A stretch of 35,268 nt of DNA from an uncultured Eubacteriales bacterium (lineage in GTDB: Bacteria > Bacillota > Clostridia > Christensenellales > Aristaeellaceae), in contig CACWZI010000034.1 in assembly GCA_902765305.1 (NCBI GenBank), positions 1-35,268 of the forward strand. Reading direction: 5' to 3'. Below, piece by piece: positions 1-35,268 of the stretch (its first letter is position 1; each line of letters begins with the position of its first letter). The position numbers and the translations under genes were made by a program. Below the pieces are notes generated by a model. The model was not told the origin of the DNA and did no database searches. It worked only from the letters and a program-made list of their open reading frames with translations.

Positions 1-93
1 GAAATCCGTCAGGATTTCTACCTTCCCTAACACCTAAAACCTATAACCTAAAACCTAACTACTGATTTGTCGCAGCGCGACAAATCAGTAGTT
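1..93. repeat. Composite hairpin/heptad repeat, copy 1 (cut by window start)
   Basis: Bases 1-18 form a small palindrome (GAAATCC, 4-nt loop, GGATTTC). Bases 24-58 are a 7-bp tandem tract (complement of TTAGGTT units). Bases 57-73 and 77-93 form a perfect 17-bp hairpin with a 3-nt loop. Bases 1-58 are the exact reverse complement of 10786-10843, so this copy is inverted relative to the one after spoIVFB. No U-tract follows the hairpin, so it is not a classical terminator. Confidence 0.85.
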
Positions 94-142
94 ACCTGTC
101 TGAATCGTTACGAATAATCTATACTAAATGAAGGCGACGCAC

Positions 143-1126
143 ATGAAGAAGGCCTTCACCTTGCTCCTGATCCTCTCCCTCCTCCTCCCCGCCTGCTTGG
201 CCGAGGGGAGCGAAATCGGCTACCGCTTCGCCGACGCGAAGGAGGCCGCCCAGCTGCTGCTTTCCAACCGGGATTACTACGACAACCTGACCCAGAACGA
301 CCTGAACTTCCGCCTGCAGAAGCTGGACGCCACCCTTGAGGAACTGGAAGCCTTCGCCGCGGAGCAGACCCGGGACTATACCGACGCCGAGAAGGCGCGC
401 ATCGACCAGTCGCTGGCCCTGATCGAGAAGAACTGCGTCGAGCGGGGCTATGTACTGCCGCCCCTGGAGGACATCGTGTTCGCCAAGACCACCATGGCTG
501 AGGAGTGCGACGCCGGGGCCTACACCCACGGCACGCAGATCTACATAGGCCAGTCGGTGTTTGATTCTATTTTGGCCTACCCGGACGATCCTTCCATACA
601 GGTGAAATTCGACGTCCTCGTCGCCCACGAGCTGTTCCACTGCCTGACCCGCAACCACCCCGACTTTCGCGCGGCGATGTACGGCATACTGGGCTTCACC
701 GTCGTGGACGAGGACTATGTATTCTCCCCGGAGATCCGGGAGCAGATCATCTCCAACCCGGACGTGGAGCATCACAATTCCTACGCCGCCTTTGAGATCA
801 ATGGGGAGATGAAGAACTGCGCGGTCGTGTTCACCACCCATATGCCCTTTGCCAAAGCAGGCGATTCCTTCTTTGACGGGATGGCCACCGGCCTGGTGCC
901 CATCGACGACCTGTCCACGATGTATTCCTCAGAGGACGCCGCCAATTTCCGGGACGTGTTCGGCAATAATACCGACTATGTCATCGACCCGGAGGAAACG
1001 CTGGCCGACAACTTCGCCGACACGATGATCTTCGGCCTGGAGGGCAAGGAATACAAGACCCCCGGGATCATACAGGCCATCGACGAATTGCTGAAGGCGG
1101 GCTTTGCCGCCGACGAAGCCGCATAG
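143..1126 (+). CDS. Secreted zincin-like putative metallopeptidase
   Basis: A 327-aa protein with an N-terminal export signal (MKK, a Leu-rich core, then LPACLA-EGS). Cleavage could be by signal peptidase I after CLA, or at a weak lipobox LPAC. An HELFH zinc motif (HExxH, H162/E163/H166) is followed about 120 residues later by EETLADNFAD (E284/E285), which could supply the third zinc ligand as in gluzincins. The role is therefore probably a surface or cell-envelope metallopeptidase of unknown substrate; I do not recognise the family. I chose ATG 143 over ATG 128 because GAAGG lies 8 nt upstream of it, while ATG 128 has no ribosome site. The gene follows repeat copy 1 and ends before a hairpin and a likely terminator, so it is probably a single-gene unit, not part of the maf-mre cluster. 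Confidence 0.7.
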   Translation: MKKAFTLLLILSLLLPACLAEGSEIGYRFADAKEAAQLLLSNRDYYDNLTQNDLNFRLQKLDATLEELEAFAAEQTRDYTDAEKARIDQSLALIEKNCVERGYVLPPLEDIVFAKTTMAEECDAGAYTHGTQIYIGQSVFDSILAYPDDPSIQVKFDVLVAHELFHCLTRNHPDFRAAMYGILGFTVVDEDYVFSPEIREQIISNPDVEHHNSYAAFEINGEMKNCAVVFTTHMPFAKAGDSFFDGMATGLVPIDDLSTMYSSEDAANFRDVFGNNTDYVIDPEETLADNFADTMIFGLEGKEYKTPGIIQAIDELLKAGFAADEAA

Positions 1127-1139
1127 GTTCCAGACCATT

Positions 1140-1177
1140 GCCTGCTTTTAACAGACCGAAGTCTGTTAAAAGCAGGC
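1140..1177. repeat. Perfect 17-bp hairpin
   Basis: Arms 1140-1156 and 1161-1177 are exact complements around a CGAA tetraloop. The architecture (17-bp perfect stem, tiny loop, no U-run) matches the hairpins at 57-93 and 10751-10787, but the sequence differs. It sits 13 bp after the stop of the zincin gene and just ahead of a likely terminator. Confidence 0.8.
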
Positions 1178-1190
1178 GTGCGTCCCCGCC

Positions 1191-1235
1191 GCCGTGCCGG
1201 ATGGCATCCCATCCAGCGCGGCGCTTCTTTGTTTT
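1191..1235 (+). terminator. Probable intrinsic terminator of the zincin gene
   Basis: A 14-bp stem (1191-1204 with 1209-1222, one mismatch and one G-T pair) closes a 4-nt loop and is followed by a T-rich run, GCTTCTTTGTTTT. It separates the zincin gene from the maf promoter. Confidence 0.6.
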
Positions 1236-1283
1236 CTGCGTGTAATATGTTCGTGACAAAATCCATTTGGAAACCCAAATTGC

Positions 1284-1312
1284 TTTAATTCCCGTCCGAT
1301 GTGTGGTATAAT
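1284..1312 (+). promoter_or_regulatory. Sigma-A type promoter for maf (and possibly mre cluster)
   Basis: A perfect TATAAT (1307-1312) preceded by TGG gives an extended -10. A weak -35 (TTTAAT, 1284-1289) lies 17 nt upstream. The leader to maf ATG 1362 would be about 40 nt. Confidence 0.65.
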
Positions 1313-1361
1313 ATTTGATGGTGTTTTATGCGGAGAAGTCTGTGTTACAGAGGTTTTATGT

Positions 1362-1937
1362 ATGTCTGAACAGTCAAAACGCCCCCTGATCCTGGCCTCC
1401 GGCTCGCCCCGCAGGCGCGAGCTGCTGGCGCGGATGGGCTATACCTTTGAAATCTGCACCCCCGACGTGGACGAGCACGTCGCCGGCCACGCCCGGGATA
1501 TCGTGCACACCCTTGCCGGGCGCAAGGCCCGCGCCGCGGCGGCGCACTATGAGGACGGCGTGATCATCGCGTCGGACACGCTGGTGTCGCTGGACGGCGT
1601 ACCCCTGGGCAAGCCCGCCGACGAGAGGGAGGCCCGCGAGATGCTGGCCGCGCTGTCGGGCCGGGAGCACGAGGTCTTCACAGGCGTTTGCGTGCTGGAC
1701 GCCAAAACGGGTCAAAGCGAGACGCGCACCGTGCGCACCGGCGTCACCTTCCGGGACATCACGCCCGAAGAGATCGACGCCTACATCGCCACCGGCGAGC
1801 CGATGGACAAGGCCGGCGCCTACGCCATACAGGGCGGCGCGGCCCCCTTCGTGTCCGCACTGGACGGAGAATATGAAAACGTGGTCGGCTTCCCCGTGGC
1901 AGAGGTCAGGGAAATGCTGTCAGGCTTTGGAATGTAG
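1362..1937 (+). CDS. maf: Maf-family nucleotide pyrophosphatase
   Basis: A 191-aa protein of normal Maf length. It begins with the hallmark LASGSPRRREL near the N-terminus and has the SDT motif in IIASDTLVSLDG and the GKP loop typical of the family. Maf proteins hydrolyse non-canonical or modified nucleoside triphosphates (dTTP/UTP or m7GTP type) and are linked to septum control in Bacillus. ATG 1362 is chosen because AGAGGT lies 7 nt upstream and the Maf signature starts right after it; the longer upstream frame has no family similarity. In Firmicutes maf typically opens the maf-radC-mreBCD cluster. Here radC is absent and mreB follows after 112 bp that contain a CATTCCT heptad tract. Confidence 0.93.
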   Translation: MSEQSKRPLILASGSPRRRELLARMGYTFEICTPDVDEHVAGHARDIVHTLAGRKARAAAAHYEDGVIIASDTLVSLDGVPLGKPADEREAREMLAALSGREHEVFTGVCVLDAKTGQSETRTVRTGVTFRDITPEEIDAYIATGEPMDKAGAYAIQGGAAPFVSALDGEYENVVGFPVAEVREMLSGFGM

Positions 1938-1992
1938 TTCATACGGAACAAAGGTTTGAATCGACGACCGGCACGACACACCGCTCGCCATT

Positions 1993-2034
1993 CATTCCTC
2001 ATTCCTAATTTGTAATTCCTCATTCCTCATTCAA
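1993..2034. repeat. CATTCCT heptad tract between maf and mreB
   Basis: Six consecutive 7-bp units in perfect register (CATTCCT, CATTCCT, AATTTGT, AATTCCT, CATTCCT, CATTCAA). The same unit recurs at 20347-20381 and, inverted, at 20209-20240. It ends about 15 bp before mreB, so it occupies the mreB leader. Confidence 0.8.
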
Positions 2035-2049
2035 AACAGGGGGTTTGTC

Positions 2050-3090
2050 ATGGGCGTTTTTTCATCCGGCGGCGTGGGCATCGACCTGGGGTCCGCCAAT
2101 GTGACGATATGTCTTGAAAACGAGGGCATCGTGCTGCGGGAGCCCAGCTACGTGCTGACCCTGCGGGAGGACATCGACCAGATCCTGGCCGTGGGCCGGG
2201 ACGCCCGCCAGATGCTGGGGCGCACGCCCAAGGACGTGGCGCTGCTTAACCCCATCAGCGACGGCGCGGTGGGCAACATCGAGCTGACCACGGCGCTCTT
2301 GCAGCGGCTGGCGGAGAAGGCGCTGGGCAAGCGGCGGGCGCTGGAGAAGAACCGGCTGGTGGTATCGATGTCCCAGGGCTGCACCCGGGTGGAGCAGGCC
2401 GCCCTCGAGGAGGCCGTGCGCACCGCCGGCGCGCGCAGAAGCGCCATGGTGCGCTCCTGCGTGGCGGCGGCGCTGGGCGCGGGCGTGCCCATCGAGGAGC
2501 CTCGGGGCTCGCTGCTGGTGTGCATCGGCGGTTCCACCACCGACGTGGCCATACTGTCGATGAACGGCGTCGTGGCCGCCCGGACGCTGCGCGTCGGCTC
2601 GCTGGGCATGGACGAGGCCATCATGCGCTACATACGCCGGGAAAAGGGCCTGATCATCGGCCAGCGCACCGCCGAGGACCTGAAGGTGGACCTGGGCTCG
2701 GCCATGCGCTCCCCCACGCTGATCCGCCAGAAGGCGTCGCTGCGGGGCAGGGACGCCGCCACCGGCAAGCCCACCACCGTGGAGATCACCGCCGCGGACG
2801 TGCACAACGCCCTGCAGCCGCCGCTGGAGGCGCTGGTGGAGAACATACGGGACGCCTTCGAAAACATCCCGGCGGAGCTGGCCGAGGACATACTGCCCCA
2901 GGGGCTGTACCTGTCCGGCGGCGGGGCGCTGCTGGAGGGGTTGAGCGAGCGCCTGGGCGAAATGCTGGGCCTAAAGGTCAGCATCGATGAAAACCCCCAG
3001 GACGACACCGCCCTCGGGCTGTGCATGATCGCCTCAAACGACCGGCTGATGCAGAAGTTCGAGCAAAGCGGCTGCCTGATCGAGATTTGA
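2050..3090 (+). CDS. mreB: Rod shape-determining protein MreB
   Basis: A 346-aa actin-like ATPase of usual MreB length. The N-terminal phosphate-binding loop is visible as GIDLGSANV, the second phosphate loop as CIGGSTTDVAIL, and the adenosine motif as LSGGGALLEGL near the C-terminus. MreB polymers under the membrane position the elongasome (MreC, MreD, PBP2, RodA), all encoded next to it. The start ATG follows CAGGGGG at 7 nt. Compared with canonical MreB some core motifs differ slightly (LGSANV where LGTANT is usual; SMSQGCTRVEQAAL for the PSGIT region), as in divergent clostridial MreB/Mbl paralogs, so the exact paralog name is less certain than the family. Confidence 0.92.
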   Translation: MGVFSSGGVGIDLGSANVTICLENEGIVLREPSYVLTLREDIDQILAVGRDARQMLGRTPKDVALLNPISDGAVGNIELTTALLQRLAEKALGKRRALEKNRLVVSMSQGCTRVEQAALEEAVRTAGARRSAMVRSCVAAALGAGVPIEEPRGSLLVCIGGSTTDVAILSMNGVVAARTLRVGSLGMDEAIMRYIRREKGLIIGQRTAEDLKVDLGSAMRSPTLIRQKASLRGRDAATGKPTTVEITAADVHNALQPPLEALVENIRDAFENIPAELAEDILPQGLYLSGGGALLEGLSERLGEMLGLKVSIDENPQDDTALGLCMIASNDRLMQKFEQSGCLIEI

Positions 3091-3103
3091 CCCTGTGGCA
3101 GCG

Positions 3104-3199
3104 CAGGCGCCATGTGGCGGCAGATTGCCGCCGCTACACCGACCCTGCGGTTGGATAACCCCGTAGCGGCGCCTATCAGGCGCCATGCGGCGGCAGATT
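3104..3199. repeat. GC-rich palindromic repeat between mreB and mreC
   Basis: Two direct copies of a 23-bp unit (3104-3126 and 3177-3199, 22 of 23 identical) share a CAGGCGCCATG start and a GGCGGCAGATT end. Between them lie GCCGCCGCTAC and its near-complement GTAGCGGCGCC, so the whole 165-bp gap can fold into GC-rich stems. Related modules occur at 7646-7697 and 35163-35234. Confidence 0.7.
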
Positions 3200-3255
3200 C
3201 TGTCGCCACAACCGAATCGATGTAAACACTCCTTCAAAGGGGAGACAACAGATAA

Positions 3256-4362
3256 ATGCCTAAGAAGAAGCAAACAGCCAAGAGCACCGGCAAGAAGAAG
3301 CGCGGCGCGCGACTGTCGTCACAGGAATTGCGGCGCAGGCGCAACGCGCGCCGGCGTGTGCTGTTTTCCATACTGGTGCTGATCGTGGTCGCCGCCGTCA
3401 TTTTTTTCCTGGTGCTGCGCAACAGCAACGAGATCTCCATCGCCGAAAACGGCATCGGCTCGCTGTTCAGCCGGGTGCAGAGCGTGTTCACCGGCGCAGC
3501 CAACGGCATCAAGGATTTCGTGCACCGCTGGCGGGATTTCGACCGCCTGGAGGCGGAGTATGAGGCGCTGTCCCTGGAAAACCAGCAGCTGAGCCTGCAA
3601 TTGAACAGCGCCCAGGAGGCCGTTCGGGAAAACGAGCGTCTGAAAAACCAGCTGGACGCCAAGAGTCGCTATGAATCCCTTGACCCGATCTTCGCCCGGG
3701 TGATCGCCCGGGAGCCCGGCCAATGGTTTGAGACCTTCTCCATCAACCGGGGCAAATCCGACGGCGTCGGCGCAGGCATGTCCGTGGTCAACGGCGACGG
3801 CCTGATCGGCCGCGTGTACGAGGCGGGCATGAACTACGCCAAGGTCATCTGCATCGTGGATTCCCGCAGCGCGGTGGCCTGTATGGTGCAGAGCACCCGC
3901 GACAACGGCATCATGCGCGGGCGCGTGGCCGCCACCTCCACCGACGCGGCATGCTATATCTACTACCTGCCCAGCCTGAACAGCGTCATGCCCGGCGACA
4001 CCGTCATCACCTCGGGCACCGATTCCCTGTTCCCCAAGGGCCTGCACATCGGCACCATCACCGCCATATCGATGGACGCCGGCAGCGAGGGCAGCTATGC
4101 CGTGGTGACCCCGTCGGTGGACTTCCGGCACATCGAAGAGGTGTTCGTGCTGCGCGAAGTCATCGAAACCGATTCCGACGAGGCCCTGCCCGCCATGGGC
4201 ACCAGCGCTCAGAGCAGCGGCGTCACCGCCACGCCCGCGCCCAACGCCACGCCCACGCCCTCCCCGACCCCGGCCGAGGAGACCTGGAGCTATCCCTCCG
4301 CAGGCGCGACGCCGGAGATCCTGGAGACCCTTCCCGAGGACGAATGGGCAAGGGGAAATTAG
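3256..4362 (+). CDS. mreC: Rod shape-determining protein MreC
   Basis: A 368-aa bitopic membrane protein. A very basic cytoplasmic tail (residues 1-34, Lys/Arg-rich) precedes one membrane segment (about 35-54), then a coiled coil (about 90-130, FDRLEAEYEALSLENQQL), then the beta-rich MreC domain (about 145-300, with GKSDGVGAGMSVV and GLIGRVYEAG). A low-complexity Pro/Thr/Ala tail (about 320-368) is longer than usual. MreC scaffolds PBP2 and RodA outside the membrane. The ribosome site AAAGGGGA lies rather far (12 nt) from ATG 3256. The TAG stop (4360-4362) is formed by the first unit of the TTAGG heptad tract, so the repeat sets the C-terminus. Confidence 0.93.
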   Translation: MPKKKQTAKSTGKKKRGARLSSQELRRRRNARRRVLFSILVLIVVAAVIFFLVLRNSNEISIAENGIGSLFSRVQSVFTGAANGIKDFVHRWRDFDRLEAEYEALSLENQQLSLQLNSAQEAVRENERLKNQLDAKSRYESLDPIFARVIAREPGQWFETFSINRGKSDGVGAGMSVVNGDGLIGRVYEAGMNYAKVICIVDSRSAVACMVQSTRDNGIMRGRVAATSTDAACYIYYLPSLNSVMPGDTVITSGTDSLFPKGLHIGTITAISMDAGSEGSYAVVTPSVDFRHIEEVFVLREVIETDSDEALPAMGTSAQSSGVTATPAPNATPTPSPTPAEETWSYPSAGATPEILETLPEDEWARGN

Positions 4363-4474
4363 GTTTTAGGTTTTAGGTTTTAGGTTTTAGGTTTTAGGGG
4401 TTAGGTTTTAGGGGTTAGGTTTTAGGGGTTAGGTTTTAGGGGTTAGGTTTTAGGGGTTAGGTTTTAGGGGTTAA
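4359..4474. repeat. TTAGGTT/TTAGGGG heptad tandem array (16 units)
   Basis: Sixteen contiguous 7-bp units run from 4359 to 4470. Five TTAGGTT units are followed by strict alternation of TTAGGGG and TTAGGTT, giving a 14-bp higher-order period, and then one decayed unit. The first unit contains the mreC stop codon. Shorter tracts of the same heptad lie at 24-58, 9040-9074, 10786-10820 and 10875-10902. Confidence 0.95.
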
Positions 4475-4557
4475 GGGTCCTTCGACTTCGGCTGCGCCTC
4501 CGCTCGGGATGACATCGTCGCTGCGTAAACATGTCATCCTGAGCGAAGCGAAGGATC
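4475..4557. repeat. Imperfect long palindrome (GTCCTTCG... / ...CGAAGGATC type)
   Basis: Left arm 4475-4515 and right arm 4531-4557 are inverted. CGCTCGGGATGACAT pairs with ATGTCATCCTGAGCG (one G-T), and CCTTCG pairs with CGAAGG, with extra bases in the left arm. I recognise this as a widespread intergenic palindrome type in bacterial genomes. It lies inside the 249-bp mreC-mreD gap, downstream of the heptad array. Confidence 0.7.
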
Positions 4558-4611
4558 TGCAATCTACGCATTGAAACCGGAGTAAGCAAAGAAAGCTCGG
4601 AGGTTAATAAA

Positions 4612-5157
4612 TTGCTTCGCAGACTTGCGCCCTTGCTGATGATACTGGGCTGTGTCACATTGGATACGACGGTCATACCCGTGGTCTACGGCGGCGTGTA
4701 TACGGTGCCGCTGACTGTGGTGGCCGTGTTCCTGATCGGCATGCTGATGGGGCGCATGAGCGGCCTGCTCTACGGCACCATCGGCGGGCTGCTGATCGAC
4801 ATCACCACGGGCACCCTGGGCATGATGACCTTCTTCTTCATGGCCGCAGGCTTTATGATCGGCCTGATACTCTATAACCCGGGCGAGCGCCTGCGCACCG
4901 CCCGCCGCCACGCCGGCCGCAAGCGCGTGCAGCGGGTGGTGTGGGTGTTCGTGCTGTACGCCCTGGGCGAGCTGGCGCTGTTCGTGGTCCAGTACTTCAA
5001 CACCGCCGAGCTGCGCCCCGCCTACTTCGTCAATATCGGCGTAAGGTCGCTGATCTGCGCCGCCCTGACGCTGCTGCTGCGCCCCGTGGCCTATGCCATA
5101 CTGGTGGGCGAAAAGCGCCGCGTCCCCACCCGTCACAGGGAGGTGAAATCCTTTTGA
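4612..5157 (+). CDS. mreD: Rod shape-determining protein MreD
   Basis: A 181-aa polytopic membrane protein of typical MreD size, with about five hydrophobic segments (from APLLMILGCVTLD at the start to LICAALTLLLRPVAYAIL at the end). The GLLYGTIGGLLIDI segment is MreD-like. MreD is the third membrane component of the elongasome. The start is a TTG at 4612, supported by GGAGG at 4599-4603 with 8 nt spacing; no suitable ATG lies nearby. Its stop overlaps the TTG start of the PBP gene by 4 bp, indicating translational coupling between the two. Confidence 0.88.
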   Translation: MLRRLAPLLMILGCVTLDTTVIPVVYGGVYTVPLTVVAVFLIGMLMGRMSGLLYGTIGGLLIDITTGTLGMMTFFFMAAGFMIGLILYNPGERLRTARRHAGRKRVQRVVWVFVLYALGELALFVVQYFNTAELRPAYFVNIGVRSLICAALTLLLRPVAYAILVGEKRRVPTRHREVKSF

Positions 5158-7619
5158 AGCCCTATTTCAAGCGCATGCTGCTGCTCTCCGGCATACTGGT
5201 GCTGGTTTTTGCGGCGTTTATCGTGCGCATTAACTTCATGATCCGCAGCCAGGGCGAGACCTACACCGAGCGCGCCCAGACCCGTTCAGCCAAGACCATC
5301 ACGCTGTACGGCATGCGCGGCACCATCTACGACACCAACATGGTGCCCCTGGCCTACGACCGGCGCAGCTACAACGTGACCTTCTACCGCGACCCCCTGC
5401 GCAACAGCGAGGCCGACCGCCTGGCCTACACCAAGACCCTGGCGGAGGTCATCAAGCTGATCGAATCCAACGGCAAGACCACCGTCAACGACTTCTGGCT
5501 GAAAAAGGACGAGGACGGCAAGTGGCACTTCGACAGCGGCTCCGGCAGCGCCGCCGTCGAGACCACCCGCCAAAGCCAGTGGCGCAGCAACTTCTACGTC
5601 AACAAGGTCGAGGAGGAGGACCTGTACCGGACCCTGGTGGAGAAGTACCGCGTGCTGGAAGCCCTGGGCAACGACGCCGACGAGGAGATGATCGTCAAGG
5701 TGCTGGCCCTGTGGCAGGAATCCCGCATGAACGCCTTCAAACCCACACCCGTCACCATCGCCTACGACGTGGGCTACGAGACCGTCTCCGAGGTGGAGGT
5801 GCGCTCGCTGGACCTGCTGGGCATCGACGTGGAAGAGAGCTCCTCCCGCGTCTACCCCCAGGGCGAGACTGCCTGCCACATCGTGGGCTACACCAGCAAG
5901 ATCTCCGCCACCCAGCTGGAAACCTACCAGAACCAGGGCTATCCCAACGACGCCTACATCGGCTCCGACGGCATCGAGCGCTCGCTGGAGGACCAGCTGT
6001 CCCCCTACATCGAATACCGCCAGGGCATCCGCACCGTGGAGGTGGACACCCGCGGCAAGGCCGTGCGCGAGCTGTCCTATACGCCCCCGGAGAACGGCAA
6101 TTCGGTGGTGCTGACCATCGACGTGGATCTTCAAAACTACATGGCCCAGAGGCTGCAGGCCGCCATCGACGACATCCGCGTGGAGCAGAACGAATCCCTG
6201 CACCGGGGCCACTGGCTGCGGGAAAACGAGGACGTGCTGAAGAAGTACGCGGAGGAGGGCCGGGAGATCCAGCTGGCCCAGACCGGCGCCATGGTGGCCA
6301 TGGACCCCTACACCGGAAGGGTGCTGGGCATGGTCAGCATCCCCCAGTACAACCTGAGCATGTTTAACGACGGCAAGGTGGACCCCACCCTGTGGAACCA
6401 GGTGCTGGAGGGTGAAAACCCACTTCTGAACCGGGCCATCGGCACCAAGGACGCCCCCGGCTCGATCTTCAAGCTTTGCACCGCCCTGGGCGGGCTCTCC
6501 GAGGGCGTGATCACCACCGACGAGATCATCAACGACCGCGCGGAGGGCTTCACCGAAACCAACGCCGACCGCCCCGCCAAGTGCTGGACCTCCACCCCGG
6601 AGGACCACCAGAACCAGAACCTGGAAAAGGCCCTTAAGAACAGCTGCAACATGTACTTCTACACGGTGGGCTACCGGCTGGGCATCGAGCGGCTGTACCA
6701 GTGGGCCGCCGCCCTGGGCCTGACCAGCAAGACCAACATCGAACTGCCCGGCGAAGCCACCAGCTTCGTAGGCAACCAGCACATGCTGTACGACCCGGAG
6801 AATTCCCCCACCTGGCAGAACACCGCCAAGCCCCTGCTGACCTACACCGCCATGAAGACGGAGCTGGAGCAGGTCTTCGCCGAGCGCAGGATGAACGTCT
6901 CCAACGAGGTTTTCGAGAAGGCGCTGAACGACCTGATGAAGATCGCGGTCACCTACGACAGCAAGGAGAAGTGGTACCTGCCGATCCGCGAGATCCTGCA
7001 GTACGACATCGGGCTGCCCCGGCAGTACATCTCCAGCCACTACATGGTCAACACCTTCGTTACCTACCTGGCCGACATCTACTGGACGCCCAACGAGACC
7101 ATCATGTGCGCCATCGGCCAGTCCATCACCCAGGTGACCCCGGTGGCCGTCGCCCGATACGTCAGCGCCATCGTCAACGGCGGCACGGTCTACGACGCCC
7201 AGATCGTGGACAAGATCATCGCCCCGGACGGCACGGTGGTGCTGGAGAAGCAGCCGGTGGTGGCCAACCAAATCAACACACAGGACGCCTACTACCAGGC
7301 CATCCGCGCCGGCATGGAGGACGTTACCGACGAGGTCGCCGGCGGTACCGCGGCCAAATACTTCCTGGACAACAAGTACAAGATCGCCGCCAAGACCGGT
7401 ACCTCCCAGCGCACCGAGCTGGACGTGGAAAACAACAGCTGGATGGTGGCCTACGCCCCCGCCGAGGACCCCAGGGTCGTGGTGGTGTGCTACATCCAGA
7501 ACGGCTACGCCGGCGCCTACTCCGCCTGGGCCATTCGCCCCGTGATCAACTACTACCTTGACAGCCTGGGCTACAGCGAAACCTCGACCATGGACAGGGA
7601 ATTCACGATGGCGGACTGA
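5154..7619 (+). CDS. mrdA: Class B penicillin-binding protein 2 (elongasome transpeptidase)
   Basis: An 821-aa peptidoglycan D,D-transpeptidase: one membrane anchor (about residues 6-25), a PBP dimerisation domain (about 50-330), then the transpeptidase domain. All three active-site motifs are present: SIFK (S437, K440), SCN (S497, N499) and KTGT (K747-G749). It partners with RodA, encoded next. The TTG at 5154 is the only start consistent with both the mreD end and a ribosome site (GGAGG, 10 nt upstream). The longer upstream frame reads through mreD and is a shadow. The protein is longer than common PBP2 (roughly 600-700 residues). A helical stretch of about 80 residues (563-645, rich in Glu/Lys) is inserted between SCN and KTGT. 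Confidence 0.92.
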   Translation: MKPYFKRMLLLSGILVLVFAAFIVRINFMIRSQGETYTERAQTRSAKTITLYGMRGTIYDTNMVPLAYDRRSYNVTFYRDPLRNSEADRLAYTKTLAEVIKLIESNGKTTVNDFWLKKDEDGKWHFDSGSGSAAVETTRQSQWRSNFYVNKVEEEDLYRTLVEKYRVLEALGNDADEEMIVKVLALWQESRMNAFKPTPVTIAYDVGYETVSEVEVRSLDLLGIDVEESSSRVYPQGETACHIVGYTSKISATQLETYQNQGYPNDAYIGSDGIERSLEDQLSPYIEYRQGIRTVEVDTRGKAVRELSYTPPENGNSVVLTIDVDLQNYMAQRLQAAIDDIRVEQNESLHRGHWLRENEDVLKKYAEEGREIQLAQTGAMVAMDPYTGRVLGMVSIPQYNLSMFNDGKVDPTLWNQVLEGENPLLNRAIGTKDAPGSIFKLCTALGGLSEGVITTDEIINDRAEGFTETNADRPAKCWTSTPEDHQNQNLEKALKNSCNMYFYTVGYRLGIERLYQWAAALGLTSKTNIELPGEATSFVGNQHMLYDPENSPTWQNTAKPLLTYTAMKTELEQVFAERRMNVSNEVFEKALNDLMKIAVTYDSKEKWYLPIREILQYDIGLPRQYISSHYMVNTFVTYLADIYWTPNETIMCAIGQSITQVTPVAVARYVSAIVNGGTVYDAQIVDKIIAPDGTVVLEKQPVVANQINTQDAYYQAIRAGMEDVTDEVAGGTAAKYFLDNKYKIAAKTGTSQRTELDVENNSWMVAYAPAEDPRVVVVCYIQNGYAGAYSAWAIRPVINYYLDSLGYSETSTMDREFTMAD

Positions 7620-7645
7620 TCTTCCTCACATGGATACCGACGAAT

Positions 7646-7697
7646 GCAGCGGCGGCCTCCAGGCCGCCACCGGTGGCGGCGCAGGCACCGCCGCTAC
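7646..7697. repeat. GC-rich nested palindrome between PBP2 and rodA
   Basis: An inner stem GGCGGCCT/AGGCCGCC (7651-7658, 7661-7668) is followed by GGTGGCGGCG...CACCGCC. An outer pair, AGCGGCGG and CCGCCGCT, brackets the whole. It shares the GCGGC...CCGCCGCTAC module with the mreB-mreC gap. Confidence 0.65.
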
Positions 7698-7722
7698 AAC
7701 ACAAACCGCAAGGACATAGGAT

Positions 7723-8970
7723 ATGCTTTCCAGAATCAAGGCATTTTTCAAGTACATACGGGACAACCGCTTCGACAGGAGCTTGATGAAATATTTCGAC
7801 TGGCCCCTGCTGATCATCGTGCTTGTCATTTCGCTGTTTGGCGTCGTGTGCATATTCAGCGCCACCTCCAGCCAGGTCACCGAGGCCCCCGCGAACGTAG
7901 TCGAGATGCTTCAGACCCAATCCATCACCTACCCCCGCTTGCAGCTGTTCTGGATCGCCGCGGGGTTGGTGGCCATGTCCGCGGTCATATTCTTCCCCTA
8001 CCAGCTCTACGAGCGCTACGCCAACGCCATCTACGCCGCCCAGATCGTACTGCTGACGCTGACACTGCTGATCGCCCAAGCGGGCCGCGGCGGCATGACC
8101 GCCTTCTTCAACTGGGGCAACGACCGCGGCTTCCAGCCCTCCGAGGTGTGCAAGATCGCCATCATCATCGCGCTGGCCAAGGCCTTCTCGGTGCGCATGA
8201 AGCCCATCATGACCATCCACGACATCATCCCGCTGGCCATCTACGTGGGCATACCGATGATCCTGGTGGTGCTCCAGCCCGACGTGGGCACGGCGCTGGT
8301 GTACGTGGCGGTTTTCAGCGTGATGGTGTTCGTCTCCGGCACCAGCGGCAAGCTGATCTGGGGCGTCATCATCACGATGGTGGTGATGATGATCCCGCTG
8401 TGGTACTTCATCAACAACTCGGCCTCGGACAACTTCCGCTTCACCCGCATACTGATGTGGCTGAACCCGGAGGCCTACCCCGACGAGGCCCGACAGATCA
8501 TCAACGGCCAGATCGCCATCGGCTCAGGCGGCCTGTTCGGCAAGGGCATCGTCTCCCCCGGCAGCTTCGCTTCGCTGGGCTACATCTCCGATGACCACAC
8601 CGACTTCATATTCGCCATCGTGTGCGAATCCTTCGGACTGGTGGGCGGCATCGCGCTGGTGCTGGGCTACGCGCTGCTGATCGGGCGTCTGATCGTGCTG
8701 TCCGTGCGCACCAAGGACCCCTACGGCTCCTACCTGATCGTGGGCGTTATGGCCATGCTGCTGTTCCATGTGGTGGAAAACATCGGCATGGTGATCGGCC
8801 TGCTGCCCGTCACCGGCATCCCCCTGCCCTTCGTCAGCTACGGCGGCTCGAACATGCTGACCAACATGATGGGCATCGGCCTGGTACTGAACGTGGTGAT
8901 GCGCTCCCGCCAGCACGAGCAGCGCCAGCGCACCTCCGGTGCCAAGGTCGTACCCCTCAAGCGAGCGTAA
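7723..8970 (+). CDS. rodA: Rod shape-determining SEDS glycosyltransferase RodA
   Basis: A 415-aa SEDS-family membrane protein with about ten membrane segments. Family landmarks are visible: LQPDVGTALVYV, the GSGGLFGKG loop, HTDFIFAIVCESFG (with the Asp of the catalytic loop), and the C-terminal FVSYGGSNMLTNMMGIGL. RodA polymerises glycan strands from lipid II in complex with the class B PBP encoded just upstream. The protein starts with a soluble basic segment (about 30 residues) before the first membrane helix. The ribosome site is modest (AAGGA about 10 nt upstream). It is the last elongation gene before the sporulation pair. Confidence 0.94.
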   Translation: MLSRIKAFFKYIRDNRFDRSLMKYFDWPLLIIVLVISLFGVVCIFSATSSQVTEAPANVVEMLQTQSITYPRLQLFWIAAGLVAMSAVIFFPYQLYERYANAIYAAQIVLLTLTLLIAQAGRGGMTAFFNWGNDRGFQPSEVCKIAIIIALAKAFSVRMKPIMTIHDIIPLAIYVGIPMILVVLQPDVGTALVYVAVFSVMVFVSGTSGKLIWGVIITMVVMMIPLWYFINNSASDNFRFTRILMWLNPEAYPDEARQIINGQIAIGSGGLFGKGIVSPGSFASLGYISDDHTDFIFAIVCESFGLVGGIALVLGYALLIGRLIVLSVRTKDPYGSYLIVGVMAMLLFHVVENIGMVIGLLPVTGIPLPFVSYGGSNMLTNMMGIGLVLNVVMRSRQHEQRQRTSGAKVVPLKRA

Positions 8971-9001
8971 TTCATTCCTCGTTACTGTTCAGTCATATGC
9001 A

Positions 9002-9143
9002 AATACTGATTTGTCGAGCAGGGCTCGATAAATCAGTATTCAGGTTTTAGGTTTTAGGGGTTAGGTTTTAGGGGTGGTGCAAATCCCTTAACGCTTCGCA
9101 AGACCTAACTACTGATTTGTCGCTCCCCGACAAATCAGTAGTT
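9002..9143. repeat. Composite hairpin/heptad repeat, copy 2 (two flanking hairpins)
   Basis: Hairpin B (9002-9019 with 9023-9040, 18 bp, one G-T) and hairpin C (9107-9122 with 9128-9143, 16 bp perfect) share the arm ACTGATTTGTCG. Between them are five TTAGG-type heptads (9040-9074), then GGTGCAAATCCC and a short spacer. It fills most of the 247-bp rodA-spoIVFA gap; nothing else is seen there. Confidence 0.88.
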
Positions 9144-9217
9144 CCCGAACCGAAAGGTTGCCATTCCTCATAAAAAACTCCTCCCCGCATAACCTTTCCC
9201 GACGGGAGGGATTTTTT

Positions 9218-9892
9218 ATGTCTGAGAACAGCACGCTGCGCATCCACACCCAGTTCAGGCCCAATGCCGCGGAGGGCGAGCCGCCGACGTCCTGGCGAAG
9301 GAAGCGGCGACAGCGCAAGTCAAAGCCCACGACGACCCGGGGTGACCGTTTGCTGCGCAACAGCGCCATCGCCTGCGCGCTGCTGTTGGGCATACTCGCC
9401 CTGGGCAACCTGCGCCAGCCCTGGGCGCAAAAGGCGGCCGAGGGCATCGAACGCGCCCTGACCATGCACATCAACCTAGACGATTCCATCGGCGAGCTAA
9501 CCTTTGTGCGCCAGATCATGCCGGAATCCGCGCTGGTCTTCCTGAACGTATCCGGGAACACTGCGCTTTCCATGCCCTGCGGCGGGTCGCTCATCCACCC
9601 GTACAGCGCGCTGCAGCCCTGGCTGGCCTTTGAAGCAGGCAATCGGCCCGTCAGCGCCGCCGATGCCGGCACCGTCACCGCCGTCAGCGCGCTCTCCGGC
9701 GACACACAGGGGATTTTGGTAGACCACGGCGAGGGCCGGGAGACCCTGTATGCCAATCTCAGCGAAGTCACGGTGCAGTCCGGCGACCGCGTCGCCCGGG
9801 GCCAGCGGCTGGGCGCGTGCGAGGACGGCCTCTACTTCGAGCTGCGCCAGGGCGGCGAATCCGTGGACCCCACGGAAGCATTGGGACTGTAG
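9218..9892 (+). CDS. spoIVFA: SpoIVFA-like protein (degenerate M23/LytM domain)
   Basis: A 224-aa membrane protein: a basic, disordered cytoplasmic part (about 1-47), one membrane segment (about 49-65), and a C-terminal LytM-like domain (about 130-224). The domain has the fold signature GILVDHGEGRETLYANLSEV...VARGQRLG, but the zinc-site histidines are missing: YANL replaces YAHL and LYFELR replaces HxHFE. It is therefore an enzymatically dead LytM domain, as in SpoIVFA and SpoIIQ. SpoIVFA anchors and restrains the SpoIVFB protease in the forespore outer membrane. ATG 9218 has GGGAGGG 7 nt upstream. The next gene starts at the base after its stop codon. Confidence 0.85.
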   Translation: MSENSTLRIHTQFRPNAAEGEPPTSWRRKRRQRKSKPTTTRGDRLLRNSAIACALLLGILALGNLRQPWAQKAAEGIERALTMHINLDDSIGELTFVRQIMPESALVFLNVSGNTALSMPCGGSLIHPYSALQPWLAFEAGNRPVSAADAGTVTAVSALSGDTQGILVDHGEGRETLYANLSEVTVQSGDRVARGQRLGACEDGLYFELRQGGESVDPTEALGL

Positions 9893-10759
9893 ATGTCGCT
9901 CTACGTCGGACACACGCGGATCATCGCCCATCCGCTGGCGCTGCTGTATCCGCTGGCGGCGGCCATGCTGGGGACGGGCACGGAGGCGGCGGCGCTGACG
10001 ATCGCGCTGGTCTTTCACGAGGCTGCCCACCTGCTGGCCGCCCATGCCCTGGGGGTGTACATCGCAAGCCTCCGCCTGACGCCCTTCGGCGGAGCCATGG
10101 GCATGGAAAATCCCTACGGCATATCGCCCATTCGCCTGGCGACCGTCTCCGCCGCCGGCCCCCTGGCCAACGCCCTGCTGACGCTGACCGCCGGCGCCCT
10201 CACTCATTGGCGCATGCTCTCCCCCGGCTTCGCGCTGGCCCTCATGCAGGCCAATCTCACGCTGCTGGCCTTCAACCTGCTGCCCGCGCTGCCGCTGGAC
10301 GGCGGCCGGATCGCCTACGCCCTGCTGTCTGTGAAGCTCAAGCGGGAAAGGGCGCTGGAAATCGGCATCCGGGCAGGCCGCGCGGTGGCGGCAATGCTGC
10401 TGCTTGCCTGCGCCGCCTTCGCCGTGCGGTGGCACAGGGTCAACCTGTCCTTCCTGTTTGCGGCGGTATTCATATGGGCCAGCGCCGCCGACGAGCGCCG
10501 GGCTTTTGCGGACGCCCCGATGAAGGCCGTGCTCGGCGCCCTTCGCCCCATCGAAGGCCCCGTCCCCGCCCGGGTTTGCGCGATAGGCGCCGATTGCGCT
10601 GTACACACAGCCCTGAAGGCCGCGCAACCCGACGCCCCGACGCTCTATGCCGTCTACAAGGACGATCGCCTGTCGTCCATCACAGACGACAGGCAATTGG
10701 TAAAGGCCGCGCTGACGCGCGGCCTGGGAGTGAGGGTTGGGGAGGTGGACAAATACTGA
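9893..10759 (+). CDS. spoIVFB: SpoIVFB-like M50 intramembrane metalloprotease
   Basis: A 288-aa polytopic site-2 protease. The zinc motif HEAAH (H42, E43, H46) lies in a membrane helix, and the second motif NLLPALPLDGGR gives the Asp ligand (D136). A C-terminal CBS-like region (about 205-288) matches the SpoIVFB plan of an M50 core plus ATP-sensing CBS domain. SpoIVFB cleaves pro-sigma-K late in sporulation. The ATG directly abuts the spoIVFA stop, with no clear ribosome site, so translation is probably coupled. The last two residues and the TGA stop (10757-10759) are encoded by the left arm of a repeat hairpin. Confidence 0.9.
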   Translation: MSLYVGHTRIIAHPLALLYPLAAAMLGTGTEAAALTIALVFHEAAHLLAAHALGVYIASLRLTPFGGAMGMENPYGISPIRLATVSAAGPLANALLTLTAGALTHWRMLSPGFALALMQANLTLLAFNLLPALPLDGGRIAYALLSVKLKRERALEIGIRAGRAVAAMLLLACAAFAVRWHRVNLSFLFAAVFIWASAADERRAFADAPMKAVLGALRPIEGPVPARVCAIGADCAVHTALKAAQPDAPTLYAVYKDDRLSSITDDRQLVKAALTRGLGVRVGEVDKY

Positions 10760-10941
10760 TTTGTCGCGCTGCGACAAATCAGTATTTAGGTTTTAGGTTA
10801 TAGGTTTTAGGTGTTAGGGAAGGTAGAAATCCTGACGGATTTCTTTCAAACAAATCCCGAAGGGATTTGCACCACCCCTAAAACCTAAAACCTAAAACCT
10901 GAATACTGATTTATCGAGCATCAGCTCGATAAATCAGTATT
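10751..10941. repeat. Composite hairpin/heptad repeat, copy 3 (mirror-image, complete)
   Basis: The 191-bp element has hairpin D at its left end (10751-10767 with 10771-10787, 17 bp perfect) and hairpin E at its right end (10902-10919 with 10924-10941, 18 bp perfect). Inside hairpin D lie five TTAGG heptads (10786-10820). Inside hairpin E lie inverted heptads (10875-10902). In the centre are two small palindromes (GAAATCC...GGATTTC and AAATCCC...GGGATTT). The whole is close to mirror-symmetric. It overlaps the spoIVFB stop. Confidence 0.92.
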
Positions 10942-10963
10942 TGAATGTCAAGCGTCCTCTATA

Positions 10964-11170
10964 TCAAATGAGTATTGTCAGCACATTCATCCCAAGGAGA
11001 TTCTGATACTGTACCTCTCTGGCCATGCCGTACACCATCTGGATGCCGACGTTTTTGCCGAGCTCGTCCATTTTCATGACCTTGTGGTATTCTGTCGGGT
11101 CAAAGGCGGTGCAGTCGTCCCTGATGCGCAGTATGTATGAGACCAGTTGCAATTCCTTCCCTTGATACAT
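10964..11170 (-). pseudogene. C-terminal fragment of an RsbW-type HATPase domain
   Basis: A 68-aa reading frame whose sequence (IRDDCTAFDP... then KNVGIQMVYGMA... then LLGMNVLTILI) resembles the last third of serine-kinase/anti-sigma type HATPase_c domains: the G1 box D-x-C-x-x-FDP, the G2 box NIGIRMV and the final beta strand. The N-terminal ATP-binding half (with the N-box) is missing, so it cannot be a working ATPase. It begins 6 bp after the phosphodiesterase stop, without a good ribosome site, and ends next to hairpin E. It is probably a decayed remnant; a small regulatory protein is less likely. Confidence 0.5.
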
Positions 11171-11176
11171 TCCCGC

Positions 11177-13390
11177 TCAAGCGCCGTATCCCTTTTGCAT
11201 GATCACCTCAAAATCCTCTACGGGCATGGGCTTGTAGAAGTAATAGCCCTGCATCTCAGAGCAGCCCTGGCTGTCGAGGAATTCTGCCTGCTCTACGGTT
11301 TCCACGCCTTCGGCAATCATCTGCATGCCCAGCAGGCGCACCATATTGATCATGCAGCTGACGATCGTGCGGCTCTTTTCCGGATCGCCCGATGACGTAA
11401 GAAAGTGAAGGTCCAGCTTGATGCGATCCACGGGCACCTCCTTGAGCATGTGCAGCGAGGAGTAGCCGCTTCCAAAATCATCCATTTCCACCTGGAAGCC
11501 AAGATCCCTCAGCTTCTGGGTGGCTTCGATCAGGATATCGTGGTTTTCCACATAGGCCGTCTCGGTAATCTCGATTCGAAGCTGATCCGGCGTCAGGTCA
11601 TAGGCTTGAATCAGCCTGGAAAACTGCCCGGTAATGTCGCGACTCTCGTTGATGTCGTCCCTGGAAACATTTACAGAAACAGACCTGTGATGGCCCTGCG
11701 CGTTCCATCTGCTGATATCCTGGCAGACTCTGTCCCAAACGAAAGAATCCAGCTCATAGATCAGCCCGGCCTCCTCCAGCGTCTCGATGAAGCCCGCCGG
11801 CTGCAGCCAACCCAGCTTGCTGTGATCCCACCGGCAAAGCGCTTCCGCGCCGGTGATTTCGCCCGTTTCGTAATTGACCTGCGGCTGATACCAGACGCGA
11901 ATATCCCCGGACTCCATGCCTTTGGGAAGGTAGTTGATGATATCCGCGATGCGCTTTCCCCTTTCCCACTGTTCGCGGTTGTAGAACTCAAAATCGCCCT
12001 TTCTGTTCTCCCTGGCCTGATTTTCGGCCACTCTGGCCAGGTCGAGCATATGGTCCACGTCGATCTCTCGAAAGTCCTTCGGAGTCAGCACATAGATGCC
12101 GCTGCAGATCTGCACCCTGTTTTCCTTGCCCTGATCGATAAAGAAGTTGTGGACCGGTTCAAACACATTCTGTTCGTCCAATTTCGTCTGTTCGTCGTCC
12201 GAAATATGCCGCAGAACGGCGAAATGATCCGCCGCGACTCTCCCCATGGCCTCGTCGTCCGACAGGTTTTCCATCGATTTGCGCGCCCAGAACCTGAGCA
12301 GCTCGTCCCCGGCTTCCCGGCCAAGGCTATCGTTGATAAACTTGAAATCCCTGATATTGTTGTAGGACAGGAAATAGGGCGCGTCCGGATGGGCGCGCAG
12401 CAGCTCCTCCACCCGCTTGCGGAATCCATTCATGCTCAGCAGGCCGGTCAGGGAATCATGGTCGAGCATCTGACGTATCTTCTCATCCTGCTCCCTGCGG
12501 AAGGCTTGGATCCTCTGCCCTGCAATGACTGCCAGCGCGACAAACAGGAGCAAAACCAGGAGCAAAACCTGCCCGTGCTGATGGAGAAAATCGGACACGT
12601 CATACCTGTACAGACGCCGGGAGGTATAATCCAGAATCACCGCCTGCCTGCGGGTATCCGTCAGCAAGGCGATGCCCCTGTTCAGCCGTTCAATCACCGC
12701 CTGACCCCGGGGATTATCCAGCGTGCCCGCACGGAAATCCATGGAAAACACCGTCGAGGGCTGCACCGTCAAATCGCTGTACAAGGGCTTCTGCAGCACA
12801 TAGCTCCATACATAGGAATTGTGCAGAAGGGCATCCACCTCGCCTGCGCGAAGCGCCTGCACACTCTGCGGCATGTTTTCATATTCGAGAATTTCCATAT
12901 CGGGATAGAGCTGGTGCAGCGTCTCAATGCCGCCGCCCAGCGAGCGAAGCATGCCCACGCGCAGATGATCCAGTGGCGGCAGTGCCCGGTTTCCCTTCGT
13001 GACAAAAGTGAAAGGCGTTTGAAACAGGTTGTCCGTCACTGTGGTCGATTGTCCGGAGGCGCTGGTGATCGCGCTGCCAAGGGGCATGATGACGTCGTAT
13101 TCCCCATTGTCAAGGGCTTCCTTGATCGTTTCTTCTTCGATAAACCGGAATATCGCGCTATAGCCCGCATCGTCTGCCGCGAAGCGCATCAGCTCCACGC
13201 CGATGCCCGTGGGCTCACCCGTATTGGGATCCCTATAGAAAATGGGACACCGGTCAACGGGCACGCCCACCGTCAGCGCTTCCTTCGCATCACCTTCGGA
13301 AGAAGCCCATGCCGGCATGTCGAGAACAGACAGCGTTATGAGCAAGGCGCACAGGATTATGGCAGCATGCCTGATTTTTATTTCTCTCAT
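11177..13390 (-). CDS. Periplasmic-sensor GGDEF(degenerate)-EAL c-di-GMP phosphodiesterase
   Basis: A 737-aa membrane protein. A signal peptide (about 1-30) is followed by a bacterial extracellular solute-binding (SBP_bac_3) domain (about 37-265), a membrane helix (about 278-297), a GGDEF domain whose signature reads AADHF (about residue 387), and a C-terminal EAL domain (about 475-737). The EAL catalytic set looks intact: EAL in GAEALCRW, NVSRDD, EITETA, DDFGSGYSSL, KLD, EGVET and QGYYFYKPM. It should hydrolyse c-di-GMP in response to an extracellular small ligand such as an amino acid; the GGDEF part is probably inactive and regulatory. ATG 13390 keeps the signal peptide at the N-terminus. 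GAGG lies 13 nt upstream, rather far, so start certainty is moderate. A strong promoter lies about 200 bp upstream. Confidence 0.85.
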   Translation of the reverse strand: MREIKIRHAAIILCALLITLSVLDMPAWASSEGDAKEALTVGVPVDRCPIFYRDPNTGEPTGIGVELMRFAADDAGYSAIFRFIEEETIKEALDNGEYDVIMPLGSAITSASGQSTTVTDNLFQTPFTFVTKGNRALPPLDHLRVGMLRSLGGGIETLHQLYPDMEILEYENMPQSVQALRAGEVDALLHNSYVWSYVLQKPLYSDLTVQPSTVFSMDFRAGTLDNPRGQAVIERLNRGIALLTDTRRQAVILDYTSRRLYRYDVSDFLHQHGQVLLLVLLLFVALAVIAGQRIQAFRREQDEKIRQMLDHDSLTGLLSMNGFRKRVEELLRAHPDAPYFLSYNNIRDFKFINDSLGREAGDELLRFWARKSMENLSDDEAMGRVAADHFAVLRHISDDEQTKLDEQNVFEPVHNFFIDQGKENRVQICSGIYVLTPKDFREIDVDHMLDLARVAENQARENRKGDFEFYNREQWERGKRIADIINYLPKGMESGDIRVWYQPQVNYETGEITGAEALCRWDHSKLGWLQPAGFIETLEEAGLIYELDSFVWDRVCQDISRWNAQGHHRSVSVNVSRDDINESRDITGQFSRLIQAYDLTPDQLRIEITETAYVENHDILIEATQKLRDLGFQVEMDDFGSGYSSLHMLKEVPVDRIKLDLHFLTSSGDPEKSRTIVSCMINMVRLLGMQMIAEGVETVEQAEFLDSQGCSEMQGYYFYKPMPVEDFEVIMQKGYGA

Positions 13391-13444
13391 GGCTGATCGC
13401 CATCCTCTCTCAGCGGATGGATTTGACTGCATTTTAAGGCATCC

Positions 13445-13492
13445 AAAAAGATGGGCTCATCGCGGAAAGCTGCGGGATACCACTTCCCATCT
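13445..13492 (-). terminator. Terminator-like hairpin in the phosphodiesterase leader
   Basis: On the minus strand AGATGGG (13492-13486) can pair with CCCATCT (13455-13449), which is followed directly by TTTT. The loop is about 30 nt. It lies inside the roughly 190-nt untranslated leader, so it may act as an attenuator; the short stem makes this tentative. Confidence 0.35.
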
Positions 13493-13589
13493 GCAGGCGC
13501 CTTGAAACCACAAACCATATCGACTGGATACAACCGGACTGTTGCCATTGCCGGTATTTAAAAGGAACCTCGGCTTTTACCGCAGTTCC

Positions 13590-13618
13590 ATGATAGCATT
13601 TTTTCAGATACATTTCAA
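13590..13618 (-). promoter_or_regulatory. Promoter of the EAL gene
   Basis: On the minus strand TTGAAA (13618-13613), 17 nt, then TATCAT (13595-13590) preceded by TGC (extended -10). The start site would lie near 13583, giving a leader of about 190 nt before ATG 13390. No other reading frame is credible in 13391-13778. Confidence 0.7.
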
Positions 13619-13629
13619 CCACATACCAA

Positions 13630-13670
13630 AGTGTGTTTCAAAATGCGCTTCAGACATTTTGAAACACACT
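13630..13670. repeat. 16-bp perfect hairpin downstream of the ACT gene
   Basis: Arms 13630-13645 and 13655-13670 are exact complements (AGTGTGTTTCAAAATG) with a 9-nt loop. It lies between the ACT gene end and the EAL promoter. It has no U-run on either side, like the other long hairpins here. Confidence 0.75.
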
Positions 13671-13778
13671 CTGATCGGTTGCGCACTTCTCCCGAGCCTT
13701 TATCAGCGCGGTTTCGCCGGGAAGCGCCTTCCCAATAAACCTCTGGCTGTGGACCGGCCGCTTCCACCATGGGTGTTT

Positions 13779-14219
13779 TTACAGCGCGTCCACATCCTCC
13801 TGGGAGAGCGTTTTGACGTTGTTCATCTGGAACAGCTCGGCGGCCTTCTTGCCGTCGCTGAGCCGCAGGATCATGTGGGCCTCGCCGCCCTTGGAGGCGC
13901 GCAGGAACGAATACATGTACTCGACGGACAGCCCGGCCTTTTCGATCAGGCCCAGCAGCTCGCACAGGCCCAGCGGGCGGTCCGGCACCTCGGCGCAGAT
14001 GACGTGGTTCATCTTGGCGATATAGCCGTTGTCCCGCAGGGCAAGCAGCGCCGCGTCGGTCTGCTCGCTCGAAACGATGATGCGGATAATGCCGAAGTTC
14101 TGGGTGTCGGCCACGGACAGGGCCAGGAGGTCGACGCCGCCCTTGCCCAGCAGCTCGGTCATCTCCCGCAGCGCGCCGTTGTGGTTTTCGAGGAATACGG
14201 AAATCTGCTTGATAAACAT
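13779..14219 (-). CDS. Double ACT-domain amino-acid-binding protein
   Basis: A 146-aa protein made of two ACT domains (about 3-65 and 70-140). The first begins with IKQISVFLENHNGALREM and the second has AEVPDRPLGLCELLGLIEKAGLSVEYMY, both typical small-ligand-binding ACT patterns. Stand-alone ACT proteins of this kind are often encoded next to phenylacetate-CoA ligase and indolepyruvate ferredoxin oxidoreductase genes in anaerobes and are thought to sense aromatic or branched amino acids. It starts 13 bp after the PaaK-like gene stop, with AAGGAGGG ahead of ATG 14219, so the two are co-expressed. Confidence 0.85.
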   Translation of the reverse strand: MFIKQISVFLENHNGALREMTELLGKGGVDLLALSVADTQNFGIIRIIVSSEQTDAALLALRDNGYIAKMNHVICAEVPDRPLGLCELLGLIEKAGLSVEYMYSFLRASKGGEAHMILRLSDGKKAAELFQMNNVKTLSQEDVDAL

Positions 14220-14232
14220 CGCTCCACCCTCC

Positions 14233-15555
14233 TTAATGCAAATTGCGCTTGTCGATCACGCGCTTGGCCTTGCCTTCGCTGCGCGGGATGGACTTGGGGG
14301 CCACAAGCTTCACCTTCGAGGCGATGCCCACCACGGATTTGATCTGGTCGGTGATGTACTTGCGCACGTTCTCGATGTGGGCCACGGTGTCGCCGAACAT
14401 GTCCTCGGTCATCTCCACCTGCACCTCCAGCGTGTCGGAGGAGTTCACCCGATCCACCACCAGCATGTAGTGTGGCGCCACGCCGTCCGCGCCCACCAGC
14501 ACCGATTCGATCTGGCTGGGGAACACATTCACGCCGCGGATGACCAGCATGTCGTCGGTGCGGCCCACGATGCGACCCATCCGGGCCAGCGTGCGGCCGC
14601 AGGCGCACTTGTCGGCGGTCAGCGTGCAGATGTCGTGGGTGCGGTAGCGGATCATCGGCTGGCCGGTCTTGGTGATGGTGGTGAACACCAGCTCGCCGTG
14701 CATGCCGTAGGGCAGCTGCTCGCCGGTGGTGGGGTTGATGATCTCGGCGATGACCTGGTCCTCGTTGATGTGCATGCCGTTCTTCTCCAGGCACTCAAAG
14801 GCCACGCCGGGGCCGGAGATCTCGGTCAAGCCGTAGATGTCGCAAGCGTCGATGCAAAGCAGCTCCTCGATGCGCTGGCGCATCTCCTCGGTCCAGGGCT
14901 CCGCGCCGAAGCAGCCCGCCTTCAGCTTCAGGTCCTTGGCGGGGTCGATGCCCATCTCCCGGATGGTCTCGCCCAGGTAGGTCGCGTAGGAGGGCGTGCA
15001 GCACAGCAGCGTGGTGCCCAGGTCCTTCATCATCAGGATCTGGCGCTGGGTGTTGCCGCTGGACATGGGAATGACCATCGCCCCCAGCCGGTCCGCGCCC
15101 TGGTAGGCGCCGAAGCCGCCGGTGAACAGGCCCAGGCCGTAGGTGACCTGAACGATGTCGTCCTGCGTCGCCCCGGCGGCGGTCAGCGTGCGGGCCATCA
15201 TCTCGCTCCAGACGTCGATGTCGTTGCGGGTATAGCCGGACACGATGGGCTTGCCGGTGGTGCCGGAGGAGCCCTGTATGCGCACGATCTCACGCTTCGG
15301 CGAAGCCAGCAGGCCAAAGGGGTAGTAATCCCGCAGGTCGGTCTTTTCCATGAAGGGCAGGTACTTCAGGTCCTCCAGGCTGCGGATGTCCTCGGGCTTG
15401 ATCCCCGCGGCGTCCATCCGCGCACGGTACATGGGCACGTTCTCGTATTCCCGCTTCACGGTGGCCGCGAGGCGCTGGCCCTGCAGGGCCGTCAGCTCAT
15501 CCCGGCTGATGCATTCCATCGCAGGATTGTAGATCCTGTGGACTTTCTGGCTCAT
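14233..15555 (-). CDS. PaaK-like phenylacetate/arylacetate-CoA ligase
   Basis: A 440-aa AMP-forming ligase of PaaK length. The ATP-binding loop is SSGTTGKPIVSGYT; YGLTEISGPG is the adenylate motif A5; TDDMLVIRGVNVFPSQIE marks the hinge and C-terminal domain; the final basic segment includes PKSIPRSEGKAKRVIDKR with the likely catalytic lysine. The family activates phenylacetate, hydroxyphenylacetate or indoleacetate with CoA. ATG 15555 (MSQKVHRIYNP) is preferred over upstream starts because AAAGG lies 10 nt ahead. The gene lies 98 bp after the T-box-controlled acyl-CoA ligase, on the same strand, and just before the ACT gene. That gap contains a small inverted repeat (GTGGTA...TACCAC). The substrate cannot be fixed from sequence. 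Confidence 0.88.
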   Translation of the reverse strand: MSQKVHRIYNPAMECISRDELTALQGQRLAATVKREYENVPMYRARMDAAGIKPEDIRSLEDLKYLPFMEKTDLRDYYPFGLLASPKREIVRIQGSSGTTGKPIVSGYTRNDIDVWSEMMARTLTAAGATQDDIVQVTYGLGLFTGGFGAYQGADRLGAMVIPMSSGNTQRQILMMKDLGTTLLCCTPSYATYLGETIREMGIDPAKDLKLKAGCFGAEPWTEEMRQRIEELLCIDACDIYGLTEISGPGVAFECLEKNGMHINEDQVIAEIINPTTGEQLPYGMHGELVFTTITKTGQPMIRYRTHDICTLTADKCACGRTLARMGRIVGRTDDMLVIRGVNVFPSQIESVLVGADGVAPHYMLVVDRVNSSDTLEVQVEMTEDMFGDTVAHIENVRKYITDQIKSVVGIASKVKLVAPKSIPRSEGKAKRVIDKRNLH

Positions 15556-15653
15556 TTCAATCATACCTTTCGAAGTATATCGTTGTGGTAGCATTTTACC
15601 ACAGTATCAATTTCGATGTTTGTCTTTTGGGAAACGGTTGTGTAAATTTTAAA

Positions 15654-17288
15654 CTACCGTCCCACCTGCTCGGCCACCAGCCGCTTCGCGCCGTAGATCT
15701 CGCGGAGCTTCGGCTTTTCGATCTTGCCGGTGGGGTTGCGGGGCACGTCTGCGAAGATGATCTTCCGGGGGCGCTTGTAGCGGGGCAGCGCCTGGCAGAA
15801 CTTCTCGATGTCTTCCTCGGTGGTGGTCGCGCCGGGCTTCAATTCGATGATGGCCGCGGCGATCTCGCCCAGGCGGGGATGCGGCAGGCCGATGACGGCC
15901 ACGTCCTTGATGTCGTTGTGGGCGCGGAGGAAGTCCTCGATCTGCACCGGGTACAGGTTTTCGCCGCCGGTGATGATGACGTCCTTCTTGCGGTCCACCA
16001 GGTAGATGAAGCCCTCCTCGTCCCGCATGGCCATGTCGCCGGTCCACAGCCAGTCGCCGTGCAGCACCTCGGCAGTGGCCTTGGGATCCTTGTAATAGCA
16101 GGTCATGACGCCGGGGCCCTTCACGGCCAGCTCGCCCACCTCGCCCTGGGGAACGTCGCCCCCTTGCTCGTCGATGATGCGGGCCTGCCAGCCGTAGCCG
16201 GGGATGCCGATGGCGCCCACCTTGTCGATGTTCTCCACGCCCAGGTGCACACAGCCGGGGCCGATGGACTCGGACAGGCCGTAATTGGTGTCGTACTGGT
16301 GGTTTGGGAACTTCTCCTTCCAGCGCTTGATCAGGCTTTTGGGCACGGGCTGGGCGCCGATGTGCATCAGCCGCCAGGCGGACAGGTCGTAGTCCTTGAG
16401 GTTGATCTCGCCCCGGTCGATGGCATCGAGTATATCCTGGGCCCAGGGCACCAGCAGCCAGACGATGGAACAGTGCTCCTCGGCGGCGGTCTTGATGATG
16501 GTCAGGGGCTTGACGCCCTTGAGCAGTATGGCGCGCCCGCCCACCAGGAACGAGCCGAACCAGTGCATCTTCGCGCCGGTGTGGTACAGCGGCGGGATGC
16601 ACAGGAATACGTCCTTGTGGGTCTGGCCGTGGTGCTTCTGCTCCACCCTGCAGGCGTGCATCAGGCTCTCGTGGTTGTGCAGTATGGCCTTGGGGAAGCC
16701 CGTGGTGCCCGAGGAGAAGTAGATGGCCGCGTCGTCCTCGTCGCTCAGCGGCACCTTGGGGGCAATGCTGGGCTGGTTGGACGCCAGGTGCAGGTAATTC
16801 TCGGCGAAGGTCGGGCAGTTGTCGCCCACGTAGAACAGCAGCTTCACCTTGGGCATCTTGTCTATGCTCTCCTCCACGCGGCCGATGAACTCCGGCCCGA
16901 AGAACATGGCGTCCACGTCGGCCAGGTCCGCGCAATACTGGATCTCCTCGGCGGAATAGCGGTAGTTCATGGGCACCACCAGCGCGCCGGTCTTGAGTAT
17001 GCCGAAGTACAGCGGCAGCCACTCCAGGCAGTTCATCAGCAGTATGGCCACCTTGTCGCCCTTCAGTATGCCCCTGCTCATCAGCAGCCTTGCGCAGCGG
17101 TTCGCCTTTTCGTTGAATACGCTCCAGGTGATTTCCCGGCGGAATTCCTCGGAAGCGCCGCGCTCGATCAGCTCGTACTCCTTCCAGGTGACCCGGCGAT
17201 CCTCGCGCACCTCCGGGTTGATCTCCACCAGCGCGATCTCGGAGCCGTACTTTTTGGCGTTGTTTTCAAGAATCTCGGTAATTGGCAT
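15654..17288 (-). CDS. AMP-forming acyl-CoA ligase under T-box control
   Basis: A 544-aa ANL-superfamily ligase. It has the A3 loop YFSSGTTGFPKAILHNH, the A5 motif NYGLSESIGPG, the A7-A8 region LWTGDMAMRDEEGFIYLVDRKKDVI with GGENLYPVQIE, and the A10 lysine in NPTGKIEKPKLREIYG. It adenylates a carboxylic acid and transfers it to CoA; the acid is unknown (medium, branched or aryl). ATG 17288 is chosen because GGAGG lies 10 nt upstream and the frame ahead of it runs into the T-box terminator. A complete T-box leader precedes it, so expression should rise when a tRNA, probably tRNA-Tyr, is uncharged. T-boxes normally control aminoacyl-tRNA synthetases or amino-acid biosynthesis and transport, so an acyl-CoA ligase as first gene is unusual. 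Confidence 0.88.
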   Translation of the reverse strand: MPITEILENNAKKYGSEIALVEINPEVREDRRVTWKEYELIERGASEEFRREITWSVFNEKANRCARLLMSRGILKGDKVAILLMNCLEWLPLYFGILKTGALVVPMNYRYSAEEIQYCADLADVDAMFFGPEFIGRVEESIDKMPKVKLLFYVGDNCPTFAENYLHLASNQPSIAPKVPLSDEDDAAIYFSSGTTGFPKAILHNHESLMHACRVEQKHHGQTHKDVFLCIPPLYHTGAKMHWFGSFLVGGRAILLKGVKPLTIIKTAAEEHCSIVWLLVPWAQDILDAIDRGEINLKDYDLSAWRLMHIGAQPVPKSLIKRWKEKFPNHQYDTNYGLSESIGPGCVHLGVENIDKVGAIGIPGYGWQARIIDEQGGDVPQGEVGELAVKGPGVMTCYYKDPKATAEVLHGDWLWTGDMAMRDEEGFIYLVDRKKDVIITGGENLYPVQIEDFLRAHNDIKDVAVIGLPHPRLGEIAAAIIELKPGATTTEEDIEKFCQALPRYKRPRKIIFADVPRNPTGKIEKPKLREIYGAKRLVAEQVGR

Positions 17289-17303
17289 GATGCATTCGCC
17301 TCC

Positions 17304-17575
17304 AATAAAAATCCGTCCTCTGCCATCAGCAGAGGACGGTTGTGACCGTGGTACCACCTCTATTTGGCGTGGTCTTGCGACCGGCGCCCTCACGAAACGG
17401 CCTGAGGGCCATTTCTGCGCTGTATCGGGCGCGCCCGCCGCGGCCTACGCAGGCCCCAAGGCCCTTCGGTGCGGTGCTCCGGAGTGTATTCAGCCGATTC
17501 GCGCAACCGCCTTTCACCCGCCGACGGCTCTCTGATGCGTTGGAAGCGGCTTACTTGTCTCCCTCTTCGCATTAA
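17304..17575 (-). ncRNA. T-box riboswitch leader, likely tRNA-Tyr specific
   Basis: Reading the minus strand: GAAGAGGGAGACAAGUA opens stem I. The AGAGAG distal motif follows (plus 17528-17533 region), then an apical GGGUGAAA region. On the descending side is GAA-UAC-ACUCC, putting UAC (17488-17486) in the specifier position. The T-box core AGAGGUGGUACCACGGU is at 17361-17345; its UGGU would pair with a tRNA 3' end having discriminator A. A terminator follows: an 11-bp stem (17339-17329 with 17323-17313) and AUUUUUAUU. The leader ends 16 nt before ATG 17288. Confidence 0.9.
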
Positions 17576-17579
17576 TCGA

Positions 17580-17608
17580 AGTATATCATTTAATAACATT
17601 CACCGCAA
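17580..17608 (-). promoter_or_regulatory. Promoter of the T-box transcript
   Basis: On the minus strand TTGCGG (17608-17603), 17 nt, then TATACT (17585-17580). It sits just after the rsfS stop and immediately ahead of the T-box stem I, fixing the transcript start near 17573. Confidence 0.65.
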
Positions 17609-17627
17609 GTTAAAGTTGCGTTGCCTG

Positions 17628-17990
17628 TCATTTGTCGACTTTGCTCTCGTAGTGCTCGTCGTTGGTGCCGTCCTGCCAGAGGCGCTCGATGTTGTAATAC
17701 TGACGCTCCTCGGGGTGGAAGATGTGCACGATCACGTGGGCGTAGTCCAGCACGATCCAGCGCGCGCCGTTCTTACCCTCCTTGCGGCGGGGTTCGATGC
17801 CCTCCTCGGCCAGATGCTCCTCCACGTCCTCGGCCAGCGTGTGTACGGACTGCACGTTCCGGCCGCTGGCGACCACGAAGAAGTCGGTGATGGAGGTCAT
17901 GTGGCCGACCTCCAGGATCTGTATGTCGGTCGCGCCCTTGTTGTCCAGAATACCGGCGATCTTCTCAGCCAATGCCTTGGAATCGATCAT
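17628..17990 (-). CDS. rsfS: Ribosomal silencing factor RsfS
   Basis: A 120-aa protein of the Iojap/YbeB/RsfS family. Typical features are ITDFFVVASGRNVQSVHTLAEDVEEHL and the conserved WIVLDYAHVIVHIFHPEERQYYNIERLW. It binds ribosomal protein uL14 and blocks subunit joining when nutrients are low. AGGAGG lies 8 nt before ATG 17990. It follows nadD-yqeK by 29 bp, which matches the usual nadD-yqeK-rsfS order in Firmicutes. Confidence 0.95.
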   Translation of the reverse strand: MIDSKALAEKIAGILDNKGATDIQILEVGHMTSITDFFVVASGRNVQSVHTLAEDVEEHLAEEGIEPRRKEGKNGARWIVLDYAHVIVHIFHPEERQYYNIERLWQDGTNDEHYESKVDK

Positions 17991-18019
17991 GTTGCAAACC
18001 TCCTGTTGTTATATTTTTT

Positions 18020-19177
18020 TCATTTGTCGTAATGGTCCAGCAGCGCCTGGCTCCTGGGGTGTACGTGCTTGCCCTGGGATTTCAGGTGCTTTGCCGTCAG
18101 CTGGGTGCAGCAGACCATGGCGCGGTAGATGTCCTTCTCCGCCAGCATCCGTGCCTTCTCCAGCCCCGGGAAGGGCTCGCGCCCCGGCTCGATGAAATCG
18201 GAGACGTAGATCAGCGCGTCCATCGGGGACATCTGCCCGTCCCCCACCGTGTGCTTGCGGATGGCGCTGAGTATCGCGGCGTCCCGCACGCCGAACACGT
18301 CCCGGGCCATCACCATGCCCGCCGGGGCGTGGAGGATCGCCCGGGTATCCAGCTCCTCCGCGTCGATGTCGGGCAGGTTCTTCACCACCAATTCCCGCAT
18401 CTCGTCCAGGGGCATGGACTTGGCGCAGTCGTGCAGCAGCCCCGCCAGACGCGCCCGCAGGGGATCGACGCCGCAGTTCGGCGCGAGCCGCTGGGCCGTG
18501 TCGGCCACGCCCAAGGTATGGGTGAAGCGGTGCCAGGTCAGCATGCCCTTCAGCCGGTCCAGTATCTGCGCCTCGCTGTACTTGCAAAGATAGAGTCCCT
18601 TCCCGCGGATGTAGTCGGCCACCGGCCCCGGCACACAATCGTCGATGGGAAGGCCCTCGGCCACCCGCCTGCGCACCGCCGTGGACGAAAGCGCCGGGCC
18701 GCTGACGGGCAGCAGGTCCACCCGAGTATGGTAGCAGCTGTTGATGGCCCCCGCCCGCAGGCGCGCCAGGTCCTCGTCGCAGCCCGGTCGGCTGACCGCC
18801 GCGAAGGCGCACAGCCGGGCGATGCGGGGAAACTCCTTCCAGGTATCCAGCTTGTTCAGGGCGTCGGCGCCGAGGATGTAGGTCCACTCCACCTCGGGAT
18901 GCTCCACCGCCAGGGTCGACAGCGTGTCCACCGTATAGGTCCGGCCCTGGCGACGGATCTCCAGGTCGCTGGCATACAGCCCCGGCCTGCCCTCGGCGGC
19001 CAGCTCGGCCATGCGCAGCCGGTCCAGCTTGTCCGTGGCCCTCGTCTTGTGGGGCGGGTCGCCCGACGGCATCAGCGCCACCTGGTCCAGCCCCAGCGCC
19101 GCCATCGCCGCCATGGCGATCTCTATGTGGCCGTTGTGGACGGGATCAAAGGTTCCACCGAGTATGCCGATCTTCAT
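18020..19177 (-). CDS. nadD: NadD-YqeK fusion: nicotinate-nucleotide adenylyltransferase plus HD hydrolase
   Basis: A 385-aa protein made of two enzymes that are separate in Bacillus. Residues 1-200 are NadD, with GGTFDPVHNGHIE (nucleotidyltransferase HxGH site) and LSSTAVRRRV near the end; it makes NaAD from nicotinate mononucleotide and ATP. Residues about 200-385 are a YqeK-type HD-domain protein (RFTHTLGVADTA..., then LLHDCAK), a family that symmetrically hydrolyses Ap4A. The joint is smooth, with no internal start or ribosome site, so it looks like a true fusion. CGGAGG lies 7 nt before ATG 19177. rsfS follows. Confidence 0.93.
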   Translation of the reverse strand: MKIGILGGTFDPVHNGHIEIAMAAMAALGLDQVALMPSGDPPHKTRATDKLDRLRMAELAAEGRPGLYASDLEIRRQGRTYTVDTLSTLAVEHPEVEWTYILGADALNKLDTWKEFPRIARLCAFAAVSRPGCDEDLARLRAGAINSCYHTRVDLLPVSGPALSSTAVRRRVAEGLPIDDCVPGPVADYIRGKGLYLCKYSEAQILDRLKGMLTWHRFTHTLGVADTAQRLAPNCGVDPLRARLAGLLHDCAKSMPLDEMRELVVKNLPDIDAEELDTRAILHAPAGMVMARDVFGVRDAAILSAIRKHTVGDGQMSPMDALIYVSDFIEPGREPFPGLEKARMLAEKDIYRAMVCCTQLTAKHLKSQGKHVHPRSQALLDHYDK

Positions 19178-19206
19178 GGACGCGCCTCCGTTTTTCCTGA
19201 TAGGTC

Positions 19207-19235
19207 ATTATAGCACATTTTCCCTTAACAATCTA
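19207..19235 (-). promoter_or_regulatory. Promoter of nadD-yqeK/rsfS
   Basis: TATAAT on the minus strand (19212-19207) preceded by TGC, an extended -10. The -35 at 17 nt (TAGATT) is weak. The leader would be about 25 nt. Confidence 0.5.
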
Positions 19236-19266
19236 CCTCTTGGAATCATTTTTTATACAAATTTGA

Positions 19267-19295
19267 TTGAAGCGCTTCACAAATCCCCATATAAT
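19267..19295 (+). promoter_or_regulatory. Promoter of the SAM methyltransferase gene
   Basis: TTGAAG (19267-19272), exactly 17 nt, then TATAAT (19290-19295). A 10-bp palindrome GAAGCGCTTC (19269-19278) overlaps the -35, which could be an operator. Confidence 0.75.
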
Positions 19296-19317
19296 GTAGA
19301 ATAGTGAGGTGTTTGAC

Positions 19318-20178
19318 ATGTTCATTGCATCCGGCTGGAAGGATTACGAGGTCATCGATACCGGCGACGGCGAGAAGCTGGAGCGCTGGAACGACATCAT
19401 TCTGCGCCGCCCTGACCCCCAGGCCATATGGCCAAAGCAGCAGCCAAAGCTGTGGGAGAAGGCGGACGCCTGGTATCACCGCTCCCAAAAGGGCGGCGGC
19501 GAATGGGAATTCTTCAAAAAGCTGCCGGACCGCTGGACGGTGAACTGTGGCGATTTGAAATTCTACGTTCGCCCCACCGGTTTCAAGCACACCGGCCTTT
19601 TCCCGGAGCAGGCGGTGAATTGGGCATGGATGGCAGACCTGATCAGAGCTGCCGGTCGGCCCATCAGGGTGCTGAACCTGTTCGGCTACACCGGCGGGGC
19701 CACCTGCGCCTGCGCGATGGCCGGGGCGAAGGTGACCCACGTGGACGCGGCCAAGGGCATGGTACAGTGGGCCGGGGAAAATCGGAAGCTCTGCGGCATC
19801 GACGAGACGAGCGTGCGTTGGATCATCGACGACGCGCTGAAGTTCGTACAGCGTGAGGCCCGCCGGGGCAACGCCTACCAGGGCATACTGATGGACCCGC
19901 CCAGCTACGGCCGCGGTCCCGGCGGCGAGGTGTGGAAGCTGGAAAACGAGCTCTACGGCCTGGTGGACGCCTGCGCGAAGGTGCTGGCCGAGGACGCCCT
20001 TTTCATGCTGATCAACAGCTACACCACGGGCCTTCAGCCCGCGGTGCTGAATAACATGCTGACCATGACCGTTGCCCGCACCCGGGGTGGCAACGTCATC
20101 GCGGACGAGATCGTCCTCCCCGTCACCGCCGGCGGCGTGCTGCCCTGCGGGGCAAGCGGACGGTGGAGCACCATCTGA
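19318..20178 (+). CDS. Class I SAM-dependent methyltransferase (RlmI/COG1092-like, no PUA domain)
   Basis: A 286-aa methyltransferase. The SAM-binding motif I is VLNLFGYTGGATCACAMAGA, followed by VTHVDAAKGMVQWAGEN for the ribose-binding acid. Motif IV is MDPPSYGRGP. This arrangement is that of the rRNA cytosine-C5 methyltransferase group related to RlmI, but the N-terminal PUA domain and the usual catalytic cysteine context are not evident. An RNA substrate is thus likely but unproven. ATG 19318 (MFIASGW) is preferred to GTG 19309, since GAGGTG lies 6-7 nt upstream of it. The stop TGA (20176-20178) lies in the left arm of a 19-bp repeat hairpin, so the last two residues also come from the repeat. 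Confidence 0.82.
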   Translation: MFIASGWKDYEVIDTGDGEKLERWNDIILRRPDPQAIWPKQQPKLWEKADAWYHRSQKGGGEWEFFKKLPDRWTVNCGDLKFYVRPTGFKHTGLFPEQAVNWAWMADLIRAAGRPIRVLNLFGYTGGATCACAMAGAKVTHVDAAKGMVQWAGENRKLCGIDETSVRWIIDDALKFVQREARRGNAYQGILMDPPSYGRGPGGEVWKLENELYGLVDACAKVLAEDALFMLINSYTTGLQPAVLNNMLTMTVARTRGGNVIADEIVLPVTAGGVLPCGASGRWSTI

Positions 20179-20381
20179 TATGTCGCCAAGGGCGACATAT
20201 CAGATGGTGAATGAGAAATGAGGAATGAGAAATGAGGAATGGTGGTAAAAATCCCTTTGGGATTTGTTTTGATTCAAAGGCTGGACAGTCTGAAATGACG
20301 TATGTGTATCTGTCCAATCAAAGAAATCCGTAAGGATTTCCTCTTTCATTCCTCATTCCTAATTCCTCATTTCTCATTATT
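20169..20381. repeat. Composite hairpin/heptad repeat, copy 4 (CATTCCT subtype)
   Basis: Hairpin F (20169-20187 with 20191-20209, 19 bp perfect, 3-nt loop) is followed by GAATGAG/AAATGAG heptads (20209-20240), GGTGG, and an AAATCCC-TTT-GGGATTT palindrome (20249-20265). After a spacer of about 55 bp come GAAATCC-GTAA-GGATTTC (20323-20340) and inverted heptads (CATTCCT etc., 20347-20381). The layout mirrors copy 3 with a different heptad; the right-hand hairpin is missing. It fills the gap to the DUF3267 gene. Confidence 0.88.
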
Positions 20382-20405
20382 ACGAATCACCGAAGGGAAT
20401 CAATC

Positions 20406-20996
20406 GTGAATTACGCAACATTGCCAAAAGGCTATCGCTACGCCGGGACGCTGGACTTCATGCACAACCGCAGGCAGATGAAAGCGCTGGTGATCCTTTC
20501 GCTGGCGCTGATCGTCCTGCCGGTGATCGCCGGGCTGCTGGCCGTGCCGGTGGGACCCTCCTGGCGGCTGATGGCCTCGAGATGGACTATGTGGCCCTGC
20601 CTTGGGCTGGTCCTGGTCCTCTACATACCCCTGCACGAGCTGGTCCACGGCATCACCATGTTCGCCCTGTCCGGGGTAAAGCCCGTCTACGGACTGAAGC
20701 TGCCCTACGCCTACGCGGGCAGCACAGCGTGGTTTGACAGAAAGTCCCATATCGTCACCGCCCTCGCGCCGGTGGTGTTCTGGGGCGTCGCGCTGCAAAT
20801 CGCCATCGCAAGGCTGCCGGGCGAGTGGTTCTGGCCGCTGTGGATCGTGCAGATCTCCAACCTGTCTGGCTCCGCAGGCGATATCTACACCGCCTGGGCC
20901 CTGGCCCGCATGCAGGGCGACCTGCTGATCCAGGACACCGGCGTCAGGATGCGGATCATGCGACGCGCTATTGATAAAGAAAGGTCTCCCATATGA
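20406..20996 (+). CDS. DUF3267 membrane zincin (putative metalloprotease)
   Basis: A 196-aa protein with membrane segments at about 26-48, 57-75, 114-132 and 135-150. An HELVH zinc motif (H77, E78, H81) is embedded next to a hydrophobic stretch, followed by GIT as often seen in DUF3267. SGSAGDIYTAW near residue 155 supplies a conserved Asp that may be a metal ligand. The family resembles site-2/M50-type peptidases, but no substrate is known. The start is GTG 20406 with AAGGGA 7 nt upstream. Its stop overlaps the ABC-F start by 4 bp (ATGA), so the two are coupled. Confidence 0.82.
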   Translation: MNYATLPKGYRYAGTLDFMHNRRQMKALVILSLALIVLPVIAGLLAVPVGPSWRLMASRWTMWPCLGLVLVLYIPLHELVHGITMFALSGVKPVYGLKLPYAYAGSTAWFDRKSHIVTALAPVVFWGVALQIAIARLPGEWFWPLWIVQISNLSGSAGDIYTAWALARMQGDLLIQDTGVRMRIMRRAIDKERSPI

Positions 20997-22915
20997 TACT
21001 TCTGACCATCCAAAATGTGAACAAGTCCTTCGCCATGAACGAGGTGCTGAAGGACGTGAACCTGACCCTTCAGGCCGGACAGCGCATGGGACTGGTCGGC
21101 GTGAACGGCAGCGGCAAATCCACGCTGTTCAGGCTCATCAACGGCGACATGGCCCCGGATTCCGGCACGATCGCGCTGGTCAAGGGCATGCGGGTGGGCA
21201 TGCTGACCCAGGACGCCGACATCCAGAGCGAGCTGACCATACAGCAGGAGCTGGAGCGGGTGTTCGAGCCGGTGCGCCAGATGGAGGCGCGCATGCGCCA
21301 GATGGAGCACGAGATGGCCGAGAATCACGATGATCCCGAGGCCTTCGACCAGCTCTCCCGGGCCTATTCCCGGCTGGTGAACCGCTTCGAGGACGCCGGG
21401 GGCTACGAGTGGCCCAGCCGCATACAGGGCGTGCTGGCCGGCCTGGGCTTCGCCCGTGGCCGGGAGACCCAGCCCGCGAGCCTGCTCTCCGGCGGCGAAA
21501 AGACCCGCCTGTGCCTGGCGCGGCTGCTGCTGACCCAGCCGGACCTGTTGATGCTGGACGAGCCCACCAACCACCTGGACCTGGCCTCCACCCAGTGGCT
21601 GGAGGAGACGCTGAAGAAATACCGGGGCACGGTGCTGGTCATCAGCCACGACCGCTACTTCCTGAACGCCGTGTGCGACTGCATGGCCGAGCTGTCCATG
21701 AAGCGGCTGACCCAATACGCCGGCAACTACGACCGCTTCGCCGTGCAGCGCCAGGCGAACCTGGAACGCCAGCTGAAGGAGTACAAGCTGCAGCAGGCCG
21801 AGATCGCCCGGCAGGAGGCCATCATCGCCCGCTACCGCATGTACAACCGGGAAAAGTCCATCAAGGCTGCTGAGAGCCGGGAGAAGCGCCTTGAGAAGCT
21901 GGAGCGGATCGAACGGCCCGTCAGCGAGCAAAAGGTGCGCTTCAACTTCACCGCCCGCCGCCGCACCGGCGACGACGTGCTGATGCTGCATGACCTGTCG
22001 AAGGGCTTCGAGGGCCGCACGCTGTTCGAGCACTTCAACCTGCACCTGCGCGCCGGGGACCGGGTGGCCATCATCGGGCCCAACGGCGTGGGCAAGTCCA
22101 CGCTGCTGAACATTATCGCCGGCAAACTGGCCGCAGACCACGGCACGGTGGACTTCGGCAGTAATGTGGACCTGGGCTACTACGACCAGCAGCACGCCGG
22201 CCTGCACCCGGAGAAGGACGTGATGAACGAGGTGTGGGACGACTTCCCCCGCCTGGAGCCCGACCGGGTGCGCGGGGTGCTGGCGCTGTTCCTGCTGACC
22301 GGCGACGACGTTTTCCAGCCGGTGGGCACCCTCTCCGGCGGCGAGCGCGGGCGGGTGGCGCTGGCGAAGCTGATGCTGAAGCAGGACAACCTGTTGCTGC
22401 TGGACGAGCCCACCAACCACCTGGACATGGACAGCCGGGAGGTGCTGGAGGCCGCGCTGGAGGACTTCGAGGGCACGCTGCTCACCGTCAGCCACGACCG
22501 CTACTTCATCAACCGCGTCGCCACCAAGGTCATCGAGATGAGCCCCGAGGGCGCGGTGGAATACCTGGGCAACTACGACGACTACCTTGAAAAAAAGCGG
22601 GTCCAGGCCGCCGGCGAGGAGGAATGGACCGCCGGTGGGGCCACCCGCACCCAGATCGACAAGGAAAAGCGCCGCCAGCGCCTGGCGAAGGAATCCGCCA
22701 AGGCCCTCCAGGCCAAGCTGAAAAAGGCCGAGGAGGACATCGCCGCCGCCGAACAGCTGATTTCTGATCTTGAAAATCAGATGGGCCTGCCCGAGATCTA
22801 CTCAAACCCCGCCGAATCCGCCAGGGTGGCCCGGGAGCACCGGGAGGCCCAGGCCAGGCTCGACGGGCTCTACGAGGAATGGGATGCGCTGAGCGACGCT
22901 GTCGCCGGGGAATAA
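20993..22915 (+). CDS. ABC-F family ATPase (Uup/EttA-like translation factor)
   Basis: A 640-aa soluble protein with two ABC cassettes and no membrane segment. Cassette 1 has GVNGSGKST (about 36-44), LLSGGEKTRL and LLMLDEPTNHLD; cassette 2 has GPNGVGKST (about 363), TLSGGERGRV and LLLLDEPTNHLD. The linker (about 240-320) is charged and helical, as expected for the P-site tRNA-interacting motif. A C-terminal coiled coil (about 555-635) is present, as in Uup-type members. ABC-F proteins act on stalled or initiating ribosomes; some give antibiotic resistance, but nothing here shows that. ATG 20993 has AAAGG 8 nt upstream. Confidence 0.93.
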   Translation: MILLTIQNVNKSFAMNEVLKDVNLTLQAGQRMGLVGVNGSGKSTLFRLINGDMAPDSGTIALVKGMRVGMLTQDADIQSELTIQQELERVFEPVRQMEARMRQMEHEMAENHDDPEAFDQLSRAYSRLVNRFEDAGGYEWPSRIQGVLAGLGFARGRETQPASLLSGGEKTRLCLARLLLTQPDLLMLDEPTNHLDLASTQWLEETLKKYRGTVLVISHDRYFLNAVCDCMAELSMKRLTQYAGNYDRFAVQRQANLERQLKEYKLQQAEIARQEAIIARYRMYNREKSIKAAESREKRLEKLERIERPVSEQKVRFNFTARRRTGDDVLMLHDLSKGFEGRTLFEHFNLHLRAGDRVAIIGPNGVGKSTLLNIIAGKLAADHGTVDFGSNVDLGYYDQQHAGLHPEKDVMNEVWDDFPRLEPDRVRGVLALFLLTGDDVFQPVGTLSGGERGRVALAKLMLKQDNLLLLDEPTNHLDMDSREVLEAALEDFEGTLLTVSHDRYFINRVATKVIEMSPEGAVEYLGNYDDYLEKKRVQAAGEEEWTAGGATRTQIDKEKRRQRLAKESAKALQAKLKKAEEDIAAAEQLISDLENQMGLPEIYSNPAESARVAREHREAQARLDGLYEEWDALSDAVAGE

Positions 22916-22949
22916 ACCGCCACATTTTACAATCGATGCCATGTCCGAC

Positions 22950-23002
22950 AGAACCTTCGCATCATTCAACATGTCGACCCGAGTGATGCGAAGGTTCTTT
23001 TT
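22950..23002 (+). terminator. Intrinsic terminator after the ABC-F gene
   Basis: A perfect 15-bp stem (22950-22964 with 22984-22998) closes a 19-nt loop and is followed by TTTT. Confidence 0.85.
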
Positions 23003-23010
23003 CTCCCCCC

Positions 23011-23057
23011 TTGACACTTGTCACATTCCGTTGTAAAATTGAGATGTATCATCTCAA
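23011..23057 (+). promoter_or_regulatory. tetR promoter with overlapping palindromic operator
   Basis: TTGACA (23011-23016), 17 nt, TAAAAT (23034-23039). A 19-bp palindrome TTGAGATG-TAT-CATCTCAA (23039-23057) overlaps the end of the -10 and the start site. This is the expected place for an autorepressor site. Confidence 0.75.
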
Positions 23058-23088
23058 AAATGATCGTTTTCATTCGGAGGAACAGTGC

Positions 23089-23736
23089 GTGAACGACTAC
23101 CCTTCGGGCAAGCCCTGGAAGCTGGCAAAGGAGCGACACATACTGGAAACGGCCTTTCGGCTGTTTTCCGAAAGAGGCATAGAGCCCGTAACGATGCCGG
23201 AGGTGGCAAAGACCTGCGGCATCAGCAGGGCGACGCTCTACCGCTACTTCGCCTCAAAGCTGGATCTGGTCGTCGCCATCGGCACGTGGAAATGGCATGA
23301 ATACATCGCGCACCACGACGCCTTTGTCCCAATGGAGATACATGAAACCATGACCGGCGCGGAATATCTGCGCTTCTACCTGGATTCCTTCCTGGACCTG
23401 TACAGAAATCACCGGGATATCCTGCGGTTCAACTACAATTTCAACAGCTATTTGCAACATGAATCGGGAACCGCAGCGCAGAGGCAGCCCTATTTACAAA
23501 TAGTCGAGATTCTGCACGAGCGTTTCTATCGGTTGTGCGAACGGGGCCGGCGGGACGGCACGCTGCGCAACGACATCTCCGAGACATCCATGTTCTCCAG
23601 CTGCTTCCACATCATGCTGGCGGCGGTCACCCGTTACGCCGTGGGCCTGGTCTACGTGCCGGAGGGAAACGCGGAGCCTGAGAGTGAGCTGGTCATGCTG
23701 GAGGAGCTGCTGCTGTCCCGGTTCACAAAAGGGTAG
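23089..23736 (+). CDS. TetR/AcrR-family transcriptional regulator
   Basis: A 215-aa protein. The N-terminal helix-turn-helix is clear: ILETAFRLFSERGIEPVTMPEVAKTCGISRATLYRYFASKLDLV (about residues 18-60, written here from its two halves). The C-terminal ligand-binding half has many aromatic residues (LRFYLDSFLDLYRNHRDIL) and no recognised ligand signature. The start is GTG 23089, with CGGAGG 8 nt upstream; the longer upstream frame would run into the promoter. A 19-bp palindrome over its own start site suggests autoregulation. A glycosyltransferase frame begins 17 bp downstream in the same direction. Confidence 0.88.
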   Translation: MNDYPSGKPWKLAKERHILETAFRLFSERGIEPVTMPEVAKTCGISRATLYRYFASKLDLVVAIGTWKWHEYIAHHDAFVPMEIHETMTGAEYLRFYLDSFLDLYRNHRDILRFNYNFNSYLQHESGTAAQRQPYLQIVEILHERFYRLCERGRRDGTLRNDISETSMFSSCFHIMLAAVTRYAVGLVYVPEGNAEPESELVMLEELLLSRFTKG

Positions 23737-23753
23737 CGTCAGGGGAAGATGAT

Positions 23754-24814
23754 ATGGCGAATATCGAGGAGAAGGATTGTTCAACCCTGTCGGAAGGCGC
23801 GGGTCCCCTGGTCAGCGTAATCGTGCCGGTATACAACGTCCGGCCCTATATCGAGGAAGCGCTCGACAGCCTGGTTGCGCAGACCTACGGACACCTTGAG
23901 TTCCCTTTGGTGGACGACGGGTCGAACGACGGCTCCGGCGAGGTGTGTGATCGGTACGCCTCCCGCGATGCCCGGTTCCGGGTGATCCACCAGGAAAACA
24001 TGGGCTCAGCGCGACACGGAACGCCGGACTGGACTGCATGAGCGGCGATTACGTCGCCTTCCTGGACCCAGATGATGCCTTCCACCCAGACATGATCCGC
24101 AGGCTGTTGGAACCGATATTTCGGGAGAACGCCCATATTGCCGTGTACAGATACCAAGATGTGCCCAGTACGAAAATCATGAAACACAGCAGCCTCCAAA
24201 ACCAGGCAGGTGCGAAAACCGACCGGATTCTGGGCCACAGGGAAGCGCTATCGGAGCTGGCTGACGGAACGCTCGGTCGCGCTGTCTGGAACAAGCTCTC
24301 TGTCCGAGTATTGTGGCACGATCTTCGCTTTCCGGAGGGGCACGTCTTCGAGTGTACCGACATCATTTATCGCGTGTTTGACCGCGTTCGCACATGCTGT
24401 GTGGTGGACGATGTGCTGGTGTTCCATCGCATACGCCCCGGCAGCATCAGCCAAAATCCAACGGTGGCCATGCTCGAGGATTGGCTGCGCGCCAGCGAGC
24501 ATTACATGGCCTACATGCAGGCCCATTCCCCTTCCATAATCTCCCAGGCCCAGCTGGCACACATAAAGCAGACCGAATTCAGGTCGCTGCTGTGGTATTA
24601 TGGCGTGCTGCAGCGGTTAGAGGCAGACACTGTCACACAGGCGCACTGGAGACAGCGCGTCCTGAAGTCAGGACATGCCCTGAAGATCCGCGACTGCGAT
24701 CTGATCACCCGGGTGGCCTACGTGCTGGCGCGTCGCTGTCCCAAACTGTTTGGGCTGATCATTCCCGGCTATCGGGCGGTCAGAATGGCGTTGGACCGCA
24801 TTCGGACAAAATGA
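23754..24814 (+). pseudogene. Family 2 glycosyltransferase broken by a single frameshift
   Basis: Frame A (23754 to 24041) encodes the GT-A N-terminus: VSVIVPVYNVRPYIEEALDSL and VDDGSNDGS, ending after HQENMG. In the neighbouring frame the DNA just after HQEN reads GLSATRNAGLDCMSGDYVAF, exactly the continuation expected, and runs to 24814 with the metal-binding DPDD. One missing base at about 23999-24001 (after GAAAAC) explains the break. The restored protein would be about 352 aa and transfers a sugar from an NDP-sugar, probably for surface polysaccharide. AGGGGA lies 7 nt before ATG 23754. It may be a recent mutation, a sequencing or assembly error next to AAAA, or phase variation. Confidence 0.8.
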
Positions 24815-24856
24815 AGTCCCAAATACTGAAGCAGCCCCTGCTTTTCACCGACATCA

Positions 24857-24871
24857 CCCGGTTCAACCGGG
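24857..24871. promoter_or_regulatory. 15-bp palindrome ahead of the small secreted protein
   Basis: CCCGGTT-C-AACCGGG lies 23 bp before ATG 24895 and just ahead of the AGGAGG ribosome site. It could be an operator or a translation-modulating hairpin. Confidence 0.35.
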
Positions 24872-24894
24872 CGAACATAAAGGAGGAACGACCC

Positions 24895-25422
24895 ATGAAG
24901 AAGATTCTCGCAACCCTCGTCGCCTTGGCTCTGCTGCTGGCGCTGCCCTGCGCGCTGGCTGAACAGGTTCCCGACATCAACTGGGCAGACGCGGAGGCCG
25001 CGGCCGCAGAGATCCCCGGCAGCTGGTACACCTTCGAGGATGTCGCGCTGCAGTTCTGGATTCCCGATATCTTCGAGAACCTGGAGCCCACCGAGGACGA
25101 CCCCGCCGAGATGATCGGCAAGTTCGAAGTGTCCGACGGTTCGGCGGGCATCTACGCCCAGTACCTGGATGGTTACGACGGCCTGACGATCGACGATGCG
25201 GTCAGCCAGCTGGAGGCCAACGGCGCGACGGAGATCGAACGCTGCACCCTTAACGGCCTGGACGCCGCGTCCTTCAGCATCCCGGACGTGGACGCCGGCT
25301 ACGTGATCTTCATCACCCAGTCGGGCAACTACGTGCAGTTCATCTTCACACCCGTCTCCGACGAGGGCTTCGCCAGCGTCGCCCAGCTGGTCACCGCCTC
25401 CATCATGCCGGAGGATGCGTAA
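24895..25422 (+). CDS. Small secreted protein of unknown function
   Basis: A 175-aa protein with a clear type I signal peptide (MKKILATLVALALLLALPCALA, cleavage likely after ALA). The mature part is acidic, with a WADAEAAAAEIPGSWYTFEDVALQFWIPD opening split around a Gly-Ser turn, and a compact alpha/beta pattern ending in FTPVSDEGFASVAQLVTASI. I do not recognise a family; it resembles short secreted proteins common in gut Clostridia. ATG 24895 has AGGAGG 8 nt upstream; the longer frame overlaps the glycosyltransferase and is a shadow. A strong terminator follows. Confidence 0.75.
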   Translation: MKKILATLVALALLLALPCALAEQVPDINWADAEAAAAEIPGSWYTFEDVALQFWIPDIFENLEPTEDDPAEMIGKFEVSDGSAGIYAQYLDGYDGLTIDDAVSQLEANGATEIERCTLNGLDAASFSIPDVDAGYVIFITQSGNYVQFIFTPVSDEGFASVAQLVTASIMPEDA

Positions 25423-25434
25423 GGCCCTTCCTTC

Positions 25435-25480
25435 AAACAGAAGCGCAGGAACTCTTTGGGTCCTGCGCTTCTGTTTTTTT
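25435..25480 (+). terminator. Strong intrinsic terminator
   Basis: A perfect 16-bp stem (25435-25450 with 25461-25476), 10-nt loop, then a run of seven T including the stem end. It lies between two convergent genes. Confidence 0.92.
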
Positions 25481-25529
25481 GTATCTATTCAATCAGTATT
25501 TACAAACCTGAACAGCTGCGCTATTTCCC

Positions 25530-27047
25530 CTATTCATACCAGGTCATGTCCTGCTGTACATAGTCGCCCACGTTGAACAGCCAGTCCGTCAAAAACGCCT
25601 CCCAGCTCTCGCCGGTGGCCGCGTCCATGGCGGCGACGAATTCCCTTTCCGTCAGGGTGTGCCCGTCCGCGCCCATCTCCAGGAAGGCCTTCAGGCCGGC
25701 AATGAGATCCTCCAGCCCCATGGCCAGGCGCAGCTCGTGCAGCACTACCGCGCCACGCTGGCGCACCACCAGCTTGTAGCTGTCGGCGTCAAAGCGCATG
25801 GCGTCGCTGGTGATATTCAGGCCGCCGGGCACCGTCTGCTGGAGTGCGCTGACCCAATCCCGGTTGACGTAGGCCAGGAAGCGCTCCCGCCCCGAGGCCG
25901 CCTCCAGCAGCAGGCAAGCGACGTATTCGCTCACCGAATCGCTCAACCAGGCGTCCGCCGAGGGCTCCACCCAGGCCGACAGGCCGAAGTACTGCTGGGC
26001 GACGGCAAAGCGGATGTGCTGGGCCAGGTCGTCCGCCCGGGCCGGGTCCAGCAGCGCCGAAGGCAGCCAGACGACCCCAGGAAACACCGTCGCGTCCAGG
26101 GGCGCGTCGGACTGGGCCAGCTCCAGTTCCTCCTCGGGAAAGGCGCCGAACCAGGCTACGCACTGATCGACGGCCGTCGCGGCCACGTCGAGCATTCGCC
26201 CCGCCGCGCCGCGCACGTTGGTCAGCGCCCGCACGCGCACGCCCGAGGCGCTGTCCCGTTCGTAGCTGCGCCAGCGGCGACCGAAGGACAGCGCGAAATC
26301 CCGCACGCCATCGGCTTCGATCCGCCATACCGCAGCGCCGTCGGCCCGGGAAGCCAGGCCGGCGCTGCCCGTGGCGCACAGCATCCACCCCTCGGGGAGC
26401 GTCAGCGTCGCCCGGTAATCCGCCGCCTCGCAGTCCAGCCAGCGGGTATGCGAAAGGGGCGTCTTCATGTCGAACTGTCCGGTTCCGCCGTCCGGCACCC
26501 CGGGCACGAAGCAGAAGGCGCTGAGCCGAACGTCGGTATCCCCCGCGCCCTGGAACGCCCCGCAGCGCATCAGCAACAGGTAGTAATCGAATTCAAAGGT
26601 ACACTGACCGCCCGGCGCCACGTCGCAGCTGACCCGCAGGTAGTTCTCGTTCTCGCCCTGAAAGCCGAAATCGGTCGGTTCTTCATCGCAGCGCACCGCG
26701 CGCAGGTCGATGCCCGCCGGGGTGTAGCCCGCGAAAAACACCCGCGCCAGGTCGTCCGTCTCGTACATCGACGCGCTCTCCCGGCGAAACAGGTTCCCCG
26801 CCGCGTAAAACACGACCTCGGTCAACCGGCGGCCCGTCCCGTTACAATAGACAAGGCGCTGCGTGATGTGCAGCGCCTGTCCGTCGGCAAGGTATTCCAT
26901 CGTAAGCTCGTATTGATGTCGCCCGACATTTCCGACCGCGGTCTGTTCCTCTGCCAGGCTGCTGAACAGCGCGCCGAACACCACGCCGCCCGCCAGCAGC
27001 ACCGCCAGGACGATGGCGATGATGCGTATCAGCTTCTTGTTATGCAT
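25530..27047 (-). CDS. M1-like peptidase homolog lacking zinc ligands
   Basis: A 505-aa membrane-anchored protein with one N-terminal membrane segment (about 7-29). The outside part follows the M1 aminopeptidase plan: a beta-rich N-terminal domain (about 45-260, with YELTMEYLADGQ), then a thermolysin-like domain. At the place of HExxH the sequence reads HIRFAVAQQYFG (25983-26018), and the later WLxEGxxxY reads WLSDSVSEY, so both histidines and both glutamates of the zinc site are absent. The C-terminal MDAATGESWEAFLTDWLF resembles the M1 end. It is therefore probably a binding or scaffold protein, not an enzyme. It starts 13 bp after the signal peptidase stop, with GGAGGAGGG ahead of ATG 27047, and is the last gene of the operon. 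Confidence 0.72.
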   Translation of the reverse strand: MHNKKLIRIIAIVLAVLLAGGVVFGALFSSLAEEQTAVGNVGRHQYELTMEYLADGQALHITQRLVYCNGTGRRLTEVVFYAAGNLFRRESASMYETDDLARVFFAGYTPAGIDLRAVRCDEEPTDFGFQGENENYLRVSCDVAPGGQCTFEFDYYLLLMRCGAFQGAGDTDVRLSAFCFVPGVPDGGTGQFDMKTPLSHTRWLDCEAADYRATLTLPEGWMLCATGSAGLASRADGAAVWRIEADGVRDFALSFGRRWRSYERDSASGVRVRALTNVRGAAGRMLDVAATAVDQCVAWFGAFPEEELELAQSDAPLDATVFPGVVWLPSALLDPARADDLAQHIRFAVAQQYFGLSAWVEPSADAWLSDSVSEYVACLLLEAASGRERFLAYVNRDWVSALQQTVPGGLNITSDAMRFDADSYKLVVRQRGAVVLHELRLAMGLEDLIAGLKAFLEMGADGHTLTEREFVAAMDAATGESWEAFLTDWLFNVGDYVQQDMTWYE

Positions 27048-27060
27048 AGGCCCTCCTCCG

Positions 27061-27759
27061 TCAGTGAACCGCCCGCCAGCTGCCCAGCGGCCAGATGACC
27101 TGGCGCACGCGGCCCACGATCATGCTCTTGGAAATCGGACCCACGTCCATATCCGGGTCGTCGTCCCTCCAGTCCCGGGAATCGTGGCTGTTGTAGCGGT
27201 TGTCGCCCACCACGAAGTATTCGTCCTCGCCCAGCACATAGGGGTCGTAGTCGTCGGGGCTGCCGTTGGGGAAGTAGTCGCCGTAGCGCTCGTCCAGCAT
27301 TTCGTCCACAGTCTGGCCATCCTTCTCATAGACGACGTGGGTCACCTCGTTCTTGCGATAGACGGTATCGCCGGGAACGGCCACCACGCGCTTGACGAAG
27401 TAGGTCTGCATCGGGATGATGCCCAGGAAGTTGTTGTAGCGGTTGGGATAGTGGCAGATGACCACGCTGTCCCGCTGGACGCTGCCGAACTTCACGTCGG
27501 TCACGGTGACGAACAGCCGCTCCCCGTCGGCCAGCGTGGTGTCCATCGAGTGGCCGTCCACCCGGATGATCCTGAACAGGAAGGTCTGGATCACGAATAC
27601 CACCAGCAGGGCCACAACCAGCGCGACCACCCATTCCTTGACTTCCTTCCAGAAGCCCGATTTCTTCTTGGCTACCTTCTCCTCGATCTCGCTGATCTGG
27701 CGCTCGGCTTCCTCGTTCAGCTGTTCCTTCTGCGGCGCGTTGCCGTTGTTGTCTTCCAT
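27061..27759 (-). CDS. lepB: Type I signal peptidase (long form)
   Basis: A 232-aa membrane serine/lysine protease that removes signal peptides at the outer face of the membrane. A charged cytoplasmic coiled-coil-like region (1-37) precedes one membrane helix (about 40-60). The catalytic Ser is S71 in DGHSMDTTL and the Lys is K123 in YFVKRVVAVPGD; GDNRYNSHDSRDW is the conserved box E. A hydrophilic insert around DERYGDYFPNGSPDDYDPY distinguishes it from the next paralog. ATG 27759 is chosen because AAGGAG lies 9 nt upstream; TTG 27765 is too close to it. Confidence 0.93.
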   Translation of the reverse strand: MEDNNGNAPQKEQLNEEAERQISEIEEKVAKKKSGFWKEVKEWVVALVVALLVVFVIQTFLFRIIRVDGHSMDTTLADGERLFVTVTDVKFGSVQRDSVVICHYPNRYNNFLGIIPMQTYFVKRVVAVPGDTVYRKNEVTHVVYEKDGQTVDEMLDERYGDYFPNGSPDDYDPYVLGEDEYFVVGDNRYNSHDSRDWRDDDPDMDVGPISKSMIVGRVRQVIWPLGSWRAVH

Positions 27760-27786
27760 CTTCAATATCTCCTTGTCAATCGTCTG

Positions 27787-28296
27787 TTATCGCACCGGCC
27801 CGATGCGCTGAAGCGGCCACAGTATGAAACGCACCCGCCCCAGGAAGGCGTCCGCGCCCAGCGGGCCCATGTCCGCCATGCGGCTGTCGTAGCTGTCGGC
27901 CCGGTTATCGCCCAGCACCAGGTATTCCCCGGCATCCAGGTGAACCTCGTAATCCCCGGTAAGGGAAGAGATGTAGGGCTCCTCGACCGGCTGGCCGTCC
28001 ACGGTCAGCATGCCCTCCGAGAAGCGGATCGCCTCTCCGGGCAGGCCGACCACCCGCTTGATGTAGGTGTCGCTTCGCCCGAGAAAGACGCACTGCACCA
28101 CGTCGCCCCGCCGCGGACCTTTCCTCCGGTAGTCGAACCGGGTGACGAGGGCGACATCGCCCGCCTGCAGCGTGTCCTGCATCGAGGTGCCCGCCACGCG
28201 GACCGTGATACAGACCCATTGCCGCAGGCCCAGCGCCAGCGCCGCCGCCAGGGCCAGCGCCAGGATCAGCCTTATCAGGCCGCCCGGGGCTCTCAC
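27787..28296 (-). CDS. lepB: Type I signal peptidase (short form)
   Basis: A 169-aa signal peptidase with a membrane helix at about 8-24. S38 (AGTSMQDTL) and K80 (YIKRVVGLPGE) form the catalytic pair, and box E is LGDNRADSYDSRMADMGP. It is compact, with little besides the catalytic core. The GTG start at 28296 overlaps the DUF951 stop by 4 bp (GTGA), with GGGGAG 8 nt upstream. It lies 27 bp upstream of the long paralog. Confidence 0.93.
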   Translation of the reverse strand: MRAPGGLIRLILALALAAALALGLRQWVCITVRVAGTSMQDTLQAGDVALVTRFDYRRKGPRRGDVVQCVFLGRSDTYIKRVVGLPGEAIRFSEGMLTVDGQPVEEPYISSLTGDYEVHLDAGEYLVLGDNRADSYDSRMADMGPLGADAFLGRVRFILWPLQRIGPVR

Positions 28297-28490
28297 GCCT
28301 CGCTCTCCCCGGCGCTCTCCAGCAGCTTCCTGACCCGCTTTTCAAACACCGGGCGCTCCAGCATCACGATCCGCTGGCACTTCTCGCAGCGCATCTTGAT
28401 GTCCGCGCCCACGTAGGTGATCCGCCAGACGTCGTTGCCGCAGGGATGCGCCTTGCGCATCTTCACCAGGTCGCCCACATGCAAAAGCAT
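28293..28490 (-). CDS. DUF951 family small protein
   Basis: A 65-aa protein with the DUF951 pattern: VGDLVKMRKAHPCGNDVWRI, VGADIKMRCEKCQRIVMLER. The CG and CEKC cysteines suggest a small metal-binding fold. The family is widespread in Firmicutes, with no assigned function. GGGGAGG lies 7 nt before ATG 28490. It is the first gene of the signal-peptidase operon. Confidence 0.9.
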   Translation of the reverse strand: MLLHVGDLVKMRKAHPCGNDVWRITYVGADIKMRCEKCQRIVMLERPVFEKRVRKLLESAGESEA

Positions 28491-28532
28491 CGTCCAACCT
28501 CCCCGGATGATGGCCGAATAGGATTTATCCTC

Positions 28533-28564
28533 TTCATAACATAGCTTGTATTATAGGTTATGAA
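28533..28564 (-). promoter_or_regulatory. Promoter region of the DUF951-signal peptidase operon
   Basis: TATAAT on the minus strand (28555-28550) without an obvious -35 at 17 nt. It is bracketed by an 8-bp inverted repeat, TTCATAAC (28533-28540) and GTTATGAA (28557-28564), which may be a regulator site and would explain the weak -35. Confidence 0.5.
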
Positions 28565-28593
28565 TATTGCATCAGTATGAACTTTGAGATAAC

Positions 28594-29844
28594 TTATATG
28601 CGTTCCAGCGCATAGTAGAAGCTGCGGCCCGTCACGTCCCCCACGCACAGGGCCAGCTCGCCGCCGTACACCGGCACGGCCAGCTCCCGCCGCAGCGCGC
28701 CTTCCTTGCGGGTCCTGGCAAATTCCGCCATCACCCGGTAGCCCTCCGGACGCAGATAGCCCACGGACCAGTTGTCCACCGCGTCCATCGGCGCGCACCC
28801 CTCAGGCAGGCCTGGAATGCCGGCGTCGAAGCCCTCAAGGGTAACGTGGAAGAAGCCCACGCCCGACCGGATGGAGGCCTCGCAGGCCGGGGCCGCGTCC
28901 ACCGACCGGGGCAGCTCTATGCCATAATCCGCGCCTGCCAGCCTGCGCCGGGCGATGTTCACCGTCAGCGGACAACGGTCGATGCCGATGAAGCGCCTGC
29001 CGCCCCGCCTGGCGGCCTCCAGTGTGGTGCAGCTGCCCGCGAAGGGGTCCAGCACCCACTCCCCCGGCCTGGACGCACACTTCACGATGCGCTCCAGCAG
29101 CGCCAGCGGCTTCTGGGCGTCGTAGCCGGTGCGCTCCGGGTCCTTCTGCTGGAGGTGGCTCAGGTCCTGCCACACGTCGGTGGGGGCCACGGGCTCGTCG
29201 TCGTAGTAGGTGTACACCCTGCCGTTGGTCTTGATCGAGCGGTAGACCCTGCCGTCCGGGTCCACGTGTCGGCGCATGTGGTTGGGCTTGGGCTGGGCCG
29301 GCACCGACTTCACGGCGTCGATGTTGAAGTCATACCTCGCCGTCTTGCGGTAGAACAGTATCACGTCGTGCTTGCGGCTGAAGTGGTTCACGCTGCGCCC
29401 GCCGCTCTGGTAGACCCAGATGATCTCGTTGAGCAGGTTCTCCTCGCCGAAGATCTCGTCCAGCAGCAGCCGCACGTGGGGGTGGGCCCGGTAGTCGATG
29501 TGCACGAAAATCATGCCCGTGTCGCTGAGCAGCCGGTGGCAGCGCGTCAGCACCTGGCGAAGCAGGCCCAGGTATTCCTCCCGGCTCATCTTATCGGAAA
29601 AGGCCTCCAGCGCCATGCCGCCCCGGCCCTTTTTCCACTGGTCCTCGCCCACGCGCACCCGCATGAAGAAGCGGTCTCCGGTCATGAAGGGCGGGTCCAT
29701 GTACACCAGCTTGACCTTTCCCTCGTATTCCGGCAGCAGCGCATCCAGGTTTTCCACGGCGTCGCCGAGGCAGAACAGCCCTTCCGGGCCGTTTCCCCCG
29801 GCGGTATGCCATTCCCGGTTGACTTCGATCGGTTTGAGCGGCAT
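28594..29844 (-). CDS. Orphan DNA N6-adenine/N4-cytosine methyltransferase (beta class)
   Basis: A 416-aa DNA methyltransferase. Motif IV DPPF (about residue 49) comes before motif I DPFAGSCTTLEAA (about residue 265), the order of beta-class enzymes. NEIIWVYQSGGRS...FSRKHDVILFYRK is typical of Mod-type adenine methylases. A C-terminal extension of about 110 residues follows motif I. No restriction gene lies within the window near it, so it is probably solitary. ATG 29844 is preferred over 29871 because the promoter -10 lies at 29879-29874, which would leave no leader for the longer form. The target sequence cannot be told. Confidence 0.88.
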   Translation of the reverse strand: MPLKPIEVNREWHTAGGNGPEGLFCLGDAVENLDALLPEYEGKVKLVYMDPPFMTGDRFFMRVRVGEDQWKKGRGGMALEAFSDKMSREEYLGLLRQVLTRCHRLLSDTGMIFVHIDYRAHPHVRLLLDEIFGEENLLNEIIWVYQSGGRSVNHFSRKHDVILFYRKTARYDFNIDAVKSVPAQPKPNHMRRHVDPDGRVYRSIKTNGRVYTYYDDEPVAPTDVWQDLSHLQQKDPERTGYDAQKPLALLERIVKCASRPGEWVLDPFAGSCTTLEAARRGGRRFIGIDRCPLTVNIARRRLAGADYGIELPRSVDAAPACEASIRSGVGFFHVTLEGFDAGIPGLPEGCAPMDAVDNWSVGYLRPEGYRVMAEFARTRKEGALRRELAVPVYGGELALCVGDVTGRSFYYALERI

Positions 29845-29873
29845 CCGATCACCCCTCACTAAAGAATACATTC

Positions 29874-29902
29874 ATTATACCAGCATCCGGGATAAATGAC
29901 AA
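29874..29902 (-). promoter_or_regulatory. Promoter of the DNA methyltransferase gene
   Basis: TTGTCA (29902-29897), 17 nt, TATAAT (29879-29874), preceded by TGG. It stands back to back with the promoter at 29911, leaving 8 bp between the two -35 boxes. Confidence 0.75.
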
Positions 29903-29910
29903 GCGAATCA

Positions 29911-29939
29911 TTGACATGTCATCCGTTTCACGGTACTAT
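29911..29939 (+). promoter_or_regulatory. Promoter of the secreted Cys/His-tailed protein gene
   Basis: TTGACA (29911-29916), 17 nt, TACTAT (29934-29939). It is divergent from the methyltransferase promoter. Confidence 0.7.
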
Positions 29940-29970
29940 ATACACGGGAATAGGATTGGGAGGAATGCCC

Positions 29971-30546
29971 ATGAAAAAGCTGCTCGCCATCGTTTTGATA
30001 CTGGTCCTCTGCGCCGCGGGCCTGGCGGAGGGCGGCGATATGGCCGCGAAGGTTCGCGCCGGCGGCTTCGAACCTGTCGTCTCGGAAAACAAGGGCAGCG
30101 TCCTGCGCTGCGACTACACCCTGACCGGCGAAAGGACCGCCGCCATGGCCTGGACCGACACAGCACATCTGTACACGGTCTCCGGCGAATCGGACGCGCT
30201 GTCAAAGCTGTACCTGGACGCGCTGGAGCTGGGCGGCTGGGAATCCTGCCGCTACATCGTGGACGAGGAGGCGCGCCTGTCCTTTGGCACGGTCTCCGCC
30301 CAGCGCTGTGAAAGCATCGGCGATTACGCCGCGCTGGTCAGGGCCGCGATGGCGATCCAGAGCTTCGCCAGCGCCTTCACCGGCATCACGCGGTCCTACG
30401 TGCTCAACAAGCGCTCGAAGAAATTCCACCACCCCGAATGCCCTGGCATAAAAAACATGAGTCCCAAAAACCGGGAGGAATTCACCGGCACACGGAACGC
30501 ATTGATCGCCCAGGGCTATTCGCCGTGCGGGATTTGCAAGCCGTAG
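29971..30546 (+). CDS. Secreted protein with a C-terminal HHPEC...CGIC metal-binding tail
   Basis: A 191-aa protein with a signal peptide (MKKLLAIVLILVLCAAGLA, cleavage likely before EGG). The middle region (about 20-140) is unrecognised. The last 50 residues (RSYVLNKRSKKFHHPECPG... YSPCGICKP) match the short domain often found at the end of secreted nuclease-like and surface proteins in Firmicutes (YVLNxxxKKFHxPxC...CxxC), likely binding zinc through His and three Cys. ATG 29971 has GGAGG 7 nt upstream. The gene stands alone, with its own promoter. Confidence 0.75.
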   Translation: MKKLLAIVLILVLCAAGLAEGGDMAAKVRAGGFEPVVSENKGSVLRCDYTLTGERTAAMAWTDTAHLYTVSGESDALSKLYLDALELGGWESCRYIVDEEARLSFGTVSAQRCESIGDYAALVRAAMAIQSFASAFTGITRSYVLNKRSKKFHHPECPGIKNMSPKNREEFTGTRNALIAQGYSPCGICKP

Positions 30547-30580
30547 GCAGTCAGAATCAAAGAACAGCCCGCAGTACGTA

Positions 30581-30609
30581 TTTACAGCATGTATTCATTA
30601 TGCTATACT
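30581..30609 (+). promoter_or_regulatory. Promoter of the TM2 gene
   Basis: TTTACA (30581-30586), 17 nt, TATACT (30604-30609) with TGC before it. The leader would be about 85 nt. Confidence 0.65.
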
Positions 30610-30701
30610 GGTTCCGCCTGGAGATGAACGGTATATTCACAAGGGAAGAAGATGGGGGGTCTATCACCCGGAACAGCAGGCCAATATAAGGAGGTATACC
30701 C

Positions 30702-30929
30702 ATGCCAAATTATGTCACAATAACATCAGATAAGCGAAAATGGGTCGCGTTTTTTCTCTGCCTGTTTGGCGGAGTACTCGGCCTGCATCAATTCTACGTC
30801 GGCAGGATCGGCAAGGGATTTCTGTACATACTCACATTAGGCCTGTTTCTGTTCGGCTGGTTCATTGATCTGTTCAAAATACTCAACGGTACATTCCGTG
30901 ACAACGTAGGCCAGCCGTTACGCCTTTGA
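30702..30929 (+). CDS. TM2 domain membrane protein
   Basis: A 75-aa protein that is essentially one TM2 domain: KWVAFFLCLFGGVLGLHQFYVGRIGKG, then a second helix, with the DLFKIL motif at the end. Two membrane helices are joined by the conserved GLHxFYxGR turn. The function is not known; TM2 proteins are often linked to membrane or envelope stress. AAGGAGG lies about 8 nt before ATG 30702. Confidence 0.9.
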   Translation: MPNYVTITSDKRKWVAFFLCLFGGVLGLHQFYVGRIGKGFLYILTLGLFLFGWFIDLFKILNGTFRDNVGQPLRL

Positions 30930-30995
30930 TCGACCCACCCAGGACGCGACCGCGACCTACCCCACCGACCGAACGACCAATAAGGGAGAAAATCT

Positions 30996-31262
30996 ATGCC
31001 CGTCATCAGCCTGTTTTACGGAATACTGATTTCCATGTATTTTGAAAAGGACGGCCAGCATCATACGCCGCATTTTCACGCCAGATACGGGGAATACAAG
31101 GCAGAAGTGGACTTTGAAGGCAATCTGCTCGCTGGAAAGATGCCGCCAAAGCAAGCTGCATTCATCAAGGCATGGGCCTATATCCATCAGGAAGAACTAC
31201 TGTTGAATTGGGAGCTTGCCCAGAACGACGAACAGCCCTTCAGAATCGAACCCTTGAAGTGA
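30996..31262 (+). CDS. DUF4160 family protein
   Basis: An 88-aa protein with the DUF4160 pattern: FYGILISMYFEKDGQHHTPHFHARYGEYKAEVDF, then KMPPKQAAFIKAWAYIHQEELLLNWEL (given here as separate blocks). The HTPHFHA cluster is the family hallmark. It is paired with a DUF2442 gene 9 bp downstream, a very common arrangement that has been suggested to be a toxin-antitoxin-like module. AAGGGAG lies about 8 nt before ATG 30996. Confidence 0.88.
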   Translation: MPVISLFYGILISMYFEKDGQHHTPHFHARYGEYKAEVDFEGNLLAGKMPPKQAAFIKAWAYIHQEELLLNWELAQNDEQPFRIEPLK

Positions 31263-31271
31263 GGTGCCGAC

Positions 31272-31541
31272 ATGGAAGAAATGATTACCGGTAGCCGGGA
31301 GCTCTCCCCGGATGCCACCAGCGTATCCATCCTGCAGGATTACGTCCTGCGCGTGCGCTTTGTCAATGGCGAACTGCGCGACTTTGACATGAAGCCCCTG
31401 TTATGCCGAAAGTGCTATCAACCGCTGAACAACGACCTTCTGTTCCAGACCGCCAGCATTGCCTACGGCACCGTTCAGTGGGCCAACGGGCTTGACCTCG
31501 ATCCTGAATGGCTCTATGAGGACAGCGTTCCCGTGAAGTAA
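31272..31541 (+). CDS. DUF2442 family protein
   Basis: An 89-aa protein with the DUF2442 layout: VSILQDYVLRVRFVNGELRDFDMKPLL and the C-terminal GTVQWANGLDLDPEWLYEDS. It is a partner of DUF4160. GAGGTG lies 6 nt before ATG 31272. No catalytic motif is apparent; the pair's action is unknown. Downstream lies a 226-bp stretch that has no gene but carries the uvrB promoter. Confidence 0.88.
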   Translation: MEEMITGSRELSPDATSVSILQDYVLRVRFVNGELRDFDMKPLLCRKCYQPLNNDLLFQTASIAYGTVQWANGLDLDPEWLYEDSVPVK

Positions 31542-31702
31542 AGCACCACACAACGCATAAAAGAACGCCTCCAACCCGGACGCGAACCCCGGCGGAGGCT
31601 GCCTACCCCCGAATGACCAAGCAAGGAGGAGGCACCGGTTTTGTACCGCAGCCCCTCCCGATCATTTCATATCGAACATCAGTTTAAACTTCTCCAATCC
31701 TG

Positions 31703-31731
31703 TTTTCAATCATCCCCACAGGTGGTATAAT
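31703..31731 (+). promoter_or_regulatory. Promoter of uvrB
   Basis: TTTTCA (31703-31708), 17 nt, TATAAT (31726-31731) with TGG before it. I see no clear SOS (LexA/DinR) box around it. Confidence 0.65.
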
Positions 31732-31767
31732 GGATTCATCAAAACACCACACGTAAAGGATTCCATC

Positions 31768-33798
31768 ATGTCCATGTTCAAGCTCCATTCCGAATATTCG
31801 CCCACCGGCGACCAGCCCCAGGCCATCGAGAAGCTGACCGAGGGGCTGGCACAGGGCATGAGGCACCAGGTGCTGCTGGGCGTCACCGGCTCGGGCAAGA
31901 CGTTTACGATGGCCAACATCATCAAAAACGCCAATCGCCCGGCCCTGGTCATCGCCCACAACAAGACCCTGGCTGCCCAGCTGGCCGCGGAGTTCCGGGA
32001 GTTCTTCCCGGAGAACGCCGTGGGCTACTTCGTGTCCTACTACGACTACTACCAGCCGGAGGCCTACATCCCCTCCACGGACACCTTCATCGAGAAGGAT
32101 TCCTCCATCAACGACGAGATCGACCGCATGCGCCACAGCGCCACGAGCTGGCTGGCGGAGCGGCGGGACGTGGTGATCGTCGCCTCGGTCAGCTGCATCT
32201 ACGGCCTGGGCGACCCGGAGGAATACGAGGGGCTATCGGTATCCCTGCGGGAGGGCATGGAGATCGACCGGGACGACCTGATCCGCCGCCTCATCGACAT
32301 CCAGTTCACCCGCAACGACTTTGAGCCCGAGCGCGGCACCTTCCGCGTGCGGGGCGAGGTGATCGAGATCATCCCCGCGGCTTCTGAAAAGAGGGGCGTG
32401 CGGGTGGAGTTCTTCGGCGACGAGATCGAGCGCATCAGCGAGATCGACATGGTCACCGGCAAGGTGCTGCGGCTCATGAACCACGTGCTGATCTTCCCCG
32501 CGTCCCACTACGCCACCAGCAAGGACAAGCTGGACCGCTGCATCGAGCAGATCGAGGCGGACCTGGCCCTGCGGCTGAAGGACTTCCGGGACAACGACCG
32601 GCTGCTGGAGGCCCAGCGGCTGGAGCAGCGGGTGTACTACGACATCGAAATGATGCGGGAGATCGGCTATTGCAGCGGCATCGAGAACTACAGCCGCTAC
32701 TTCGACGGACGCCAGCCCGGGGAGGCGCCGTTCACGCTGATGGACTACTTCCCCAAGGATTTCCTGATCTTCATCGACGAGGCCCACGTGACCGTGCCCC
32801 AGATCCGCGCCATGTACAACGGCGATTTCGCCCGCAAGCGCACGCTGGTGGACTACGGCTTCCGCCTGCCCGCCGCTTACGACAACCGGCCCCTGAAGTT
32901 CCACGAGTTCGAGGAACGGGCGGGCCAGACCATCTACGTCTCCGCCACCCCCGGCCCCTACGAGCTGGAGCGGGCCGAGCAGGTGGTGGAGCAGATCATA
33001 CGCCCCACGGGCCTGATCGACCCGGAGATCATCATGCGCCCCGCCACCGGCCAGGTTGACGACCTGCTGGGCGAGTTGCGCACCGTTACCGAAGCCGGCG
33101 GGCGCGTGCTGGTGACCACGCTGACCAAGAAGATGGCCGAGAGCCTGACGCAGTACCTGCGGGAGATGGACATCCGGGTGGAGTACCTGCATTCGGACGT
33201 GGAGACGCTGGAGCGCATCAAGCTGATCCATGGCCTGCGCAGCGGCGAGTTTGACGTGTTGGTGGGCATCAACCTGCTGCGCGAGGGTCTGGACATGCCG
33301 GAGGTCAGCCTCGTCTGCATACTGGACGCGGACAAGGAGGGCTTTTTGCGCAGCGAGACCAGCCTGATCCAGACCATCGGCCGCGCGGCGCGGAACGTGG
33401 ACGGGCGGGTGATCATGTACGCCGACAGCATCACCGATTCCATGCAGCGGGCCATTGGCGAGACCAACCGCCGCCGGGAGATCCAGCAGCAGTACAACGA
33501 GGAACACGGCATCGAGCCCCAGACCATACGCACCGCCATTCGCGAGCTGATGGAGGTCACCCGCAAGCCCGACGATTCAGATGCCGCCAGCGGCATGGAC
33601 GAGGAGGAGAAGCGCATGGCCATCGAGCGCCTGGAGGAGATGATGCTCCAGGCCGCCAACAACCTGGACTTCGAGAAGGCCGCCCAGCTGCGCGACCAGA
33701 TGCTGGCGCTGAAGGGCGAGAAGGTCATGGCCAGCGGCGAGCAGTCGCGGCAGAAGAGACGCCGAAGGGAGAAGATGACCCACCGTAATCCGGGATAA
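31768..33798 (+). CDS. uvrB: Excinuclease ABC subunit B
   Basis: A 676-aa DNA repair helicase-like ATPase of full length. Walker A is GVTGSGKT (about 38-45), the DNA-binding beta-hairpin is [12 protein letters not shown], the Walker B/DEAH box is [11 protein letters not shown], helicase motif VI is [13 protein letters not shown], and the C-terminal UVR motif (about 615-655, [14 protein letters not shown]) binds UvrC. UvrB verifies damage delivered by UvrA and recruits UvrC for dual incision. The first ATG of the MSM pair is used, with AAGGA 7 nt upstream. uvrA, often directly downstream in Firmicutes, is not in this window. Confidence 0.97.
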
Positions 33799-33828
33799 TC
33801 GGCTGTGCATTTGTGAGGATGGTTGCGA

Positions 33829-34341
33829 ATGGTTACAAGGCATATCGTCGTCATGCCCTATGACGAACGCTGGGCGCAGGACTTTGAGGCTATCGCCTCC
33901 GAGATCCGGGATTCGCTTGGCGAACTGGCCCTTGCGATCGAACACGTCGGCAGCACATCCGTGCCCGGGCTGTCCGCAAAGCCGATCATCGACATCGACG
34001 TCGTCATCAGGGATTACGCCGCGTTTGGTGCCGTCGTTTCTGCGCTGAAGGCCATCGGGTATCACCATGAAGGGGACCTCGGCATCGCCGGACGAGAGGC
34101 CTTCGGGTATGAGGGCAAATCGCACCTGCAAAAGCACCACCTGTATGTCTGTCCACAGGATTCCCCGGGGCTGAAGCGACACATCGCCTTCAGGAATTAC
34201 CTGCGCGATCATCCCGACGCGGCGCGTGAATACAGCCGCATCAAGGCGGAAGGGGCGGCGCTCCATCCGCATGATATTGACGGATACATCGAACACAAAT
34301 CCCCCTTCATAGAGAGCGTCTACAGGAAATTGGGATTGTAA
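33829..34341 (+). CDS. GrpB/UPF0157 nucleotidyltransferase-fold protein
   Basis: A 170-aa protein with the GrpB signature IEHVGSTSVPGLSAKPIIDIDVVI (in two adjoining blocks), which carries the Gly-Ser and two Asp of a minimal nucleotidyltransferase site, and the later HHLYVCPQDSPGLKRHIAFRNYL. Typical length. Its substrate is unknown; a dephospho-CoA kinase-linked role has been suggested for the family. ATG 33829 is preferred over TTG 33823, because GAGG lies 10 nt upstream. Confidence 0.88.
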   Translation: MVTRHIVVMPYDERWAQDFEAIASEIRDSLGELALAIEHVGSTSVPGLSAKPIIDIDVVIRDYAAFGAVVSALKAIGYHHEGDLGIAGREAFGYEGKSHLQKHHLYVCPQDSPGLKRHIAFRNYLRDHPDAAREYSRIKAEGAALHPHDIDGYIEHKSPFIESVYRKLGL

Positions 34342-34358
34342 TAACAAGCGGAGGCAGC

Positions 34359-34676
34359 ATGAAAAAGATCAGGATCACCGTCAAACGCATGGCGCGCTAC
34401 GACGATCTGATGCAGCAGTATGAGAACCCCATCGAGCACGCCTGCGGCATGTGGGAGGGCCGGACGTTCACCTGCAACGGCTGGGCAAAGCCCGAGGGCA
34501 TGTGCGACAGCGCCTGGGAGACCCTCTCCCCCTTCGTGATGACGCTGGCCCACGGCGGGGAGAATTTCTACGACGGTTGGATGAAGGACCCGAAGTCCGC
34601 CATGATCAGCTGCAACGACGGGTTCAGGCCGGTGAGCTTTTATGTGGAGGCGCTGGAGGAGGAGGCAGAGGCATGA
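34359..34676 (+). CDS. TIGR04076 family protein
   Basis: A 105-aa protein with the family layout: short N-terminal strand MKKIRITVKR, then HACGMWEGRTFTCNG, PEGMCDSAWETLSPFVMTLAHGG and a C-terminal strand RPVSFYVEAL. The conserved Cys residues (in ACG and GMC) may bind metal or be redox-active. The function is unknown. GCGGAGG lies about 6 nt before ATG 34359. Its stop overlaps the Rid gene start by 4 bp (ATGA). Confidence 0.85.
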   Translation: MKKIRITVKRMARYDDLMQQYENPIEHACGMWEGRTFTCNGWAKPEGMCDSAWETLSPFVMTLAHGGENFYDGWMKDPKSAMISCNDGFRPVSFYVEALEEEAEA

Positions 34677-35041
34677 GCGCAATCGAGCGATACGACGTCA
34701 ACGAGGAATGGGCCCATTCCGGGGTCATCAAGGCCGGGAATCTGGTCTTCCTCAACTACTGCGCCGGCAATGTGGGACAGGGCATCGAGGCCCAGGTCAA
34801 CGGCGCCATCGACGAGATGGAGAAGCGCCTGGCCATGGTGGGCCTGACGCTGGAAAACGTGGTGCAGATGGACTGCCTGTTCCGGGACGTGTGGAACATC
34901 CCCGTGATGGAGAAGGTCATCAAGGAACGCTTCCACGGAAAATACCCGGTTCGCAAATCCATACAGACCGAGTTTGCCCACGTCGGCGGACAGGACGGGC
35001 TGCTGTTCCAACTGGACGGCATCGCGTATGCCGGGGAATAA
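34673..35041 (+). CDS. Rid-family (YjgF/YER057c/UK114) protein
   Basis: A 122-aa protein of the YjgF/Rid fold. It has VIKAGNLVFLNYCAGNVGQGIEAQ at the N-terminal half, AIDEMEKRLAMVGLTLENVVQMDCLFRDV in the central helix and strand, and YPVRKSIQTEF, where the Arg sits at the place of the ligand-binding arginine of Rid proteins. The usual final VEI is replaced by FQLDGIAY, so it is a divergent subgroup and imine deaminase activity is not assured. It is translationally coupled to the TIGR04076 gene. Confidence 0.85.
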   Translation: MSAIERYDVNEEWAHSGVIKAGNLVFLNYCAGNVGQGIEAQVNGAIDEMEKRLAMVGLTLENVVQMDCLFRDVWNIPVMEKVIKERFHGKYPVRKSIQTEFAHVGGQDGLLFQLDGIAYAGE

Positions 35042-35062
35042 AGGTTACTTTTGAGCGCGTAC

Positions 35063-35124
35063 AAATACTGATTTGTCGGGGAGACGAGGGAACAGGGAAC
35101 AGGGAACAGGGAACAGGGAACAGG
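35063..35124. repeat. Half hairpin joined to a GGGAACA heptad tract
   Basis: Bases 35063-35078 equal the left arm of the ACTGATTTGTCG hairpins, but no right arm follows. After a 9-nt spacer, a third heptad type, GGGAACA, repeats about five times (35088-35122). Confidence 0.8.
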
Positions 35125-35162
35125 AATGGCGGCTGCCGCGAACCTATCAATACCGTGCGAGT

Positions 35163-35234
35163 TGTAGCGGCCCTAAAGGACTAACTTCGTGTCGCCCTAA
35201 AGGACTAACTTCGTGTCGCGGCAATTTGCCGCCA
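35163..35234. repeat. GTAGCGGC module with a 24-bp tandem duplication
   Basis: A 24-bp unit starting CCCTAAAGGACTAACTTC is present twice in exact tandem (35171-35194, 35195-35218), bracketed by GTAGCGGC and GCGGCAATTTGCCGCC. The borders resemble the GC-rich repeats at 3104-3199 and 7646-7697. The rest of the window to 35268 shows no gene. Confidence 0.8.
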
Positions 35235-35268
35235 TCGTTCCCCAAACGCTGATGAAATGCCGTGGCGG

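Follow-up and report, generated by a model that had tools for sequence, protein, structure and literature searches.

An AMP-forming acyl-CoA ligase gene (lig1) of an uncultured gut bacterium was found to lie behind a tyrosine-specific T-box attenuator, assigned as such by RNA class, architecture and specifier codon, and this attenuator probably responds to uncharged tRNA-Tyr by increasing the expression of an operon for aryl-acid salvage. This reading was based on four computed observations: the T-box with its Tyr specifier, the gene content, the recurring T-box–ligase pairing and the recurring pathway operon. The window, i.e., the whole stretch of DNA analyzed, was contig CACWZI010000034.1 (35,268 nt) of assembly GCA_902765305.1, from an uncultured Eubacteriales bacterium (Aristaeellaceae).

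It is established that expression under T-box control rises when the cognate tRNA is uncharged. In the proposed mechanism, uncharged tRNA-Tyr would act through the attenuator to increase expression of the salvage operon. Lig1 and a PaaK-like ligase would convert aryl acids and ATP to aryl-acyl-CoA, the acids being most likely 4-hydroxyphenylacetate and probably phenylacetate too. IorAB with reduced ferredoxin would then reductively carboxylate the CoA ester to the aryl-pyruvate, from which an aminotransferase would form tyrosine. Uptake of the acids is probably the task of a Na+/solute symporter with a Tyr T-box of its own, and an ACT protein may tune the ligase according to the free amino acid. 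The enzyme substrates, the direction of flux, the transported solute and the function of the ACT protein were all predicted from sequence.

The leader and the genes of the predicted operon

Table 1. Features of the lig1 leader and predicted operon, in positions of the window.
Feature	Position	Strand	Evidence and remarks
Promoter-like TTGCGG-17-TATACT	17580..17608	-	directly 5' of the T-box; found by eye
T-box leader (RF00230)	17576-17329	-	cmscan 99.1 bits, E 7e-21, model 1-219 (full length)
Specifier UAC (Tyr)	17488-17486	-	after UGAA; covariance alignment
Antiterminator UGGU	17356-17353	-	in T-box core GGUGGUACCACGG; read directly, also in covariance alignment
Intrinsic terminator of the attenuator	17339-17313	-	12-pair stem CCGTCCTCTGC-TGATG-GCAGAGGACGG, T-rich tail ATTTTT
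lig1, AMP-forming acyl-CoA ligase	17288-15654	-	PF00501 237.7 bits, PF13193 52.1 bits
PaaK-like arylacetate-CoA ligase	15594-14233 (longest ORF)	-	PF14535 112.5 bits; likelier ATG at 15555
ACT-domain pair protein	14219-13779	-	PF19571 (ACT_8) 81.5 bits, cut-off 23.5, residues 1-143 spanning both ACT domains

The sequence-only reading had placed a complete T-box leader with GAA-UAC-ACUCC in its specifier region before the ligase. The full-length match to RF00230 scored above the gathering score of 93 bits, the motif was present exactly, and the covariance model, when checked for a non-aromatic codon, aligned UAC (Tyr) at that place. A UGGN antiterminator and a competing terminator, which together serve as a T-box criterion, were both present in the window leader, and the terminator fold was stable (MFE -27.5 kcal/mol over 66 nt, z -4.30). 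The leader is predicted to respond to uncharged tRNA-Tyr. The promoter-like element was absent from the output of the consensus promoter scan; two close relatives, L064 and L065, carried TTGCGA-17-TATAAT at the equivalent position 5' of the T-box.

The three same-strand genes named by the sequence-only reading, for two ligases (the second PaaK-like) and a protein with two ACT domains, were each confirmed by a domain match (PF00501, PF14535 and PF19571), and its paaK start at 15555 was found to be likelier than that of the longest ORF. Because the second ligase scored 545.7 bits against the equivalog TIGR02155, under the cut-off of 646.3, it was named PaaK-like rather than PaaK. It was the sole match to this model in the genome at E<=1e-40, and its closest solved structures were phenylacetate-CoA ligases. 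The ACT pair protein is possibly an amino-acid sensor. In each of the 9 iorAB operons found within the order, paaK was followed by a relative of this protein (34-42% identity).

Adjacency of lig1 and paaK was found only in the window among the 30 order-level loci with 1.5-kb flanks and was kept in two close relatives. Co-transcription of paaK with lig1 under the T-box is predicted. It is improbable that the T-box governs lig1 alone here, with paaK and the ACT gene transcribed from a promoter of their own in the gap and outside the Tyr response. Such a promoter would fit the AT-rich gap (98 bp to the ATG at 15555) and the perfect palindrome TGTGGTA-N6-TACCACA within it (15584-15603; window shuffles expect 0.08 matches at up to 2 mismatches). 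However, the consensus scan gave no promoter or terminator in the gap, a result compatible with or without a separate paaK promoter, and in L144, L147 and L148 paaK and the ACT gene lie 3' of the same T-box. The palindrome was missing from the equivalent gap in L064 and L065, and its near-matches genome-wide (5 per strand) did not exceed those of a reversed control pattern (6 per strand); it was therefore rejected as an operator of paaK.

Distribution of the T-box and of the pathway operon

The upstream regions of 110 lig1 loci, the window included, were examined (30 from the order and 80 named). No T-box core was found upstream of lig1 in 99 of them (24/30 and 75/80, respectively), six of these 99 having fewer than 300 bases upstream. 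All 10 readable leaders, that of the window among them, aligned with a UAC specifier; an eleventh, in L135, was cut by the contig end. The Tyr-linked function of the gene is itself predicted from the operons. The leaders of five relatives gave covariance scores of 92.9-125.1 bits. When a looser core pattern was run over the 110 loci, no further leader was gained. Its extra matches in L038 (681 bases upstream) and L107 (765 bases upstream) were left uncounted, as were T-box cores away from lig1 in named and wider loci. A T-box suggested by GAATACA in L038 and L149 was dropped because the sequence there has no leader.

On a single lig1 tree built by a quick method, with 6 of the 110 rows omitted for short upstream sequence, at least 5 changes of the T-box label were needed over the 104 scored rows (11 with and 93 without); the strongly supported branches force just one. 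The many loci without a core speak against a fixed link between lig1 and the T-box. In the suggested comparison of whether other genomes place a Tyr/Phe/Trp T-box before this ligase, every readable leader had UAC, but most loci lack the core. Conversely, the ligase conserved without the T-box and among unrelated neighbors, which would speak against the sequence-only reading, was found in part: many of the loci without a core had other neighbors, but the module genes that do lie nearby match the guessed pathway. Many records of lig1 relatives carry a ruminant gut site in their titles, and Blautia schinkii and Ruminococcus flavefaciens are among the species listed.

The proposed aryl-acid salvage wiring was supported by comparative genomics, since the Tyr T-box, lig1, iorAB, paaK and ACT genes were found in single operons. 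The order T-box, lig1, SSS symporter, iorA, iorB, paaK, ACT was found in L144 and L147, and L148 had the same order without the symporter. Six further wider loci (L154, L155, L158, L159, L160 and L162) carried lig1-iorA-iorB-paaK-ACT without a T-box core. Among the 80 named loci, 15 carried iorA, iorB or both within the flanking sequence retrieved, and 56, many of them cut by contig ends, had no module gene beside lig1. Where module genes were present near lig1, they were iorA, iorB, paaK, ACT and one symporter. Two of the five T-box loci of relatives, L145 and L146, had no module gene beside lig1; the contig of L145 stops 1.9 kb after lig1, whereas that of L146 does not. IorA was matched at E<=1e-100 in 38 of 39 lig1 genomes and in 98 of 209 others.

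Lig1 itself is predicted from its operon context to be an aryl-acid:CoA ligase. A less likely alternative is that the operon is Tyr-controlled while lig1 acts on another acid (an aryl-propionate, indoleacetate or another carboxylate) and PaaK is the true arylacetate ligase. Having two ligases in a single operon suggests a different substrate for each, and the sequences closest to lig1 were FadD13, FadD5 and feruloyl-CoA synthetase, its nearest solved relatives including fatty-acyl as well as aryl ligases. The stretch PLYHTGAKMHW, invariant in lig1, is also unlike what FadD13 and 4-coumarate ligase have at the aligned positions, and in 10 of the 20 wider loci no module gene lies beside lig1. 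Against this, the T-box with its Tyr specifier stands directly before lig1 in every readable case, and lig1 heads the iorAB operon in 9 of the same 20 loci. Orthologues in the order shared 61-78% identity, and some adjoined iorAB, paaK, ACT or SSS genes.

The direction of the pathway was also considered. IorAB is reversible and in peptide fermenters works in the oxidative direction; phenylacetate and 4-hydroxyphenylacetate are excretion products of many anaerobes. From this background, the module could be fermentative, with aromatic amino acids deaminated, aryl-pyruvates oxidized by IorAB to aryl-acyl-CoA and the aryl acid released. This is very unlikely: no computed result favored it, and induction by uncharged Tyr-tRNA is the opposite of what Tyr breakdown would call for. 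The ligases belong to AMP-forming families (PF00501), suited to activation; a Na+ symporter is present in 3 of the 9 iorAB operons; and counterparts for Ile, Val and Leu show a like T-box–ligase pairing.

In the genome of the window, the module is split: the symporter and an aminotransferase-tyrS operon lie behind other Tyr T-boxes, and iorAB lies elsewhere, on contig C50, where no T-box was detected. The suggested search for iorAB found it, with an apparent frameshift dividing IorA into two pieces that lie in separate frames and score 542.4 and 124.3 bits against TIGR03336, each under the cut-off of 650.9. Of 248 genomes searched within the order, 123 gave a match above that cut-off. The T-boxes of the symporter (L001) and of its counterpart in L150 read UAC after one extra base, alternative readings of the L001 specifier being UUA or AUU; that of the aminotransferase-tyrS operon is a third one for Tyr in this genome. 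By gene content, the parts of an aryl-acid to aromatic amino-acid pathway (lig1/PaaK-like ligase, iorAB and an aminotransferase under a Tyr T-box) occurred together in this genome. Since the estimated contamination of this draft genome is 3.47%, one or more of contigs C12, C50, C70 and C134 may be foreign to it.

The search for gaps in aromatic biosynthesis, also suggested, found none. TyrA and two PheA-type genes were found, and salvage would therefore be an addition to de novo synthesis. Replacement of a lost tyrosine pathway was rejected as a general explanation because prephenate dehydrogenase was matched in 31 of 39 lig1 genomes.

Parallel T-box–ligase pairs and known systems

Similar pairs were found for other amino acids. 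Among the best 30 cupin-ligase loci, a T-box core lay upstream in 27 with the looser pattern (0/30 with the strict one), and AUC (Ile) was readable in 26. Tandem cupin-ligase copies had Val (GUA) T-boxes, and a TIM-barrel ligase lay within a Leu operon (LeuA-like plus TIM-barrel-ligase fusion) with a CUC leader. A 2-oxoacid:ferredoxin oxidoreductase gene adjoins the cupin-ligase in the genome of the window; of 14 wider loci, 6 also have one. The best reading of these data is that T-boxes induce carboxylic-acid salvage, in which the acids are activated with CoA and then reductively carboxylated, and that the specifier names the product. A wider proposal, which we moderately favor, is a T-box code in anaerobic Clostridia in which the specifier gives the amino acid made and hence the acid activated: UAC for lig1 and aryl acids, AUC and GUA for tandem cupin-ligases with 2-methylbutyrate and isobutyrate, and CUC for LeuA-like plus TIM-barrel-ligase fusion with isovalerate, a ferredoxin oxidoreductase then carrying out the reductive carboxylation in each case.

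It is hard to infer from sequence what acyl-CoA ligases act on and which way indolepyruvate and branched-chain oxidoreductases run. An upstream T-box supplies both answers, its codon pointing to the product and its induction by uncharged tRNA to biosynthetic flux. If the code is true, leaders would show which substrate belongs to a ligase that cannot otherwise be assigned one, and which way a reversible 2-oxoacid oxidoreductase runs. It would also predict gut bacteria that may consume, rather than produce, aryl acids such as 4-hydroxyphenylacetate.

A literature search, two major T-box surveys lying outside its coverage, returned no paper joining a T-box with a phenylacetate-CoA ligase, and none of the matches listed reported that a T-box controls ligases of this kind, which is not a claim of absence from print. 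The word "CoA" is absent from the main text of one T-box survey (PMC2494555). The Tyr T-boxes that this text describes precede tyrS, the tyrosine biosynthesis operon of the Bacillus cereus group and an NhaC-family transporter. The leaders of the window and its relatives share with them the RNA class, terminator-type architecture, Tyr specifier and, as predicted, the logic of induction by uncharged tRNA, but lie before genes for carboxylic-acid:CoA ligases and before a predicted salvage operon with iorAB.

Methanococcus maripaludis makes aromatic amino acids from aryl acids via indolepyruvate oxidoreductase (Porat et al., as cited in PMC4162585), likewise using aryl-acid precursors and an IOR-type oxidoreductase. 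The route proposed here differs in being bacterial and in having two ligases of the AMP-forming type as well as an ACT protein, predicted control by a tRNA-Tyr-sensing RNA and, in some lig1 genomes, a symporter in the operon. In the rumen, synthesis of Ile from 2-methylbutyrate, Val from isobutyrate and Phe from phenylacetate is described (PMC7356843), which is the same chemistry in a similar habitat. As described there, that work concerns the physiology of mixed cultures, whereas the present analysis offers, from sequence, candidate genes and amino-acid-specific regulation for the way in which rumen microbes turn branched-chain and aryl acids into amino acids.

Tyrosine T-box leader and the ligase genes that follow it in the window

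The sequence-only reading had described a tyrosine T-box leader followed by two ligases and an ACT protein, and this arrangement and its coordinates were found to be correct. The RF00230 match placed UAC (Tyr) at the specifier position, and the antiterminator bulge was UGGU. The three genes that follow on the leader's strand are lig1, which encodes an AMP-binding acyl-CoA ligase, a gene for a PaaK-like ligase and one for a protein with a pair of ACT domains. The promoter-like element kept its position in two close relatives; it was absent from the output of a consensus promoter scan of the window. A perfect palindrome, TGTGGTAGCATTTTACCACA, lies in the lig1-paaK gap (15584-15603) and was not kept in two close relatives. 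A protein with SBP_bac_3 (solute-binding), GGDEF and EAL domains is encoded 3' of the ACT gene (11177-13432, minus strand).

Features of the T-box region in the window
Feature	Position	Strand	Remark
T-box leader, RF00230	17576-17329	-	complete; covariance model 99.1 bits, gathering score 93
Specifier UAC	17488-17486	-	within UGAA-UAC-A
Terminator, 12-pair	17339-17313	-	T-rich tail
Promoter-like TTGCGG-17-TATACT	17608-17580	-	5' of T-box leader
rsfS	17628-17990		on other side of T-box leader from lig1

In the window's own genome, RF00230 gave 17 matches at E≤0.001, six of which exceeded the gathering score. Besides the lig1 leader, Tyr-reading T-boxes precede an aminotransferase gene followed by tyrS (L006, G000:C3) and an SSS-family symporter gene (L001). 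The symporter leader reads GAAU-UAC-C and its counterpart in a related locus, L150, GAAA-UAC-A; the Tyr reading needs one extra base, with UUA or AUU as alternatives in L001, and draws on the L150 counterpart and the operons. The L006 aminotransferase resembles the catalytic part of MocR-type regulators. T-boxes on contigs C99 (L008), C14 (L007) and C40 (L016) precede the gene of a TrpB-like enzyme, that of a TrpX-type binding protein, and trpD, and apparently form a Trp (UGG) set.

A search for iorAB elsewhere in the genome located it on contig C50, where the T-box scan had no match and an apparent frameshift divides IorA into two pieces. In this stretch (L030:6908-9627), IorA is followed by IorB and then by an ORF matching BrnT toxin. 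The sole TIGR02155 match in the genome at E≤1e-40 was the window's PaaK-like gene. A gap in aromatic biosynthesis, for which the sequence-only reading had proposed a search, was not found, as TyrA and two PheA-type genes were present. Every part of an aryl-acid salvage route exists in this genome, scattered over contigs of a draft assembly whose contamination is estimated at 3.47%.

Distribution of the leader and of the putative aryl-acid genes among relatives

A search of 248 genomes from the order yielded lig1 in 39, the window's own included (E≤1e-100), the other copies having 61-78% identity, and a GTDB genome scan gave at least 591 relatives. The 30 best loci from these 39 genomes and the best 80 named loci of the at least 591 relatives were analyzed; record titles of the latter mainly named Clostridia, Lachnospiraceae, Ruminococcus and Blautia among them. 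The closest relatives among the matches listed (92% and 91% identity), both MAGs and one from roe deer jejunum, kept the nadD-rsfS-lig1-paaK-ACT order together with the Tyr T-box.

A T-box core was found 5' of lig1 in 6 of the 30 order-level loci, including the window, and in 5 of the 80 named loci. The pattern search, which could overlook degenerate leaders, found none in the remaining 24 and 75, six of which have fewer than 300 bases upstream. The specifier was UAC in all ten readable leaders of the eleven (L135 was cut off), and no Phe, Trp or other non-Tyr specifier occurred among these ten. Of the nine readable leaders from relatives, five (L064, L067, L089, L145 and L148) scored 92.9-125.1 bits with the covariance model, L089 falling slightly under the gathering score; in L047, L053, L058 and L065, UAC was assigned from the motif and an alignment. 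When the T-box label was placed on a tree of 110 lig1 proteins built by a quick method, it required at least five changes, of which strongly supported branches compel only one. The pairing of the Tyr T-box with lig1 is patchy.

Longer flanks were taken for 20 lig1 loci, six with a known or suspected T-box and 14 others. Lig1 headed a same-strand iorA-iorB-paaK-ACT series in nine (L144, L147, L148, L154, L155, L158, L159, L160 and L162), with an SSS-family symporter gene between lig1 and iorA in L144, L147 (matched as two pieces) and L162. In L150 the symporter gene directly preceded lig1, and ten loci had none of these five genes beside lig1. This set includes five T-box loci from relatives. 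The Tyr T-box stood at the start of the pathway operon in three of them, L144, L147 and L148; the other two, L145, whose contig stops 1.9 kb after lig1, and L146, lacked pathway genes. Among the 80 named loci, iorA and/or iorB lay within the fetched flank in 15 and at least one of the five genes in 24; none was present in 56, many flanks ending at contig ends. L089 carried a Tyr T-box, lig1 and then iorA at the contig end.

IorA (TIGR03336, E≤1e-100) was present in 38 of the 39 lig1 genomes versus 98 of the 209 without lig1 (Fisher p 1.7e-10, a statistic that ignores relatedness); the exception, G104, is 88% complete. Prephenate dehydrogenase (PF02153, E≤1e-10) was matched in 31 lig1 genomes and not in the other eight.

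Ile, Val and Leu T-boxes on other ligases

On contig C134 of the window's genome (L012, L026), an AUC (Ile) T-box precedes a gene that encodes an HTH-cupin-AMP-ligase fusion; the genes of a four-subunit 2-oxoacid:ferredoxin oxidoreductase run divergently from it. At E≤1e-60, a search with this cupin-ligase gave matches in 123 of the 248 genomes, weaker matches covering the ligase domain alone. The 30 best loci (L164-L193, own included) were examined for an upstream T-box core, which 27 had and L185, L191 and L193 lacked; all 26 leaders readable by eye carried AUC, L172 being masked. Among 14 wider loci drawn from these 30, cupin-ligases were in tandem in seven. The second copy had its own GUA (Val) T-box in six (L202, L203, L205, L206, L207 and L211; covariance alignments were made for L202 and L211) and no T-box core in L201. 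Oxidoreductase genes adjoined the cupin-ligase in six of the 14 (L201, L202, L203, L204, L207 and L211). In L202 and in the own genome (C70; L003, L214), a CUC (Leu) T-box was followed by a LeuA-like gene and then by one whose product joins a xylose-isomerase-like TIM barrel to an AMP-forming ligase.

Proposed function and relation to known systems

Uncharged Tyr-tRNA would hold the leader in its antiterminator form, allowing transcription of the operon. The ligases would then convert aryl acids to aryl-acyl-CoA, IorAB would add CO2 to give aryl-pyruvate, and transamination would yield Tyr. For the tRNA response, the basis is the sequence and what is established about T-boxes; the putative enzymatic steps are drawn from gene families and the operons. 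A role of the operon in Tyr breakdown is argued against by the T-box polarity. The solved structures nearest lig1 by sequence (FadD13, FadD5, fatty-acyl-CoA synthase, feruloyl-CoA synthetase and 4-coumarate ligases) do not fix its substrate. Our best guess is 4-hydroxyphenylacetate, because all readable lig1 leaders specify Tyr; for the PaaK-like enzyme it is phenylacetate.

The literature search, with two main surveys outside its reach, found no report of T-boxes on such ligases among the papers listed. Tyr genes under T-box control are already known (PMC2494555), M. maripaludis has a second route to aromatic amino acids that starts from aryl acids and uses an indolepyruvate oxidoreductase (PMC4162585, citing Porat et al.), and Ile, Val and Phe are made in the rumen from the corresponding acids (PMC7356843).
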